This document shows positions 1 through 64,000 of a stretch of 64,000 nt of DNA, piece by piece. The stretch covers positions 1,612,001 through 1,676,000 of the forward strand of contig NZ_LR134289.1 in NCBI RefSeq assembly GCF_900636535.1, given 5' to 3'. The notes beneath the pieces were generated by a model that saw only the letters and a program-made list of their open reading frames with translations, was not told where the DNA came from and did no database searches. The position numbers and the translations under genes are program-made. This stretch comes from Chryseobacterium gleum. GTDB taxonomy: Bacteria; Bacteroidota; Bacteroidia; Flavobacteriales; Weeksellaceae. Every line of letters begins with the position of its first letter. The stretch's first letter is position 1.

Positions 1-2
1 AG

Positions 3-203
3 GATCAGAAAGAAGAGAACAACAGCAATTATACTCGCAGAGAGTTTAGCTATCAATCTTTTAGCCGAAGTTTTGAGCTTCCCAAAGACGTAGTAGATGA
101 TGAACATATTGAAGCTAAATACGAAAGCGGTGTTCTAAAACTCAATATTCCAAAGAAAGAGGAAGCAAAAAAACAACCTCCTAAACTTATAGAAGTTCAA
201 TAA
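3..203 (+). CDS. Hsp20/alpha-crystallin small heat-shock protein, C-terminal part
   Basis: The window opens inside this gene, and the frame starting at base 3 stays open to TAA at 201-203. The visible 66 residues contain the end of an alpha-crystallin domain: a strand reading RSFELPKDV, then the segment IEAKYESGVLKLNIPKKE, which carries the family's typical G-V-L-x-[LIV]-x-[LIV]-P pattern. A lysine-rich tail ends in KLIEVQ. Small heat-shock proteins bind unfolding proteins in the cytoplasm without using ATP. The start lies outside the window, so length and promoter cannot be judged. The family call is secure from the GVL strand and tail. Confidence 0.85.
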   Translation, partial: DQKEENNSNYTRREFSYQSFSRSFELPKDVVDDEHIEAKYESGVLKLNIPKKEEAKKQPPKLIEVQ

Positions 204-339
204 TCACTTCAGTTTTTTACAGTTGGTTTTTTATAATGAAGCCAACTCATATAATTTTTGATTTTCAATTGAGAAATTTAATCTTTTAACATTAAGTAAA
301 ATTTTAATTATTGTCATTACTAAACTAAAATCAACGATT

Positions 340-1161
340 ATGAAAAAATTAAGCTTATTCACTTTTTTTGCATTTTTATTTGCTGCGATCATTTATTCTT
401 GTAACAGTGATAGTTTCAACAGTATAAGCGGGGATGATACAGCAAAAATCTCAAACGAGAATTCTAAAACTTTAGCCAGAACATCTGAAGAAACGGACGG
501 CTTCTCTTACATTAACTCCAAAGACCCTGCTTTCGATAATTTTTTAAGTTCACAAACCTATCAAAACCATAAAGACTATATTAATGGTCTTGGTCAGATG
601 GATCTTAACTCCATATTATATAAGCAATATGAAGTTGATGGAAAAGTGTATGATTTCTTTGTGGTTTCGCTTTCGCGAAATGGTAAATTGGAAGGTAAGT
701 TAGAAATTCTCGATCTTAAAGACACGCCGTTCCTCCCGAACAAAGATAAATATGCGCTGAATTATGCTGATTTATCATCCTATGATATGGATAGACAAAC
801 CGGCAGTATCAAACTTTACGATCTAAATTATGAAAACTTTATGCATACCAAAATGGATATTGATAAGGGGTATTATACTAATGTTGAAGGAGATGGGCTT
901 TCTGATGAGCTGAGGGAAAAATATGCATACCTTGCAAATCCGGCTAAAAGTGCTAATTTAACTTCAAGACATTTATGTGACAGTAATGGCAATGGAAATA
1001 TATCCTTTGGTGAATGCTATAGCTGTATTGTAAGAGCCATCAAGCAAAATTCTACATCTACAGCAATCTGTCATTCATATGAAGCGATGGGGTTACCTTG
1101 GTGGGGATCTTGCGGCGCATCAGTAACCGTATCGTGTGCAATCATTTCGTCAATATCTTAA
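340..1161 (+). CDS. Lipoprotein with Cys-rich C-terminus, bacteriocin (fulvocin C)-like
   Basis: This 273-residue protein begins with a lipoprotein signal whose lipobox ends at Cys21 (AAIIYSC). The middle is acidic and polar with no motif I recognise. The last 60 residues change character: six cysteines (as LC, EC, SC, IC, SC, SC), a DSNGNGNISFGE loop resembling a calcium-binding loop, and a hydrophobic end with LPWWGSCG. From memory, this matches Bacteroidota proteins annotated as bacteriocin fulvocin C-related, in which a long precursor carries a short Cys-rich C-terminal peptide. The small membrane protein gene 9 bases downstream fits a toxin and immunity pair. Bacteriocin activity is inference. 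A surface lipoprotein with a disulfide-bonded tail is the alternative. Confidence 0.5.
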   Translation: MKKLSLFTFFAFLFAAIIYSCNSDSFNSISGDDTAKISNENSKTLARTSEETDGFSYINSKDPAFDNFLSSQTYQNHKDYINGLGQMDLNSILYKQYEVDGKVYDFFVVSLSRNGKLEGKLEILDLKDTPFLPNKDKYALNYADLSSYDMDRQTGSIKLYDLNYENFMHTKMDIDKGYYTNVEGDGLSDELREKYAYLANPAKSANLTSRHLCDSNGNGNISFGECYSCIVRAIKQNSTSTAICHSYEAMGLPWWGSCGASVTVSCAIISSIS

Positions 1162-1170
1162 AATATATAT

Positions 1171-1383
1171 ATGATGCTTTTTGAAGACCCAACTTATTTA
1201 ATTATTGCATTTGCAGTATTTGCGGCATTAAACGTTGTTACAATCAGAGATATTCTTAAAAACAAAAATCTTTCAAAAAGACAAAGAAACAATTACATCT
1301 GGTTGCAGTTCGGCTTACCGATCATTGGTTCGATTATCTATTTTTCAGAAAAAAGTGATAAATCGCTTCACCTGAAAAAGTAG
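1171..1383 (+). CDS. Small membrane protein, PLDc_N-like, candidate immunity protein
   Basis: This 70-residue protein has two hydrophobic segments, roughly residues 9-26 and 45-60, joined by a basic loop (KNKNLSKRQRNN). The second segment, IWLQFGLPIIGSIIYF, resembles the phospholipase D N-terminal membrane domain (PLDc_N), which also occurs in stand-alone proteins of this size. It lies 9 bases after the Cys-rich lipoprotein gene and shares its strand, so the two are probably co-transcribed and end at the hairpin at 1404-1436. Small PLDc_N proteins are known next to some bacteriocin genes, which makes an immunity role plausible but unproven. The charged tail SEKSDKSLHLKK is probably cytoplasmic. 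Confidence 0.55.
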   Translation: MMLFEDPTYLIIAFAVFAALNVVTIRDILKNKNLSKRQRNNYIWLQFGLPIIGSIIYFSEKSDKSLHLKK

Positions 1384-1403
1384 TTTCTGACCTGACATTT
1401 ACA

Positions 1404-1436
1404 GATAAGCTGCCTCAGTTTTGAGGCAGCTTATTT
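1404..1436. terminator. Bidirectional hairpin terminator between convergent genes
   Basis: A perfect 13-bp stem (ATAAGCTGCCTCA with TGAGGCAGCTTAT) closes a 4-base loop. It sits between the convergent ends of the small membrane protein gene and the dnaE-like gene, so it can serve both. Confidence 0.85.
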
Positions 1437-1445
1437 ATTAAGTAT

Positions 1446-4400
1446 TCAACCCATCTTTATTCTAGGCAATCCAATTTCGTGTTCCTGCGGATAGGGCTGC
1501 CTGAAAGTCATACTGACATCTTCCCGCAAACTTCTTTCCATCTCTTTTGATTTGTTCTCATCCATTGAATACCTCGGATCGGCAATAAGGGGCATTTTGG
1601 CCATCCTTGTAATGGTTACGGTTGGAAAATGGTAATCCACTTCGGCGGTTCCAAGTAAAAGGTAGATTCCCCCTTCTTTAAAAGGAAATTTTTTCAGGCT
1701 GTCCGGAAAGTGCGCGGTATCAAAGTAGTCACCGTTCACATCAATCCAGGTTCCAAAATACATATCGTCTTTCTTGCCCGGATGGTTTTTCATTTTAATG
1801 GGTACGTGCTTCCTGGAAATCAAATAAGCCAGCATTCTAACTTGCTTCTTGTGATATTTTAAAAGATCCTTAACCAATACATCCCCTCTGTGTTTCGTCT
1901 TTAGTAAATCAAAAATAGAATAGGAAACCGGAAATCCTAATATCTCAATTTCATCAAAAGCATCTTCAAATGGATTTCTATCGATTGCCGGTAGCTCATA
2001 ATTTTTTTGAGGTTCATCAAATAATGAGATAATCTTAGTTTTGTATTGATTTTTTGAAAGTAAGAATCTTGCCTCAATTAATAACTCGTGTTTTTGCTTT
2101 CCTGTGAATCTGAAAGCGCCGACAAAAATTAATATCTGCAGCGTTTCAATGCCGATATTAACTCTTTTGACAAAATCCTCTAAGGATTTGTAATCTCCAT
2201 TCTCTTTTCTTTCCTCAGGAATAAATTGCTTGATAGATGCTTCCAGTTTCTCAATATGCATTAATCCTAAATAGACATCCGAGCCATAGACTGTCGTATG
2301 AAACTCACTAAGGTTAATGCACGGATTATGAATTGTAGCGCCTGACATCTTGGCTTCGTGAACATAGACCTCAGTGCGATAAAATCCTCCACCATTGTTA
2401 ATTGCAGAAACCATAAACTCAATAGGATAATAAACTTTCAGATATAAACTTTGATAACTTTCCACCGCATAGGAAGCTGAATGGGCTTTACAGAACGAAT
2501 ATCCGGCGAAAGATTCAATTTGTCGGTAAACTTCCTGAGAGAGCTGGTCCGGGTGACCTTTTCTTTTACACGATTCAAAAAAATCATCTTTTAATTTCTG
2601 TAAAGCGGAAAGAGAACGTCCCTTTCCACTCATTGCCCTTCGGAGAACATCGCCATTAGCTGCTGATACTCCGCCAAAGTGCATCGCAACTTTTATGACG
2701 TCTTCCTGATAGACCATAATTCCATAGGTTTCCCCTAGTTCTTTTTCAAACACATCGTGAAAGTATTCAAATTGCCCCGGATGATTATGCCGGAAAATGT
2801 ATTCACGCATCATTCCGCTTTGGGCAACTCCCGGGCGGATAATGGAAGATGCTGCTACCAATACTTTGTAATTGTCACATTTCAATCGTCGCAACAAGCC
2901 TCTCATCGCTGGTGATTCAATGTAGAAACAGCCAATGGTTTTTCCAACACTCAAATACTCATTACACTTTATTTCATCTTTCGAGATTCTTGTATCCTCA
3001 ATATCTATGTGAATTCCTCTTTTTTCCTTAATCAAATTAACCGTATCTTTAATTGTTCCCAGCCCTCTCTGAGATAGAATATCGAACTTTTCCAATCCAA
3101 TATCTTCTGCCGTATGCATATCAAATTGTACGATCGGAAATTCTTTTGGTGGGAATTCTAAAGCTGAATAATTGGTGATCGGTTCTTCAGAGATCAGAAT
3201 CCCACAGGAATGCATACTTCTTTGATTAGGAAATCCTACCAAAAGTTGCTCATATTTATAAATGAGCTGAACCACTGAATTCTGGTCGTGTTGTTCTTTC
3301 GGTTTTTTAGAAAGCTGATCCAGTTCATCTTTAGGAAGTCCGAATACTTTTCCCAACTCTCTGAATCTTGATTTTCTTTTAAATTCCACATTAGTTCCGC
3401 AAAATGCCACGTGATCTTTTCCGTACTTTTTAAAAATATATTCTAAAATGACATCACGATTTTTCCAGCTCCAGTCGATATCAAAATCAGGAGGCGATTT
3501 ACGGTTCAGGTTAAGAAAACGTTCAAAATAAAGATCAAGTTCTAAAGGACATATGTCTGTAATTCCAAGACAATAGGCAATAATGCTGTTAGCGCCGCTA
3601 CCTCTGCCAACATGCATAAATCCCATCCGGTTGCTGTATTGAATAATATCCCAGGTGATGAGGAAGTAACCGCAAAAATTCAATTCATCAATAACTTTTA
3701 GTTCTTTTTCAACCCTTGCTTTCGCCAATTGACTATTATCAGGATATCTTTTACTTAAACCTTCATATGCTAACTGAGACAGTAATTTAAAATCATTTTC
3801 CCTGCTGTCAGTAAAATACTTTTTATTTTTAGGTGTATTAAATTCAAAATCAAAGCTGCACTCATTAACGATATGTTTAGTATTTTCAATAATTTCAGGG
3901 TAGTGTCCGAATTGACTCAAAAGCTTTTTCTTATCAATAAAACATTCATCTTTTCTGCAATAATCTTTTTCAGTCAGTTTAGTAAAAAGGGTATTGCCAT
4001 CAATCGCCCTCAATACTTTATGAAGCTTATATTCTTCATCGGTTTTAAAGGTTACCGGATGAAGAATGACCATTTTATGTATTAAAGATTTGAGTTCGGA
4101 ATTGATTAAAAGGTTTAATTCATTTTCTCTGACTCCAATAAACTCGTGTTCCAATAGTTTTTCAGGTATATTTTGTAAAGAGTAGATGACAAAACAATGT
4201 TCCAACGGAGGATTCATTTTCGGAATACTAATACCATCACAGTTGTAATCCGTCAAAAGCCTGTTGACTTCAGCAATGCCTTTAGGATTTTTAGCTAGAC
4301 AGATATAATACTGCACATTTTCAACCCGTACATCGACCCCGACAACCGGTTTAATACCGTTATCCTGGCAAAGTCTATAAAACTGATAGATCCCGGTTAC

Positions 4401-4520
4401 CGTATTGATGTCAGTCAATGCCAAAACTTTTAACTTATAATCAACAGCCAACTGCACTAAATCTTCAACAGAAATAGTCCCATAACGTAAGCTATGATAA
4501 GTATGGCAATTGAGAAACAT
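1446..4520 (-). CDS. DnaE-type DNA polymerase III alpha subunit, damage-associated paralogue
   Basis: This is a C-family DNA polymerase of 1024 residues, shorter than a typical replicative DnaE of about 1160. The N-terminal PHP domain starts with NCHTYHSLRYG, followed by LALTDINTVTG. The palm contains GRGSGAN and the catalytic PDFDIDW at residues 344-350, whose aspartates bind metal. A helix-hairpin-helix and an OB-like region follow toward the C-terminus. The start codon lies 9 bases after the stop of the Y-family polymerase gene, so both form one operon from the divergent promoter at about 5677. Pairing with a Y-family polymerase and a LexA-like repressor fits an inducible translesion role, similar in logic to the DnaE2/ImuB cassettes of other phyla. 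The replicative copy is expected elsewhere in the genome. Confidence 0.85.
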   Translation of the reverse strand: MFLNCHTYHSLRYGTISVEDLVQLAVDYKLKVLALTDINTVTGIYQFYRLCQDNGIKPVVGVDVRVENVQYYICLAKNPKGIAEVNRLLTDYNCDGISIPKMNPPLEHCFVIYSLQNIPEKLLEHEFIGVRENELNLLINSELKSLIHKMVILHPVTFKTDEEYKLHKVLRAIDGNTLFTKLTEKDYCRKDECFIDKKKLLSQFGHYPEIIENTKHIVNECSFDFEFNTPKNKKYFTDSRENDFKLLSQLAYEGLSKRYPDNSQLAKARVEKELKVIDELNFCGYFLITWDIIQYSNRMGFMHVGRGSGANSIIAYCLGITDICPLELDLYFERFLNLNRKSPPDFDIDWSWKNRDVILEYIFKKYGKDHVAFCGTNVEFKRKSRFRELGKVFGLPKDELDQLSKKPKEQHDQNSVVQLIYKYEQLLVGFPNQRSMHSCGILISEEPITNYSALEFPPKEFPIVQFDMHTAEDIGLEKFDILSQRGLGTIKDTVNLIKEKRGIHIDIEDTRISKDEIKCNEYLSVGKTIGCFYIESPAMRGLLRRLKCDNYKVLVAASSIIRPGVAQSGMMREYIFRHNHPGQFEYFHDVFEKELGETYGIMVYQEDVIKVAMHFGGVSAANGDVLRRAMSGKGRSLSALQKLKDDFFESCKRKGHPDQLSQEVYRQIESFAGYSFCKAHSASYAVESYQSLYLKVYYPIEFMVSAINNGGGFYRTEVYVHEAKMSGATIHNPCINLSEFHTTVYGSDVYLGLMHIEKLEASIKQFIPEERKENGDYKSLEDFVKRVNIGIETLQILIFVGAFRFTGKQKHELLIEARFLLSKNQYKTKIISLFDEPQKNYELPAIDRNPFEDAFDEIEILGFPVSYSIFDLLKTKHRGDVLVKDLLKYHKKQVRMLAYLISRKHVPIKMKNHPGKKDDMYFGTWIDVNGDYFDTAHFPDSLKKFPFKEGGIYLLLGTAEVDYHFPTVTITRMAKMPLIADPRYSMDENKSKEMERSLREDVSMTFRQPYPQEHEIGLPRIKMG

Positions 4521-4529
4521 AAGTTATTT

Positions 4530-5672
4530 TTAATTTAAAAGGCCCGAAGCACGTCCAACGCTTTTTACTCCAAACCTGTCTTTGATTTTATCCATTGTCT
4601 GGTATAATGAGATCAGTTCTTCCGTATCTTCGAAAAGATTCATCTGATGGCTTCCGTGAACAAGTCCGGTAAATTTTACCCCGACTAGACGAATTCTCAT
4701 CCTGCGGGTATATACTTTTCTGAACAATTCTAAAACATATTTGAGCAAAGTATGATCTGCTGAAGTATAAGGTACTTTACATTGTTTAGTCTCTGTATCA
4801 AAGTTCGCATATCGTATTCTAACAGAAACGGTCGAGGTCAGCCATTGCTCGTGTCTCAGCTGGTAACAGAGCTGCTCTACCATTCCGGAGAGAATACTTC
4901 TGATATTCTGAACATCGATAGTATCTTCGGTAAAAGTTGTTTCCGTAGAAATAGATTTTCTTTCAGAATATTGAATGACAGGCGTATTGTCAATACCGTT
5001 GGCTTTCTTCCATAGTTCCGTTCCGTTCTTTCCGATCAGTTGCTGCAATACATCAACAGGCATTTGGGAAAGTGTCTCTATCTTTCTGACGCCTAATCTT
5101 GAAAGCAGCTGAAAGGTCACATCGCCGACCATCGGAATCTTTTTGACCGATAAAGGATTTAAAAAAGGCTGAATATATTCAGGCTTCACTTCAAATCTTC
5201 CGGCGGGTTTAGATTCACCAGTTCCAATTTTTGAAACGGTTTTATTGGTAGACAATGCAAAACTGATGGGTAATCCTGATTGCTTGGTCACGGCATCGGC
5301 AATTTCAGTTGTCCATTGATAACATCCGAAAAACTTATCCATTCCGGAGAGATCCAGATAAAATTCATCCACACTCGCTTTCTCTAAAACTGGCACTTTT
5401 TCCTGAATGATCTCTGTTACCATATGCGACATATTGGAGTAGTATTCCATATCGCCTTTAATGACCTGTGCTTCGGGACATAATCGCAGAGCCATTCTAA
5501 TCGGCATTGCCGAACGTACCCCGAATTTTCTGGCTTCATAGGAACATGATGCCACTACTCCACGATCTCCACCTCCTATGATAACAGGCTGTTTCTCTAA
5601 CACAGAGTGTCTCAGCCGCTCACAGGAAACAAAAAAAGTATCCAAATCCATATGTGCAATTGCTCGTCTCAT
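4530..5672 (-). CDS. Y-family DNA polymerase (Pol IV/DinB type)
   Basis: This 380-residue translesion polymerase begins RRAIAHMDLDTFF, and SVDEFYLDLSG supplies the other acidic residues. D9, D102 and E103 are all present, so it should be catalytically active, unlike the inactive ImuB proteins of actinobacterial mutasomes. A helix-hairpin-helix segment (IPMVGDVTFQLLSRLG) and a little-finger domain follow. QMNLF at residues 343-347 is a good match to the beta-clamp binding motif. It is the first gene of a two-gene operon with the DnaE-like polymerase. Its start codon lies only 4 bases from the -7 box, so the transcript is probably leaderless or nearly so. A likely repressor site sits immediately upstream of that box. 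Confidence 0.9.
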   Translation of the reverse strand: MRRAIAHMDLDTFFVSCERLRHSVLEKQPVIIGGGDRGVVASCSYEARKFGVRSAMPIRMALRLCPEAQVIKGDMEYYSNMSHMVTEIIQEKVPVLEKASVDEFYLDLSGMDKFFGCYQWTTEIADAVTKQSGLPISFALSTNKTVSKIGTGESKPAGRFEVKPEYIQPFLNPLSVKKIPMVGDVTFQLLSRLGVRKIETLSQMPVDVLQQLIGKNGTELWKKANGIDNTPVIQYSERKSISTETTFTEDTIDVQNIRSILSGMVEQLCYQLRHEQWLTSTVSVRIRYANFDTETKQCKVPYTSADHTLLKYVLELFRKVYTRRMRIRLVGVKFTGLVHGSHQMNLFEDTEELISLYQTMDKIKDRFGVKSVGRASGLLN

Positions 5673-5676
5673 TTGA

Positions 5677-5684
5677 CAAAATTA
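5677..5684 (-). promoter_or_regulatory. -7 box of the polymerase operon promoter
   Basis: Read on the minus strand, the bases are TAATTTTG, an exact match to the Bacteroidota TAnnTTTG box. Transcription would start at about the start codon at 5672. No clear -33 TTTG was found at the usual spacing. Confidence 0.55.
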
Positions 5685-5699
5685 GATACTAATTGTATC
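5685..5699. promoter_or_regulatory. Operator 1, inverted repeat for the LexA-like repressor
   Basis: The sequence GATACTAATTGTATC is a near-perfect dyad with one mismatched position. It abuts the upstream edge of the polymerase operon's -7 box, where a bound repressor would block RNA polymerase. A perfect version lies 33 bases further right. Assigning it to the adjacent repressor is inference from position and symmetry. Confidence 0.65.
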
Positions 5700-5707
5700 A
5701 TTTTTTA

Positions 5708-5715
5708 TATATTTG
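5708..5715 (+). promoter_or_regulatory. -7 box of the repressor gene promoter
   Basis: The bases TATATTTG match TAnnTTTG exactly. Transcription would start at about 5721, inside operator 2 and only about 13 bases before the start codon. This suggests autoregulation. Confidence 0.55.
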
Positions 5716-5717
5716 TA

Positions 5718-5732
5718 GATACAAATTGTATC
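5718..5732. promoter_or_regulatory. Operator 2, perfect inverted repeat at the repressor start
   Basis: The sequence GATACAAATTGTATC is a perfect 7-bp dyad around a single central base. It ends one base before the ATG of the repressor gene. Its centre is 33 bp, about three helical turns, from the centre of operator 1, so both sites face the same side of the DNA and could be bound cooperatively. Confidence 0.7.
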
Positions 5733-5733
5733 A

Positions 5734-6516
5734 ATGTCAATTTTTTCAGAAAACATCAGGTATTTAAGAGCTCAAAAAAAATTATCACAGCAAGAGCTGG
5801 CAAAAGAAATTTTTTTGAGTAGGGTGCGTTATTCGAAATACGAAGATGGTCGTTCAGAGGCTCCCTACGAAGTTTTGATCAGGATTTCGAAATATTTTAA
5901 CATCAGTATTGACCTTTTACTTACAGTTGATATCAGGAAATATCCTTTGGAAGATATGATCAACCTTCCGGCGAATAAGGTGTTGCTTCCAATAGTTGTA
6001 GATACGGAAGGTAATAATTTTATTGAGATTGTTCCGCAGAAGGCTTCTATGGGATATCTGAAAGGCTTTAGTGACCCTGAATACATTGAAAACCTACAAA
6101 AAATATATTTTCCCTTCCTTAAGAATGGGAAATACAGAGGATTTTTAGCTGATGGTGATTCAATGCCTCCATTTGCCGACCAGTCTATTCTCATTGGTGA
6201 GTATGTTGAAAAACTAGAAGATTTAAAAGCCAACAAGGAATATATTTTTGTGACGCAGGAAGGGATTACCTATAAGACTTTTTTGAAAAGAAATAAAAAG
6301 TACATTACCGTTTTAGCGGACAATTCATTTTATGAACCATATAATATTGCTTTGGACGAGATTGCTCAGGTATGGCGCTACGTGAGAGGAATTTTGCCGC
6401 AGGATTATAAACCGCACACCCTGCCTGATAAAGCGAATTTGAAAAATTTAGTGGACGAAGCTAAAAAGAGTATTAGCAAACTGGAAAATAGCTTATTGAG
6501 ATTAAGCCAAGAATAA
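5734..6516 (+). CDS. LexA-like repressor: XRE helix-turn-helix plus S24 peptidase domain
   Basis: This 260-residue regulator has an XRE-type helix-turn-helix at about residues 5-65 (LSQQELAKEIFLSRVRYSKYE). A LexA/UmuD-like S24 domain follows, with catalytic Ser143 in GDSMPPF and Lys181 in ITYKTF; the 38-residue spacing is close to that of E. coli LexA. At the expected self-cleavage region the sequence is ASMGYLKG, with Met106-Gly107 where LexA has Ala-Gly. The C-terminal 40 residues form a charged helix beyond the S24 domain. It is divergent from the two polymerase genes, with two matching operators between them. It very probably represses them and itself until DNA damage. Confidence 0.85.
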   Translation: MSIFSENIRYLRAQKKLSQQELAKEIFLSRVRYSKYEDGRSEAPYEVLIRISKYFNISIDLLLTVDIRKYPLEDMINLPANKVLLPIVVDTEGNNFIEIVPQKASMGYLKGFSDPEYIENLQKIYFPFLKNGKYRGFLADGDSMPPFADQSILIGEYVEKLEDLKANKEYIFVTQEGITYKTFLKRNKKYITVLADNSFYEPYNIALDEIAQVWRYVRGILPQDYKPHTLPDKANLKNLVDEAKKSISKLENSLLRLSQE

Positions 6517-6520
6517 AAAA

Positions 6521-6540
6521 ACTTCCCCGAAGGGAAGTAA
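6521..6540 (+). terminator. Hairpin after the repressor gene
   Basis: The stem ACTTCCC/GGGAAGT closes a CGAA loop just after the repressor stop and is flanked by A-rich DNA. The T-run is weak on the plus strand and better on the minus strand. A second hairpin, CTCTCT-ATTA-AGAGAG, lies at 6561-6576 before the alkB-like gene, where it may shape that gene's leader. Confidence 0.5.
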
Positions 6541-6611
6541 AAACACAAATGATGAAAAAACTCTCTATTAAGAGAGGGCGACAAATATATAAATAAATTG
6601 AATTACAGATC

Positions 6612-7223
6612 ATGACTCAGCTCAGCTTATTCGATTCCGAAGATCTATACGAGTTTCCAAAAGACCTTTTGGAATTCAGAGAATTTTTTCTGAGCAAGGA
6701 AGAAGCAGACCTTTTGAAAGATAAACTGCTCCATTCTACACGTTGGGAGCAACGCACACAAAAAATGTACGACAAAACGGTAATAACGCCTCGTCTCACT
6801 GCGTGGTATGGTGATACAAAGTCTTACGATTCGGCTGATAATAATACAACTGTAAGGAATGAATGGACTCCTGAATTATATGCTCTAAAAGAAAGAATTG
6901 AAAAAGAATTCGGTTATCAGTTCAATGGTGTTTTGCTCAACCTATATCGCGATAATAATGATTCAGTAGCCTGGCACAGGGATAAGGAGAACCGTTATGG
7001 GAAACGCCCTGTCATTGCATCCATTAGTCTCGGACAAACCAGAAACTTTGATTTCAGAAAAAAGGATCATCATCAAAGCAAGTACAGCTTGCCGCTTCCA
7101 AACGGTTCACTGCTCATTATGAAAGGAGATTTGCAGGAGCATTGGGAGCATAGAATTGCTAAGTCAACTATTCCTATGAAAGAGAGAATCAATTTGACAT
7201 TTAGGTTAATTAAGGTTTTATAA
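6612..7223 (+). CDS. AlkB-type 2-oxoglutarate/Fe(II) dioxygenase
   Basis: At 203 residues this matches bacterial and eukaryotic AlkB homologues, which repair alkylated bases by oxidative demethylation using 2-oxoglutarate, oxygen and iron. The iron ligands are visible: His122 and Asp124 in AWHRDKE, and His180 in EHWEHRI. The substrate-binding signature RxNxTxR is complete at residues 192-198 (RINLTFR). The NLYRDNNDSVAWH segment is typical of the family. It follows the repressor gene on the same strand after about 95 bases with hairpins. No copy of the operator lies upstream, so it may be controlled separately from the polymerases, though both serve DNA damage. Confidence 0.9.
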   Translation: MTQLSLFDSEDLYEFPKDLLEFREFFLSKEEADLLKDKLLHSTRWEQRTQKMYDKTVITPRLTAWYGDTKSYDSADNNTTVRNEWTPELYALKERIEKEFGYQFNGVLLNLYRDNNDSVAWHRDKENRYGKRPVIASISLGQTRNFDFRKKDHHQSKYSLPLPNGSLLIMKGDLQEHWEHRIAKSTIPMKERINLTFRLIKVL

Positions 7224-7331
7224 CAGTCAATTGCATACTTTAGTACAATTTTTTTGGAAAAACTAAATCTTGGTTCAGAAATAAGTTATCCTAACTACCA
7301 GTAATTAAACAAATTCGAGATATTGATATTA

Positions 7332-7362
7332 AAAAACAGGAAGACTGAATCTTCCTGTTTTT
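7332..7362. terminator. Bidirectional terminator between alkB-like and hydrolase genes
   Basis: A perfect 13-bp stem (AAAAACAGGAAGA with TCTTCCTGTTTTT) closes a CTGAA loop. It lies between convergent genes and is flanked by A and T runs, so it can act on both strands. Confidence 0.85.
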
Positions 7363-7378
7363 CTATTGTTAATTAAAA

Positions 7379-10300
7379 CTAATTTTTAATTATCGTTTGA
7401 TTTACTAAGGTTTCGTTGTCTTTTGAAATATTTACTACATACATTCCTGTCGGAAAACCTTGTAGATCGAAAGAGTTTCCCGCTTTGGAAATTACAACGG
7501 CTCCCATACTGTTGGCAACAGTTATTTGATATTGTTCTTCTTGTTTCGAAATTACAGTTTTTCCCGAAACACAAGGTGGTTCAATATATTTCAATACAAC
7601 ATAGCTATCAGAAGTCTCTCCATTTTTTGCAATAGAAAATGTTTCACAAGGTGCAGCCGGCGGTGGTGTTATAGTTACTGTTTGAGTAGATGTTCCACAA
7701 CCATTTGTTGCTTCTACTTTTACCTCCATAGACCAATTATTATTACTTCCTCGTGCAAATCCTTCAAGTTGATTATTATAGGTATGGAGAAATACACCAT
7801 ATTGGGGACTTGATGACAATTTTGTCCAGGTTACCTGAGTAATGCCCTGCTCGCTACCGACAGGTGTTGCATTACTATTACTTAAATAGAAATGAGATTC
7901 GTTGTAGTAAGTGGGATCGTTAATCTGGGACACGCTAAACATAGGTTTTCCTATCCAAACCTCCTTAGTAACCGTATTGCTTGCTCCACCCCCAGCAAGA
8001 TATGCTTGTAACTTCAGTAAACCATTCGCATTTGCTTTAGGAGTAAGTGAGATTTGAGGCTGGTTACTAGGACCAATTATATCAACGAGGTTAGCGCCAT
8101 TTATTACCGACCATTGGATTGTTGGTGCAAAACCTGTTGTATAAGTTGTGTTATTATTTCCACACAATAGTGCGTCTCCGCCTATTTTTACTTTGCTACC
8201 ACACAAAAAAGCGGTAGTTAACTTTTGATCTTTGGTGGCTTCTGAGAATTGATTGAGAATAAACTGTCTATTCCTTGGGCTAAAATAGGTATGGCTTGTA
8301 TTTTCTCCATAGTAACTTCCTATCTCCTCCGCTACAAAGTTTGCAAAAGGGATATTACTGGCATCGTCAACTGGTGAAAAAGTTTTCTGATATTCATTTT
8401 CTGTAAGCGTTGTATTTCCAAAATTGTAATCCAAAGCGCTGGGTGTTGGAACAAAAGAAAAATCAGTTGCAGTAATATGATTGCCGAGAAATTCAGGTAA
8501 TGAAGATGTTGGAAATCTGTATTTCCCACCACCATATTTATCAATAGGCAGCACATTAGAGGGCTGATTTCTGCTTCCAGAAAGTAGGGTATGTTGAGCT
8601 GGGATTACCCATAAAATATCTTTTTTATATACTATCTTTCCATAATATAATTGCTTTGACTCATTAATGCTAGACATTGGTCGAGCAACAAAATCATAGT
8701 AATAGCGGGATTTTCCCGGAACAACAGAAAGTATTACCTGAGCAGGATCTAATGTTACGCCACCAATCAATGCCCCGATAAAATCTACAAACCAGCCTTT
8801 ACTATTGTGATGCATTGTAACCAAATCCTGGAGGTTTTGATCGGTACCACATTCGCTTCCATTTGAAATAGCTACATTCCTAGTTTGCTGAGGATAACCT
8901 TTTGACTTTAAAGTTGCTTGCCAGGTGTTGTGGACAGAATTATCAATGCTATAGTTACTATTAATATAATTGATTAACATTTGCCTGGAAGCAGGAGTAT
9001 CGGCAATCGTAAGAATGTCGCTTACAGGAGCACCACCAGTGAATATAGGCGAAAAAACATAATTAAGACCAGCAACAATGGGCGAACGAAGAAAAGTTTT
9101 TGAAATATGTCTAAGCATATATTGCAACCCTAAAGGTGTATTTGCGCCCAAATGGGGAGAATCGTGAGAAATGAATAATTTTGTATCGTGGTTTTCCCCG
9201 TTATCCTCCATATCCTTTAGCGCATATCGAGCAATAAGACCTCCCATACTTTGCCCTAAAACTACATTCTTCTCGCTTCCTATTTTATTCTGATTTACCC
9301 ATCTGATTGCTTTTTTTAATAGTTCAGCATTATTTTGTATATAGTCAGTACCAATACCCCAATCTACATAGATGATATCGTAATTCCCTTCTAAATAGGA
9401 TTTTAATGCAGTATTTTGCATACCTCCTCTATTTAAAAAATCATCAATATTATTATCTCCGCCTTCTTGTCTAGGTGCTGTTATATGACCTGTATCAAAG
9501 CCTTCTGCTACAATAAAAGGCTTTGTGATTTGAGTTTGCCCATTACGAAGTTTAATATATAGTGTAAGTTTTGGTTTATTTACAACCGTCGGGGGGAAAG
9601 GAATAAAATACTGATAATTTTCCAGTTGTACTTTCCAGTAATTGTTGGTGGACAAGTTAGCTGCAGCAGAAAAAGCTTGCCCATTGTCATTTATATCGAC
9701 ATATTTTTCCAAATCTCCAGTAACTGAAAATTTGTTTTTTGAGTATAGTATTTGTCCATTCGTTAATGTAAGTTTATATGTCCAGGTATATTCACCGGCA
9801 GAGGGATAACTAACAGGTATCATCTGACCCAATGTCACTGTCTGAAAGTTGGTGGCATCGGAAAATTTCACTTCGAGAATTGAGATTTCACTAGTGTAAT
9901 TACTTAGAAACAGAGTAGGTGGAAAAACAACATTGAAATGTAGTTTGTTGTGACTGTTCGCAATTGGTGCCATTGCAAAAACTTTGTTGATCTCATAAGG
10001 ATCTTGCCAGACATTATTTACGTAAACATCTAAAATTTTATTTTGAGGTGTTAACGTTAGAGATCCTGTAGAAATATTATTCAATCTATCAGTAGGCAGA
10101 TTCGGAGCCATATTCTGAAAAGCTAGTTGATTGCTTTCTGAAAATTGGTTATATTTGAAATAGGTTCCACCTATCGGCAGTAGATCAATTGTCTGGTCCT
10201 GAAACCACTCACTTTGAAAATCAGCGGGAGATTTAAGAGCACTGCCATTCGACGATATTTTACTCATTACTAATGACCCGTAAATGTCATTTATGATTTT

Positions 10301-10558
10301 AGATGTGGTAAATGAACTATCCGTAGGAGTTCCATTATATTTCTTAAGATCCGCAAACTCTATTCCTGCATCCAGTAGTAGACCTGTTTGTATTTTTGTC
10401 TTGTCCAAATCTGAAAAGGGCAATAAAAGTGTAGATTCCAGGACCGGATTGACGGGATCACTCGGCTGCGCTACAAGTTGTGGACTAACTTGGACTTGTC
10501 CAAGTAGAAGCTTTGACAGCAATAGGAATGCTGCCAAAATACTTAATTTTGTTTTCAT
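7379..10558 (-). CDS. Secreted alpha/beta-hydrolase with T9SS C-terminal sorting domain
   Basis: This 1059-residue protein begins with a signal peptide (LSILAAFLLLSKLLLGQ). Around residues 345-480 it has an alpha/beta-hydrolase core of lipase/PGAP1-like type: VDWGIGTDY, then GQSMGGLIARYAL with nucleophile Ser437, then FISHDSPHLGA. The C-terminal third looks like Ig-like or PKD-like beta domains. The last 75 residues end FPTGMYVVNISKDNETLVNQ plus a basic tail, a type A sorting domain for the type IX secretion system, so the enzyme is probably exported to the surface or medium. The substrate is unknown; an ester or lipid is likely. A lipoprotein gene lies 21 bases upstream on the same strand. 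Confidence 0.8.
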   Translation of the reverse strand: MKTKLSILAAFLLLSKLLLGQVQVSPQLVAQPSDPVNPVLESTLLLPFSDLDKTKIQTGLLLDAGIEFADLKKYNGTPTDSSFTTSKIINDIYGSLVMSKISSNGSALKSPADFQSEWFQDQTIDLLPIGGTYFKYNQFSESNQLAFQNMAPNLPTDRLNNISTGSLTLTPQNKILDVYVNNVWQDPYEINKVFAMAPIANSHNKLHFNVVFPPTLFLSNYTSEISILEVKFSDATNFQTVTLGQMIPVSYPSAGEYTWTYKLTLTNGQILYSKNKFSVTGDLEKYVDINDNGQAFSAAANLSTNNYWKVQLENYQYFIPFPPTVVNKPKLTLYIKLRNGQTQITKPFIVAEGFDTGHITAPRQEGGDNNIDDFLNRGGMQNTALKSYLEGNYDIIYVDWGIGTDYIQNNAELLKKAIRWVNQNKIGSEKNVVLGQSMGGLIARYALKDMEDNGENHDTKLFISHDSPHLGANTPLGLQYMLRHISKTFLRSPIVAGLNYVFSPIFTGGAPVSDILTIADTPASRQMLINYINSNYSIDNSVHNTWQATLKSKGYPQQTRNVAISNGSECGTDQNLQDLVTMHHNSKGWFVDFIGALIGGVTLDPAQVILSVVPGKSRYYYDFVARPMSSINESKQLYYGKIVYKKDILWVIPAQHTLLSGSRNQPSNVLPIDKYGGGKYRFPTSSLPEFLGNHITATDFSFVPTPSALDYNFGNTTLTENEYQKTFSPVDDASNIPFANFVAEEIGSYYGENTSHTYFSPRNRQFILNQFSEATKDQKLTTAFLCGSKVKIGGDALLCGNNNTTYTTGFAPTIQWSVINGANLVDIIGPSNQPQISLTPKANANGLLKLQAYLAGGGASNTVTKEVWIGKPMFSVSQINDPTYYNESHFYLSNSNATPVGSEQGITQVTWTKLSSSPQYGVFLHTYNNQLEGFARGSNNNWSMEVKVEATNGCGTSTQTVTITPPPAAPCETFSIAKNGETSDSYVVLKYIEPPCVSGKTVISKQEEQYQITVANSMGAVVISKAGNSFDLQGFPTGMYVVNISKDNETLVNQTIIKN

Positions 10559-10579
10559 AGGTTAGTGTTTATTTAGTTT

Positions 10580-11110
10580 TTAATCGAACTTTTTATCAAA
10601 GCGTCCTTCTGTTATAGTAACAATATTCCCATTGCTATCTTCGGCTTTGAATTCAAATGTTCCAGAAACAATTTGGTTTTGAAGATCGAGTCTCGTTATT
10701 TTTATTCTACCGGTGTTGTTTGAGTTTGATGAGTAACTAACCTTATCATTACTTGTATAGCTTGCATAGTTGTAACCATCGTCAGGTGTTTGATTAACAA
10801 CTTCATATGTTTGGTTAATCTCTAAGTTGGGGATTGATACAATTAGGTCAATAGATTCAGTGTATCTCTCAGGATCTTTTCTTAAATCTAATTTTATTAA
10901 ATAATAGTTATTATTCAACTTTTCACAATAGGTGCCGGGTTGGTTAATCTTTTTTGTGGTAGCTACCCAAACTTTGCCATTTATTAATGCCCCTGCAGTG
11001 TTTTTACCGGATTGCGTTGCTTCTGGCAATACATTTTGATCCTGCTCATCATCTTTGCAAGAAGAAAAAAGTCCTATTGATAATAGAGCTACAAAAAGTA
11101 GATTTTTCAT
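10580..11110 (-). CDS. Lipoprotein, small beta-rich, function unknown
   Basis: This 176-residue protein has a signal peptide with lipobox ending at Cys18 (IGLFSSC), followed by KDDEQDQ, a charged start typical of surface-exposed Bacteroidota lipoproteins. The mature part is polar. It has the pattern INGKVWVATTKK, then alternating hydrophobic strands and GTFEFKAEDSNGNIVTITEGRFD at the end. This resembles a group of small Bacteroidota lipoproteins described as DUF6252-like, but I recall this only by pattern. It lies 21 bases before the T9SS hydrolase gene, so the two are probably co-expressed. No enzyme motif is visible. Confidence 0.65.
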   Translation of the reverse strand: MKNLLFVALLSIGLFSSCKDDEQDQNVLPEATQSGKNTAGALINGKVWVATTKKINQPGTYCEKLNNNYYLIKLDLRKDPERYTESIDLIVSIPNLEINQTYEVVNQTPDDGYNYASYTSNDKVSYSSNSNNTGRIKITRLDLQNQIVSGTFEFKAEDSNGNIVTITEGRFDKKFD

Positions 11111-11367
11111 AAGAATGTAATTTCGTGGTTATTAAGAGTTTGTAAATTAACCATTTTTTTTCTTTACTTACAAATTTCTTTGATACAGTCATAGCAATGG
11201 GATTCAACCAATTCTTATATTGGAGAGTTTCGCATTTTCTAAAGTCAAATACAGTACAAATTCTTATACTTCGTAATTGACACCAACTCCAACTTAAATT
11301 GCATTGACAGATATAAAAAGTTTATATGATTTATGAAACTCACCTTAATATTAATGGTAATCAATAA
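11111..11367. other. Intergenic, upstream of the lipoprotein gene
   Basis: AT-rich DNA without a plausible gene on either strand. It should hold the minus-strand promoter of the lipoprotein-hydrolase pair, but I found no clean TAnnTTTG box. The tandem repeat array begins at its right edge. Confidence 0.6.
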
Positions 11368-11730
11368 CTATACACCATTTCCAACCTTTGGTAAGATGGA
11401 TGTAAATTTTCTATTTAGCTGTGTAAAAAAGCTACACAGAATTTCCAACATTACGTCAATTGAATGCAAGCTTTCGACCAAGATGAGTAAAATAACTACA
11501 CGCAATTTCTGAACGTGGGTAAAATAGATACAAGCTTTTGTACTTAGCAACATACGAAACTGCACACATTTTCCAACTATATGTAAAATGAATACAAACT
11601 TTCGATTTAGATGGGTAAAATAACTACACGCAATTTCTGAACGTGAGTAAAATGAATACAAACTTTCTATTTGGATGCGTAAAATAGCTACACGCAATTT
11701 CAAAACGTGGGTAAAGTAGATACAAACTGA
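11368..11730. repeat. 64-bp tandem repeat array, built from 32-bp half units
   Basis: The anchor CTACAC or a close variant recurs at 11368, 11432, 11496, 11560, 11624 and 11688, a spacing of exactly 64 bp each time. This gives five full units and a partial sixth that ends near 11730. Each unit splits into two related 32-bp halves sharing TACA near the start and GTAAAAT near the end. Units differ by scattered substitutions but no length changes. The period of 64 is not divisible by three, so this is not a coding repeat even though a minus-strand frame stays open through it. A 32-bp period is about three helical turns, which fits repeated protein-binding sites. Function unknown. Confidence 0.85.
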
Positions 11731-12113
11731 AAATCTATTATCTAAGTATTTTTTTCCTTTCAAAAGCAATACACGATAAAGATCACGCATCATCAACAGA
11801 ATCAAACTTTTACAATTATTTTTCAGAACTCTTAAAACTACCCTCCTCTTTTTAGCAAGATGTGTCTTTGTATATACAAACTTTTCAAGTTGTACATCCA
11901 AAGACTCTCTTGCCTTTTTGCAAAAGGGGAAAAAACTTCGGAACTCGTTTTTTTCTTTATTGAAATCATATACAAATTCCAATTTATTCTTTATTAATCT
12001 CCACGATTTACAGATTAGACCAGAATGGTCTTATTTAGCCCAAGCCCTTTGAATACTATTGTTTTCACGATTTTGATGTTCCAACTTTGCAACAGAAATC
12101 ATAATCAAAAAAG
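11731..12113. other. Intergenic DNA between the repeat array and the first element gene
   Basis: No convincing gene is seen. A minus-strand frame with 84 lysine- and leucine-rich codons lies at 11731-11982, but it runs straight into the non-coding repeats and resembles no protein I know. A perfect 14-bp palindrome, TTTGTATATACAAA, lies at 11867-11880. The promoter of the 12114 gene should be here. An origin of transfer or a left element end is possible but could not be identified. Confidence 0.5.
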
Positions 12114-12908
12114 ATGAAAACATATCTTTACTTTTTCTTTAGCTTATTGACCATATGGGTCTCGGGACAGGTTGGAATCAATACTGTATCACCAGAGACC
12201 ACTTTGGACGTTACAGGGAAACCGGTTGATCCTAATCATTACGACGGGATTATTCCACCACGAATAACGGGAGATCAATTGTCCAGAAAATCATATTCAA
12301 TTTCAAAAAGAGGAACCGTCGTATTTGTGACTGTTCCTGCTACAAACTTATCCGGGCAGGTTATCAATGTTAGAACTACCGGATTGTATTACTTCGATGG
12401 TACGGCCTGGCAACCTGTATCAAAAGATGTTGATCCGATAGAATATTACATTTTATTGACTTTCGATTCTAACAGCACGGCAAGTCTTGCCGCAACCTCC
12501 ACCTGGACGGAACCAAGAAATCAATGGGCGAATACAAACAATTACCTGACCTCTTCTAAAAATTACACCATAGGCTCAAAAAACTTTGGAGGGCTTGAAG
12601 GATTTGTTGTATTCAGAAAAATCAACGGTATTGTTAATGTTCGTTTTCGTTTGCATCGAACCGACAATTCTACACCTGTTACGGGTAAGGCTCTTATTGA
12701 TATTGAAGACATATTTAACGATATAGGTTATATTCCCAATCAAATTGTTCTCTTACACAACGAAAATTCAACCCAGTACTTTCCTGCATTGCTAGAAAAT
12801 TACGCTATACAAATTCCTCAAAGCTCGCTGAACCAGATATCGACTTCCATTTACACTTACGGAGAAGTACAGGGGTATTCCAACTGGCGGGTTCCATATT
12901 TAAAGTAA
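12114..12908 (+). CDS. Secreted surface protein of the VGINT/GIIPPRITGDQ type
   Basis: This 264-residue protein has a signal peptide (FFSLLTIWVSG) and then QVGINTVSPETTLDV, an N-terminal pattern common in flavobacterial secreted proteins that resemble phage tail-fibre tips. It continues with GIIPPRITGDQLSRKS and GLYYFDGTAWQPVS. The C-terminal 120 residues are beta-rich and differ from those of its neighbour. The first 100 residues are clearly paralogous to the next gene, which follows after about 39 bases. Its position at the head of the mobilization operon suggests an element-encoded surface or adhesin function in donor cells, which is inference. The exact function is unknown. Confidence 0.7.
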   Translation: MKTYLYFFFSLLTIWVSGQVGINTVSPETTLDVTGKPVDPNHYDGIIPPRITGDQLSRKSYSISKRGTVVFVTVPATNLSGQVINVRTTGLYYFDGTAWQPVSKDVDPIEYYILLTFDSNSTASLAATSTWTEPRNQWANTNNYLTSSKNYTIGSKNFGGLEGFVVFRKINGIVNVRFRLHRTDNSTPVTGKALIDIEDIFNDIGYIPNQIVLLHNENSTQYFPALLENYAIQIPQSSLNQISTSIYTYGEVQGYSNWRVPYLK

Positions 12909-12947
12909 GATTCTAAAAACCAAATGAAATTAAAACAACATAACACA

Positions 12948-14042
12948 ATGAAAAACAATTTTCTCAAATTATTCTTTGTATTAATGACCACCAGTGTTTT
13001 TTCACAGGTCGGTATTAATACTCAGACACCAAAAGCCACTTTTGAAGTGGTCGGAAAGCCGGACGACGCGAATCATTTTGATGGTATTATTCCACCCCGT
13101 ATTACAGGGGATCAGATCTCTGCAAAATCATTCTCTACTGCTCAGAAAGGGGCATTAATCTTTGTGACATCACCAGCTACTAATTTGGTGGGACAGGCGG
13201 CTCATATCGAAAAATCGGGCTTATATTGTTTCGACGGCCAGCAATGGATTCCTGTTTTGCAAAGCGATCCTTTAGAAATCGTCGCACTCAGAGGCAACAC
13301 TTCCTCGGTTGAGTTGGTGGTGAAAAATAGTTTGAAACTTGATTTTGACCAAAAGGAAAATTATATCCTGGGAAAATCAAGAAGCCCCATCACAGGCGAA
13401 TACAACTCTATTCTAGCTACCGATGCCAATATTACATCAGGAAAAGGTAACTCTGCCAGCGCTTATGCCATGTCCCAGGGAGAAGTTACCGGGAAATTGA
13501 ACTATGGCGCTGGTGTATCAGCATTGAATGGAATTGCAAATAGCGTAATTTCAGGAAGCCGGAATATAGGGATAGGCGCCGGAGCCATGTCATACATTAC
13601 TTCCGGAAATGATAATATATCGATCGGGTATTTATCGGGAACCGGGAACAGGACAGGCTCTAATAATGTGTTCATTGGAGCTGGTGCCGGAAGCCCCGCA
13701 ACAGGAAACAGAAGTGTCAGCAATAAGTTAGCTATACATTCCACCCCCGTAACAACAAGCTCAACCAGCTTTTGGGACAGTATTACCAATAATTATACGG
13801 ATTATAAATTTGCGTTGATCTCGGGGGATTTTTCTGAGCGATGGCTCAATATTAATGGTAAGCTAAGCGTGACACCATCACAAATGCCTAATGCAGATGG
13901 TGATCCGGCATATACCAAGAAAGTAGTTGCCAAAGCAGACGGTTCATTTGGGTTCGCCACAGAACTGATTCCTGCGCCACCTTCTAGCGGAACCTATATC
14001 CTTAAAAGTGTGAATGGCATTCCCAGCTGGAGTGTCCCATGA
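12948..14042 (+). CDS. Secreted tail-fibre or adhesin-like protein, coupled to the mobilization genes
   Basis: From ATG 12948 the protein has about 364 residues and a signal peptide (LKLFFVLMTTSVFSQ). An in-frame ATG at 12924 would add eight residues that fit a signal poorly. The N-terminus repeats the VGINT...GIIPPRITGDQ region of the upstream gene. Residues around 180-260 carry Gly/Asn-rich short repeats such as IGIGAGAMSYITSGNDNISIG and NNVFIGAGAG, as in trimeric adhesin heads and phage fibres. The stop overlaps the start of the next gene in an ATGA, so translation of the two is probably coupled. That places a surface protein directly in the relaxosome operon. A role in contact with recipient cells is an inference. 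Confidence 0.7.
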   Translation: MKNNFLKLFFVLMTTSVFSQVGINTQTPKATFEVVGKPDDANHFDGIIPPRITGDQISAKSFSTAQKGALIFVTSPATNLVGQAAHIEKSGLYCFDGQQWIPVLQSDPLEIVALRGNTSSVELVVKNSLKLDFDQKENYILGKSRSPITGEYNSILATDANITSGKGNSASAYAMSQGEVTGKLNYGAGVSALNGIANSVISGSRNIGIGAGAMSYITSGNDNISIGYLSGTGNRTGSNNVFIGAGAGSPATGNRSVSNKLAIHSTPVTTSSTSFWDSITNNYTDYKFALISGDFSERWLNINGKLSVTPSQMPNADGDPAYTKKVVAKADGSFGFATELIPAPPSSGTYILKSVNGIPSWSVP

Positions 14043-14404
14043 AGCAGGAGGGAAGTAGAAGTTCTGAAGTGATCTTTTTCAGGATCAAACTGGAAAGAAA
14101 GGCTGACTGGAAAAGAACGTGCAGAGAAAGAAACATCTCCCTGACCAGCCTGATTATCGATTCGGTGGAGAATAGACTGATGGATGATGAAAGAAGAAAA
14201 GTCCTGAACTTCATCGAAAAGCAGGATAACATCTTTGCCAGGATCGAAACCAATATCAACCAGGTGGCAAAGCTGGTTAACGGACAGAAGAACATTTCGG
14301 AAAAACAACTGGAATTATTTTCGAAACAACTCTCCGAGGTACAGAAGCTTAAAGCACAGCAAAACAAGATGTTTGAAAACATATACGCATTGCTTTCAAA
14401 ATGA
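14039..14404 (+). CDS. MobA-like relaxosome accessory protein
   Basis: This 121-residue basic protein starts with SSRSSEV-like residues and FFRIKLERKADWKRTC, followed by RNISLTSLIIDSVENRL, a ribbon-helix-helix-like DNA-binding pattern typical of small mobilization proteins of Bacteroidota. The C-terminal half is a predicted coiled coil (RIETNINQVAKLVNGQ onward). It overlaps its upstream neighbour by four bases and the relaxase gene downstream by four bases, giving tight translational coupling. It probably binds the transfer origin and recruits the relaxase. The origin itself was not located, but it often lies near such genes. Confidence 0.75.
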   Translation: MKQEGSRSSEVIFFRIKLERKADWKRTCRERNISLTSLIIDSVENRLMDDERRKVLNFIEKQDNIFARIETNINQVAKLVNGQKNISEKQLELFSKQLSEVQKLKAQQNKMFENIYALLSK

Positions 14405-15858
14405 TCGTCAAGCTTATGAAGCCAGCGGGAAATCATTTCCCTGGAATCAATTACAATGATAAGAAGGTAGAAAAAGGAAAAGGCGAACTGATGCTGATGA
14501 AAAACTTCCCTTCATTTATCAATAAAGACGGTGACAAGCAACAGGTAAGGGATTATTTAAAAGCGATATCCAAAAGTACGAAAGTACAAAAACCGCAATT
14601 CCATGCTGTAATCTCCACTAAATTTCAGGATCATACCAAAGAAGAGCTCACAGAGATCAGTGAAGATTTTATGAATAAAATGGGTTATGGGGAACAGCCT
14701 TACATAGCAGTTTTTCACAATGATACTGAGAACAATCACATCCATATTGTTTCCACAAGAGTAGATAAGCAGACCGGAAAAAAGATTGATGACAGTTACG
14801 AAAAGCTAAAGGCGCAAAAAGCTTTGACCAGGGTGATAGAAAAACTATATGGAATTAATGAGAAGGAAAAATTAGATAAACTCTTGAACTATAAAATTGG
14901 CTCTTTTCAGCAACTTAGGACTTTGCTTAACAGAAATGGTTATCAACTTAGCGAAAACACAAATGATGGAAGATCCGTTACCATTTCAAAAAACGGCATA
15001 GTACAACGAAGGTTCTCAGCTGATCAAATTGTTTTCAGCAATAAAATGAACGAGAAACGGGTAAAGCAGATCAGAGCCATTTTTTCAAAGTACAAAGGGC
15101 TGTATTCTAATAGAGTATTCAGGGTTGATGACTATAGAAAGCAGGAAGCCATGCTTCCGGAGGAAAAGCACAAAGATCATTGGAAACCGGAAATAGAATT
15201 TGAAAGCGAGCTTCAGAAAAAACTGAGGGACCTCTTCGGAATTGATGTCGTATTTCATCATAAGGATGGCAACAAACCTTTTGGTTATACATTGATCGAT
15301 CACAAGACAGGCGCAGTTTATAAAGGCGGTGAAATCATGAAAATGGGTAGCTTATTTGAATTCACCTCGGCAATAATGAATAAAAGACTTTTTGAGCAGT
15401 TGAAAGATTACAGCATTCCCAATGCTGAAACCAAAAACGTACTGCTGAAATATTTGAAAGCAACCTATCCTGAAAATGAACTGAGCGATTATATGCTGTT
15501 TGACAATAAAAAACTGAAAAACAAAGAAATATTCAATAGGATCAGGAATGATGTAAAACAATATCTCAAAACCCAGGGTAAATATGATGTAAGCCTGGTG
15601 AGATCAGAGGACGGAAAATATTATGCTGTTCATTCCAAGCTGCATTTTATCGGAGAACTGCAATTGTTGATTGGCGAACAACAGTATCAAAAGTTTCTGA
15701 ATCCGAAAATTAAAAGTGAAAAGCTGGCCGAAAGTAACACCGAAAAGGAATTTAAACAGGCCGTCAATGAAATGCTTTTTGAATGGCAGAATAGCTCAGG
15801 CGGAGCAAAAGACCTGGTGGAGGATGAGCGGAAAAAACGGAAGAAAAAAAAGAGATAA
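14401..15858 (+). CDS. Relaxase (MobB-like mobilization nuclease)
   Basis: This 485-residue protein nicks and carries the transferred strand. The N-terminal third is a relaxase domain: KPAGNHFPGINYNDKKVEKG, then QFHAVIST, and the metal-binding histidine motif NNHIHIVSTRVD with His113 and His115. This pattern fits relaxases of Bacteroidota conjugative elements. The remaining 300 residues are helical and poorly conserved, and the protein ends in a very basic tail (RKKRKKKKR) that may bind DNA. Its start overlaps the accessory gene in an ATGA. The ParA gene begins about 60 bases downstream. The catalytic tyrosine could not be assigned by eye. Confidence 0.85.
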   Translation: MIVKLMKPAGNHFPGINYNDKKVEKGKGELMLMKNFPSFINKDGDKQQVRDYLKAISKSTKVQKPQFHAVISTKFQDHTKEELTEISEDFMNKMGYGEQPYIAVFHNDTENNHIHIVSTRVDKQTGKKIDDSYEKLKAQKALTRVIEKLYGINEKEKLDKLLNYKIGSFQQLRTLLNRNGYQLSENTNDGRSVTISKNGIVQRRFSADQIVFSNKMNEKRVKQIRAIFSKYKGLYSNRVFRVDDYRKQEAMLPEEKHKDHWKPEIEFESELQKKLRDLFGIDVVFHHKDGNKPFGYTLIDHKTGAVYKGGEIMKMGSLFEFTSAIMNKRLFEQLKDYSIPNAETKNVLLKYLKATYPENELSDYMLFDNKKLKNKEIFNRIRNDVKQYLKTQGKYDVSLVRSEDGKYYAVHSKLHFIGELQLLIGEQQYQKFLNPKIKSEKLAESNTEKEFKQAVNEMLFEWQNSSGGAKDLVEDERKKRKKKKR

Positions 15859-15917
15859 ACGAGGTGCGTTCGATTGGGCCACCCGGAAACGAAATAGGCA
15901 GCAAAAAAACAAAAGCG

Positions 15918-16568
15918 ATGATCATAACATTTGGAACACAAAAAGGAGGAACTGGTAAAACCACGCTTGCGATTGCTTTTGCCAATTATATTTCGGGAAT
16001 GTCTGAAAGAAAGGTTAAAGTTTTCGATTTTGATTTTCAGAAATCTTTCTGTCATAAATGGCGAGAAGACGAGGAATCAGATCTGCCGAAGCTTTATGAT
16101 GTAGAGATCATCGATGAGGACAACGAGCAGCCGTTCTCGGACTTTGAACATCTTATTGAAATGAAGGAAAGTGAAGATGTCCATCTTTTTGACCTGGCTG
16201 GAACCTTAGATGCGCGTTATAGTGATCTACTGATCTACAGTGATTTTATCGTAATCCCGTTTGAATATTCCAATGTCTCCGCTAAATCAACCCTTGTGTT
16301 TATCAATTTTTTAGGATTGCTCGAAAGCCAGGCAGAACGGATATTCATACGGTCGAAATACGATAAAGGCTATAAATACCAGAACCAGGAAGGTATGGAT
16401 GCTGAGATCAGCAAATACGGAATACTGTTGAAAAGTCCTGTATTCAAAAGGAACTGTCTTCAGACCATTGATACAAGAAAACTGACTTATGAACAGAAAT
16501 ATGCTGTGAAAAATCCATTTATGGAATTGATTAATCACATTAACCAAAAGCTGGAAATTAACCTATAA
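15918..16568 (+). CDS. ParA-family ATPase of the transfer region (TraA-like)
   Basis: From ATG 15918 the protein has 216 residues and starts MIITFGTQKGGTGKTT. The deviant Walker A motif, with its signature lysine Lys9 and Lys14, lies at residues 9-16. VKVFDFDFQKSF corresponds to the A' motif and HLFDLAGT to Walker B. The open frame reaches upstream to 15864, but those extra residues do not match the family. Bacteroidota conjugative elements place a ParA-like gene called traA at the head of the tra operon, where it may position the relaxosome or help partition the circular form. No ParB gene is obvious next to it. Confidence 0.85.
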   Translation: MIITFGTQKGGTGKTTLAIAFANYISGMSERKVKVFDFDFQKSFCHKWREDEESDLPKLYDVEIIDEDNEQPFSDFEHLIEMKESEDVHLFDLAGTLDARYSDLLIYSDFIVIPFEYSNVSAKSTLVFINFLGLLESQAERIFIRSKYDKGYKYQNQEGMDAEISKYGILLKSPVFKRNCLQTIDTRKLTYEQKYAVKNPFMELINHINQKLEINL

Positions 16569-16600
16569 TAATTCAACCTACTAAAAACACTTTACCCACG

Positions 16601-17173
16601 ATGATCAAAATATGTATTACCATTCTGGCCGTTTATCTGCTCTATTACGCAGGAAATATCCTTTATGACCTTTTCCTTAAAAAGGACACTGTCTTAAAAG
16701 ACGAAGAAGGTGAAGAATTCGCCCTCGCAGCCTTTGCTGAGGTAAATACGAATGAAATAATAGAGGTCAACATTGATGATGTGGAACAGCTCAGCACCCC
16801 AACTTCGTTCCACAAAAAAGAGCCTTTCCCTTCTACTGAAGAAGACACTGATGAAAACCGGCACCTTGATTACTACCGACAGAAATTTGAATCTGAGCAA
16901 GCTATCAATATGCTAGAAGATACGTATAACATCGATGAACATCCGACGACACAACACGATTCAACAGATCAAGAAGATAGTCAATACATTGAAAGCAGAG
17001 AGTTCTCAGAACTGCCTTCTCAAAATGATGAGATTCTCCAAGCTGAACAAAATAAAGAAGATGCTTCTCAAAGGCTGAAACAGCAATTTAACCAATTCCT
17101 CAATCTGGCTGAAACCCACGTCCAGGTACTTGCAGACCGTGACGGATTCAAGGTCTACCATTCAATGATCTAG
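16601..17173 (+). CDS. Uncharacterised tra-region membrane-anchored acidic protein
   Basis: This 190-residue protein has one N-terminal membrane segment (ICITILAVYLLYYAGNIL). A highly acidic, glutamine- and threonine-rich stretch at about residues 35-150 is probably disordered. The C-terminal helix reads RLKQQFNQFLNLAETHVQVL and the end is DRDGFKVYHSMI. The position between the ParA gene and traE is where other Bacteroidota elements carry traB, traC or traD, but I see no similarity to those. It may link the cytoplasmic and inner-membrane parts of the transfer machine. No function is assigned. Confidence 0.6.
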   Translation: MIKICITILAVYLLYYAGNILYDLFLKKDTVLKDEEGEEFALAAFAEVNTNEIIEVNIDDVEQLSTPTSFHKKEPFPSTEEDTDENRHLDYYRQKFESEQAINMLEDTYNIDEHPTTQHDSTDQEDSQYIESREFSELPSQNDEILQAEQNKEDASQRLKQQFNQFLNLAETHVQVLADRDGFKVYHSMI

Positions 17174-17283
17174 AAAGGAAAACGACAATTTTCAATACAC
17201 CAATGATCCGCTCTATTGAGTCGGATAGCACATTTCCTATGCCTTTTTCTAAGCAAAAACACAATTCAATATAAAATTTCAAT

Positions 17284-17607
17284 ATGATGAAAAACACGCA
17301 CAAACGTTACCTGACAACAAAAAAATTATTCACCGCAGCATTGCTACTGCTAGCCGTTACACCAATGCTGGCGCAAGGCGGTGCAACAGCCATTTCAAAC
17401 GCAGCCAATGATATTAAAGACTATTGGGACCCGATAAAGCTGATCTTAAAAGCCGTCGGCGGATTGGTTGGTTTTATTGGCGGTCTGAGAGTGTATAATA
17501 AATGGACCAACGGCGACCAGGACGTCAACAAAGAAATCCTGGGTTATGGCGGTGCCATGATCTTCCTGATCGTTGTTCCGGAATTCGTAACCTCCTTTTT
17601 TGCCTAA
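17284..17607 (+). CDS. traE: TraE, DUF4134 inner-membrane pilin-like protein
   Basis: This 107-residue protein has a signal-like first membrane segment (LFTAALLLLAVTPMLAQ) ending in an AQG cleavage-like site. It continues with DIKDYWDPIKLILKAVGGLVGFIGGLRVYNKW, the hallmark of the DUF4134/TraE family, and a second membrane segment (GGAMIFLIVVPEFVTSFF). TraE proteins resemble VirB2-type pilin subunits in size and topology. Two adjacent ATGs (17284, 17287) are possible starts. The gene ends just before the TraF start. A 110-base gap upstream may contain a promoter, but no clear box was found. Confidence 0.85.
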   Translation: MMKNTHKRYLTTKKLFTAALLLLAVTPMLAQGGATAISNAANDIKDYWDPIKLILKAVGGLVGFIGGLRVYNKWTNGDQDVNKEILGYGGAMIFLIVVPEFVTSFFA

Positions 17608-17608
17608 A

Positions 17609-17923
17609 ATGGGATTCTACCTTTACAAGGGGCTGAAAAAGCCTCTTGTATTCTTCGGGCTTAAAGGCAAGTACATCATTTACGCCGTGGCAGTTATCGG
17701 CGCTGGCGTTGTTGCCGCCCTGGTACTATCCAAATTCGGATTGCTCGGCTCACTCCTGGGGCTTGCAACAACAGCCGGAGGTGTTTACCTGATCTTCAAA
17801 AGACAGGACAAATACGGTCTGTATAACAAGACCAAACACTTCGATCACATCTTCATTTTCCCAAAAAGACTAAACAATAATAAAATTTTAAAGAATGGCA
17901 ACAGCAAAAAAACAAGTATTTGA
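17609..17923 (+). CDS. traF: TraF, DUF4133 inner-membrane protein
   Basis: From ATG 17609, one base after the traE stop, the protein has 104 residues. It begins MGFYLYKGLKKPLVFFGLKG, the conserved start of DUF4133/TraF proteins, and has two membrane segments (YIIYAVAVIGAGVVAALVL and LLGSLLGLATTAGGVYLIF), followed by a basic cytoplasmic tail. This topology resembles VirB3 of type IV secretion systems, which works next to the VirB4 ATPase. The next gene, traG, overlaps its end by 29 bases, as often seen for VirB3 and VirB4 pairs. Confidence 0.85.
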   Translation: MGFYLYKGLKKPLVFFGLKGKYIIYAVAVIGAGVVAALVLSKFGLLGSLLGLATTAGGVYLIFKRQDKYGLYNKTKHFDHIFIFPKRLNNNKILKNGNSKKTSI

Positions 17924-20900
17924 CATTCCGTTCATCGGCTACGATTACGGAAAGGATTTCAATTGGGATTTTGACGTGCTGTTTGGACAATACGGCAATC
18001 CCATCATCGGGATCAGAATCAAAAACATCGTTCAGCAGTATTCTGCTGATCCGGACAATTACCTGGAATTTCACACCGTATTAAATCAGGTGGTCTCCAT
18101 TATAGGCGAAGGACGGATTGTTCAAAAACTGGATATATTCACTAAAAAGAAATATACTGCTGAGCCATCCACCCAATTCCTCCAGCAGAAATATTCAGAT
18201 CATTTTGAAGGCAGACTCTTCAAAACTATTGAGACCATTTTGCTCTTTACTGATATAGTCGACGACAAACTGAAAAAGAAAAACAAACATTACAATTTTT
18301 CCGAAAAGAGTTATAAGGAGCTTCGTGATAAATCTCAGAAGGTATTTATGCTGTTAAAGCAGAATGACTGCGAGCCTGAATTTCTGTTTGAGAAAGATTT
18401 TGAATATTACATTTCCGGAGTTTTGTCTATGCAGTTTTCTGAGATTCCCACTTTTGACAATATCAAAAGTACCAACGCGTACTTGCAGATCGGAAACCGC
18501 TGTGTCAAAAACATTTCCTATGTCGATGTGGAAAATATTGACCTTCCTTCTGAAATAGAGTCCTACTCTATTCTAGGAGGCAATGGAGCTGCCGCGGAAA
18601 CGGCCGTTGATAATTTTACCTTTATCAATGAGCTTGAAAACTATGAAACCATAGTTTACAATCAAGTCATAACGATTCCAATCCAGGCCCAGCAGCAAAG
18701 GGAGCTCGATAAGAAAAAGAAAAAACACGAAGGTGCAGCCAACAACTCGCCGTCCAATGCCATCATCGCAGAAGAGATCCAAACCTTGCTGCATAATATT
18801 GCCATTGACGGTCAGCTAGTGGTCAATGCTCATTTTTCCCTGATATTTTCAACAAACACTATGGAAGAAATGGAAGGAATCCAGTCCATGATTGAGAATA
18901 AGCTCTTCACAAAAGGGATTATCGTTTCAAAAAATGCCTACAACCAGATGGAGCTGTTTCGGGCAGCCATTCCGGGTAACGCCACAGAACTCAGGGAGTA
19001 CGATCTTTTCATGACGACAAGCGAAGCGGCCTTGTGTTTTTTTTTTAAAGAAAGTTATCCCGTGAATGAAGAATCTAACTTCTACCTGAGATTTACAGAT
19101 CGGCAGGGCGTTCCGTTAAAGGTTGATCCCGCTGATCTTCCAATGAAAACCGGGAGGATCAATAACCGAAACAAATTTGTTTTAGGACCATCCGGCTCCG
19201 GGAAGTCATTCCTGATGAACAATATTGTTGAGCAATACCTGACCTATAATTATGATGTGGTGATCGTAGATACCGGAGATTCTTATTCAGGAACCTGCAA
19301 ATATAAAGGCGGTAGATATATTCAATACACCGAAGAAAAACCGATCACGATGAATCCTTTTCTAATGGATAAAAAAGAGTTTAATATCGAGAAAATTGAA
19401 TTTTTAACCAACCTTATCTTCCTGATATGGCAAGGTCCGGATGCGACAGTATCGTCTGCACAGAAATCCATCCTGGATAATGTGCTGATGTCCTATTATC
19501 ATCAATATTTCAATTCAGGAACCGAATGGTATAACCATAAAACTTCAGAAGAGCTCATTCTTTATCTCAACAAGTACAATATTCACGAAGAAGATGTTTT
19601 TGCCGAATATGAGAGCGAGGTCCAGGAGCAACGAACGTATTATGATATTTTAGGAATTGCTTTCGATGCCAGCCCGGATGAAGTGAAAGAAGCAGGAAGA
19701 AAATTATTGAAATTCTATCATCCGGATAAGAATGCCAATAATCCTGACTATGACAGTGAACAATTCTACAAAGTTTACGAGGCTTACGAAACGTTGAATG
19801 ATATGGAGCGAAGAAAGATCTACGATGAAACACAACTCATCTTGATCAGATCTGCAGAAATTATTAAACATCCGGAGACGGCAGAAGATTGGAATGAATC
19901 GTTGAGAAAGGCAATTATCAAAAAGATCAAAGAACTTGAAGAAAAGTTGCCTGCCAAAGAGCTTTCCTTCAACGGATTCTATGATTACTGCGATAAATTC
20001 CTGCCGCTTTATCTTAATAATAAAAAGCACAACATTACGGAAAGAGAGTTCAATCTCAGGACGTTTTTGTTTGTATTGAGGGATTTTTATAAAGGCGGAA
20101 GATATGCGACCACATTGAATGAATCTGCCGATAATAAGCTGTTCGATGAAGCATTTATTGTCTTCGAAATCGACAACGTGAAGGACAATCCGAAATTGTT
20201 TCCGATCGTAACACTCATCATTATGGACACGTTTATTCAAAAGATGAGGCTACGTAAAGACCGAAGAAAAGCCCTCATCATTGAAGAGGCCTGGAAAGCG
20301 ATTGCCAGTAAGCTGATGGGCGGATATATTCTGTATCTCTACAAAACTGTAAGGAAATTTTGGGGTGAAGCCGTAGTTGTAACGCAGGAATTGGATGACA
20401 TCATTGGAAATGCCGTAGTCAAAGATTCCATTATCAACAATTCTGACACCTTTATCCTGTTAGACCAAACCAAGTTCAAGGACAATTTTGATCGCATAGC
20501 GTCTTTGTTATCGCTGAATAAAGTGGAGCAAAACAAGATCTTCACGATCAACAATCTCAACAATAAATTCGGCCGGAGCCGCTTCAAGGAATTTTACCTG
20601 AAGAGAGGTTCCAAGGGTGAGGTCTATGGCAATGAGGTGTCGCTTGAGCAGTATCTGACTTATACGACCGAGAAGCCTGAGAAATCAGCAGTTGAATATT
20701 ATGTGCAACAGTATGGCAATTATGACGAGGCTTTGGTAAAGATTGTCTCGGACTTAAAAGCCTTTGGCGACAGTCTTGAAAACCTGGTGTCTTTAGTGAA
20801 TTTGTACCAGAATCCTTTGGATCATAAAGTTGTCTCTTACTACCAAAGGATGAAGAAAAACCACCCAGGGAAAAATATTTTCAAGATCATCTCACAGGAA

Positions 20901-20969
20901 TTGGAAGACCTTGATATCAGCTTTTCGGAATTGATAACTAATAAAGACTACCAATATGACGAAGTTTAG
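17895..20969 (+). CDS. traG: TraG, VirB4-type conjugation ATPase with an inserted DnaJ domain
   Basis: This 1024-residue AAA-type ATPase powers assembly of the mating channel and DNA transfer. Walker A is GPSGSGKS at residues 431-438, and Walker B is ALIIEEAW with Glu797 and Glu798. Family members are usually about 830 residues long. The extra length lies between the two motifs. Residues 582-645 form a full J domain: YYDILGIAFDASPDEVKEAG, then the HPD motif at 609-611 within FYHPDKNAN, then the final helix ending RRKIYDE. J domains normally activate DnaK-type Hsp70 proteins, so this ATPase may recruit the host DnaK. The frame is intact. A T10 run at 19037-19046 is read correctly. The start overlaps traF. 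Confidence 0.9.
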   Translation: MATAKKQVFDIPFIGYDYGKDFNWDFDVLFGQYGNPIIGIRIKNIVQQYSADPDNYLEFHTVLNQVVSIIGEGRIVQKLDIFTKKKYTAEPSTQFLQQKYSDHFEGRLFKTIETILLFTDIVDDKLKKKNKHYNFSEKSYKELRDKSQKVFMLLKQNDCEPEFLFEKDFEYYISGVLSMQFSEIPTFDNIKSTNAYLQIGNRCVKNISYVDVENIDLPSEIESYSILGGNGAAAETAVDNFTFINELENYETIVYNQVITIPIQAQQQRELDKKKKKHEGAANNSPSNAIIAEEIQTLLHNIAIDGQLVVNAHFSLIFSTNTMEEMEGIQSMIENKLFTKGIIVSKNAYNQMELFRAAIPGNATELREYDLFMTTSEAALCFFFKESYPVNEESNFYLRFTDRQGVPLKVDPADLPMKTGRINNRNKFVLGPSGSGKSFLMNNIVEQYLTYNYDVVIVDTGDSYSGTCKYKGGRYIQYTEEKPITMNPFLMDKKEFNIEKIEFLTNLIFLIWQGPDATVSSAQKSILDNVLMSYYHQYFNSGTEWYNHKTSEELILYLNKYNIHEEDVFAEYESEVQEQRTYYDILGIAFDASPDEVKEAGRKLLKFYHPDKNANNPDYDSEQFYKVYEAYETLNDMERRKIYDETQLILIRSAEIIKHPETAEDWNESLRKAIIKKIKELEEKLPAKELSFNGFYDYCDKFLPLYLNNKKHNITEREFNLRTFLFVLRDFYKGGRYATTLNESADNKLFDEAFIVFEIDNVKDNPKLFPIVTLIIMDTFIQKMRLRKDRRKALIIEEAWKAIASKLMGGYILYLYKTVRKFWGEAVVVTQELDDIIGNAVVKDSIINNSDTFILLDQTKFKDNFDRIASLLSLNKVEQNKIFTINNLNNKFGRSRFKEFYLKRGSKGEVYGNEVSLEQYLTYTTEKPEKSAVEYYVQQYGNYDEALVKIVSDLKAFGDSLENLVSLVNLYQNPLDHKVVSYYQRMKKNHPGKNIFKIISQELEDLDISFSELITNKDYQYDEV

Positions 20970-21609
20970 CATGCTATTTTTAGGGTTCTGTGGATTGCTA
21001 TCCGCTCAGAATACCTACATCGATCCAACGGTAACCGCTGCAATGATTCTTTATTCGGAAAATCTGAAAGCCAAGCAGAATGAGGTTATTGATGAAACCT
21101 CGAAGTTAAAAGATGCGCAGACCTGGGTGGGAACGCAAATGGTTGCTGCCAATGACATTCAGAATAAAATACTGAAAGGCTTAAAAGAGGTTTCCGGAAC
21201 ATTACAAAACGGTATCCAGGTTAAGGAAATTTATTCCGAATTAAACAAATGCTATACGTATTCCTCGCAAGTGGTCCAGTTGGCATCACAGCATCCGCAG
21301 TATGCCATTTTTGGGGTAAAAGCTTCACAGAAAACCTATGAGCAAAGCCTGAAGATCGTAACGGATGTATCGGATATTTTGGCTTCGGGTGAGCTGAACT
21401 TGGCTACTGCCGGAGACCGCTACAAGATCCTGCACAACATTTCAGGGAATGTGAAAAACCTAAAGCTGTGGCTGTTGGCCATTAAGCTGCGACTGGAAAA
21501 AGCCAACAGGCTGGGATTCTGGAATTCCATTAATCCTTTTGCCGGATACATTAATACCGATAAGGCCATTGTGGATGATATTATGAACCGCTACAAACGG
21601 AATTTTTAA
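20956..21609 (+). CDS. Secreted tra-region protein 1 (TraI position), family ending in D-x-x-[IV]-V-x-[DN]
   Basis: This 217-residue protein starts inside the end of traG (14-base overlap) and has a short signal peptide (MLFLGFCGLLSAQ). The mature protein is almost all helical, with a coiled-coil-like first half (LYSENLKAKQNEVIDETSKL). It ends with a conserved-looking tail, NTDKAIVDDIMNRYKRNF. The same type of tail closes the next three genes, so the four are probably distant paralogues. CTnDOT-type elements carry one secreted helical protein, TraI, between TraG and TraJ, and here the place is taken by four. Periplasmic and part of the mating apparatus is the likely role, by position only. 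Confidence 0.65.
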   Translation: MTKFSMLFLGFCGLLSAQNTYIDPTVTAAMILYSENLKAKQNEVIDETSKLKDAQTWVGTQMVAANDIQNKILKGLKEVSGTLQNGIQVKEIYSELNKCYTYSSQVVQLASQHPQYAIFGVKASQKTYEQSLKIVTDVSDILASGELNLATAGDRYKILHNISGNVKNLKLWLLAIKLRLEKANRLGFWNSINPFAGYINTDKAIVDDIMNRYKRNF

Positions 21610-21616
21610 ACTCAAA

Positions 21617-22306
21617 ATGATGAAAAAGAACCTGATCTGTGCCCTGTTCCTTGCTGCAGCTTATTGCCTGTTGACATCATCAGGTGGTGGTTCTACGCCA
21701 GCGTGGCAACAGGAAAATGTTTCTTTCCCGATGATGGATCTTGAGATTAATGCTACAATGAAGGAACACGATCGGCAGAAAGAGATGCGGCAAAAGCAAA
21801 CACTCAATGCGTCAGTAGAAACGGCTAACCAATCACAATGGAAAAACTTTAAGGAAAAAGTCACCAAAATCCAGGACAGGCTTCGTATCGTGTCATTTGC
21901 CATACAGGCGATTCCGGCAGGAGTAGCAGTGAGCAGGGAAATCACCAAGATAACGAATAACCAAACTGCGATCATTAATGAGATCAATACTGCGCCTTAT
22001 TCCATCATTGCAGTTTTACCTTCACAGGTGCAGTTTGTAGATGATCTTCAAATGACCTTACGATTATTGACAGGAATTATTTTGTCATACGGAGCGATCA
22101 ACCAGATGGAACAATCGGAGCGCAAGATCTTACTGGACTATGCTTTGGGAGAGGTCAAAGCGCTGAGCAGAAATTCCACGCATATGCTTTTAAAAATAAA
22201 GGATATAAAAGCTAAGGTTTTACGGAACAAAAGAACTTTCCAATACTATGTCAACAGGGACCGGCAGGTCGTGCAAGACATCATGAACAACATCAAATCC
22301 TTTTAG
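21617..22306 (+). CDS. Secreted or membrane tra-region protein 2, helical paralogue
   Basis: This 229-residue protein has an N-terminal hydrophobic segment (LICALFLAAAYCLL), followed by a Gly/Ser stretch that could be a lipoprotein or signal junction. Long helices follow, with a hydrophobic hairpin in the centre (IVSFAIQAIPAGVAVS). Its tail, NRDRQVVQDIMNNIKSF, aligns with those of the neighbouring genes. It lies 7 bases after protein 1 and 2 bases before protein 3. It is the most diverged of the four. A structural role in the periplasmic channel is inferred from position. No enzyme motif is visible. Confidence 0.6.
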   Translation: MMKKNLICALFLAAAYCLLTSSGGGSTPAWQQENVSFPMMDLEINATMKEHDRQKEMRQKQTLNASVETANQSQWKNFKEKVTKIQDRLRIVSFAIQAIPAGVAVSREITKITNNQTAIINEINTAPYSIIAVLPSQVQFVDDLQMTLRLLTGIILSYGAINQMEQSERKILLDYALGEVKALSRNSTHMLLKIKDIKAKVLRNKRTFQYYVNRDRQVVQDIMNNIKSF

Positions 22307-22308
22307 TT

Positions 22309-22974
22309 ATGAAGAAAATATTCACCTTCAGTATTGTTTTGTTTTCGATTGCGGGAGTTCAGAGCCAGCAGATCGTAATTAACGACAAGTTGCTGTCACA
22401 GATCACGGTCAATCATGGGGTACGTTTAGCCAGTGAGCAGGCATTCCTGGATTCTTACAAAAAGCAAAAAGAATTATACGAGGATATTAAAAACAAAACA
22501 GCACAGGTCATTGCGATACAGGAATACATCTATCAGCAGTTGAAAAATGTCAATTCTGCATTAACCCAGAGTAAAAAATTGATGTACCTCTACCAGTATC
22601 TAGGGAAGATTGTCAGCAATTCCAATAAGATGCTGGACCTGTCCGCACAGCATCCTGAATATGCTATGCTGGTTTCAAAATATTATGTTGAAATAGGAAA
22701 ACAGGTCGTCAAGCTCCAGCAGGAAGTTGCACAGGATATTATGAATGAAGATAAGGATTTCCTGATGGATTCAATGGATCGGGAAATGCTTATTGAAAAA
22801 GTGTTTACACGGGTAAGAAATATTCACGGCAACATTCTCTATATCATTTTAAGACTGGAAAATGCCAAGAAGATCCCATACCTGTATCAGGTTCCGGTTC
22901 TAAGGAATTACATCAATATCGATAGGGCAATCGTCGGAGATATTATTACTAAATACAAATACATCTTCAATTAA
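22309..22974 (+). CDS. Secreted tra-region protein 3, helical paralogue
   Basis: This 221-residue protein has a clear signal peptide (IFTFSIVLFSIAGVQSQ) and a helical mature part. AQHPEYAMLVSKYYVEIGKQ is strikingly similar to SQHPQYAIFGVKASQKTYEQ in protein 1, so the relationship is visible beyond the tail. It ends NIDRAIVGDIITKYKYIFN. It is separated from its neighbours by 2 to 4 bases. Together with protein 1 it supports a gene duplication within the tra operon. The function is unknown and presumably structural in the mating pair apparatus. Confidence 0.65.
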   Translation: MKKIFTFSIVLFSIAGVQSQQIVINDKLLSQITVNHGVRLASEQAFLDSYKKQKELYEDIKNKTAQVIAIQEYIYQQLKNVNSALTQSKKLMYLYQYLGKIVSNSNKMLDLSAQHPEYAMLVSKYYVEIGKQVVKLQQEVAQDIMNEDKDFLMDSMDREMLIEKVFTRVRNIHGNILYIILRLENAKKIPYLYQVPVLRNYINIDRAIVGDIITKYKYIFN

Positions 22975-22978
22975 AATT

Positions 22979-23809
22979 ATGGAAACATTAATAAAAAAAA
23001 TACAGCTATTACAACTTCTGTTAGCTTCCTTCCTGATATTCGGACAAGTCAGTGTTAAGAGGCTGAACGATCCTTCCATCGTTGCCCAGCACAAGCGAAT
23101 GACTTTTGAAAGCTGGGGAGACTGGCGGCCATATCCGAAATATTTCCTAGGCATCCAGACCAATTTTGCTTATGCGACGGTTTGGGGCATATGGGCTCCC
23201 AAGATCAACAGGGATTATAAAGATGGAGAAGATATCCGCCCCTTAAAACCTACCGGAGAACAAAATCTACGATTCGCACAGCTCAAGTTCCAGGAAGAAG
23301 AAGCCAAGAAGATCAAGGCTGCCTCCGATACGATCTACAAAAGAAGCGTTCAGGACCTGGCGCACTGGACTTCGGCCACAGTCGATGCAGATCCACTTTG
23401 GCTGCTGTATTACAAACGAATGCTCAAACCTGTTACCGAATTTCCGGACAACCCGCAGAATTTCATCGAATGGCGGCTGAAAGACCAACAGACCTATGAA
23501 ATGCTCAATACAACCGGCACCTTAAAAAGATTACAGGAGGAACTGGATATGATCAAGGAAAAGTACTCATTGTCACGCTCGATGGATATGCCAAGGGGAA
23601 AACGCTTCATTATGTATCATGAAACGATAATCCGTTGGCGCAAATTTGTTCAGGAACTAAGGAAGTACAATAATAAAACAACGCTGCTTTTGGATTACAA
23701 AAACATCCTGAACAGTCATCTATCCACGGCATTGCCCAATCAATGGACGCCTGCTTCAGACAAAGGCATTGTTCAAAATGTAATGCAGAAATACAAAAAC
23801 AGATATTAG
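22979..23809 (+). CDS. Secreted tra-region protein 4, larger paralogue
   Basis: This 276-residue protein begins with a hydrophobic signal (LQLLLASFLIFGQ). Its N-terminal half differs from those of the others and is tryptophan-rich (TFESWGDWRPYPKYFLG and ATVWGIWAPKINRDYKDG). The C-terminal half is helical and ends PASDKGIVQNVMQKYKNRY, the same kind of tail as the three preceding proteins. It starts 4 bases after protein 3 and is followed 2 bases later by traJ. The Trp-rich segment suggests it has gained a separate binding surface. No catalytic motif is visible. Confidence 0.6.
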   Translation: METLIKKIQLLQLLLASFLIFGQVSVKRLNDPSIVAQHKRMTFESWGDWRPYPKYFLGIQTNFAYATVWGIWAPKINRDYKDGEDIRPLKPTGEQNLRFAQLKFQEEEAKKIKAASDTIYKRSVQDLAHWTSATVDADPLWLLYYKRMLKPVTEFPDNPQNFIEWRLKDQQTYEMLNTTGTLKRLQEELDMIKEKYSLSRSMDMPRGKRFIMYHETIIRWRKFVQELRKYNNKTTLLLDYKNILNSHLSTALPNQWTPASDKGIVQNVMQKYKNRY

Positions 23810-23811
23810 CT

Positions 23812-25047
23812 ATGAATAGAAAACCAACATTAATTTTATGCCTTCTGGCTATATTACTGCCGATAATGGGTTTTTGCCAGACTGACGGCGATTACAGTAA
23901 CCTGCTTCAATTTCTAAAGGGTGATGGTGCTTTTGAAAAATGGTTTATGGAGGTCTTTACCAAACTGGATACCAATGTTCAGGACAATGCACAAGGCTCA
24001 GCATTAGTAGGAAGGGCGATTGGAGGATTGGGAGCATTGATGTATCTCGGCTATATGGGATGGCAGATGGCTGCCGGAGACCGTGAGTGGGAAATCACCC
24101 CGATGCTTAAACCGATACTTATTGGGTTTACCCTCGTCTATTGGACGGGATTTGTCAATCTGCTACAGGCGCCGTTTGAAGCCATCGCCGAACCCGGAAT
24201 TGCTATTTTCAGTGATATAGAATCCGAGGTCAATGACCTGAGGATACAGCGATTCAAAAAACAACAACAATTATTGGATGCGGTCATTAAACTCAATGCA
24301 GAAGAAGATGCCAAACAGGAGGTAATTAACAATACTTCAAAAGATGCGGATGATTCCTGGTTTGATATCAGTGAGGGGATTGATAAACTGTTACAGCCTA
24401 TCAAGGAATGGCAGATCAGGATGCAGTTCCAGATGCAGAAACTGGTCGCCGAAGTGATCGAGTTTGTCTGCCTTTCCATCCTTAGAATTTGCGTCTATCT
24501 CATCTTTTTCATTCAGAAGATCTGGGCTTATATTTTAATTATACTGGGACCCATCGCTGTCGGGATGGCACTGGTACCGGGATTTGAAAACTCCCTATAC
24601 AGCTGGGTTTCTAAATTCATCAATATTAATCTCTATACGTTTGTGGCGTACACGATCATTAACATCGGTCAGCAGCTTATTGCTTCCGGTTACACCATGG
24701 AAATAGAACGATACGATACCTTACTGACCAACGGAACAGTCACCAACCTGGATGCTCTAATGGTCTACGTCAGCAATTCCGGAATGATCTATAACCAGCT
24801 CTTTACCTGTGTCGCCTACATCGTGACTGGTACTGGGGTATTAATGACCCCAACCATTGCAGACAGTATTGTTTCTGCTGGCGGAGCAGGTGCCATGACG
24901 AAAATGAAAAATGCAGCCGGAAAGGTGGCGAGCACTGCCAAAACTGCTGTAATGGCGGTAAAAACAGGAGGCGTATCTGCTGTAAAATCTGCAGCAGCGG
25001 GTTCTGCATCCGGAAGGGTGGAAAAGGCAATGAAAAATGGAAAATAA
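23812..25047 (+). CDS. traJ: TraJ, polytopic inner-membrane channel protein
   Basis: From ATG 23812 the protein has 411 residues. A signal-like segment (LILCLLAILLPIMGFCQ) is followed by several membrane helices: GGLGALMYLGYMGWQMA, PILIGFTLVYWTGFVNLL, a long pair at FVCLSILRICVYLIFFIQKI, and AYILIILGPIAVGMALVPG. Two more lie toward the end. The central soluble part is charged, and the Ala/Gly/Lys-rich C-terminus is probably cytoplasmic. Size and topology fit TraJ of Bacteroidota conjugative elements, the counterpart of VirB6. It follows the four secreted proteins and precedes traK. An upstream extension to 23743 has no signal and is disfavoured. Confidence 0.8.
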   Translation: MNRKPTLILCLLAILLPIMGFCQTDGDYSNLLQFLKGDGAFEKWFMEVFTKLDTNVQDNAQGSALVGRAIGGLGALMYLGYMGWQMAAGDREWEITPMLKPILIGFTLVYWTGFVNLLQAPFEAIAEPGIAIFSDIESEVNDLRIQRFKKQQQLLDAVIKLNAEEDAKQEVINNTSKDADDSWFDISEGIDKLLQPIKEWQIRMQFQMQKLVAEVIEFVCLSILRICVYLIFFIQKIWAYILIILGPIAVGMALVPGFENSLYSWVSKFININLYTFVAYTIINIGQQLIASGYTMEIERYDTLLTNGTVTNLDALMVYVSNSGMIYNQLFTCVAYIVTGTGVLMTPTIADSIVSAGGAGAMTKMKNAAGKVASTAKTAVMAVKTGGVSAVKSAAAGSASGRVEKAMKNGK

Positions 25048-25080
25048 AATCAACTATTAATTATCAATTATAAAATACAG

Positions 25081-25695
25081 ATGCTTATCAAAAATATAGA
25101 ACACAGAATCAAGATCAATAAGATCGTTTCGTTGTCAGCCATTGGCTTTGCTGTATTTGTAGTCATTGCGGGGTTTTTCTTTTCATATCGGATGATCCAG
25201 GACTCCCGGAAGTCTATCTATGTTCTGGATAATGGAGTTCCGGTTTTAGCCAAACAAACAGATGTCCTTCTGAACAGGCCTGTTGAATACAAAGCACAGA
25301 TCGAATTATTCCATCGGCTGTTCTTTACATTGGCTCCAGACGATGCCTACATCAAGGAGAATATTCAAAAGTCTCTTTATCTCATTGATGACAGCGGGAA
25401 AAAGGAATATACCAATCTTCGGGAAAAAGGCTTTTACAATCAAATCGTGGCTTCAAGCTCGATGGTGAGCATCCATGCTGATTCTATTCATCTTAGTATG
25501 GAGCAGAACAAATTTCAATTCTTCGGAAAGCAGATGATCACCAGGAAATCATCGGTCATCACCAGAAAGCTCATCACCGAAGGCTTCTTTGAGGACATCA
25601 TCAGAAGTCCCAATAATCCACACGGCGTGCTGCTGAAAAACTGGCGTATCATCGACAACGAAGAAATCTCTAACCAAACTAAAAACTCGTACTAA
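25081..25695 (+). CDS. traK: TraK, VirB8-like inner-membrane protein
   Basis: This 204-residue protein starts with a short cytoplasmic basic segment (NIEHRIKINKIV), one membrane helix (IGFAVFVVIAGFFFSY) and a periplasmic domain opening MIQDSRKSIYVLDNGVPVLA. The VLDNG and RPVEYKAQIELFHRLFFTLAPD patterns are characteristic of TraK in Bacteroidota conjugative transposons, which has the layout of VirB8. It is separated from the small downstream membrane protein by a single base, as expected for components of one machine. There is a 33-base gap after traJ. Confidence 0.85.
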   Translation: MLIKNIEHRIKINKIVSLSAIGFAVFVVIAGFFFSYRMIQDSRKSIYVLDNGVPVLAKQTDVLLNRPVEYKAQIELFHRLFFTLAPDDAYIKENIQKSLYLIDDSGKKEYTNLREKGFYNQIVASSSMVSIHADSIHLSMEQNKFQFFGKQMITRKSSVITRKLITEGFFEDIIRSPNNPHGVLLKNWRIIDNEEISNQTKNSY

Positions 25696-25696
25696 A

Positions 25697-26050
25697 ATGA
25701 ATGCTTTTATAAAACAAACCGGGCAAAGATGGCTAGCCGGTGCAGTTAAAAATCCAAAAAGATTCTATATGTATTCAATGATTTTTCTTTCGGTTTCTTT
25801 CACTGGCTCGCTGATACAGGGAATTTTCTTTCCTTCTGATACCTCATTTAAAATAAAGCCCCCTGTTCTTTATTCCAACAAGGTCGTCAGTCAGAATCCT
25901 ATTTCAGTCCAACATAAAGAAATGGAAAAGATTGTTGGCGAACTCAAATTACTAAAAACTAAGAGGGATGGGAATGCCTTACAAAAAGAGGATAGCTTGA
26001 GAATAGAGTTTCTCTTTAACCGATACCAGCAATTGAAAGATGGCCGGTAG
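25697..26050 (+). CDS. Small tra membrane protein in the TraL position
   Basis: This 117-residue protein has one membrane segment at about residues 25-45 (MIFLSVSFTGSLIQGIFF) after a basic cytoplasmic start. A periplasmic helical tail (EMEKIVGELKLLKTKRDG) follows. The position between traK and traM corresponds to traL in CTnDOT-like elements, and size and topology agree, but I cannot confirm homology by eye. It probably helps link TraK to the TraM core. Confidence 0.6.
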   Translation: MNAFIKQTGQRWLAGAVKNPKRFYMYSMIFLSVSFTGSLIQGIFFPSDTSFKIKPPVLYSNKVVSQNPISVQHKEMEKIVGELKLLKTKRDGNALQKEDSLRIEFLFNRYQQLKDGR

Positions 26051-26084
26051 CACCGGAGGCAATTTATTTAAAAATTAAAACGCA

Positions 26085-27287
26085 ATGAAGAAAATTAATT
26101 TCAAACAGAAAAAATACGTGCTGCCGCTTTTGGCGCTGCCTTTCCTGCTTCTTTTCGGCTATGTCGGGGTGCAGCTTACTAAAGAGAATAAACCCAAAGA
26201 CAAACCCAAAGAGCTTTCCCTTTCACTGGGAGAAACCAAGGATTCTATTATGAATAAGAATGACGCTTACGACGCATTTTTCAAAAAAGATGACAACCGG
26301 ACAATGCTCGAAGGACTGGATAAGGAACAAGATAGCTTACTAAGCTATGATGATCAGTTGTCATTAGCACAAAAGAGAAAAATTGATTCCCTTAAAGCGG
26401 TGTCATCAAGGCAGAGCCGATATCAGGCCAAAGCAAACCCTTCATCATATTATGATCCAAAGCAGCATAATGAGGATAAAGATTTCAAAAGGTCTTCTGA
26501 AATTATCAGGATGCTGAATGATAAATATTATGGCAAATCAGAAACCAGCCACTCAACTGAAAATTCTAAAGGGACAAACAATGTCCAACCTGACCCTGTT
26601 AAATACCTGAAGCAGCAAATGCTCGTGATGGATTCCCTGGAAAAAGCCAGAGATCCAGAATATCAAAGCAAATTGGCAGCGGAACAAAGGCTCAAAGCCA
26701 ATAAGGAAAAGATGGAAGAGTTTCTGAATTCCACATTTAATGTCAGCAAATCAGGAATTAACAGCGTGTTCAATGCTTTTTATAAAGAAAAGGAAAACAG
26801 CTTCATCAAGGCTGTTATTGACGAAAACAATAAAGGTTTTCTCGGCAGCAGGATAAGGTTCCGCTTATTGGAAGACATTTTTGTGGGCAAGCGGAAAATC
26901 AGTAAAGGCTCCATACTTTATGGACAGATCTCCGGATTTTCGATGCAAAGAGTTGATCTTAAAATTATATCTGTATTTACCAACGGTGAAATTTTTCCTG
27001 TCAATCTCTCCATCTACGATGTGGACGGAATGAAGGGTCTCTATGTACCGCAAAGCGTTTTCCGGGATATGATCCGGGAAATGGGAAGCAACTCGGTTCA
27101 GGGAACCCAAATGGATGTGGGCGGACAGGGATTCTTTACAAGCATCGGTTCCAAATTATTCACTTCCACCTCTAAATCAATAGCCAATCTAATCAAAACC
27201 AATAAAGCGAAACTAAAATACAACTCTTATGTATTCCTGATTGACGAAAAACAACTTAAAGATTCGCAAAACCAGCAAAATAAATAA
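26085..27287 (+). CDS. traM: TraM, VirB10-like core channel protein
   Basis: This 400-residue protein has a short cytoplasmic start, one membrane helix (VLPLLALPFLLLFGYVGVQL) and a long charged, probably flexible periplasmic segment with Asp, Lys and Ser runs. The C-terminal domain of about 170 residues is conserved in Bacteroidota TraM proteins: FIKAVIDENNKGFLGSRIRF, then RKISKGSILYGQISGFS and NLSIYDVDGMKGLYVP. This domain occupies the place of VirB10, which spans both membranes in other systems. The gene ends 4 bases before traN. Confidence 0.85.
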   Translation: MKKINFKQKKYVLPLLALPFLLLFGYVGVQLTKENKPKDKPKELSLSLGETKDSIMNKNDAYDAFFKKDDNRTMLEGLDKEQDSLLSYDDQLSLAQKRKIDSLKAVSSRQSRYQAKANPSSYYDPKQHNEDKDFKRSSEIIRMLNDKYYGKSETSHSTENSKGTNNVQPDPVKYLKQQMLVMDSLEKARDPEYQSKLAAEQRLKANKEKMEEFLNSTFNVSKSGINSVFNAFYKEKENSFIKAVIDENNKGFLGSRIRFRLLEDIFVGKRKISKGSILYGQISGFSMQRVDLKIISVFTNGEIFPVNLSIYDVDGMKGLYVPQSVFRDMIREMGSNSVQGTQMDVGGQGFFTSIGSKLFTSTSKSIANLIKTNKAKLKYNSYVFLIDEKQLKDSQNQQNK

Positions 27288-27291
27288 TATA

Positions 27292-28158
27292 ATGAAAACC
27301 TTATTGTACAGCCTATTACTATTGACAACGCAAATTGTAACAGCGCAGACTGCGACTACTGAACAAATTATTTCTGAACTGCCGGAACTGGAGATCACGG
27401 AGGGCATCAATCTTCATATGATCTCTCCGGAGCCCATTCAGTATGTTGATCTATCTACCGATAAACTGACGGGCGATCTCCCGGCTAACAATATCGCCAG
27501 AATTAAAATTACCGACAACACTATCTCCGAAAAGGATAAAAAGAAACAAAACATTTCTTTTTTCAGCGGAGATACGGTGGGAATCATCACTGTTGTCGGG
27601 CAGTCCTTCATTGCACAGTACAAAGCAGTGTATAGAAACCAGGATAATCTCAATACGATAACCAATATCCACATTCAACCAGAAGCGATGCAGCCCATCG
27701 AGTTCGATAAAATGACTTTCTCAAACGGTGAACTGAGGAAATTTGCAATGGATATTATTCAGAATAAGGCTGAAAAAAATCCGCTCAGGAAAGAAAAAAA
27801 TCTTAATCTCAGCATGCAGCTGAATAACGTCTACGTCGTTGGCGACTATATTTTTCTTGATATGACTTTTAAAAACAGTTCCAAGCTGAGCTATGACCTG
27901 GAAGACCTCAAATTCTCCATTGAGGATAAAAAGATTCATAAAGCGACCAACAATCAAAGCATCGAGATGACACCTGTCTTCCGGCTAAATCCTCAAAAGC
28001 ACTTCAGGAAAAACCTCAGAAATATATATGTATTTAAAAAGTTCACCTATCCGAACTCCAAGGTTATGGTGATACGCTTAATTGAGGAACAGCTCTCCGG
28101 AAGGACTATTGAAATGAAGATCAATTATTCAGATATTCTTAAAGCTGACACTTTTTAA
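27292..28158 (+). CDS. traN: TraN, DUF4138 VirB9-like outer-membrane core protein
   Basis: From ATG 27292 the protein has 288 residues and a signal peptide (LLYSLLLLTTQIVTAQ). The beta-rich mature part contains LHMISPEPIQYVDLSTD near the start and QLNNVYVVGDYIFLDMTFKN later, both typical of TraN/DUF4138 proteins of Bacteroidota conjugative transposons. TraN works with TraM at the outer membrane, like VirB9 with VirB10. An upstream in-frame extension to 27241 would overlap traM and has no signal, so the ATG at 27292 is preferred. An unknown membrane protein follows after 9 bases. Confidence 0.85.
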   Translation: MKTLLYSLLLLTTQIVTAQTATTEQIISELPELEITEGINLHMISPEPIQYVDLSTDKLTGDLPANNIARIKITDNTISEKDKKKQNISFFSGDTVGIITVVGQSFIAQYKAVYRNQDNLNTITNIHIQPEAMQPIEFDKMTFSNGELRKFAMDIIQNKAEKNPLRKEKNLNLSMQLNNVYVVGDYIFLDMTFKNSSKLSYDLEDLKFSIEDKKIHKATNNQSIEMTPVFRLNPQKHFRKNLRNIYVFKKFTYPNSKVMVIRLIEEQLSGRTIEMKINYSDILKADTF

Positions 28159-28167
28159 AACTTAATT

Positions 28168-28605
28168 ATGGAGGTGTCTATTAGTTTAGAGCAAATGGTG
28201 AATGCTTTTTTTTATCTGATAATGGTGACTTCTGTAATTGTTTATGCCATACTGATTAATTCAATGATTAAAGGAAACAAGGAACGTGATGTCTTCCTTG
28301 ATAGATTTAAACTGAAATATCAGGAGCAGCAAAATCAATTAAAGAACCTTGATCAAGATTACAGATATCTAAGAAAATTTTATGAATCAATTGAGAAGTT
28401 TAGCGAAGAAGCCAGCCGGTTTTATATTGTTGAGAAGACGGAAAAGCGAGCACAAGAATTAGTTGATCAGTTAAGTCGGTTGGACGAGAGCCTTATAGAA
28501 ATGCAGAAACAACATGAAAACATGTTTAAAAAACAGCAGAAGCTGCATCGTGATTTACTTACGGAACACAAATTACTGAACGAATACTTTAATAACTATT
28601 CCTAA
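28168..28605 (+). CDS. Uncharacterised membrane protein with long coiled coil, between traN and coupling protein
   Basis: This 145-residue protein has one N-terminal membrane segment (VNAFFYLIMVTSVIVYAILI), then about 110 residues that are strongly charged with heptad spacing (LKNLDQDYRYLRKFYESIEK and SRLDESLIEMQKQHENMFKK), a likely long cytoplasmic coiled coil. It sits between the last channel gene and the coupling protein, sharing a stop/start base with the latter. Its layout would suit an adaptor between channel and coupling protein. I recognise no family. Confidence 0.6.
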   Translation: MEVSISLEQMVNAFFYLIMVTSVIVYAILINSMIKGNKERDVFLDRFKLKYQEQQNQLKNLDQDYRYLRKFYESIEKFSEEASRFYIVEKTEKRAQELVDQLSRLDESLIEMQKQHENMFKKQQKLHRDLLTEHKLLNEYFNNYS

Positions 28606-30599
28606 TGCAAGAACAACAACATCAGATCAAGATCTACGGATTCCTGCAAAAGGCAGTCTATGCAGTCGTTGCACTGGATTGTACTTCGCTTTTTTACATG
28701 AGTGCTAATGTCCCGGTGGTCTCCAATCTATTGAAGAACTTCTCGAAAATGAGCTTTATTTATCCACCGGTAAATGCTAAAATAGCCACCTTTATTCTGA
28801 TCGGGCTTGTTGCCATCGGGACCAGGGCAAAGAAAAAGAAAGATCTCAATATCGCCACGGAAATTGTCGTTCCAATGGTAACTGGATTAATGATGATGTT
28901 GGCGTCACTAATTTGGCAGGAAGAAGCAGGGAATACAAAACTTCCAAAAGTACTTCCCGGACTCAACCTATTCCAAGTCATCTATGCGGTTCTTTCTTTT
29001 ATAGGAGCTGTTATCCTTCAGATGGGAGCTGATAGCATTTCTAAACTAGTACAGCAGAAAATAGGAAAAGATAGATGGAACATTGTGGAAGAAAGTTTTG
29101 ACCAGAATAAGGAGATGGTTAACACTGATACAAGTATCAATATTCCATATTTTTTCAGATATAATAATAAAACTTATAATGGTTATATCAATATTGATCC
29201 TTTTAGGGGTACTATTGTAATCGGAGTACCCGGTTCTGGAAAATCTTTTGGAGTGATCAATCCGGCGATTCGTCAGATGATCGCTAAAGGTTTCTGCCTC
29301 TGTATTTATGATTTTAAATTTCCGGACCTGGCGCAGATTGCCTATTATCATTATCTATTGAAAAAAAGTAAGCAATCTGATTACAATTATAGTTTCCACA
29401 TCATCAACCTGAATGAAGTCGAAAGATCAAAAAGGGTTAATCCTTTTCATAAAAAGTATATCCAGACTTTGGCAGAAGCTCAGGAAATGGCAGAATCAAT
29501 GGTTTCCTCACTCCAAAAAGGAGGAAGCAGCTCCGGTGGAGGATCAGACGCGTTCTTTACCCAATCAGCAATCAACTTTCTGTCATCCTGTATTTATTTC
29601 TTTGCCACGCTTGAAAACGGAAAATATTCGGACCTGCCACATATTCTTTCATTTATGAACCGCAGCTATCAAGAGATCTTTGATACGTTGTTTACCAATG
29701 AAGAAATTGGCTCATTGCTTTCACCCTTCAAAACGGCTTACGACAACAAAGCTTTTGATCAGCTGGAAGGGCAGATTGGAACTTTAAAGATCTTCCTTTC
29801 AAGGTTGGCTACCAAAGAAAGCTTTTGGGTTTTTTCGGGCGATGAAGTTGAATTGAAAATTACCGACAGAGAAAATCCGTCCATTCTTATTTTAGCATCT
29901 GATCCCGGAACACAGGATATCAATTCTGCTTTATATTCTTCAATTCTGAATAGAACGCTGCGCCTGATCAATTCGAAGCATAATCTCCAGGGAGGAATTA
30001 TTGCAGATGAGTTCCCAACCATTTATATCCATAAAATCGATAATGTGGTTGCAACGGCTCGGAGCAACAGGGTTGCCGTGTTACTTGGCCTACAGGAAAT
30101 TCCACAGCTAAGACAGTTCTATAAAAAGGAGGTGGCGGATACCATTTCTGCCATTGTCGGAAATATAATTTCAGGTTCCGCCAGAGATAAAAATACATTG
30201 GATTGGCTGGAAAAACTATTCGGAAAGATCAAACAGAAATCGTATTCCCAGTCCATATCACAACAGGGAACGACGACCAGCATCAATGAGAAGATGGATA
30301 ACATGATACCTGCAGGAAAGATTGCAGCGTTGAAGACCGGTGAAATGGTAGGGATGATTGCACAGGGTGAATTAAACGATACAGATGAATATAAAACATC
30401 TGCGATTCACGGAAAAATTAATCTGGATATGAAGACCATCAAAAAAGAGAAACATAATTACGTTGCAATGCCGGTCTATTATTCATTTCTGGATAAAAAA
30501 GGTAAGAACCGTAAAGAGGAAATACTGATGTCCAATTTCAGGAGGATCAATCGGGAAGTCGAACTTATTGTCAATGAACATATAAAAACAGCATCATGA
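28605..30599 (+). CDS. Type IV coupling protein (VirD4/TraD-like)
   Basis: This 664-residue ATPase links the relaxosome to the channel. At least two N-terminal membrane segments are visible (KIATFILIGLVAIGTRA and VIYAVLSFIGAVILQMG). The motor domain has Walker A GVPGSGKS at residues 207-214 and Walker B GGIIADEFPT with Asp468 and Glu469. Typical coupling-protein text lies between and after them: VVATARSNRVAVLLGLQEI and IVGNIISGSA. Bacteroidota elements often call this gene mobC or traG by position. It overlaps the peptidase gene downstream by four bases. Confidence 0.9.
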   Translation: MQEQQHQIKIYGFLQKAVYAVVALDCTSLFYMSANVPVVSNLLKNFSKMSFIYPPVNAKIATFILIGLVAIGTRAKKKKDLNIATEIVVPMVTGLMMMLASLIWQEEAGNTKLPKVLPGLNLFQVIYAVLSFIGAVILQMGADSISKLVQQKIGKDRWNIVEESFDQNKEMVNTDTSINIPYFFRYNNKTYNGYINIDPFRGTIVIGVPGSGKSFGVINPAIRQMIAKGFCLCIYDFKFPDLAQIAYYHYLLKKSKQSDYNYSFHIINLNEVERSKRVNPFHKKYIQTLAEAQEMAESMVSSLQKGGSSSGGGSDAFFTQSAINFLSSCIYFFATLENGKYSDLPHILSFMNRSYQEIFDTLFTNEEIGSLLSPFKTAYDNKAFDQLEGQIGTLKIFLSRLATKESFWVFSGDEVELKITDRENPSILILASDPGTQDINSALYSSILNRTLRLINSKHNLQGGIIADEFPTIYIHKIDNVVATARSNRVAVLLGLQEIPQLRQFYKKEVADTISAIVGNIISGSARDKNTLDWLEKLFGKIKQKSYSQSISQQGTTTSINEKMDNMIPAGKIAALKTGEMVGMIAQGELNDTDEYKTSAIHGKINLDMKTIKKEKHNYVAMPVYYSFLDKKGKNRKEEILMSNFRRINREVELIVNEHIKTAS

Positions 30600-31435
30600 A
30601 ATCAATAGCTAGAAATTTTTTAACAGGATTGATTTTTTCTTTTCATCTGTCCATGTTTGGTCAGTTCAATACACTTACACCTGTATTGCCAAAGAAAACA
30701 GACAATTCAATAACAGACAGGTACATTCGAGATATCAATGAATCAAAACAAAAAAACGGCAAAAAATTTTGGAAGAATATTTTTCACAGTAATAGCAGGT
30801 CAGAGCTGAAAAAAGAACTGGACTCCTTAAAAGCTATCATCAAAGAAAGTTCAGAAGTAAATCGAAATAAATGGAATATGCAAAAAATAAAAGATTCACT
30901 GATTTTACAGCTTCATAGTCAAACTGTTAATGTTGAACAAAAAAGGTCTTTATCAATCACAAAAAAGGCTTTTGAAAATGGCTCTAAAGAATTAGCATTC
31001 TCCAAAATAGCGATGCCATTGAGCCGTGAAATTTCTATTGCATCCCCGTATGGAACAAGAATGCATCCGGTATTCGGAACAGCCAGAATACATAATGGCA
31101 TTGACTTAAAAGCCCATTACGAGAATGTATATGCCGTAATGGACGGTATGGTTACTGAAACGGGCTGGGACAGTAAAGGAGGAGGTAATTTTATTAAAGT
31201 AAAGCATTACGGCCGTTTTGAAACGGCTTACCTACATCTTTCGGAAATCTACTACAGAGCCGGAGAATTGGTGAAAGCCGGATACATCATCGCAAAAAGC
31301 GGTAATTCCGGAAACTCTACCGGAGCGCACCTGCACTTTTCCGTCAGGGAAAATGGAAAGTACATAAACCCTGGACATTTTCTCAATGACCTCATCAAAG
31401 CTGATCAGTTGCTTGCTGCATCGTATCAGAACTAA
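30596..31435 (+). CDS. M23-family peptidoglycan endopeptidase of the transfer region
   Basis: This 279-residue secreted protein has a signal peptide (FLTGLIFSFHLSMFGQ), a charged helical linker, and a C-terminal M23 (lysostaphin-type) domain beginning SPYGTRMHPVFGTARIHNG. Zinc ligands are His166 and Asp170 in HNGID, and the HxH pair is His245 and His247 in GAHLHFSVREN. It probably opens the cell wall locally so that the transfer channel can cross it, a role often filled by a lytic enzyme in conjugation systems. Its ATG overlaps the coupling protein stop. Catalytic residues all appear intact. Confidence 0.9.
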   Translation: MKSIARNFLTGLIFSFHLSMFGQFNTLTPVLPKKTDNSITDRYIRDINESKQKNGKKFWKNIFHSNSRSELKKELDSLKAIIKESSEVNRNKWNMQKIKDSLILQLHSQTVNVEQKRSLSITKKAFENGSKELAFSKIAMPLSREISIASPYGTRMHPVFGTARIHNGIDLKAHYENVYAVMDGMVTETGWDSKGGGNFIKVKHYGRFETAYLHLSEIYYRAGELVKAGYIIAKSGNSGNSTGAHLHFSVRENGKYINPGHFLNDLIKADQLLAASYQN

Positions 31436-31466
31436 AAAATACAGTCAACAATAAAAATATCATATT

Positions 31467-32162
31467 ATGCAACATCACAATCTACCGACTGAAGACCTCA
31501 AAACCTACGGCATCATTGACGAAGACCTGACATTTTCAAAAAAATTAAGTGCTGATGATGTCCAGAAGTTTTTGAGTGGTTATACGATAGTCGCTGACAA
31601 CAATAAGAATCGTGCTACTTTTCAGCTCACCGACAATAATACCCAACTGAAGGTTATCTTTCTTGAAAGGGACAAAAGCCTCTCGGAAATTCTCAGAAAC
31701 AGCAAAGAAAAAGTTCAATACACAGACATCAAAGACTTAACAAAATCACCGGACAAATGGAATATAGAAAAAAAGGCTTTCATTTTCGATAAGGAAAATG
31801 AGAAAATAGTGGAATTCGATTTTATTAAAAATGCCGCCTCACTCACAGCTATAATCGCAGATAAAAAGGACATTCAGGAATTAAATCGCTATAAAATTGA
31901 ACTGCAAAAGCTTAAAAACTTCCTCTACGACAAAATTGACCAACACCCTCAGATTGCTAAAGAAATCTCAAATGATATGAATATCGTTTCCAGAGAGATC
32001 GATTCCGTAAACAACATATCTGGTGATGAGAAGCAAATGGCTAAAAGTGGTAATTCTAAAATCGAGCTTAATGTCAACGATAAAGATCTATACGAAGATG
32101 CCAATCAAATGATAGAGGATGAGGAACAACAGCAAGAAGAAAAACGGAAGTTTAAAAGATAA
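31467..32162 (+). CDS. Uncharacterised element protein, DUF3945-like
   Basis: This 231-residue protein has no signal or membrane segment. The N-terminal part has KKLSADDVQKFLSGYTIV followed by RATFQLTDNNTQLKVIF, a pattern reminiscent of the DUF3945/DUF4099 repeats in large Bacteroidota mobile-element proteins. A helical middle (LNRYKIELQKLKNFLYDKI) and an acidic, glutamine-rich end (DEEQQQEEKRKFKR) follow. It is a probable cytoplasmic accessory factor carried by the element. The similarity is weak and recalled from memory. Confidence 0.5.
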   Translation: MQHHNLPTEDLKTYGIIDEDLTFSKKLSADDVQKFLSGYTIVADNNKNRATFQLTDNNTQLKVIFLERDKSLSEILRNSKEKVQYTDIKDLTKSPDKWNIEKKAFIFDKENEKIVEFDFIKNAASLTAIIADKKDIQELNRYKIELQKLKNFLYDKIDQHPQIAKEISNDMNIVSREIDSVNNISGDEKQMAKSGNSKIELNVNDKDLYEDANQMIEDEEQQQEEKRKFKR

Positions 32163-32214
32163 ACCTAACATAACCTTCTGCTTTCTATATCAAGTCATAA
32201 AATATAAATATTAA

Positions 32215-34230
32215 ATGGATTTATTTGAAGATTACGACCTACTGCCCGAAGAGTTAAAAGCAGTCTGTGGCCATTGGCAGGAAAAAGCCGCCCACTTAGG
32301 ACTCGATTATAATGATTGCAAAGCTTTTCAGGAAGAATGCGAGGCTATCGGTTATACCTTTGATTATGGCCTGGATGCGGAGCCGTTTGATTTGCGGCCT
32401 ATGAATATTGAAAAACAGGACTTTTATACTAATCAAGATCAAACGCCTGCAGCAATTACAAATGCCCTAAACTGGTACGCTAAATACATTACTCCCCTAA
32501 CACGTGCCTATAAGGATTTTGTAAAAGAAATGGAAAATACTTCTCCGGAAATATTTTTCCATGATGGTGAGCGGAAATTTTCTGATCGCGAGAAAAAATT
32601 TATGCAGATTCATTCTCAAAAGAATAGAGGAACTGATAACGAAGCAGATAAACAAAAATTCCTCTCCGATGTCTGGGCTAAAGAATTGAGCAAGAAGACT
32701 GAACTGAGTAGTGGTTTGACCTATACGCAAATTGATGAAAAACAGGCTCATCATTACCGCATTTTTGAAGCCGAGCTAAAAAGGTCGGGAATGGATTCTG
32801 TCGCACGTCCGTATGAGACAAACTGGGATGAAAATATGATTTCGGCGTCAGATCTTCCGGAAGGCTGGATGTGGAATGATTATGATGATGGAAGTGGTTC
32901 CCTTAGGAGTCCAGATGGTCATAGCTATTACAGCTATGACCTTCAAACCCAGGAATGTCGATCACCTTATGGCAATAATGAATGGATAAGTATGAAGGAT
33001 TTTTATGATGTTCCAAAAAGTTTGGACGAATTTAAACGCGATGCCGAAAAGGACTTAAAGGAATCAGCAGCTCAAAATAATCTCTCTCCAAAACTTTCCG
33101 AAGAGGAGAAAAGAAACCTACTTAATTATAGGATATTAAAAAAGGAAAACGAATTCATACTGGACAACTTAGAGATTACGGCAGACCAAAGAAAAGCTTA
33201 TGCAGAACAAGAGGAATTCGGAACAACAGATGGAGATTATACCCTTACAGAACACCAACTGGACAAAATCCCGGATGTCATCGAAGGTCATGTGATGTCA
33301 AAAAATGACAAATATGAGTTAGCTTATGGAGTATTGGAAAGAACACTATATGGCGTTTCGTATGAATTATTGGAAAGCGGCGAAATCCTTAATATTTATA
33401 TGGACGAAGATGCTTTTCCACAGTACAGAATATTAACAACGAATGATATAAAATTTAACAATCAAAATCCAAACATGATGGAAACACAAAAAGATTTCGA
33501 CCAGGTACAGTACCTGAAAGACCAGATGAAATACCTTGGCTTCGGTGAAGGTGAACAACTTCACAAAGATCTTGAAAAGGGGATCAATGCTAAAGAACAG
33601 CAGTTTGAAATAAAAACAGGTTCGGACAAAGCCTCACCTGGAAACCATGTTGACTTTACATTGAAATTCAACAAAACCGAAAGAGGCGGAATTTTCCTCA
33701 ATTCATATCAGGCAACATTGACCAATGAGAACAATGAAGAGCGCTCTCACAATTTTCCGGTGAGCAGGGAAAGCAGCTTTACGGCGAAGGAAGCCATTAA
33801 TCTTCTGGAAGGACGAAGTGTGAAGATTGAATTTCTTAATCCTAAAACCGACCAGGTAGAACCTGCCTTTGTTCAATTTGACTTCAATCAGCCCAAAACC
33901 GATAAAGGAAACTACCTTTTCCAGAATTTCTACAAAAAATATGGTGTAGACACCGATAAGATAGCCGACAAAGCTGGCCTTATTTTCGATAAGCCGGAAT
34001 GGAAAGAAACTGCCATAAAATCCTTGGAGAAAGGGAATATAGTCAAAGTAAAGTTTAAGCAGGATGATTCTGTCATAGAAGGAAAAGCTATTCTTGATCC
34101 CCAGAATAGAAACCTTAAACTCTATGACAATGATATGAATCGGCTTAACAGCAATAAGCCATTGGAAGGTTTAGAACAGGATAATAAGCACGAAAAAAAC
34201 AATGTGAAAGAGCAAAGTATTAAAAGATAA
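32215..34230 (+). CDS. Large uncharacterised element accessory protein
   Basis: This 671-residue soluble protein looks modular. The start is acidic. A Trp/Tyr/Gly-rich segment lies near residue 220 (WMWNDYDDGSGSLRSPDGH). A charged middle follows. The C-terminal 200 residues run from LKDQMKYLGFGEGEQL through FLNSYQATLTNEN and FTAKEAINLLEGRSVKIEF to a strand-rich end. From memory, the C-terminal part resembles conserved proteins found on Bacteroidota conjugative elements, but I know no function for it. It may be one of the large polyvalent proteins that move with conjugative DNA. The hairpin at 34252-34284 ends the gene. Confidence 0.55.
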   Translation: MDLFEDYDLLPEELKAVCGHWQEKAAHLGLDYNDCKAFQEECEAIGYTFDYGLDAEPFDLRPMNIEKQDFYTNQDQTPAAITNALNWYAKYITPLTRAYKDFVKEMENTSPEIFFHDGERKFSDREKKFMQIHSQKNRGTDNEADKQKFLSDVWAKELSKKTELSSGLTYTQIDEKQAHHYRIFEAELKRSGMDSVARPYETNWDENMISASDLPEGWMWNDYDDGSGSLRSPDGHSYYSYDLQTQECRSPYGNNEWISMKDFYDVPKSLDEFKRDAEKDLKESAAQNNLSPKLSEEEKRNLLNYRILKKENEFILDNLEITADQRKAYAEQEEFGTTDGDYTLTEHQLDKIPDVIEGHVMSKNDKYELAYGVLERTLYGVSYELLESGEILNIYMDEDAFPQYRILTTNDIKFNNQNPNMMETQKDFDQVQYLKDQMKYLGFGEGEQLHKDLEKGINAKEQQFEIKTGSDKASPGNHVDFTLKFNKTERGGIFLNSYQATLTNENNEERSHNFPVSRESSFTAKEAINLLEGRSVKIEFLNPKTDQVEPAFVQFDFNQPKTDKGNYLFQNFYKKYGVDTDKIADKAGLIFDKPEWKETAIKSLEKGNIVKVKFKQDDSVIEGKAILDPQNRNLKLYDNDMNRLNSNKPLEGLEQDNKHEKNNVKEQSIKR

Positions 34231-34251
34231 TAATACCTGATCATTATCTGA

Positions 34252-34284
34252 AGGCGGTAAGTCTGATGATTTGCCGCTTTTTTT
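34252..34284 (+). terminator. Intrinsic terminator after the 671-residue protein gene
   Basis: A 7-bp stem, GCGGTAA with TTGCCGC (one G-T pair), closes a 10-base loop and is followed by seven T. It separates the transfer operon from the lipoprotein and methylase-helicase genes. Confidence 0.8.
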
Positions 34285-34296
34285 AAATCAAACAAG

Positions 34297-34977
34297 ATGA
34301 AATTAAAATTGACACTATTATCCGCAGCACTTTTATTTGGTTTAATTTCCTGTCATAAAGAAATAAAATCCGAAAAAGGAGGAATCGACATTATTTCGAA
34401 TGTCTACTTTGATGCGTCTAAAGGACTGGATCAAATGCAGAGCTTTCATATCTCTAAAATGAGCTATTCGTTAGAAGGTCTGATCGAGATTGTTCCGGAC
34501 CGCTCATTTCCTGAAATCAATAAGCAGCTATTTCTGATCATAGATTCTATGTATTATCCATTGGATTCCGAAAGAAAGACTGCTATACTTTCAGAGATCG
34601 GGCTCAAACAAAAACCGCTATCGGTATTTGATAAGAAAGCAGGTGCTGTATTTTCAAAAGAATGGATTCCGAATTACAGGAACAGAAGAAAATTATCTGA
34701 CACCATTTTGTTTGGGAAACAATACAAGCGTTTCGAGATCAATTCTCCCTGGAACTATACTAGGTTTTATGTTTACCCTACTGACACTATCCTACCCTAT
34801 TCACTGTACAAGCATGCGGAAAAGGATTATTGCGGCAGGATTGAACGTATTGATTCTTACAATAAGAAGACTGATATTTTCGTAACCCTTCAACTCATTA
34901 CGAGAAAAGACTGGGATCCGGAGGCTAAAGAACTATTTGAATTTAATCAATTTGTAAATCAAAGTAAGAATGATTGA
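34297..34977 (+). CDS. Element-encoded lipoprotein, function unknown
   Basis: This 226-residue protein has a signal peptide and a lipobox ending LFGLISC, Cys19, followed by HKEIKSEKGG. The mature part is mixed helix and strand, with many aromatic residues (WIPNYRNRRKL and FEINSPWNYTRFYVYP). I recognise no domain. It overlaps the methylase-helicase gene by eight bases, which hints at linked expression. A lipoprotein in an element could take part in surface exclusion or mating-pair stability, but nothing in the sequence shows this. Confidence 0.6.
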   Translation: MKLKLTLLSAALLFGLISCHKEIKSEKGGIDIISNVYFDASKGLDQMQSFHISKMSYSLEGLIEIVPDRSFPEINKQLFLIIDSMYYPLDSERKTAILSEIGLKQKPLSVFDKKAGAVFSKEWIPNYRNRRKLSDTILFGKQYKRFEINSPWNYTRFYVYPTDTILPYSLYKHAEKDYCGRIERIDSYNKKTDIFVTLQLITRKDWDPEAKELFEFNQFVNQSKND

Positions 34978-37900
34978 GCCCATAATTAATGACATTTCTA
35001 TTATTGAAGGAAATAAAAATGAACTGATCCTTTTTCCAAAAGGTGAGGATGTAAAGTCATTCCAGAAATTGTTAGAAATTAACAGACAATCCAATAGCAG
35101 GACGCTTGTTTCGCTGAACACAGCTACCAATACCAAGAAATTCCTGAACCGTTTTCAAAATTTCGATGGAAAGATCTTTCTCTGTTTTGAAGGCACCAGA
35201 ACCGGAGACGCGCTAACGCTTAAAATCCTTCTGGAATATAAGGAAAAGAACATTAAAGATATTCGAAACGTATATGCAATTTCTCAAAATGGCAATAAAG
35301 ATCTGACTGCATATCTTGAAAAGAAATTGCAACAACAAAATATAAATTCTAACTTAGTAGAAACAAAACTCTCAGAAGATGCCGAGACTAGAACTAAATC
35401 AAGCGGACTATCCGAAACTAAGCACTTGGAATCCGGAACATCTGGACAAAACCTTGTCGGAATTGGTGATGAAGACCAATCCCAACATAACAGAAATTAC
35501 GGAGTCAGACAAAATATGGGCAGCGACAATGCTGGAAATGGATTTGGAGACACAGAGCGGGACGATTTCAGAGCCGGAGAATCAACAAGAAGAGCCATTG
35601 ACACAGCAGAATCGCAGAATGATGAACAAAAACATTCCGTGGGGCGAATCATATCCGGGAGAATTGCGCCCAGTGCAGGAAGATACAAAAGAGGATTTTC
35701 CGAAATAAGTGATACTTCTACAAAGGAGGTAGAATTAGAAAGTATCATTTCAAAATATAATGGTCAAAAGCTGACCAATGAACAAGTTGCAGAAGTAGTG
35801 TCCGCAACTTGTTTTATTTCTGAGAGTAAAGAAGTCTTCATTAATGAAGGCATCTCGATTACCGATGAATTAAAAGACATTTGTGGTCAATTTAAAAGCG
35901 GTGGGATAGCCAAGGAAGGTCGTGGGATACTTGACGAATATTATACTGACCGAAAAATCGTAGATGCTGTCAGAAACCTTATTAAAGATCAATTCAAAGG
36001 TCAGACTGAAATTTCCGTTTTGGAACCGAGCGTCGGTACCGGAAATTTTTTTTTTATATGCTGCCAAAGACCTGCCAGTGAATGTTAGTATTTCCGCATT
36101 TGAGATAAACGAAACTACAGCAAAAATTGCTAAAATTCTACACCCCGAAGCGTCTATTAATGTTCGTTCTTTTGAAACAGAATTTATTGATGAGCAAGGA
36201 AACAAAAACGAAATATATCAGCATTATGATTTAATTATAGGTAATCCCCCGTATGGAGAGCATCGGGGTTTCTACAAAGGATTGGGTGAGGAATCGAAAA
36301 TTTCCAAGTACGAAGACTATTTCGTTAAACGTAGTCTAGATGTTTTGAAACATGATGGAATCTTAGCAATGGTTCTTCCTTCCGGCTGGCTGAACCGCCA
36401 GAATAACCTTAAAAATGCTGAGCTTGTAAAAGCTTTCCGGTTACCGACCGGAGCCTTCGCAGGAACAAAGGTTGGGACTGATATTATTTTTCTTCGAAAA
36501 GACAGCCAGAAAATCGCGCATAACATTTCTGACCATTTTGAAAGGAATCCCCAAAATATTCTGGGCGAAATCCGCGAAAAACCTAATCGTTTTGGAAGGA
36601 TGGAACTCTACGTTCACGGAAACCTGGACGAAGCATTAAGTCAGTTACAAAGGCTTCAAGAAGTAAAGAAAACTGAACGGATAGGAAACCTTTTCGAAGA
36701 TTTGTTATATGATAACCTCGAACCAGAAAAGCAAGCAGACAATATAGTTTCAGCCAAAAAAAGTGATCTGGGAAAAACAGCTGAAATTGATTTTGTAGAG
36801 GTTCAGAATAAGATTCGGGCAGTGCTTTCTACTCTTAATGATATAAAATTCAAATCACTTGCAATTTTAAAGGAGACTGACAAATATAAAAAGCTACAAG
36901 GTCAATTATCCGAAAATCCAAAAAAATTTAATCAAGAACAACTATCTGAAATTCTTGAAAAGGCTGATCGGGTCATTCAGTCCCACCAAACAAAAAAAGA
37001 TTCAGAGTATAGGATTCAGACTAAACCGGAAATAAAGAAAGGAGTATTAAAGTACTTGTTTTCCAAAAAAGATGAAATCGTTAATACTTCTCTTCAGAGC
37101 AATTCTGATATCTCACCTGAGGAACTGGAAGCTTTTCGAGACACGACTTATGAAGGAGTCTTAAATAAAAACGGTAAGCATCATCAATATGCGAATTTCA
37201 TTGATGGAAAATGGGTTCATGACTTTTATTATGCCGAAGGAAACATTTATAAAAAACTAGAGCAATTAGAAATTGATTTTAAGGCTTCCTTTTCCGAAGG
37301 ATACTCAGAAGCTCAATATTTAAAGCAGAAAGCATTACTCGAAAGTGTTCTTCCGAAACCTAAATCTATAGACGAAATATATATTAGCCCCAATCACGAA
37401 TTTGTGCATCAGTTCGCATTGGGGCAGGTAGAAAAAGAAAGATATAATTATAATACCAAGCTCAGCGAAGTTGTTATTGTTGATTATAATCTAGCGGAAA
37501 AATTTAAAGATTTTGTTGGGACTTTATCAAGCGATGCCTTCCAAGGATCTTCAGCATGGGAAGTCAGACAATTTGTTGATAACGATACGGTAACTGGTAG
37601 TGACAAGGAAAGAAATGCACTCATAAGGGAAAGAAGAAAAGCCGCCGCTAATGACCTTTTCCAGAAATTTATCCGGGAAGAGTTATCGGATGAGCTTCGG
37701 GAGCGATTTGTCAAAGAGTTTAATAGGAATTACAATAATATCCACGTTCCTGACTATTCAAGATTTCCTCTCTTTTCAAAAATTCATAAAAATTTCAAGG
37801 GACAAGAACTTAGATTAACCGAGGTTCAAAAAGCAGGCATAGGAAGACTGACAACAAAAGGTGTTGGTCTTCTGGCGCATGAAGTGGGATTTGGAAAAAC

Positions 37901-40115
37901 ACTATCAGGAATCCTTTCTATGCACGAAGCAATGGAACGTGGCAATTCTAAAAGACCCTTGATCATTGTACCGAACGACAGTATTCTTAAACAATGGGTG
38001 GAAACGATTTTTGAAACGATACCTGATGCTAAGGTTAATGTCCTTGGTAATTTGGGTAACGATTATGATCTTTCAAAATTTGATAACAAAAATGGGGAGA
38101 TTACAATCGTTACTTATGAAGGCTTTAACAATATCGGATTTTCAGAAAGTATCACTCTGGATCTTTCTTCTAAGTTTTCCTATATATCAGAAAGCGAATT
38201 ACGAAGTGTAAATTCCATAAGCGAACGGGATTTCCAAAAAGAAATGGAGAAAATCAAAGAAGTGGAGGGCAAAATGAAGCGTGGAAAAATCTACGATTGG
38301 GAAGATTTTGGTTTCGATCATATGACCTTCGACGAAGTTCATAACGCAAATCATATTGTAGGTAAAGTAAGAATTGAAGACAGGAGATTCTCTTCCGACT
38401 TCAGAAGTCAGAACCAGCAGACTTCCAAATTAGGCATCAATACCTGGATGGCTGCGCAATATATTCAGGAAAAATACAACGGGAGGAATGTCACTCTACT
38501 TTCCGCTACTCCATTCACTAACAAACCTCTTGAATATTATTCTATCCTTTCATTGATCGCCAATAAACGTCTGGAAGAATCAGGGTATTTCAATGCCAAT
38601 ACATTCTTTGAAACCTTCATGGAGGCTGATAACGATATGGAGATCGACGCGAAGGGCGATGTGAAGTTCAAAGCCAATGTTCGCAGGTTCAAAAATAATT
38701 CTTTGTTCCAGCAGCTTTTATCAGAATTTATTGATATAAAAGGCGAAGAAGATAATCCTGAACTGGTCCGTCCTAATAAAATTAATAAAGAATATAAAAT
38801 TGAACAAAATGACCTGACTGAGGAACAGTATGAACAATTGACGGATAACTTTGATGAAAATGAAAAGGGGGCAATTCTTACTCATATTCTTAATGCGAGG
38901 TTAATTGCTATTTCACCTTATTTGTCGCCGTACTATTATGGAGAATTTCCCTCAGTAGATGAATTTATTGAAAATTCGCCTAAGTTGAATGAAACAATGA
39001 ATCTGATCCGGCAGAATAAGCGGGACATTCCGGAAGCGGGACAAATCATCTATTCTGAGCTAGCTGTTGCAGAATTTCCAAGGATGAAAGAATATCTTGT
39101 GACAAATATTGGTTACAAACCTGAAGAAATAGGCATAATTACGGGCGCGACCACTAAAAGTCAAAGAATATCGATACAAAATGATTTTAACATTGGAAAA
39201 ATAAAAGTTATTATCGGAAGTGAAGCCATCCAAGAGGGAATGAATCTGCAGGAAAATACCACTGATCTTTATCTGCTATCACTGCCCTACAACTTTACCA
39301 CATTAAGACAAGTTGAAGGACGTGCATGGAGACAGGGAAACAGACACGAAAATGTGAGAGTTAATTTTATGCTGACCAATGACAGCATCGATGTATTTAT
39401 GCTTCAGAAGTTGCAATCAAAACAGGCAAGGTACCTTGAAGCTATGAAGAAAGGTGCTGATGTACTTGATATCTCTGATATCAGCACGCAGGAGCTCAAA
39501 ACTGCCATTATTACAAATCCTGAAACCAGGGCGAATATTGAAATCGAACTGATGAAAAAGAAAATTGAAAGTAAGAAAAATAAGTTTTTAGCGGATTCTG
39601 CATTTATATTAAGAAAATATGAGGGATTTACCAAGGTTCAACAGGAGGTAGCAAGAGCGCAACATAGTTATGACAGGATATTAGGTTATTCAAAAGAGAC
39701 GGGAGAAAATGCAGAGTACTGGACCGATCAGCTGACAAACTATCAGAAAGCTATTGATGCTGCTAAGGCTTTAGTTACAGAGGTTATTGAAGAATTGGCT
39801 ATGAAAGGTGTGAATGTTCATGAAATTGAAAAGCAAACAAAAGCTACTGAAATCAAAATTGCGCAGCTGGATAAAAAATTAGAGGATCTTCCAGATATTA
39901 AAATACATTTACTCGTTCAGTACAAAAAAGAGAAAGAAAAAAGAATGAAAACCAACAAAGAAATAGATTTTATGAAGGAAAGGAATTTCGAGAATCAGGT
40001 GCTATTTTCTATTACCCCAAAGGCGGAGGCGCATAATGCAAGTATACTACTTAAAAAAGAGGAGCAAAAAATAGGTAATCTGATTACCGATAAGGATATT
40101 AAAAGGACAAGATAG
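34970..40115 (+). pseudogene. Giant N6-adenine methylase plus SNF2-type helicase, frameshifted at a T10 tract
   Basis: Two overlapping frames (34970-36088 and 35964-40115) read as one gene broken at ten T (36046-36055). With nine T the product would have about 1714 residues. Order: an N-terminal part that may be a degenerate Toprim (KIFLCFEGTRTGDALTLK), a methyltransferase with motif I VLEPSVGTGNF just before the tract and motif IV NPPYG after it, then a helicase with Walker A HEVGFGKTLS (about 37877), DEVH (about 38331), LLSATPF and QVEGRAWRQGN (about 39314). Similar methylase-helicase fusions travel with conjugative elements and phages and can protect incoming DNA. The break separates motif I from the rest, so without slippage no full enzyme forms. 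Sequencing error, phase variation and true mutation are all possible. Confidence 0.8.
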
Positions 40116-40301
40116 ACTTAAATAGTTGTTCACCTCTGGTTTCAAATACATGCTATTGGCATGAAGTAAACAGCTGATATTAGTTACAAAGACAACATAT
40201 GGACCAGCTTATTTGCATATAAGTGAGTTTAATTTTATATTTATATGAACAAACATATTATTCTTTTTTACAATCCGTAATTTATTATTTACAGACTTAC
40301 C

Positions 40302-41915
40302 ATGAAGATAGCAGATTTATATATTAGGGTATCAACAGATGAACAGGCTGATAAAGGTTATTCACAAAGAGATCAGCACGAGAGGTTAGAAAAGTATTGC
40401 CAGCAGAATGAAATAACCATTGGTCAGGTAATCTTTGAAGATCATTCAGCTAAAAATTTTAATCGTCCTGAATGGAACAATTATATTCAAAATATAAAGA
40501 AAAGAAGTTTGCGATCTAACTTGATTTTATTTACAAAATGGGATCGTTTTAGTAGAAATGCAGGTGACGCATATCAAATGATTAAATTGCTTCTAAGCAA
40601 TAACATTTCGCCACAAGCTATAGAGCAACCATTAGATATGTCAATTCCTGAAAATAAGATGATGCTAGCCATTTATTTGGCTGCACCAGAAGTAGAAAAT
40701 GACCGACGAGCCCTAAATACTTTCTACGGTATGAGAAGAGCCCAAAAAGAAGGACGACTAATGGGCACTGCTTCCTATGGATATATTAATAAATGCAGTG
40801 AAGATGGTAGAAAATATATAGCATTGAAAGAGCCAGAAGCATCAAATATGCGTTGGGCTTTTAATGAGATTGCCAAAGGTAAATACTCTATAAATCAAAT
40901 TAGACTAAAGATGAACACTATGGCTGGTACTAAAATAAGTAGAACATCTTTTTATAGAGCAATAAAAAATCCATTGTACTGTGGAAAGATATATATTAAG
41001 CCATACAAGGATGAAGATGCATGTACAGTTGACGGCAAACATGAAAGTTTAATTTCAGAAAGTTTGTTCAATAAAGTGCAAATGGTTTTGAGCGGTATAA
41101 CTACAACCGAAAGACCAAAGGGCAAAATTAATGCTGCAAAAGAATTTCCGTTGAGAGGATTTTTGAAATGCCCAAGATGTGGAGGGCATATTTCAGGTAG
41201 CGGTTCAAAAGGGAAAAAAAGTATTTACTATTACTATCACTGTAATTCTACTTGCGGCTACAGGTATCGTTCTAATATAATTAATTGTGCATTTGAAAAA
41301 GAATTACAAAAATATGAGTATCACGAGGGAGTTAATACTTTACTCAAAGAGATAATCTTTACTAATTTCAAATATATCCAAGAAGATATTGATGCACAAA
41401 AGAAAGAAATTTCCAGCCAGATCCAATCCTTAAATAATCGTCTCAATAATGCGAGGGAAAAATATTTAGAAGATAGATTGGACTATGATGATTATCAACT
41501 TATAAAAAATGAATGTAAGAAGAAAATTGATGATCTTGAAATCTCTCTACAGAATCATAAATTATCTAATAAAAATTCTGACATTAAGCTCAAGCTTGAT
41601 CGCGTGATTAAAATCGTCCCAAACCTGTATAAACTGTATGTACAGGGGAATGATGAAACTAAAAACACCATACTGTGTTCGATATTAGCAGAAAAACTTG
41701 AGTTTCATGAAAATTCATTTCGAACACCTAAGCTAAATTCCGCACTCTCTCACATATTATTGATTAGCAACAAGTTAAAAGATAAAAAAAAAGGAAAAAG
41801 CACTTTTGAAAATGCTTTTTCCCGAAAGGTGACCGCAGAAGGATTCGAACCCTCACTGTCGGAGCCGAAATCCGAAGTTCTATCCATTAAACTATGCAGC
41901 CGTATTCATCAGTAA
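40302..41915 (+). CDS. Large serine recombinase (integrase) of the element
   Basis: This 537-codon gene encodes a site-specific recombinase that integrates and excises DNA. Catalytic Ser11 lies in YIRVSTDEQADKGYS, followed by WDRFSRNAGDAYQMI and the catalytic-domain end PEVENDRRALNTFYGMRRA. A recombinase domain starts near KEGRLMGTASYGYI. A zinc ribbon (LKCPRCGGH with YHCNSTCGY) and a coiled coil at about residues 360-430 follow. The last roughly 35 codons run through the tRNA's terminator and the antisense of the tRNA-Arg, giving TAEGFEPSLSEPK, an artefact-like tail. The native end is probably replaced at the integration junction. The upstream 186 bases show no clear promoter. Confidence 0.9.
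   Translation: MKIADLYIRVSTDEQADKGYSQRDQHERLEKYCQQNEITIGQVIFEDHSAKNFNRPEWNNYIQNIKKRSLRSNLILFTKWDRFSRNAGDAYQMIKLLLSNNISPQAIEQPLDMSIPENKMMLAIYLAAPEVENDRRALNTFYGMRRAQKEGRLMGTASYGYINKCSEDGRKYIALKEPEASNMRWAFNEIAKGKYSINQIRLKMNTMAGTKISRTSFYRAIKNPLYCGKIYIKPYKDEDACTVDGKHESLISESLFNKVQMVLSGITTTERPKGKINAAKEFPLRGFLKCPRCGGHISGSGSKGKKSIYYYYHCNSTCGYRYRSNIINCAFEKELQKYEYHEGVNTLLKEIIFTNFKYIQEDIDAQKKEISSQIQSLNNRLNNAREKYLEDRLDYDDYQLIKNECKKKIDDLEISLQNHKLSNKNSDIKLKLDRVIKIVPNLYKLYVQGNDETKNTILCSILAEKLEFHENSFRTPKLNSALSHILLISNKLKDKKKGKSTFENAFSRKVTAEGFEPSLSEPKSEVLSIKLCSRIHQ
41783..41822 (-). terminator. Terminator of the tRNA-Arg gene
   Basis: A 10-bp perfect stem (GGAAAAAGCA with TGCTTTTTCC) closes a 10-base loop. Read on the minus strand it lies 8 bases after the tRNA and is followed by a run of T. 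It also overlaps the 3' end of the recombinase frame. The symmetry could be part of the attachment region. Confidence 0.75.
41830..41901 (-). tRNA. tRNA-Arg, anticodon TCG
   Basis: The minus strand folds into a complete 72-base cloverleaf without an encoded CCA. The acceptor stem is GGCTGCA with TGCGGTC (two G-U pairs). The D arm is GTTT...GAAC. The anticodon stem is TCGGA/TCCGA with loop TTTCGGC, giving anticodon TCG that reads CGA. The variable loop is four bases. The T arm is GAGGG/CCTTC around TTCGAAT, and the discriminator is A. The 3' end points to the conjugative element, and the gene looks fully restored after integration. This is the likely insertion site of the element. Confidence 0.93.
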
Positions 41916-41961
41916 TGTATGATAAGTAATGAGTAATACCTGATTACCTGTCATTTACACT

Positions 41962-43725
41962 TTAGAAAGTAATTTTCACCCCTCCCAGAATCTGTGCACC
42001 AAGGACTTTATAGCCTTTGTACGTCTGGTATTTGGAGCTCAGAAGATTATTTCCGAGTGCGAAAATACTGAAATTTTTGTGAATTTTATACTCTGCAGAA
42101 AGATTTAAATCAGCATACCCGCCAACTTTATCATTTGTATTCTCCGTAGACTGATAAATTACATTCGGTGCACCTACTGCTTCAATTACATAAGAGTTTG
42201 TCGTTCTGTCACTTGCAAAGATTCCTTTAAATCCTAACAATAACTTTTTGTCAAGCATCGTATATTTTGCTCCGATACTTGCATTGAACAAAGGAACGTT
42301 ATAAATATTGTCATAATTCTTAAGATTGTACTTCGTAAATCTTAACTCTCCGTCTAAAATAAGATTGGCTAACGGGAAATACTGTACGCTTCCTTTGATA
42401 TCACTTACATTTCCGTCATCATATATTGCAGAGAATGTATTGGCAAAGTTGTAAGCAGAACGGTTAACAGAAGTGTTATCAAAAAGATCATTGGCCTTAA
42501 AGAACATAATGTCTCTCATTTTTCCGTAACCTGCAGAGAAGTCGTATTTCAGCGTTTCATCAATATCTCCTCTCAAACCTACATAAAAATGATATTTCGT
42601 CTCTGTAGGCTTTAAAAACTGGTCAGAAAGGATGAATGGATTCGTCTGCAGCATATCTCCGTAAGTATTCAGTTTCAGACCACCGTCTACCCCTCCGTAG
42701 AATTTAAATTCATTAGCAGCAGCAAACTGGAATTCTGCCTGCGGGAACCAGTAAGTCTTATTATTTTTTTGCTGTTCCAGCTGGTCATTGGAATTCTTAG
42801 CATTCAGGAAAGAGAATGAAGATCCTAACATCAAATAAGAGTCTCCTTTTCTGAAGGTCACTTTAGGAGCCAGGCTGGTATTGAAAAAGTTAGCTGAGTT
42901 TTTATCCCTGATGGCAAAATCTGTCTTCACAGCATCTAATCCCACTCCAAGATCAGCATTCAGATTGATTCCTGATTTTCCTAATTCAACAGCATGTTTG
43001 GAGAAATTGGCAAGAATTGAAACCTGGTTTTCCTGGGCATCAAAATGATCTTTCAGGAAAGATGATTTTACCCTTATATCATTCAGTATTTCATTAGAAT
43101 AAAAATCATAATACCCGTTTACTTTAAACTGATTGACTTTTTGTTTCAGGTCAAGTTCACCGGTAGGCTGCATAGCATAAATTCCATAATAATTATAGCT
43201 GTCCAGACCATATTCAGCATTAAGGTTGAATTTACCCTTTTCGCCGTAAGAGTTTAAGAACGCACCGATATTGGCTGATGTCTGCCCGGATTTCCAGTCA
43301 TAATCTTTTTTAAGACCATTCGTAGAGAGAACATGAACATCTGCTCCTACTTCAAGCTTATTCTCCAGGGTTTTGGAAACATTTCCATCTACTAAGACTT
43401 TCCCATAATTACCCATTCCGAACTGGAAATAGTTATTCTGAGCGGTCCCGTCAAATTTCGGAGCTACATCCTCTCCCTGAATCGTTGAAGTTTTGAAGTC
43501 TGAAACAGCAGGAACATCTGTGATAGTATACTTCACAGGATTCTGTGATTTCTCTTCAGGCGGATAATTTTTAATCGTTTCTACGGAAGTTTTCTTCTTC
43601 TCGATCTTCTTCACTTCTGGTTCTCTTTTTTTGTTAAGAACCAGTTTTTCCTCCTTGATCTGGGAAAACGCCACCGACGAAACCCCTAAAAATAATATGG
43701 ATAATATTTGAATTTTCTTGTTCAT
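41962..43725 (-). CDS. Outer-membrane beta-barrel protein, TonB-receptor-like without plug
   Basis: This 587-residue protein has a signal peptide (ILSILFLGVSSVAFSQ) and a Lys/Glu/Pro-rich periplasmic stretch (KKREPEVKKIEKKKTS). From about residue 95 there are repeated amphipathic strands (NYFQFGMGNYGKVLVDG onward), ending in ILGGVKITF with a terminal phenylalanine, as expected of an outer-membrane barrel. No TonB plug domain is evident, although proteins of this kind are often annotated as TonB-dependent receptors. It is the last gene of a minus-strand set with a lipoprotein and a TPR protein. The substrate is unknown. Confidence 0.75.
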   Translation of the reverse strand: MNKKIQILSILFLGVSSVAFSQIKEEKLVLNKKREPEVKKIEKKKTSVETIKNYPPEEKSQNPVKYTITDVPAVSDFKTSTIQGEDVAPKFDGTAQNNYFQFGMGNYGKVLVDGNVSKTLENKLEVGADVHVLSTNGLKKDYDWKSGQTSANIGAFLNSYGEKGKFNLNAEYGLDSYNYYGIYAMQPTGELDLKQKVNQFKVNGYYDFYSNEILNDIRVKSSFLKDHFDAQENQVSILANFSKHAVELGKSGINLNADLGVGLDAVKTDFAIRDKNSANFFNTSLAPKVTFRKGDSYLMLGSSFSFLNAKNSNDQLEQQKNNKTYWFPQAEFQFAAANEFKFYGGVDGGLKLNTYGDMLQTNPFILSDQFLKPTETKYHFYVGLRGDIDETLKYDFSAGYGKMRDIMFFKANDLFDNTSVNRSAYNFANTFSAIYDDGNVSDIKGSVQYFPLANLILDGELRFTKYNLKNYDNIYNVPLFNASIGAKYTMLDKKLLLGFKGIFASDRTTNSYVIEAVGAPNVIYQSTENTNDKVGGYADLNLSAEYKIHKNFSIFALGNNLLSSKYQTYKGYKVLGAQILGGVKITF

Positions 43726-43760
43726 ATTTTCTTTATTTGAAAAAAATATATAACGGGCTT

Positions 43761-44252
43761 TTATTTATTGGAAGCAATATAACTGCCTAATAAAGCTTTC
43801 CCCGACTGTTTTGAAAAAGTTCTCCCCAGTCTGAATATATTAAACAGCCAAAGGCTTTGATAAACTTGTAATTTGTATTGATAATTTTTTGTTTCACTGT
43901 TCTCAGCTACATCATAACTGTAAACAATATCGTACGGAAATCCCGAAGGCAGCAACCCGACTGTAATCATACTCCCAATCATTGGGTTTCCACAAGGAGG
44001 AGTATAGGTCTTCATCGGATGCAGTGTGATTTTAACTGCATGGGTACTATCTTCCACGATTTCATAAATATCAGAATGTTTTAAAATCTCAAATTCTCTC
44101 TTAAGCTCTTTATTCACTACAAAAGCTTTTTGCTTTTCGAAATCAGCTTTTGCATGGTTATACTCTTTTGGATAGGCACTGTACGATGGGATACAGCTCC
44201 AGAGTGAAGCCGAAACTAAGAAAGAACAAGCAGCAATTTTAAAACCCTTCAT
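43761..44252 (-). CDS. Lipoprotein, middle gene of the TPR-barrel operon
   Basis: This 163-residue protein has a signal peptide with lipobox ending SASLWSC at Cys20. The mature part starts IPSYSAYPKEYNHAK and contains ITLHPMKTYTPPCGNPMIG, with a single further cysteine. The end (LFNIFRLGRTFSKQSGKALL) is amphipathic. The gap to the upstream TPR gene is three bases and the gap to the downstream barrel gene is 35 bases, so the three are probably co-transcribed. I recognise no family. A role in a cell-envelope complex is inferred from context. Confidence 0.65.
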   Translation of the reverse strand: MKGFKIAACSFLVSASLWSCIPSYSAYPKEYNHAKADFEKQKAFVVNKELKREFEILKHSDIYEIVEDSTHAVKITLHPMKTYTPPCGNPMIGSMITVGLLPSGFPYDIVYSYDVAENSETKNYQYKLQVYQSLWLFNIFRLGRTFSKQSGKALLGSYIASNK

Positions 44253-44255
44253 TTC

Positions 44256-47219
44256 CTATTTCTTAATCTGTTTTTTAACTTCTTTTGCTTCTGCAACAAT
44301 TTCAGGGAAATCCTTATAATTGGCAATGATCTGATCACACGTATAACTTGCCTGGTAATTATCCTTCAGACCGATATAGTTTTTCGCCATCAATACCAAG
44401 GCTTTTGCCCCCCAGAATTCTTCCGAAGCATAGTTGTTGGCAAGCTTAAAGATCGTTTCATTAGAAGACTTGAAAGCCTTTCCTTTATTCTGATAATAGG
44501 CTTTAGCATATAAAGCTTCCGCAGCTACCGAAGTATTGGATGATTTTTCAAGAGAAGTATAGGCTGTCTGAGCATCTTTATCTTTTCCTGAATTCATCAG
44601 GCTTCTTGCTTTGATCACCTTCGCAGTTTCAATAACGGCTGCTGAGTTTTTAGAATTGGCGATTACTGCATTGGCTAGTTTTTCAGCTTCAGAGAAGTTA
44701 TTTTCTTCTGCATACAGCTTCATCAATTCAACGTTCGCATAGTTTTTAATGCTGATATTGGAAGAATTTTTAATGCCTTCAAGGTACTTTTTGGCTTCCG
44801 CTTTATTCCCTTGTGCAAGGAAGATCTGAGCTAAACGAGTTTGTGCGTCATCCTGGTAATCGTTCTGAATTCCAGCAACTTCCTGAAGTACAAGTAAAGC
44901 TTTAGTTGAATTATTGGTCTGGTAATAACTTTCTCCCAATTCATACTTCGCCTGATACAATCCTTCCCCTGTCGGGTTCTGTGTCAGATACTTTTCGTAA
45001 TAAGAAATGGCGTTCTTATAATCTTTCTTCGCGAACAGCTGTTTACCTGTTGATAAGTTGATCTCATCAATTTCAGCAGCATCTACATTTACCCCAATAT
45101 TTCTTGCGAAAGTTTCATAGCCTGAAACGTCTCCGTTTTTCGTGAAGATAGGTTTGGCAGCCTGAACCACCTTTTGAGCATATGCTGTATTTTTATACTG
45201 TTCACCCAAAGATTTCAATTCAGAAAGTGCTTTATCATTCTGATTCTGGTCAATATAATTCTGTGCTCTGTAGATAGAAGCATTCGCGATCAGATCTTTG
45301 TCGGAAGAACCTTTAATTACTTTTCCGAAATAATCATTGGAATTCGCAAAATCATCCTGAGCAGCGTATGCCGTTCCTATTTCGTACTGAGCATCATCGT
45401 AATATTCAGAATCAGGGTATTTTGATAAAAGGTTTTTAAGGTTGTTAATTTTTGCCTGCGTATCCCCTTTGAATCCTAAAGCCATTGCTTTCTGATATAA
45501 AGTATAATCCGTGGCATCTTCATTTTTATCATAAATGGCAATCGCTTCGTTCAGATCATTGTTGGCATAATGGATATCTGCAAGACGAAGTTCTGCATCA
45601 TTTTTAAATTCAGGTTTAGGATTGGCAAGATACTGTTTGAAATATGTGGCAGCCTGATCAAATTTTTTGGATTTGAAATAGGCATATCCTAAGTCATAAG
45701 GAAGTTGCTGCTTTTCAGGGAAGTTTTCGTTTAAAAGTTTTTCATAACGAACAATGGCAGACGGATAATTTCCTTTCTGGTAATACACCTGTGCCAGCCA
45801 GTATAAAGCTCTGCTGTTAAATTCTTTATTGATATTGAAACCAAGACTTCTTAAGAAATACTTTTCAGCTTCATCATAATTTCCTTTATTGAATTCTTCA
45901 GTTCCCAATAAATAAGAAACTTCCTGATCTACCTTGTTGATCTCAGGAGTTGAACTCTGCAATCTGTCAATCGCGTTCAGCGTTTCTTTATAGTTTCCGG
46001 AATACAGATAAGATTTCACCAGTAATGACCGCATTTCTGTGGCATTGGCACCATTCTGATTTTCGTTGATATAACTTTGAATAACTGCTGAAGGACTTTC
46101 AAACGGGTTACCGATGTCATAACTTAATTTAGCGTACTGCTCATGAGCCAGTTTTTTCACTTTCGCATCATAATCCATCTGGTAAGAAGAACGGAATGCA
46201 GAAAGGGCTTCCTGCTTTTTATCAACTGCCAGATAAGCATTTCCTAACTGATAGTAAGCATTTTGTGCTAAAGCAGAGTTGCTGTTCAGAAGCTGGTTGT
46301 AATAAGAAACCGCTTCATCATATTTTTTCAGCTGTGCCGCCACAAATCCCATCTCATACAAATCGTTTTCAGATGGATTCTGCTGTACGCTCAGATAATC
46401 TTTTAAATGCGGATATGCAGCGGTGTAATCATTCTTCATGAAGTAACTCTCCCCGATGATCTTATGAACTTCCGCTTTGTAAGAATCCGAAATGTTTTCG
46501 TTCAACAGGGCGTTTCCTTCTGTAATAGCCTGATCGTAGTTCTTATCATTATAATACATCTGTACATAATAAGGACGTACAAGCTTTGAGAACTTATCCT
46601 GATCTTTAATGGAATCAAAATACTGGAAAGCTTTATCATTTTGCCTGTTGCTGTAATATAAGTGCCCAAGCATATAAGCAATATCTCCTTTCTGAGACTG
46701 ATCTGCAGTTTTATAAGCTTCTTCAAGAGCATCAGTAGCTCCTTTAGAATCACCCGTCATGAATTTTGCGTATCCAAGCTTAAGAATATACTCAGTATTC
46801 TCTTCTTTTGAAAGCTGATACTGGTTCACTTTTTTAAGTGTTTCCAGTGCTTTGTCAAAGTCTTTTTTTGCCAAGTAATAATCAGCAAGCGGAAGATTAG
46901 CCTGTGCAAAATAAGCAGAATTAGGATATTCTTTCATGAAAGCAGTTAATCCCTCTTCAGCATGATTTTTCTGAAGAATCACACCAATCACATTATCAAA
47001 AAACTGAGCGCCTTCTTTCTTAGAACGGGACAAATTCTGGTTGTAGAAATATTGTCTTGCATATTCGTATTGAGAGGCGTTGTATATTTTGGTCTGATAA
47101 AGATTTTCGGCTAGATTAAACCTGTAATTTTCTTTCTGGGTAAAATATTGAGACTGTTGAGCATCGGAGATTCCGAAATAAATGACCGCAGCCGCTAAAA
47201 GTATTTTTTTTGATTTCAT
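44256..47219 (-). CDS. Large secreted TPR-repeat protein
   Basis: This 987-residue protein has a signal peptide (ILLAAAVIYFGISDAQQ). Almost the whole length is made of tetratricopeptide repeats of about 34-36 residues: A-x-x-x-Y-x-x-G patterns such as KYDEAVSYYNQLLNSN, GNYDEAEKYFLRSLG and KDYKNAISYYEKYLTQN are seen throughout. Such proteins are scaffolds, here in the periplasm. It is the first gene of a three-gene operon with a lipoprotein and an outer-membrane barrel, which suggests an envelope assembly. Similar TPR proteins exist in gliding and T9SS clusters of flavobacteria, but no direct link is shown here. Confidence 0.85.
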   Translation of the reverse strand: MKSKKILLAAAVIYFGISDAQQSQYFTQKENYRFNLAENLYQTKIYNASQYEYARQYFYNQNLSRSKKEGAQFFDNVIGVILQKNHAEEGLTAFMKEYPNSAYFAQANLPLADYYLAKKDFDKALETLKKVNQYQLSKEENTEYILKLGYAKFMTGDSKGATDALEEAYKTADQSQKGDIAYMLGHLYYSNRQNDKAFQYFDSIKDQDKFSKLVRPYYVQMYYNDKNYDQAITEGNALLNENISDSYKAEVHKIIGESYFMKNDYTAAYPHLKDYLSVQQNPSENDLYEMGFVAAQLKKYDEAVSYYNQLLNSNSALAQNAYYQLGNAYLAVDKKQEALSAFRSSYQMDYDAKVKKLAHEQYAKLSYDIGNPFESPSAVIQSYINENQNGANATEMRSLLVKSYLYSGNYKETLNAIDRLQSSTPEINKVDQEVSYLLGTEEFNKGNYDEAEKYFLRSLGFNINKEFNSRALYWLAQVYYQKGNYPSAIVRYEKLLNENFPEKQQLPYDLGYAYFKSKKFDQAATYFKQYLANPKPEFKNDAELRLADIHYANNDLNEAIAIYDKNEDATDYTLYQKAMALGFKGDTQAKINNLKNLLSKYPDSEYYDDAQYEIGTAYAAQDDFANSNDYFGKVIKGSSDKDLIANASIYRAQNYIDQNQNDKALSELKSLGEQYKNTAYAQKVVQAAKPIFTKNGDVSGYETFARNIGVNVDAAEIDEINLSTGKQLFAKKDYKNAISYYEKYLTQNPTGEGLYQAKYELGESYYQTNNSTKALLVLQEVAGIQNDYQDDAQTRLAQIFLAQGNKAEAKKYLEGIKNSSNISIKNYANVELMKLYAEENNFSEAEKLANAVIANSKNSAAVIETAKVIKARSLMNSGKDKDAQTAYTSLEKSSNTSVAAEALYAKAYYQNKGKAFKSSNETIFKLANNYASEEFWGAKALVLMAKNYIGLKDNYQASYTCDQIIANYKDFPEIVAEAKEVKKQIKK

Positions 47220-47476
47220 TCTTCTTGATATAAGAAAATTAGTCTAAATAAGTTAACGAAAATATTAAAAACTTATTGTTTAAGCAAGTTTTAACAGATT
47301 TAATGGTTATAAATAACAATTTTATAACAATGTAAATTTTCTCACTGTCCAATGATAAAATTTACTACTTTCGTCTGATAAAATGTAAACAATTTTAATA
47401 AACAGTTATCAAAAACTTATTTTAATTTGATACTTTTTCAACAGCAGCTAAAAACATACCATAAATACACCATTCC

Positions 47477-49714
47477 ATGAAATTTAAGATACTTTTAGCA
47501 TTAATTTTTGTCAACCTTATACAGGCACAAAAATTTTATTTTCCAAAAACAACTGTAACTGACTCTCTTATATTGGAAAAACAGATGCCAGAGCTTGCAC
47601 AGCAAGTGATTCCTCACCTGCAGTCTGTAAAGTATAAACCGGAAAATACCGTTGATCTTATGGATAATCTTTTCCGTCTGCAGATGGTTGCCCAGGACTA
47701 CAAAAACTCACTGGCTTCTCTTTCTGAAAACCGTGATCTTTTTGCCGATAACAATATGGGTGGATACAGATATATTGGATTTGAGCTGTACAGCCTTGCA
47801 AAGATGGAGCAAAAAGAAAACAACGCCTCTTTTACGAATGCTCTCCAGAAAGTATTTAATCAAAAATATCAGAGCCTTCCTGAAAAACTGATTCCCAGAC
47901 TTGAGCTCGCTCTTAACGGAGATGTAAGAGAATCCAGAAAACAGTTGAAAAAAGTACTGGATAAACAGAAAGGCAAGGACAGCATCGATTACAGAACCGC
48001 TTTGGCTTTATGCAAAAATTATCAGAATTATAAAACCTACTCCGGCATCAAACCTCAGGTTATGCAGCTGCTGGCTTCAAAAGATAATGAAAAATTCATT
48101 ACTGAAACAAAAGACCTTAAGATCAACGGAAATACCTTAACCATTACTATTATCCGAAAAAAGGAGAATACATCTCCTCTTCCTGTTATCTTAACCAATA
48201 ATATCTATGCAGGTCCCATTGATGGCTTCTTTGGAAAAAGAGCTGCTACTTATGATTATGTAGGCGTTGTAGTAAACACTCGTGGCAAGAGAAACAGCAA
48301 TGATGCCAATAATCCTTTTGAACATGAATCGCAAGACCTCTATGAAGTGATAGATTGGGTAAGCAAACAGCCGTGGTGCAACGGGAAAGTAGGAATGATC
48401 GGAGGAAGCTATTTAGGATTCAGCCAGTGGGCAGCAGTAAAAAAAGTGCATCCTGCTTTGAAAACAATTGTTCCACAGGTGGCAGTAGGCATTGGGATAG
48501 ATTATCCTGCTCAGAATAATGTCTTCATGAGCTATATGTTGCAGTGGATTCAGTATGTAACCAATAATAAATTTACCGATGAAGCTGATTTTACCAATGC
48601 TGTAAAGTGGGATTCTATTTTTACAAAATGGTACAAAAGCGGGAAATCATTCAGATCTTTAGATAAAATAAGCGGAAAGCCAAGTAAAATTTTCCAGCGA
48701 TGGCTGGATCATCCGGGATATGATGAGTACTGGCAGAAAATGGTTCCTTACAAAGAAGATTTTTCTAAAATCAATATTCCGATCCTGACGACTACAGGAT
48801 ATTATGACGACGATCAGATTGGTGCATTGTATTATTTTAAACAACATCATCAATACAATAAAAATGCAGATCACTATCTGGTAATAGGTCCTTACAATCA
48901 TGGAGGAGCACAAAGTTTCGGGTTTACGTATGTGAATGGTAATCCTATTGATCCGGTGGCCAGAATAAGTATTGATGATCTTGCTTTCTCATGGTTTGAT
49001 TATATTCTTAAAGGAGGTAAAAAGCCAGAAATTTTAAAAGATAAAATCAATTTTCACGTCATGAATACAAATACGTGGAAACATGTTGCCGATCTTGACA
49101 AAATGCACAATTCTTCCTTGAAATTTTACCTTCAAGACACAAAAAACACTTCTTCAGTATTCAGCAAGCCGGAAAGTCATAGCTTCACCAGGCAAACCGT
49201 CGATTTAAAAAACAGGAATCAGAAAGACACCTATTATAAAGTCAGCAAAAAAGACAGTATCAAAACAACGAATTCTGTTGCTTTTGAAAGTGAAGTACTT
49301 GACAAAGATATCGTCATGAGCGGAAATATGTCAGGAGTTTTCAATGTTTCGGTCAATAAAAAAGATTTTGACACGGATACTTATCTGTACCAGATTTCTC
49401 CGGATGGAAAATCCTATTTACTATCAACTCATATCGTGAGAGCAAGCTATGCAAAGGACAATGAAAACCGGCAGCTTCTTGAACCCAATAAAATTGAACA
49501 GATTCCGATTAAGAATTCGTATGTTATGAGCAGAAAGATAGAGAAAGGAAGCAAATTTCTTTTATTGGTTGGTGTTAATAATAATCCTAACTGGCAGATT
49601 AATTACGGCTCAGGTAAGGATGTAAGTGATGAAACAATAAAGGATGCCGGGGAGCCGCTGGAGATAAAATGGTACAATGACAGCTATGTAGAAATCCCTG
49701 TCTATAAAGACTAA
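47477..49714 (+). CDS. CocE/NonD-type (S15 family) secreted acyl hydrolase or peptidase
   Basis: This 745-residue protein has a short signal peptide (ILLALIFVNLIQAQ). A helical region fills the first 200 residues. The S15 alpha/beta-hydrolase core follows: VGVVVNTRGKRNS, then GKVGMIGGSYLGFSQWAA with nucleophile Ser311, ILTTTGYYDDDQIGALYY supplying the acid, and YLVIGPYNHGG supplying the catalytic histidine. A C-terminal jelly-roll domain ends NDSYVEIPV. Family members act as X-prolyl dipeptidyl peptidases, cocaine esterases or glutaryl acylases, so the exact substrate is open. The gene stands alone between divergent and co-oriented neighbours. Confidence 0.85.
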   Translation: MKFKILLALIFVNLIQAQKFYFPKTTVTDSLILEKQMPELAQQVIPHLQSVKYKPENTVDLMDNLFRLQMVAQDYKNSLASLSENRDLFADNNMGGYRYIGFELYSLAKMEQKENNASFTNALQKVFNQKYQSLPEKLIPRLELALNGDVRESRKQLKKVLDKQKGKDSIDYRTALALCKNYQNYKTYSGIKPQVMQLLASKDNEKFITETKDLKINGNTLTITIIRKKENTSPLPVILTNNIYAGPIDGFFGKRAATYDYVGVVVNTRGKRNSNDANNPFEHESQDLYEVIDWVSKQPWCNGKVGMIGGSYLGFSQWAAVKKVHPALKTIVPQVAVGIGIDYPAQNNVFMSYMLQWIQYVTNNKFTDEADFTNAVKWDSIFTKWYKSGKSFRSLDKISGKPSKIFQRWLDHPGYDEYWQKMVPYKEDFSKINIPILTTTGYYDDDQIGALYYFKQHHQYNKNADHYLVIGPYNHGGAQSFGFTYVNGNPIDPVARISIDDLAFSWFDYILKGGKKPEILKDKINFHVMNTNTWKHVADLDKMHNSSLKFYLQDTKNTSSVFSKPESHSFTRQTVDLKNRNQKDTYYKVSKKDSIKTTNSVAFESEVLDKDIVMSGNMSGVFNVSVNKKDFDTDTYLYQISPDGKSYLLSTHIVRASYAKDNENRQLLEPNKIEQIPIKNSYVMSRKIEKGSKFLLLVGVNNNPNWQINYGSGKDVSDETIKDAGEPLEIKWYNDSYVEIPVYKD

Positions 49715-49781
49715 AACTTTTTGTTTGAGCATTTTTGCTTAAATGTTGTTAACGACTGTTAACATCAAAATAAAAAATCAT

Positions 49782-49789
49782 TACATTTG
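49782..49789 (+). promoter_or_regulatory. -7 box of the amino-acid permease promoter
   Basis: TACATTTG matches TAnnTTTG exactly and lies 30 bases before the ATG. A GTTAAC-GACT-GTTAAC inverted repeat lies just upstream (about 49748-49764) and could bind a regulator. Confidence 0.5.
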
Positions 49790-49818
49790 CTTTTTTTCAA
49801 ATCAAATATAGTTATTGA

Positions 49819-51501
49819 ATGAGTCAACTTTTTAGAAGAAAAATCTATTCAGATACAGATACTTCGACGGGGCTTTTAAGGGTCTTAGGTGTGTGGGACA
49901 TTGTTTTTTTTGGTATTGCGGCCATTATTGGAGCTGGGAGTTTCAGCAGTTTGGGAGAAGCCGTTTTCAGAGGGGGTCCCGGTGTTATCCTTCTATATTT
50001 GATTTGCGGTTTTGCCTGTGGGTTTACCGCGTTATGCTATGCTGAATTTGCCAGCAGAATTCCTACTGCAGGTTCTGCTTATACCTATGCTTATGCCAGT
50101 TTTGGAGAGCTTATAGCCTGGGTAATTGGCTGGGCTCTGATCATGGAATATTCTTTTGGAAATATTTACGTAGCCTTTTCCTGGTCAGACTATTTCACCA
50201 GCTTCCTGGGACGTCTTGGAATGCACATTCCTGATTATCTGACCTGCAGCTATACCGAAGCAAGGAAAGCCTTTCAATATGGTTCAGAAAATAAAGAATT
50301 ATTAAATGCATGGAAAACAGCGCCGTTAATCGGTAGTCTGAAGTTCATTGTAGATATTCCGGCATTGGTTATCAACGGATTGATTACATGGCTTTGTTAT
50401 GTAGGAGTAAAAGAAAGTAAAAATTTCAACAACTCATTGGTGATCTTAAAACTCGGTGTTATTTTATTAGTTATTCTGGTTGGTTTTGCTTACATCAACA
50501 CTGAAAACTGGACTCCTGTAAGTCCTGCAACCGGAACACCTTCCTTTATGCCAAATGGTTTTGCCGGAGTAATGAGTGCCGTATCCGGAGTATTCTTTGC
50601 GTATATCGGATTTGATGCATTAAGTGTACTTTCTGAAGAGACCAAAGATCCACAGAAAACTTTACCAAAAGGAATGATCATCTCTCTTGTACTGTGTACG
50701 GTAATTTATATTGCTTTAACACTGGTATTAACGGGAATGGTAGACTATAAGAAATTTGATGGTGTGGGAGATCCGCTTTCATTCATCTTCGAAAAAACAA
50801 ATGCCAATGTAGCATGGATGGAACTTGTGGTTTCTTTCGTTGCTATTGTAGCCATTACTACAGTATTATTAGTATTTCAGATGGGACAGCCTAGAATCTG
50901 GTATGCCATGAGCCGTGACGGACTGATGCCTGCAAGATTTCAAAAGATACACCCTAAGTATAAAACGCCATCCTACGCAACCATCGTTACCGGAATTGTA
51001 GTGGGGATTCCTATCCTGTTTACAGACAAAACTTTTATCCTTGACTTTACGAGTATCGGGACTATTTTTGCCTTTGTGTTAGTATGTGCCGGAGTACTTC
51101 TTCTTCCTGCCAAAGAAAAAATAAAAGGCAGATTTCACCTTCCTTATGTGAATGGTAAAATCATTTTCCCTGTTGTTTTTATTGGTGGATTAATTGCTTT
51201 CTATCAATGGCAGCCGGAATTTTTTGACAATCTGATGAACTGGTCAGATCCCAATGAAGGAGAATTCAGAGCTTCTATATTCTTCTTTATCATCATCAAC
51301 CTTATTCTGTGTGTTGTAGCGTTTATCAAAAATTTATCATTGATTCCATTGGTTGGATTAAGCTCATGTCTGTATCTTCTTACGGGAATGAGCCACGAGA
51401 ACTGGTTCTGGTTCGGGATGTGGTTCCTGATCGGAATGGTTATTTATTTCTGCTACGGATACAAAAACAGTAAACTGGGAAAAGAATTAAAGAATAGCTA
51501 A
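49819..51501 (+). CDS. APC-family amino-acid permease, cationic amino-acid transporter type
   Basis: This 560-residue inner-membrane transporter has at least 12 hydrophobic helices. The first helix contains FFGIAAIIGAGSFSSLGEAV, where the broken-helix IGAG motif binds substrate. FACGFTALCYAEFASRIPTAG and SAYTYAYASFGELIAWVIGWAL are hallmark segments of the CAT subgroup. SVLSEETKDPQKTLPKGMI matches the conserved intracellular loop of the family. The extra C-terminal helices fit the CAT layout of 14 helices. The substrate may be arginine, lysine or another amino acid; it cannot be read from sequence alone. Confidence 0.9.
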   Translation: MSQLFRRKIYSDTDTSTGLLRVLGVWDIVFFGIAAIIGAGSFSSLGEAVFRGGPGVILLYLICGFACGFTALCYAEFASRIPTAGSAYTYAYASFGELIAWVIGWALIMEYSFGNIYVAFSWSDYFTSFLGRLGMHIPDYLTCSYTEARKAFQYGSENKELLNAWKTAPLIGSLKFIVDIPALVINGLITWLCYVGVKESKNFNNSLVILKLGVILLVILVGFAYINTENWTPVSPATGTPSFMPNGFAGVMSAVSGVFFAYIGFDALSVLSEETKDPQKTLPKGMIISLVLCTVIYIALTLVLTGMVDYKKFDGVGDPLSFIFEKTNANVAWMELVVSFVAIVAITTVLLVFQMGQPRIWYAMSRDGLMPARFQKIHPKYKTPSYATIVTGIVVGIPILFTDKTFILDFTSIGTIFAFVLVCAGVLLLPAKEKIKGRFHLPYVNGKIIFPVVFIGGLIAFYQWQPEFFDNLMNWSDPNEGEFRASIFFFIIINLILCVVAFIKNLSLIPLVGLSSCLYLLTGMSHENWFWFGMWFLIGMVIYFCYGYKNSKLGKELKNS

Positions 51502-51509
51502 ATCATAAT

Positions 51510-51587
51510 TGGCAAAATTGCGAAAAGGCAAAATGGCAGAAATGTTAAACCCGATGGAGAAACTGATCTGCGATTTTGCCATTTTTA
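51510..51587 (+). terminator. Long-loop hairpin terminator after the permease gene
   Basis: TGGCAAAATTGCGA pairs with TGCGATTTTGCCA (one mismatch) across a loop of about 45 bases, followed by five T. The loop contains a further partial copy of the stem (GGCAAAATGGCAG). Confidence 0.55.
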
Positions 51588-51654
51588 TTTTACCTCTGAT
51601 AAAAATCGGCAGAATTATTGCTTTAGCTTCACAAGAACCCATAAACTAACCGCC

Positions 51655-51990
51655 ATGGCTGAAAGAATCAGAACATACAGAGAATTTTATCAGTTTTATC
51701 TTACTGAACACAGTAAAACGGGAACCCGGATTTTTCATTTTATCGGAACGTTTCTTGTATTTTTCGTTATAGGATATGTTATCAGTTCAGGAAAAGAAAG
51801 ATTTTTATGGTACATTCCTATTGTAGGCTACGGATTTGCCTGGTTCAGTCATGCCGTGATTGAGAGAAATAAGCCTGCTACGTTTAAATATCCTTTATGG
51901 TCCTTAATCTCAGATTTCAGACTGTTTTTTGAACTTTTGATTGGGAAGCAGAAATTCATAATGCCTAATAATAAACCCCAGAATCCATAA
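51655..51990 (+). CDS. Mpo1-like DUF962 membrane protein
   Basis: This 111-residue protein starts with TYREFYQFYLTEHSKTGTRI, the conserved histidine-containing opening of the DUF962/Mpo1 family. It has two membrane segments (FHFIGTFLVFFVIGYVI and WYIPIVGYGFAWFSHAVIE) and then FKYPLWSLISDFRLFFEL, also typical. The yeast member Mpo1 is a dioxygenase in fatty-acid alpha-oxidation of sphingoid bases, with metal-binding histidines; those in EH, FHF and SHAVIE are present here. It may act on membrane lipids. Its stop codon lies within a perfect hairpin. Confidence 0.85.
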   Translation: MAERIRTYREFYQFYLTEHSKTGTRIFHFIGTFLVFFVIGYVISSGKERFLWYIPIVGYGFAWFSHAVIERNKPATFKYPLWSLISDFRLFFELLIGKQKFIMPNNKPQNP

Positions 51991-52011
51991 GGGTTTAAAA
52001 TTTAAACCCTT
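51989..52011. terminator. Hairpin terminator overlapping the Mpo1-like stop codon
   Basis: AAGGGTTTAAA and TTTAAACCCTT form a perfect 11-bp dyad around one central base, followed by T-rich DNA. It starts within the stop codon. Confidence 0.65.
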
Positions 52012-52020
52012 ATTTGAATA

Positions 52021-52200
52021 ATTGAGATTCCTTGCTTTGCTCGGAATGACAAAAGTACCGTTGAAATTTTATCGAAGATAAAATCCTTGCGTCTTACATA
52101 CATATGGCTTGTAATATCTTAGTGACTTTGCGTTTTCCAACTTTCTGCTTATGAATAATATTGGGATTGCTTCACATTCGGTTCGCAATGACTATGCTTA
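52021..52200. repeat. Dispersed intergenic repeat remnants
   Basis: Two related imperfect dyads occur: GAGATTCC...CGGAATGAC at about 52024-52051 and GGATTGC...CGCAATGAC at about 52163-52192. Between them is CTTAGTGACTTTGCG-like text. These patterns resemble short palindromic repeats that I recall from flavobacterial intergenic DNA. No gene is seen here. Confidence 0.5.
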
Positions 52201-52226
52201 GGAAGAGTTTTCGGACGTCTGAAACT

Positions 52227-52682
52227 TTATTGTTTTTCAAGGATATCGTAGTGAACTGTGTTTGCTATTTTTTCAGCAAAAGCATCGCCATCTACTTTTT
52301 TTCGTTCAGGGATATAACTTGAAAATGTAATCGTGTTATCTTTATTCATTATTACCACTACTTCTTCAAGGATATTCTGGTCATCTACATAAAACTGGAT
52401 CCTGTTTTCTACGATTCTCCAGAAAGAAAGTCTGGGCTCGGACGGGCTGCAGTTTCCCACACTTCCTTCTGTATAATTATAAACAGCAAAACCATCTTCC
52501 CTGATGGCATAATTTCTCATCAGACGGCAGTTATCGAATTCTTTTATCACTTTCTCTTTCCCTTCATAAAATCCAGCTTCCTTCAGTTTCCAGAATCCTG
52601 TAACATTTTCTTTGGTTATTTTTTGTGCATTAATCAGAGATGAGACTGCAAGAAAAGAAGCAAGACAAAATACCTTAAACAT
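52227..52682 (-). CDS. Small secreted protein, function unknown
   Basis: This 151-residue protein has a signal peptide (FCLASFLAVSSLINAQ). The mature part starts KITKENVTGFWKLKEAGFYEG, a lipocalin-like opening (x-G-x-W). Alternating strands follow, with SFWRIVENRIQFYVDDQ and NTITFSSYIPERK, consistent with a small beta-barrel binding protein. Two cysteines (NC and NCSP) may pair. It stands alone on the minus strand. The lipocalin-like assignment rests only on the strand pattern. Confidence 0.6.
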   Translation of the reverse strand: MFKVFCLASFLAVSSLINAQKITKENVTGFWKLKEAGFYEGKEKVIKEFDNCRLMRNYAIREDGFAVYNYTEGSVGNCSPSEPRLSFWRIVENRIQFYVDDQNILEEVVVIMNKDNTITFSSYIPERKKVDGDAFAEKIANTVHYDILEKQ

Positions 52683-52723
52683 AAATATGTGTTTTTTTAA
52701 TAATTAGAATAAAATAATATAAA

Positions 52724-52760
52724 AGATTTCCGCGGGCGGCTTCGCCGCCCGCGGAAATCT
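52724..52760. repeat. Perfect 17-bp GC-rich palindrome
   Basis: AGATTTCCGCGGGCGGC and its exact complement enclose a TTC loop. The GC-rich core stands out in an AT-rich region. It lies downstream of the DUF3857 gene and upstream of the small secreted protein gene. It could act as a terminator on the minus strand (weak T-rich tail) or be a mobile palindromic repeat. Confidence 0.75.
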
Positions 52761-52802
52761 AAACCTTCAATATTGAATCCTTACCTTTAAACTTAAAGGA
52801 TC

Positions 52803-54869
52803 TTATTTAAATTTTTTCTTAAAACTGAATTTAAGTCTGTTCATCAGGCCTGGTTCGATAATATCAATTCCCAAACCGTAATTACTGTCGGCAATGGTAT
52901 GATGATCTGTTCTGAACTGTTCAAACTCATTCTGAGGAATTTCAATATTAATCAGAGGACTATATTCTATATACACGCTTGCTCCGTTCTTATGTACTTT
53001 TTTACGACTTTTATAATCAAAATACGGATTAGAAATAGTGCTTTCCTGAATCGTATATTTTTCTTCAGTATCAATTTTATGATCTGTATGCAGGTTGATC
53101 TCGTATTTCTCGCTGTCGAAATTATGCCAGAATGGTAAATCTTTATGCATGAAATCCCTCGCACTTGCCTTCACCACATTTCTGTCAAAATACATCAGGA
53201 AACGATTCTTTTGAGGATCTACAAAATAAGGATTCTCAATAACAGCAGAATATTGAATTCTGACTTCATTCAGCTTCTTATCATCACTTACCACATCAAT
53301 AGCTGCATCTTTAAACACATCCCGTACATCCGTACCATTCCTGTCTCCTGAATAGTTAAGCGCATAGAAAAGGAAACTGTTCCAGCTGTCAATAATTTCC
53401 CTTTTATTCGTACTCTTAAAATACCTTCTCATCGCATTGGCTCTGTTTCCTTTGTAAGTGGTTGACAAAGTAAGTTTTCCGGTATTGCCCTGTGCACTGA
53501 AATCTACTTTTTCATCGATACAGAAATAAGGGAATTTATAAGGTTTTCTTACCTGCAGTTCCTGATCTTTTTTCACTTCCAGATAATGCATAAAATATAT
53601 GAATCCGCGGTTTTCTATCAATCCGAATTCATCACGGATAGTGGCATCAATAAAATATTCCTGTCCTTTGTAATTTACTTTTACCACCACGTGATTAAAG
53701 CTTAATAACGATGGAAGATAATACTTGATATAATAATCTGTGTTGAAATTCACCAGTACAACAGAAGCTTCAACGCCGATATAATCAAGAATCACTTTCA
53801 ATAAAACCGATTTTGCCTTACAATCTCCTTGCTTGTTTTCATAAGTTATTGAAGGTTCCTGTGGCTTATGCCCGTTCATCTCATCTGCATTGAAGATATA
53901 ATAAATATGATTCTGAACATACTCTATGGCAAACTGAAGTTTTTCGTCCTGATCGGCAATGGCATCCAGTTTTTCAACAAGATTCGGAGCAAAATCCTTT
54001 AGGGAAGCTTTATTGAAAATTTCCTCATAGAAAGGGACAATATAATTAGACAGATCTTTCCAGTTGCTTTCTGTAGCAAAATCCACATAAGGAAAAATCT
54101 CACGTCCTGAATCTACAGGATTGATATAATTCTGTTCTTCAATAACGAAGCGTTCTCCTTTTTTCAGATGGTTTACTTGCGGCTCAAGGACATTGCCTTG
54201 TTCGTCTCTGAAGAAAGTTTTTTTGTAAGCAATTGTCTGTTCACGTTCATTGATGAAGGTAAATTTAAAACTTCCGTAAGCCCAGTAATTATCAGGACTT
54301 ACCCAGACGTATTTAGAGAATTCCTTTCTCAGGAAATCACGATCAGTAAATTCTTTAATCCTTGAATCCTCTAAAATGAGTATATCATACAATCTCAGAT
54401 CTTTAATGGTAATATTGATCTTTTTATTACTGCTCAGAACACCTCCGCTGCTCTGGTTTTCACTGTCAAGGACTTTGATTTTCGTATCCGGAATCTTATC
54501 AATCAGCACCCCGTCTCTCAGAACGCTGATTCTGTGGATCTGGTATACTTCGTTTTCTTCCACAATAACATCAGAAACAGAGGCTCTTTCCAGATTTCCG
54601 GGTTCATTCAGCGTATAGGCCATGCAGACATATTCACTGTTTTCCGTATTGCTTGTATAGTATTTTTTATCCAGAAAATAGCAGTAATCCCTGCCCTCAT
54701 CAATTTGTTTTCTGGCAAATTCTGAATCTTTGATCCGACTTATGATTTCCTCATCTCCGATATTTCCTGCCCATATTTCAGGTTTTTGAATCCTGTAATT
54801 TTCAACTTGCATTTGATTATCCATATTCATTATAAGAATTATATTTTGGTTAGTGTTTAAGAAATTCAA
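52803..54869 (-). CDS. DUF3857 and transglutaminase-like domain protein
   Basis: This 688-residue protein has a DUF3857 beta domain in the N-terminal half and a transglutaminase-like core around residues 310-430. Its catalytic triad is visible as Cys in ENKQGDCKAKSVLL, His in LLSFNHVVVKV and Asp in EYFIDATIRD. A C-terminal beta domain follows. No signal peptide is obvious at the annotated start. An internal ATG about 14 residues in (MNMDNQMQVENY) may be the true start. Proteins with this architecture are common in Bacteroidota and of unknown role, possibly acting on peptides or amide bonds. Confidence 0.8.
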   Translation of the reverse strand: MNFLNTNQNIILIMNMDNQMQVENYRIQKPEIWAGNIGDEEIISRIKDSEFARKQIDEGRDYCYFLDKKYYTSNTENSEYVCMAYTLNEPGNLERASVSDVIVEENEVYQIHRISVLRDGVLIDKIPDTKIKVLDSENQSSGGVLSSNKKINITIKDLRLYDILILEDSRIKEFTDRDFLRKEFSKYVWVSPDNYWAYGSFKFTFINEREQTIAYKKTFFRDEQGNVLEPQVNHLKKGERFVIEEQNYINPVDSGREIFPYVDFATESNWKDLSNYIVPFYEEIFNKASLKDFAPNLVEKLDAIADQDEKLQFAIEYVQNHIYYIFNADEMNGHKPQEPSITYENKQGDCKAKSVLLKVILDYIGVEASVVLVNFNTDYYIKYYLPSLLSFNHVVVKVNYKGQEYFIDATIRDEFGLIENRGFIYFMHYLEVKKDQELQVRKPYKFPYFCIDEKVDFSAQGNTGKLTLSTTYKGNRANAMRRYFKSTNKREIIDSWNSFLFYALNYSGDRNGTDVRDVFKDAAIDVVSDDKKLNEVRIQYSAVIENPYFVDPQKNRFLMYFDRNVVKASARDFMHKDLPFWHNFDSEKYEINLHTDHKIDTEEKYTIQESTISNPYFDYKSRKKVHKNGASVYIEYSPLINIEIPQNEFEQFRTDHHTIADSNYGLGIDIIEPGLMNRLKFSFKKKFK

Positions 54870-54969
54870 ATTAAATGATTAAAAAAGTAAAAAACAATAG
54901 CAGAAGTACTACAAATTCAGTATTTATTTTCGGCATGGTAATTGCGACGTAAGGGGAAAAATCAAGTTT

Positions 54970-55584
54970 ATGAAAAGTATAGCAACAATTCTAAAAGGGG
55001 CAGCACCCGCATTAGCATTATTCGCAATGACGCAATGTACAACCACAACCAATGCATCCGCAGGTGATGAAAAAACATTCATTGTAGGACCGCAGACAGC
55101 AGACTGTACAGGCGTGGCTCCTATGAAATGTCTGCAGGTAAAAGAAAACGCTTCCGGAAACTGGACGAATTTCTACAGCAATATTGAAGGATTTACTTAT
55201 GAACCGGGCTATGAATATGTTTTAAAAGTAAAAACAGAAAAAATTGCTAATCCGCCAGCTGATGGATCATCTATAAAATATACATTGCTAAAACAGGTTT
55301 CTAAAACGAAAAAAACAGCGGTGGCAGCCAATGAAAAAACACTTATCGTAGGACCCCAAACCGTAGATTGTTCTGCAGGAGCAGGTCGTATGAAATGTCT
55401 GCAGGTAAAAGAGAATGATTCTGAAAACTGGACAAACTTCTACAGTAGTATTGAAGGATTCACCTATGAGCCAGGTTATGAATATGTTTTAAAAGTGAAA
55501 ACAGAAAAAATTGAAAATCCGCCGGCTGATGCTTCTTCTATCAGATACACACTGGTAGAACAGGTTTCTAAAACGAAGAAATAA
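54970..55584 (+). CDS. Lipoprotein with two tandem DUF4377 domains
   Basis: This 204-residue protein has a lipoprotein signal with lipobox LFAMTQC. Two nearly identical domains follow, about residues 34-116 and 122-204. Each starts EKT-[FL]-IVGPQT and contains MKCLQVKEN, GFTYEPGYEYVLKVKTEKI and a QVSKTKK end. Each has two cysteines. This is the DUF4377 module, found in surface lipoproteins and some protease-inhibitor-like proteins. The close identity shows a recent internal duplication. The domain's function is not known. Confidence 0.85.
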   Translation: MKSIATILKGAAPALALFAMTQCTTTTNASAGDEKTFIVGPQTADCTGVAPMKCLQVKENASGNWTNFYSNIEGFTYEPGYEYVLKVKTEKIANPPADGSSIKYTLLKQVSKTKKTAVAANEKTLIVGPQTVDCSAGAGRMKCLQVKENDSENWTNFYSSIEGFTYEPGYEYVLKVKTEKIENPPADASSIRYTLVEQVSKTKK

Positions 55585-55589
55585 TAACA

Positions 55590-55622
55590 AAAAACGCTTC
55601 TGAAATTCAGAAGCGTTTTTTT
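55590..55622. terminator. Terminator after the DUF4377 lipoprotein gene
   Basis: ACGCTTCTGAA pairs perfectly with TTCAGAAGCGT around a central A and is followed by a run of seven T. A run of A upstream allows use on the minus strand too. Confidence 0.9.
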
Positions 55623-55726
55623 ATTGCGGAAGCTGAAGAATGAAGCCTGAAATTATTTTGACAATCACGGAAATTTTCCATGAATTCATTTTTTCAGGTT
55701 CATTTACGCTTCTTTTTTCTTTAATT

Positions 55727-56665
55727 TTAAAAACCTGATTCTTTTTGAGGAGGTTCAGGGTATTTTCCTTTTGTAGCTTCTCCCACTGTGTTGGCAGTTG
55801 TCATAGCCACCACAAGATCATTCAGCATTCCGCTGGCTGCAGTGGGCGAATTCGGAAGAAGTACCAGATTGCTTCTGTTACTTGCTCCTACGGAATGTAA
55901 AGTATCATAATGCTGTGTGACCACAATAAGCGCTGATGCTTCATGAGAGTTGATATCTACATTATTCAGCATTCTAACAGATTCTTCAAGCCCTTTTGCA
56001 ATTTCCCGTCTTTGGTCGGCAATCCCCTGCCCCTGAAGCTTTTTAGATTCTGCCTCTGCTTTTGCAACGGCTACAATACGGATTCTTTGGGCTTCAGATT
56101 CATATTCTGCAGCGGTTTTTTCTCTTTCCGCAGCATTAATTCTGTTCATCGCATGTTTTACCTGCTCATCCGGATCAATATCTGTTACCAAAGCCTTGAT
56201 AATATCATAACCATAACTGTTCATGGCTTCCTGAAGCTCGCTCTTTACTGCGACTGCAATATCATCTTTTCTTACAAAAACATCATCCAGTTTCAGTTTA
56301 GGAACTTCCGCACGCACTACATCGAACACAAATGAGGTAATCTGGTTTTCAGGATTTTCCAAACGGTAATAAGCATCTCCCACCTGGTTTCTGATCACCT
56401 GATACTGAACGGAAATTTTCATTTTAATAAAAACATTATCCAATGTTTTGGTATCAATCATTACATCCAGCTGCTGGATTCTCAGATTCAGTCTTTTAGC
56501 GATCTGATCTATGATTGGCAGTTTAAGATGAAGACCGGAATGTTTTACAGCCTGAAATTTCCCGAAGCGTTCAATAATCGCTGCTGTTTCCTGCTTAACC
56601 ACAAAAAACGAAGCGAACAAAATGATAAGCCCGAAGAAAATAACGGGCGCTAAGTATATACCCAT
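55727..56665 (-). CDS. SPFH/band-7 (stomatin-like) membrane protein
   Basis: This 312-residue protein has an N-terminal membrane segment (VIFFGLIILFASFFVV) followed by the SPFH domain: KQETAAIIERFGKFQAVKHSG, then RIQQLDVMIDTKTLDNVF and VQYQVI. An alanine- and glutamate-rich coiled coil (MNRINAAEREKTAAEYESEA) follows, and the C-terminus is Pro/Glu-rich. Such proteins form large membrane-bound oligomers and often influence membrane proteases or microdomains. Here there is no adjacent NfeD gene, which usually accompanies one subgroup. It is transcribed away from the Crp-like regulator. Confidence 0.9.
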   Translation of the reverse strand: MGIYLAPVIFFGLIILFASFFVVKQETAAIIERFGKFQAVKHSGLHLKLPIIDQIAKRLNLRIQQLDVMIDTKTLDNVFIKMKISVQYQVIRNQVGDAYYRLENPENQITSFVFDVVRAEVPKLKLDDVFVRKDDIAVAVKSELQEAMNSYGYDIIKALVTDIDPDEQVKHAMNRINAAEREKTAAEYESEAQRIRIVAVAKAEAESKKLQGQGIADQRREIAKGLEESVRMLNNVDINSHEASALIVVTQHYDTLHSVGASNRSNLVLLPNSPTAASGMLNDLVVAMTTANTVGEATKGKYPEPPQKESGF

Positions 56666-56829
56666 AGTTTTTAATTTTTTAATATGTCGTTATAAATCGT
56701 GTTTTGTTAAAACAATTTACCTGTGCTGTTTAAATATAGGAAAAATTAATTTAAGCCTTAAAGCCTCGTTTACCGGAAATCATGTAGAATTATTCACAAC
56801 ATTTAAATTAAAATGATCCTGAAAAAACT

Positions 56830-56837
56830 TACTTTTG
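56830..56837 (+). promoter_or_regulatory. -7 box of the Crp-like regulator promoter
   Basis: TACTTTTG matches TAnnTTTG. It lies inside the upstream in-frame extension that begins at 56813, so transcription would start at about 56844. This supports the ATG at 56855 as the real start. Confidence 0.5.
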
Positions 56838-56854
56838 ATTATTCATTATACATC

Positions 56855-57427
56855 ATGGTCAATTCTAAAGAAATATTAAAAGATCACATCTCTAAATTCA
56901 CTTCTCTTACTGATGAACAACTTGACTATGTTTTCGGACATTTTGATCTGATTACTTTAAAGAAAGGGCAAAGTCTTATTTCGGAAGGCGATTTCGTGAA
57001 TCATGAATATTTTGTTCTGGAAGGCTGTTTGAAAGCATTTTATCTTAATGACAATATGAAAATGTTTATTCTTCAGTTTGCCATGCCGACGTGGTGGGTA
57101 ACGGATTTTGATGCTCTTTACAATAAAACAAGGGCTACCATTAATGTAGACTGCATTACAAATGCAGCAATTTTGTCCATTTCCAATGAGGACAGGGAAA
57201 AAATCTGTAAAGAAATTCATCAGGTTGAACATTTTTTCAGATGGCGGACCAATAAAGGGTATGTAGCTGCACAGAAACGCCTTCTTTCTTTTATGAATAA
57301 TGATGCCAAATTCAGATACCAGGAGCTTTTATCTATGTATCCCCAACTTTATAATCTGGTTCCGAAACACCTCATAGCTTCATATCTGGGAGTGACGAGA
57401 GAAACTTTGAGCAGGCTTCATCAATAA
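56855..57427 (+). CDS. Crp/Fnr-family cyclic-nucleotide-binding regulator
   Basis: From ATG 56855 the protein has 190 residues. The N-terminal cupin fold includes FDLITLKKGQSLISEGDFVNHEYFVLEGCLKAFY, the core of the cNMP-binding domain. A dimerisation helix follows, and the C-terminal winged helix reads LIASYLGVTRETLSRLHQ. It lacks the four cysteines of Fnr, so it does not look like an oxygen sensor. It precedes the co-oriented YceI, tautomerase, SDR-like, NTF2-like and nitronate monooxygenase genes, which it may control. An extension to 56813 is disfavoured because the -7 box lies inside it. Confidence 0.85.
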   Translation: MVNSKEILKDHISKFTSLTDEQLDYVFGHFDLITLKKGQSLISEGDFVNHEYFVLEGCLKAFYLNDNMKMFILQFAMPTWWVTDFDALYNKTRATINVDCITNAAILSISNEDREKICKEIHQVEHFFRWRTNKGYVAAQKRLLSFMNNDAKFRYQELLSMYPQLYNLVPKHLIASYLGVTRETLSRLHQ

Positions 57428-57535
57428 TCTGCAGCTTTTTATATTGTTTATTCTCATCTTCATTTTGTGAGGTACATCACGTAAATATTTCTTTCGGTGA
57501 GCTGAACTTTGTATCCATATTTAAACCCAATAAAA

Positions 57536-58069
57536 ATGGATACAAAAATTTTTAAAGTCAATACCGAAAACAGTACTATCGACTGGATCGGAAGAAAAGT
57601 TACAGGAGCTCATAACGGTACAATCCGCATAAAAGAAGGCAATTTCATATTTGAAAACCAAAAACTTCAGTCCGGAAAGTTCATCATTGATACCCGCTCC
57701 ATCAAAATCCTTGACATTGAGGATAATGAAACCAATAGACAGTTTGCCAACCACCTGGCTTCTGATGATTTCTTCAATGTTGAACAGTTTCCTGAAGCTT
57801 CATTTGAAATTACTCATGCAGAACCTGGTGATGAGAATTTTTATTACGTACAAGGACATCTTACCATCAAAGGTATTACTCAACCTATCGACACCAGCCT
57901 TCATATTGTAACAACAGATAATGCCGCTGTTCTAAAAACCAGACTTGTAGTAGACAGAACAAAATTCAATATCAGATTCAGGTCCTCTAACTTCTTTACC
58001 AATCTGGGTGATACGTTGATCTACAACAACTTTGATTTAAACATTCATCTTATTGCGGAAGCTTATTAA
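57536..58069 (+). CDS. YceI-family lipocalin-like protein
   Basis: From ATG 57536 the protein has 177 residues and no signal peptide, unlike many YceI proteins. The opening FKVNTENSTIDWIGRKVTGAHNGTI is the family hallmark, and GHLTIKGITQPIDTSLHI is the second conserved motif. YceI folds into a lipocalin-like barrel that binds isoprenoid-type lipids in known structures. The gene starts the likely operon running to the nitronate monooxygenase. Absence of a signal suggests a cytoplasmic role. TTG at 57509 is an unlikely start. Confidence 0.88.
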   Translation: MDTKIFKVNTENSTIDWIGRKVTGAHNGTIRIKEGNFIFENQKLQSGKFIIDTRSIKILDIEDNETNRQFANHLASDDFFNVEQFPEASFEITHAEPGDENFYYVQGHLTIKGITQPIDTSLHIVTTDNAAVLKTRLVVDRTKFNIRFRSSNFFTNLGDTLIYNNFDLNIHLIAEAY

Positions 58070-58095
58070 TTCAATAACTCTAAAAATTTACCATC

Positions 58096-58314
58096 ATGCC
58101 ATTCATCAAAGTCGATGTGCTTCGCGAAGACCTTAACCGCGAAACAAAACAACAGTTAATCAGAAAAATCAGTGAAGCTGTAACCTCAGTTTTGAATAAA
58201 GATCCTCATTTGACACATATTGTTATCAATGAGATTGAAGACGATAACTGGGGGTATGCAGGAGAACAGGTTTCTGTATTAAAAGAACAAGGATTTTCAA
58301 CAGTCAAAAAATAA
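58096..58314 (+). CDS. 4-oxalocrotonate tautomerase-family protein
   Basis: This 72-residue protein begins MPFIKVDVLREDL. After removal of methionine, Pro1 is the catalytic base of the tautomerase superfamily. The rest (KQQLIRKISEAVTSVLNKDP and HIVINEIEDDNWGYAGE) fits the beta-alpha-beta fold of small 4-OT proteins, which form hexamers. It has a few more residues than the 62 of classic 4-OT. It lies 26 bases after YceI and 7 bases before the SDR-like gene. The substrate is unknown and probably a small keto-enol acid. Confidence 0.9.
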   Translation: MPFIKVDVLREDLNRETKQQLIRKISEAVTSVLNKDPHLTHIVINEIEDDNWGYAGEQVSVLKEQGFSTVKK

Positions 58315-58321
58315 ATCAGCA

Positions 58322-59056
58322 ATGAAAAAACAAACCGTAATCGTAACAGGAGCCTCTTCAGGAATAGGATTGGAAACTGCCCGGTATTTTTTAAATCAAG
58401 GAGATAACGTGGTCATTAATTCACAAACGGCAGTCAAATTAGAGAAAGTGTATCATGAACTGGGAGCCGCAGAAAATCTCGCAATGGTTGCCGGAAATGT
58501 TTCGGATAAGACAACAGGAGAAGCGCTGGTGAAAACAGCTTTAGAAAGATTCGGATCTGCTGATGTGCTCATCAACAACGCCGGAATCTACGAAAACAAA
58601 CCATTTCTGGAAGTTACTGAAGACTATCTGGACCGTTTTTTAAGCACCAATTTAAAAGGAACCTTCTTTACCACGCAGGCCGTCATTCCTCAAATGATCA
58701 GGCAAAAAGATGGTGTGGTGATCAATATAGGAACGCCATTAGTGTACCACGCCATTGCCCAATCTCCTTCTACGGCACCTATTTCGAGTAAGGGAGCTAT
58801 TCATGCACTGACATTGCAGCTTGCGGCAGAGTTTGGAATAGACAATATCAGGGTGAATACAGTTGCGCCGGGATTGATCAGGACTCCAATGCATGGTGCA
58901 GACCTAGATAACAATGCAGGAATACACCTCATCAACCGTATCGGGGAGCCTGAAGAAGTGGCTCAGATGATTTTTGCTATTGCTAAAAATAAATTAATCT
59001 CCGGGGCTATCATCAATGTTGACGGAGGGATGGGTGCCGGACATCATTTATCATGA
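58322..59056 (+). CDS. Short-chain dehydrogenase/reductase-like protein lacking the catalytic tyrosine
   Basis: This 244-residue protein has a Rossmann fold with TGASSGIG at residues 9-16 and INNAG at about 84-88. Asn110 and Lys157 of the catalytic tetrad are kept. The tyrosine expected four residues before Lys157 is proline (Pro153, in APISSKG), and the expected serine region reads NIGTPL. The family YxxxK motif is therefore broken, although the end (IRVNTVAPGLIRTPM and ISGAIINVDGGMG) is typical. It may bind nucleotide without the usual chemistry or use a different mechanism. It overlaps the next gene by four bases. Confidence 0.85.
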   Translation: MKKQTVIVTGASSGIGLETARYFLNQGDNVVINSQTAVKLEKVYHELGAAENLAMVAGNVSDKTTGEALVKTALERFGSADVLINNAGIYENKPFLEVTEDYLDRFLSTNLKGTFFTTQAVIPQMIRQKDGVVINIGTPLVYHAIAQSPSTAPISSKGAIHALTLQLAAEFGIDNIRVNTVAPGLIRTPMHGADLDNNAGIHLINRIGEPEEVAQMIFAIAKNKLISGAIINVDGGMGAGHHLS

Positions 59057-59505
59057 AACTATCATTAATTATAGCATGGCTGCTCAGCTTTCCGTTGAGC
59101 GGTCATGCACAAAATCTTAAGAATATGAAAACCATTCAGGCATCAGAAACCGAAATAAGAAATGTGATAGAGCATTATTATTTCAAAGGAATTTATAAAG
59201 GCGATACAGAACTTTTGAAAAAAGCTTTCTATAAAGATGCGCTGCTTTTCGGAGATATCAATGGAATTCCTTATTTCAAAACTGCAGAACAGTATATTGA
59301 AGGAGTCGGAAACCGCGTAAGTCCGGAAAAATCGGGAAAGGATTTTATAGCTGAAATTATTTCAGTTGATATCATCAATTCAATTGCTGTCGCGAAATTG
59401 CATGTAAAAATGTATGACTTCAATTATTATAATTTCATAACTTTCAATCATACAGAAGGGAAATGGCTCATTATTAACAAGACACTGACCCATGTACAAC
59501 CTTAA
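59053..59505 (+). CDS. Secreted NTF2-like (lumazine-binding type) protein
   Basis: This 150-residue protein has a signal peptide (LIIAWLLSFPLSGHAQ). The mature part is an NTF2-like fold: EIRNVIEHYYFKGIYKGDTE, then LLKKAFYKDALLFGD and INGIPYFKTAEQYIEGV, ending FNHTEGKWLIINKTLTH. This matches the putative lumazine-binding subgroup common in Bacteroidota. Such domains bind or isomerise small molecules, but most members are uncharacterised. Its start overlaps the SDR-like stop (ATGA), and its own end overlaps the upstream extension of the next gene. Confidence 0.82.
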   Translation: MKLSLIIAWLLSFPLSGHAQNLKNMKTIQASETEIRNVIEHYYFKGIYKGDTELLKKAFYKDALLFGDINGIPYFKTAEQYIEGVGNRVSPEKSGKDFIAEIISVDIINSIAVAKLHVKMYDFNYYNFITFNHTEGKWLIINKTLTHVQP

Positions 59506-59536
59506 TTCAATCTTTAATGTAGTAAACCGAAAAAAT

Positions 59537-60610
59537 ATGTGGAACAAAAATAGAATTACAGAATTAACCGGGATTGAATACCCTATCTTTCAAGGCCCTT
59601 TTGGCGGAGATTTTTCTACTGTTGAACTGACAACTACAGTGAGTAATCTTGGCGGACTTGGAGGTTTTGGAGCCTACACTATGTCACCCCATGAAATCTA
59701 TGACATTCACCATAAAATACAGTCGAAAACTGATAAACCATACAATCTTAATCTGTGGGTAAGCGATCATGATATCATTGACGAAAAACATACAAAAGAG
59801 CAATATCAGAAGGCTGTTGAAACTTTCAAACCTTATTTTGACCTTTTGGATATAGATATTCCGGCACCTCCACCCTCTTTTGAATCCAGATTTCAAAATC
59901 AGCTGGAAGTGATCTTTGACATCAAACCTAAAGTTTTCAGCTTTATGTTTGGGTTGCTGAATGAAAACATCATCGAAGATCTTCATCATCAAGGAACTGT
60001 TGTGTTGGGAAATGCGACCACGCTGGATGAAGCTGTTGCTTTGGAAAAAACCGGAGTAGATATTATCGTCGCCTCAGGATTTGAAAGCGGCGGCCACAGA
60101 CCTTCATTTCTGGACAGGTCTGAACTTTCTACAACGGGAACTTTTGCTTTAATTCAATTAATCCGGGATCGTGTAAAGATTCCTGTAGTTGCTGCCGGAG
60201 GAATCGCGGACAGCCATGGCATTGCAGGTGCTTTTCAGCTGGGAGCAGAAGCTGTGCAGATTGGAACGGCTTTTCTTGCAACTGAAGAATCCGGGGCACT
60301 ACCCTTTCACAAAGAACTGTTGTTTTCCGAAGCTGCAAAATCCACCACTCTTACCAGGGCGTACACAGGAAGATTAGGGCGCGGAATTACGACAAAAATC
60401 ACAAAGGATGTTTTGACTGCGACTGATAAAACATTGCCGTTTCCTTTGCAGGCTCAATTCATGGGAACCTTGAGAAAAGCTGCTTTAGAACAAGAGAAAA
60501 ATGATCTGGTATTTTTCTGGTCCGGCCAGATTGCTCCGGTTTTAAAGCATAAAAAAGCCTCCACCTTAATGAGATCATTAATCGAAGAGGCTTCTGAATT
60601 ATTAGAATAA
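59537..60610 (+). CDS. Nitronate monooxygenase (2-nitropropane dioxygenase type)
   Basis: From ATG 59537 the protein has 357 residues and starts RITELTGIEYPIFQGPFGG, the usual start of this FMN-dependent TIM-barrel family. Later motifs are GNATTLDEAVALEKTGVDII, then ASGFESGGHRPSF and PVVAAGGIADSHGIAGAFQL, with GAEAVQIGTAFLATEES binding the FMN phosphate. These enzymes oxidise alkyl nitronates such as propionate-3-nitronate to keto acids and nitrite. It is the last gene of the cluster that starts after the Crp-like regulator, which suggests a small redox or detoxification pathway. The upstream in-frame extension to 59492 is not supported. Confidence 0.9.
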   Translation: MWNKNRITELTGIEYPIFQGPFGGDFSTVELTTTVSNLGGLGGFGAYTMSPHEIYDIHHKIQSKTDKPYNLNLWVSDHDIIDEKHTKEQYQKAVETFKPYFDLLDIDIPAPPPSFESRFQNQLEVIFDIKPKVFSFMFGLLNENIIEDLHHQGTVVLGNATTLDEAVALEKTGVDIIVASGFESGGHRPSFLDRSELSTTGTFALIQLIRDRVKIPVVAAGGIADSHGIAGAFQLGAEAVQIGTAFLATEESGALPFHKELLFSEAAKSTTLTRAYTGRLGRGITTKITKDVLTATDKTLPFPLQAQFMGTLRKAALEQEKNDLVFFWSGQIAPVLKHKKASTLMRSLIEEASELLE

Positions 60611-60617
60611 ATAGATT

Positions 60618-61976
60618 TTACACGGTCATTCCGATGTCTATTCCTTTAATTTTTCTATACAGATCGGTAGCATAATTATCCGTCATGCCCGAAACGAAAT
60701 CAATAACTCCGAGAACTTTCTGGTAGTCGGTTCCGTTATCGTAAATAAACTGCTTTGGAATTAATTTCAAAGCTTTTTCGTCATAAGATTTTCTTTTTTC
60801 ATCAGACTTCAGAATGGAAGGAATAAAGTGATCCAGCAATTCATACATCACATTATAGCCTGCATTTTCAATTTCAACAACCGCTTTATGATTATAAATT
60901 TTTTCTACTGAAAAACTCTCAATGTCCTGAAGTGCCTTATTTTCTTTTTTATAGATGTCCAGTAAACCGTTGCCAAGATTTCCTTCAAGAATGGTTTCAA
61001 AGTTATGCTTATACATCTCAATTGATTTATTGATTAAGGCATTGATCACTTTTGCTCTTAAATATGAAATCTGTTCATTTTCATTGGAGATAGAGCTTAA
61101 TTTTGTCTCAATTCTCTGAATGTCATCGGTTTCAGATTTTACCAGCTCGAAAAATAAGTTTTTACAGTCTGCTGTTGAAACAATTCCCAGTCTGTGGGCA
61201 TCTTCCATGTCAATGATATTGTAGCAGATATCATCTGCTGCTTCTACCAGCCATACGAAAGGATGTCTTTTGAAAATATATGGTTCTTCACTTTCAGCAA
61301 TAAGCTGCGTTCCTTTGGCGATTTCCAGGAATATATCCTTTTCATTCTGGAAAAATCCGAATTTCTTCCTGTGAATGATTCCTTTTTTCTTAGCTACAGC
61401 CTCACACGGATATTTTGCAATGCTTGCCAGCGTTGAGAAAGTAAGCTGAATACCTCCTGCATCTTTCCCTTGCTGCTGCTGTGCCAGCACTCTGATCGCG
61501 TTGGCATTACCTTCAAAATTTACCAGATCTGCCCACTCTTTTTCATTGAACTTGGATTTCAGATCTTTTTCATTTCTTTCAAAATAACTTGCAATGGCAT
61601 CTTCCCCGGAATGTCCGAAAGCGGGGTTTCCCACATCATGGCATAAACATGCAGCAGCTATTACATTTCCTAAATTATGGAGATAAAAGTTCTTTGAATC
61701 CTCAGTCAGCTCATTTTTAAAATCTTCAGCAATAAATTCACCGACAATACTTCCTAAACTTCTTCCTACAGATGATACTTCCAGAGAATGCGTAAGTCTG
61801 TTGTGTACAAAAACACTGCCGGGAAGAGGAAAAACCTGAGTTTTATTCTGCAGTCTCCTGAAGGCAGAAGAGAAGATAATCCTATCGAAATCCCTTTGAA
61901 AATCAGTTCTTGAAGCTTTGGTCTGCGGATTGTTTCCTGTACGTTGATTGGTGAAAATGTGGTTTAAATTCATCAT
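60618..61976 (-). CDS. dgt: Deoxyguanosinetriphosphate triphosphohydrolase (dGTPase), HD family
   Basis: This 452-residue enzyme begins TDFQRDFDRIIFSSAFRRLQ, typical of dGTPases. The HD-domain metal ligands are visible in NRLTHSLEVSSVGRSLG and in AACLCHDVGNPAFGHSGED, with further aspartate in VEAADDICYNIIDMEDAHRL. It cleaves dGTP to deoxyguanosine and triphosphate, thereby influencing dNTP pools. Length fits the family (about 440-500). It is convergent with the nitronate monooxygenase gene, with only 7 bases between the stops. Confidence 0.92.
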   Translation of the reverse strand: MMNLNHIFTNQRTGNNPQTKASRTDFQRDFDRIIFSSAFRRLQNKTQVFPLPGSVFVHNRLTHSLEVSSVGRSLGSIVGEFIAEDFKNELTEDSKNFYLHNLGNVIAAACLCHDVGNPAFGHSGEDAIASYFERNEKDLKSKFNEKEWADLVNFEGNANAIRVLAQQQQGKDAGGIQLTFSTLASIAKYPCEAVAKKKGIIHRKKFGFFQNEKDIFLEIAKGTQLIAESEEPYIFKRHPFVWLVEAADDICYNIIDMEDAHRLGIVSTADCKNLFFELVKSETDDIQRIETKLSSISNENEQISYLRAKVINALINKSIEMYKHNFETILEGNLGNGLLDIYKKENKALQDIESFSVEKIYNHKAVVEIENAGYNVMYELLDHFIPSILKSDEKRKSYDEKALKLIPKQFIYDNGTDYQKVLGVIDFVSGMTDNYATDLYRKIKGIDIGMTV

Positions 61977-62102
61977 TTTTCAAAATTACTTCAAATTTTA
62001 ATTGTACGGAATAGTATTTAGATTTTTATTGAACAGATCTCTCATTCAAAAAATCTATTATAATAAACGTTTTTTAGAGGTCGGAAGCTTGAAGAAATAT
62101 TT

Positions 62103-62110
62103 TACATTTG
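62103..62110 (+). promoter_or_regulatory. -7 box of the methyltransferase promoter
   Basis: TACATTTG matches TAnnTTTG. It predicts transcription from about 62117, downstream of the first in-frame ATG at 62002, so the translation start is probably 62176 (or 62152). Confidence 0.5.
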
Positions 62111-62175
62111 GTGCGGCTAATATAACGGAAGAATACTTTTTATTCTTCTTCATGCAAATTTTAAATTCTTTTACA

Positions 62176-62805
62176 ATGAAGGACAACACATGGCTCAACA
62201 GATGGGATGAAAGGTACAGCAGCGAAGAGTTTGCGTATGGAACCGAACCGAATAATTACCTGAGGGAGCAACTTAGTCAATTAAAGCCCGGCACTATACT
62301 TTTTCCCGCAGAAGGCGAAGGACGGAATGCTGTTTTTGCAGCGACACAGGGATGGCAGGTTTCGGCTTTTGATATCAGTGCCAATGGCAGAAATAAAGCA
62401 CTGCAGCTTGCTCATCAGCTGGGAACCACCATTGATTATCAGGTTGGAGAACTTTCTGATCTGAATTACCAAAAAGAGCAGTTTGACGTCATTGCACTTA
62501 TTTACGCTCATTTTCCGGCAGCAGTTAAGTCTTCCATCCATCAGATGCTGAATCAATATCTCCGTAAAGGCGGATTTATTATTTTCGAAGCTTTCAGTAA
62601 AAACCATCTTGAATATATCGCCAGGAATGAGAAAGTAGGCGGACCCAAAGATGTTGAATCCTTATTTTCTATTGATGAGATCAAAGCGGATTTCCCGGAT
62701 TATGATATTATAGAATTAAAAGAAACAGAAATCGAACTCAAGGAGGGTTTGTTTCACAACGGAACAGGCTCTGTTATCCGTTTTGTAGGGCAAAAACATA
62801 ACTGA
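62176..62805 (+). CDS. Class I SAM-dependent methyltransferase (TehB-like)
   Basis: From ATG 62176 the protein has 209 residues, starting [22 protein letters not shown]. Motif I is [20 protein letters not shown], which resembles the TehB/thiopurine type. [18 protein letters not shown] supplies the acidic ribose-binding residue. [20 protein letters not shown] covers motif IV, and [17 protein letters not shown] follows. Members methylate small molecules, including tellurite, but the substrate here is unknown. The long upstream extension to 62002 contains the -7 box, so it is probably not translated. Confidence 0.82.
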
Positions 62806-62821
62806 TCCTGTAATGTTTACA

Positions 62822-62829
62822 TAGGTTTG
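62822..62829 (+). promoter_or_regulatory. -7 box upstream of the glycosylase gene
   Basis: TAGGTTTG matches TAnnTTTG and lies 60 bases before the start of the Nei/Fpg-like gene. No clear -33 box accompanies it. Confidence 0.4.
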
Positions 62830-62889
62830 TTTTAGGATGAAGATTCAGATAATGGAATACTATTTGAATCTTTATCTCAAAACAAACTT

Positions 62890-63624
62890 ATGCCTGAAGG
62901 TCCATCCATCATATTAATGAAAGAAAACCTGCAGCCATTTGCAGGCCAGCAAGTGACAGAAGTTTCAGGGAATGCCAAATTTGAAAAAGACTCTTTTATC
63001 GGGCAGACCCTTCGCGAAATCCGTACTTTTGGAAAACAGACTTACCTCATTTTTGAGAAAGCGGCCGTCCGTATCCATTTATTAATGTTTGGCTCTTACG
63101 GTATTGATGAGCAGACCAAACCTGATAAAAGCCTGCGTTTGGCTTTGTTTTTCCCAACCGGAAGCATTTATTTTTACACCTGCTCGGTAAAATCCGTAGA
63201 TCTTGAATTTCTCTCCACCATTGATTGGGAAGCTGACGTGATGAGCGATCAGTGGAATCCGAAAAAAGCGGAAGAAAAACTAAAATCGAATCCGAAAATG
63301 ATGGTGTGCGATGCCTTAATGAATCAGGATATTTTTTCAGGTGTAGGCAACATCATCAAAAATGAAGTCCTTTTCAGGATTGGAGTACAGCCTGAAAGTC
63401 TGTTGGGCAATCTCCCGGCTAAAAAAAGGAAAGAGCTTATTGCTGAAGCCAGAAATTATAGTTTTGATTTCCTGAAATGGAAAAGGGATTTTGTTTTGAA
63501 AAAACACTGGCTGGTACATACCAAATCTGTATGTCCGGTTTGCGGACGGAAGCTGATCAAAAAACAGACAGGTGTTGGAAAAAGAAGGAGCTTCTTTTGT
63601 GAAAAAGATCAGAAACTTTATTGA
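62890..63624 (+). CDS. Fpg/Nei-family DNA glycosylase-lyase with an altered zinc finger
   Basis: This 244-residue base-excision repair enzyme starts MPEGPSI, with Pro2 as the catalytic nucleophile and Glu3 next to it. The helix-two-turn-helix segment is ALMNQDIFSGVGNIIKNEVL. The C-terminal zinc finger has VCPVCGRKLIKKQTG and then FFCEKDQKLY, so the fourth ligand, normally Cys in C-x-x-C, is Asp here. It is shorter than E. coli Fpg (269 residues). It should excise oxidised bases. Fpg- and Nei-type specificity cannot be separated by eye. Confidence 0.87.
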   Translation: MPEGPSIILMKENLQPFAGQQVTEVSGNAKFEKDSFIGQTLREIRTFGKQTYLIFEKAAVRIHLLMFGSYGIDEQTKPDKSLRLALFFPTGSIYFYTCSVKSVDLEFLSTIDWEADVMSDQWNPKKAEEKLKSNPKMMVCDALMNQDIFSGVGNIIKNEVLFRIGVQPESLLGNLPAKKRKELIAEARNYSFDFLKWKRDFVLKKHWLVHTKSVCPVCGRKLIKKQTGVGKRRSFFCEKDQKLY

Positions 63625-63629
63625 ATAAA

Positions 63630-63760
63630 CTATTTTTAAGTTTTGGCTGAAGCCGTCGAATGTTTTTATGGATTTAACGGGCTAAGGCCCGTTTCTGTTG
63701 AATAATTTTTTAGCCCCAGATTACACGGATTTACACAGATGAATATGCATATTCTTTTTA
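63630..63760. repeat. Intergenic palindromic repeats
   Basis: GGCTGAAGCC (63645-63654) and ACGGGC-TAAG-GCCCGT (63677-63692) are short perfect dyads. They are followed by CAGATTACACGGATTTACAC-like text around 63717-63740, a pattern I recall as frequent in Chryseobacterium intergenic DNA. The second dyad could terminate the glycosylase transcript. No gene is seen between 63625 and 63818. Confidence 0.5.
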
Positions 63761-63818
63761 TATCATAATCCTGCTTATTAAATTTCTCATTACTTATTGC
63801 TCATTACTCATCCATCAT

Positions 63819-64000
63819 CAGTCTGAGTTGAGGAGGCCTCCGGCAAATCTTGTAAAGAATTCTGACCTGTATACTTCTCCGAGCGGGATTTCTGAGTCTT
63901 CAATGTAGATATTATGATTATCAAATGAATCAATATAATTCATATTGACAACATACGATTTACTTACCCTGATAAAGGTTTCACCTGAAATTTTCTGATG
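63819..64000 (-). CDS. LytTR-family response regulator, C-terminal part
   Basis: The last 60 codons of a minus-strand gene are visible. They stop at TGA (63819-63821) and continue beyond the window edge. The sequence GETFIRVSKSYVVNMNYIDS, then NHNIYIEDSEIPLGEVYRSE and FFTRF, is the end of a LytTR DNA-binding domain. In Bacteroidota such proteins usually have an N-terminal receiver domain and pair with a membrane histidine kinase of the LytS type, which would lie outside the window. The promoter and receiver domain cannot be seen. Confidence 0.85.

Follow-up and report, generated by a model that had tools for sequence, protein, structure and literature searches.

A conserved J domain inside the VirB4-type conjugation ATPase TraG and its possible coupling to host DnaK

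To our knowledge, there is no settled account of how conjugation machines carry a folded relaxase, or highly hydrophobic pilins, across or out of the membrane. The window, i.e. the whole stretch of 64,000 nucleotides of Chryseobacterium gleum DNA analyzed here, raises this question in a particular form, as it encodes a conjugation ATPase, TraG, with a J domain lying between its two Walker motifs. We therefore asked whether this J domain is genuine, how widely and how strictly it is kept, and whether it might bring the host Hsp70, DnaK, to the transfer motor.

The J domain within TraG and its insertion site

The gene and the parts of its product referred to below are as follows (all on the + strand).

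17895..20969, + strand: traG, VirB4-type conjugation ATPase with an internal J domain, 1024 aa
19185..19208, + strand: Walker A, GPSGSGKS, aa 431-438 of TraG, read in the sequence
19515..19961, + strand: insert, absent from J-less TraGs, at about aa 541-689, consisting of an N-terminal helical arm, the J domain and a C-terminal helix
19635..19829, + strand: J domain, aa 581-645 of TraG (Pfam DnaJ, E = 4.3e-19; the insert model matches J domains)
19719..19727, + strand: HPD tripeptide, aa 609-611 of TraG, read in the sequence, the alignment and the codons
20271..20288, + strand: Walker B, ALIIEE, aa 793-798 of TraG, read in the sequence

The window's TraG is a VirB4-type ATPase of a Bacteroidota conjugation system. 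It was matched by the TraG P-loop family PF19044 (Pfam: E = 1.2e-128, 429.7 bits against a cut-off of 25.8) and by the TraG subfamily TIGR03783 (NCBIfam: E = 9.9e-141, 470.2 against a cut-off of 261.55), and is the same ATPase as the TraG of Bacteroidota conjugative transposons. Both Walker motifs are intact, and the AlphaFold model of the whole protein has the VirB4 fold and fits R388 TrwK/VirB4. Identity to the VirB4 proteins of R388 (TrwK, 7o41/8rtd) and Thermoanaerobacter (4ag5/4ag6) is 14–19%. The gene sits in a transfer operon together with genes for MobC-like, relaxase, TrbL-like, TraM, TraN-like and coupling proteins, and the neighbours found on two plasmids are likewise those of Bacteroidota conjugative transposons (DUF4134, DUF4133, TraK, TraM and coupling protein).

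The original prediction had placed a complete J domain at residues 582–645 of TraG, with HPD at 609–611, between Walker A (431–438) and Walker B (793–798) of a gene that stays in frame; these coordinates proved exact, and a single open frame of 1024 aa spans the J domain and both Walker motifs. Pfam DnaJ (PF00226) aligned to residues 581–644 over profile positions 1–63 of 63 (E = 4.3e-19, 68.8 bits, cut-off 27.8), and residues 582–645 (19638–19829) read YYDILGI...KIYDE. Solved J domains matched the insert by sequence (best E = 1.8e-13), and its AlphaFold model has the J fold when compared with them (e.g. 5nro_B: TMt 0.84, 62 residues at 1.6 Å), with HPD placed between the helices 594–607 and 621–635. 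The J domain in TraG is therefore genuine, far beyond chance similarity. When it was compared by short BLAST with three J proteins of the host (a fourth, weaker one, L007, was left out of this comparison of origins), the closest was a 230-aa protein, L003 (C1:1690334-1690522), at 53% identity, whose family is, on this resemblance, a possible candidate donor of the domain.

Two more J-TraG genes lie elsewhere in this genome, at C1:5060244-5063309 and at C1 near 2333301 (L062/L067, L004), one of which is full length and 89% identical, whereas the other is split into two frames; perhaps the genome holds three related conjugative elements or remnants of them.

Aligned J-less Bacteroidota TraGs have a gap where the window's TraG has its J domain. 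Seven such copies from other families (L038-L043 and L063, open frames of 812–854 aa) match up to residue 540–544 and resume at 689–690, with 0 to 15 bases between both matching parts, so that about 145 residues, comprising the helical arm, the J domain and the following helix, are missing from them in the alignment. One of them, L038, matches a Sphingobacterium protein with full identity across the query; among the best 120 of its 7961 relatives, none carries a Pfam DnaJ tag and most are about 810–860 aa long. In L169, L171 and L172 (from Mucilaginibacter and Bacteroides plasmids), L044 and L045, the same site is filled by other material, and it is, judging by these alignments, a general insertion site. 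In TrwK, the corresponding position falls in the stretch from 549 to 587, where about 37 residues lie between its two aligned parts, too few to leave room for a J domain. We take this stretch to be the all-alpha subdomain of VirB4, and the J domain was probably inserted at that subdomain, between Walker A and Walker B.

Distribution, conservation and loss of the J domain

The fusion is not a one-off. Relatives had been thought possible, and the best 120 of the 309 proteins found with the stretch 560–680 were all tagged Pfam DnaJ plus TraG; two UniRef names of J-TraGs begin 'J domain-co' and 'Chaperone prot'. A survey of its breadth among TraG homologues, proposed as a check, recovered J-TraG in at least ten genera, mainly Weeksellaceae among the named genomes (Chryseobacterium, Epilithonimonas, Cloacibacterium, Kaistella, Elizabethkingia, Empedobacter, Halpernia, Weeksella and Riemerella), and also in a Moheibacter metagenome bin and at four Capnocytophaga loci. 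The TraG match spans the J coordinates in about 93 of 296 genomes of the window's family (manual count). J-spanning matches were found in 20 of 395 genomes sampled from the order and 2 of 395 from the class, all within the window's own family; since two candidates per genome were scored in these two samples under a strict E-value limit, the absence of J-TraG outside the family is soft. Restriction to one family was ruled out by the four Capnocytophaga loci and by a Sphingobacterium plasmid with a J domain. Plasmid records with a TraG match numbered 97, two of them at at least 60% identity, Sphingobacterium faecium pWB8, in which the J domain was read directly, and Chryseobacterium sp. JJR-5R p1, in which it was deduced through L079, at the same place; three of the remaining 95 plasmid TraGs were read, all without a J domain.

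A lack of HPD conservation among homologues was to have spoken against the original prediction, and HPD turned out to be kept in nearly all relatives examined. It is present in 80/80 named-genome loci retrieved with six TraG peptides, none of them from the J domain (these are the best 80 of 111 confirmed loci and close relatives; 79 were read by script and L159 by eye). An alignment of 268 rows, each 580 aa or longer and together representing 264 different sequences, has HPD in 260. The eight rows without it are four remnants of the J domain (P0121, P0122, P0123 and L066), two fillers (P0195 and P0199), the full-length P0128, with HPG in its place, and the N-truncated P0067, with YPD. Even with an HPD-less TraG as the query, 95 of the 101 new proteins kept for alignment carry HPD (drawn from the best 120 of 7982 matches). 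Among 61 dereplicated full-length J-TraGs (less than 93% identical), H609, P610 and N613, the Asn of HPDxN, are each present in 61/61 and D611 in 60/61, and Y583, Y619, A630, Y631, L634, R640 and Y643 are also invariant; this set omits P0121, P0122, P0123, P0195, P0199 and L066, as well as every protein shorter than 960 aa, and its counts favour intact J domains because some sequences came from the search on the J stretch itself.

These residues stand out within a domain that evolves comparatively fast: mean entropy was 0.96 bits in the J domain versus 0.26 and 0.34 in the ATPase core, a ratio of about three. The codons of HPD vary synonymously (55 loci, including some duplicates: His CAT 49, CAC 6; Pro CCG 19, CCT 17, CCC 15, CCA 4; Asp GAT 33, GAC 22). 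Values of pN/pS, of which only the order is meaningful because pS is near saturation (0.74–0.84), were 0.23 for the J domain, 0.37 and 0.34 for its linkers, 0.17 for the N-terminal domain and 0.08–0.09 for the ATPase, while helix II and the HPD loop as a whole (595–615) gave 0.26, no tighter than the rest of the J domain (0.23). Within helix II, position 598 is basic in 61, 602 in 61 and 603 in 60 of the 61 J-TraGs, and acidic residues occupy 599 in 50 and 595 in 55, the host DnaJ having D at the equivalent of 595.

Numbering of E. coli DnaJ was transferred by our own alignment from HPD = 33–35, with one extra residue before F624. According to a study based on 5NRO, the J residues contacting DnaK are D35, K26, Y25, H33 and F47 (PMC13012618). 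Four of these five have kept equivalents in J-TraGs, namely D611, R602, H609 and F624 (F in 56, Y in 5), and the equivalent of Y25 is G (48) or F (13) in the 61 sequences. At three helix II positions described in the literature as co-evolving, K26 stays basic, and K23 (599) and R19 are mostly acidic in J-TraGs; the R19 equivalent is acidic in the host's own DnaJ too. A working, somewhat specialized J domain would show such a pattern of conservation.

The remnant and filler copies form a side branch. Three of the four remnants (P0121, P0122, P0123 and L066, the last at L066:1114-4104) were scanned and gave weak Pfam DnaJ matches over nearly the whole profile (E = 0.03–0.14), and in P0195 and P0199 the site is occupied by low-complexity filler of no relation to the J domain; all keep open frames of 983–1003 aa. 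In a tree built from columns outside the insert, the J-bearing, remnant and filler TraGs formed one clade apart from eight J-less ones (support 100), within which the remnant and filler TraGs made up one subclade (support 99), whereas support for a single group of J domains with HPD was 60; this tree was a quick one with long-branch warnings, and it does not fix the exact place of the subclade. The simplest account of these sequences would be one gain of the J domain, followed in one lineage by loss of HPD and then of the domain. The J domain has thus been kept in most lineages seen and is dispensable in one, since one subclade has lost HPD and part of that subclade the whole domain, and it is not universally required in TraG. 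Type IV (pseudo) J-domain proteins, such as Pam16 as presented in a review (PMC13254874), likewise have a J-like stretch without HPD; the remnants resemble them in this respect, whereas the window's copy has HPD intact. The remnant TraGs, which lack HPD, and the filler TraGs make up a natural loss series.

A separate feature of traG is an uninterrupted run of ten Ts at 19037–19046 (codons 381–384). The three Phe codons 382–384 are all TTT in 35/35 dereplicated full-length J-TraG genes, compared with an average TTT share of 0.62 at 27 other invariant Phe columns, and a scan for Walker A yielded 95 J-TraG loci, in 89 of which the longest T run is exactly ten. Ten Ts occur also in the J-less Mucilaginibacter copy L172, nine in two other J-less copies and no such run in the J remnant L066. 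At the run, some copies, including one belonging to the window's genome, break into two overlapping frames, and 13 of 14 J-TraG proteins of 586–699 aa lack the N-terminal part and start at positions equivalent to residues 332–438 of the window's TraG, some of them possibly cut by contig ends. The run looks like a candidate slippery or phase-variable site, through which an N-terminal part of TraG, about 384 aa long, could be made as a separate product; no report of slippage in conjugative transposons was found in the openly licensed literature.

Host DnaK as the putative partner and alternative roles

Features of the element around traG, possible clients of a chaperone among them, are listed below.

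14039..14404, + strand: MobC-like mobilization protein (PF05713, E = 5.8e-6)
14401..15858, + strand: relaxase, possible client (PF03432, E = 1.2e-23)
17284..17607, + strand: DUF4134 protein, candidate VirB2-like pilin and possible client (PF13572, E = 1.2e-25; TrbC/VirB2 below cut-off, E = 0.009)
17600..17923, + strand: DUF4133-like protein, directly 5' of traG (PF13571, E = 0.00045, below cut-off)
23743..25047, + strand: TrbL/VirB6-like protein (PF04610, E = 1.8e-5, just below cut-off)
26085..27287, + strand: TraM (PF12508, E = 6.3e-36)
27241..28158, + strand: TraN-like DUF4138 protein (PF13595, E = 4.4e-47)
28605..30599, + strand: coupling protein, T4CP (PF10412, PF02534, PF12696)

Directly 3' of the relaxase gene lies a gene for a ParA/VirC1-like ATPase (15864–16568), and both plasmids, that of Sphingobacterium and that of Chryseobacterium, have an annotated ParA family gene in this position. 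Three successive genes 3' of traG (20956, 21617 and 22309; span 20956–22974) are distant paralogues (about 26–27% identity, best E about 1e-21), whose products are probably exported, judged by their N-terminal ends; the fourth gene after traG (22979) has no clear relation to them.

No Hsp70, GrpE or further DnaJ was detected in the 25 element ORFs scanned besides TraG (Pfam, E 0.01), so that an element-encoded Hsp70 partner was rejected for these ORFs. Since the window's genome encodes one full-length Hsp70 and the scanned ORFs of the element none, the Hsp70 recruited by TraG would be the host DnaK, and we consider it likely from the sequence features above that TraG binds or recruits it. Somewhat less firmly, yet as the reading we prefer, a working J domain in this VirB4-type ATPase would recruit DnaK to the transfer motor for clamping of a polypeptide there: the J domain would draw host DnaK in its ATP-bound form to the channel's cytoplasmic mouth and trigger the ATPase of DnaK, whereupon DnaK would clamp a polypeptide handled at this mouth. 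Points against this reading are the loss of HPD in the side clade and its change in P0128 and P0067, the G or F in place of Y25, the mostly acidic residue at 599, the lack of tighter constraint on 595–615 than on the rest of the J domain, and the presence of other inserts at the same site in other TraGs. The original prediction, in which DnaK might assemble, unfold or recycle channel parts or the relaxase, is partly supported. The likeliest clients would be the relaxase, kept in an unfolded state for its transfer, or the hydrophobic pilin during its handling at the membrane; even taken together, these two are a tentative guess, and DnaK may possibly act in assembly of TraG itself instead. A bolder version strikes us as possible rather than probable: the VirB4 motor would be an Hsp70-coupled machine in which each TraG subunit places host DnaK on whatever protein belongs to the transferred complex. 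Transfer would then depend on the chaperone state of the host, and TraG would be to bacteria what Pam18 and Sec63 are at protein-translocation pores.

The main rival to DnaK recruitment is that the J domain has ceased to work with Hsp70 and is now a module for docking or spacing, which binds another protein of the channel or relaxosome or supports the all-alpha subdomain. Lineages with an HPD-less remnant or filler still retain an open TraG of 983–1003 aa, the insertion site accepts several types of insert, pN/pS puts constraint on the J domain about threefold below that on the ATPase core, and pseudo-J domains without HPD such as Pam16 are described in the review (PMC13254874). A mere docking role gives, however, no evident structural reason for HPD to be among the best-kept residues of a fast-evolving domain, and conservation extends to the charged positions 598, 602 and 603 of helix II and to the equivalent of F47; we regard this alternative as rather unlikely.

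The main purpose of recruiting DnaK could also be regulation of TraG or sensing of the host's condition, with DnaK availability gating assembly or abundance of the motor. DnaK controls the replication proteins of some plasmids, and the same conservation pattern would be compatible with such a role; however, no regulatory partner was seen, and the location on the ATPase suits a role at the channel mouth equally well, so that we regard regulation as the principal function as improbable. Explaining the J domain as a chance resemblance, an assembly chimera or a neutral passenger is scarcely credible: the one point in favour is the degenerate side clade, where the domain decays, and such explanations are refuted by the DnaJ match (E = 4.3e-19), the occurrence in many independent genomes and two plasmids, and purifying selection.

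Recruitment of DnaK by TraG, the reading preferred here, has counterparts elsewhere. Sec63 is a class C J-domain protein that recruits Hsp70 at a translocation pore. In Pam18/Tim14, also of class C, the J domain is tethered to a transport machine and recruits Hsp70 to the channel, as described in the literature. TraG resembles both in that its J domain is attached to a transport machine, but differs in that the domain is built into the ATPase that drives a conjugation channel of bacteria and that Hsp70 recruitment there is proposed. As to the claim that no J-domain VirB4 had been described, we found no description of a J-domain VirB4/TraG in the openly licensed literature, where the DnaJ passages met concern unrelated Prevotella genes, and to this extent the claim stands; on the other hand, domain databases already tag the fusion automatically. 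TraG and the J domain are both known families, and it is their combination, its breadth and its constraint that are undescribed as far as we found.

Natural J-less, HPD-less and J-bearing TraGs provide a ready-made comparison set. If DnaK recruitment is true, a built-in Hsp70 recruiter would tie conjugative transfer to the proteostasis of the host.
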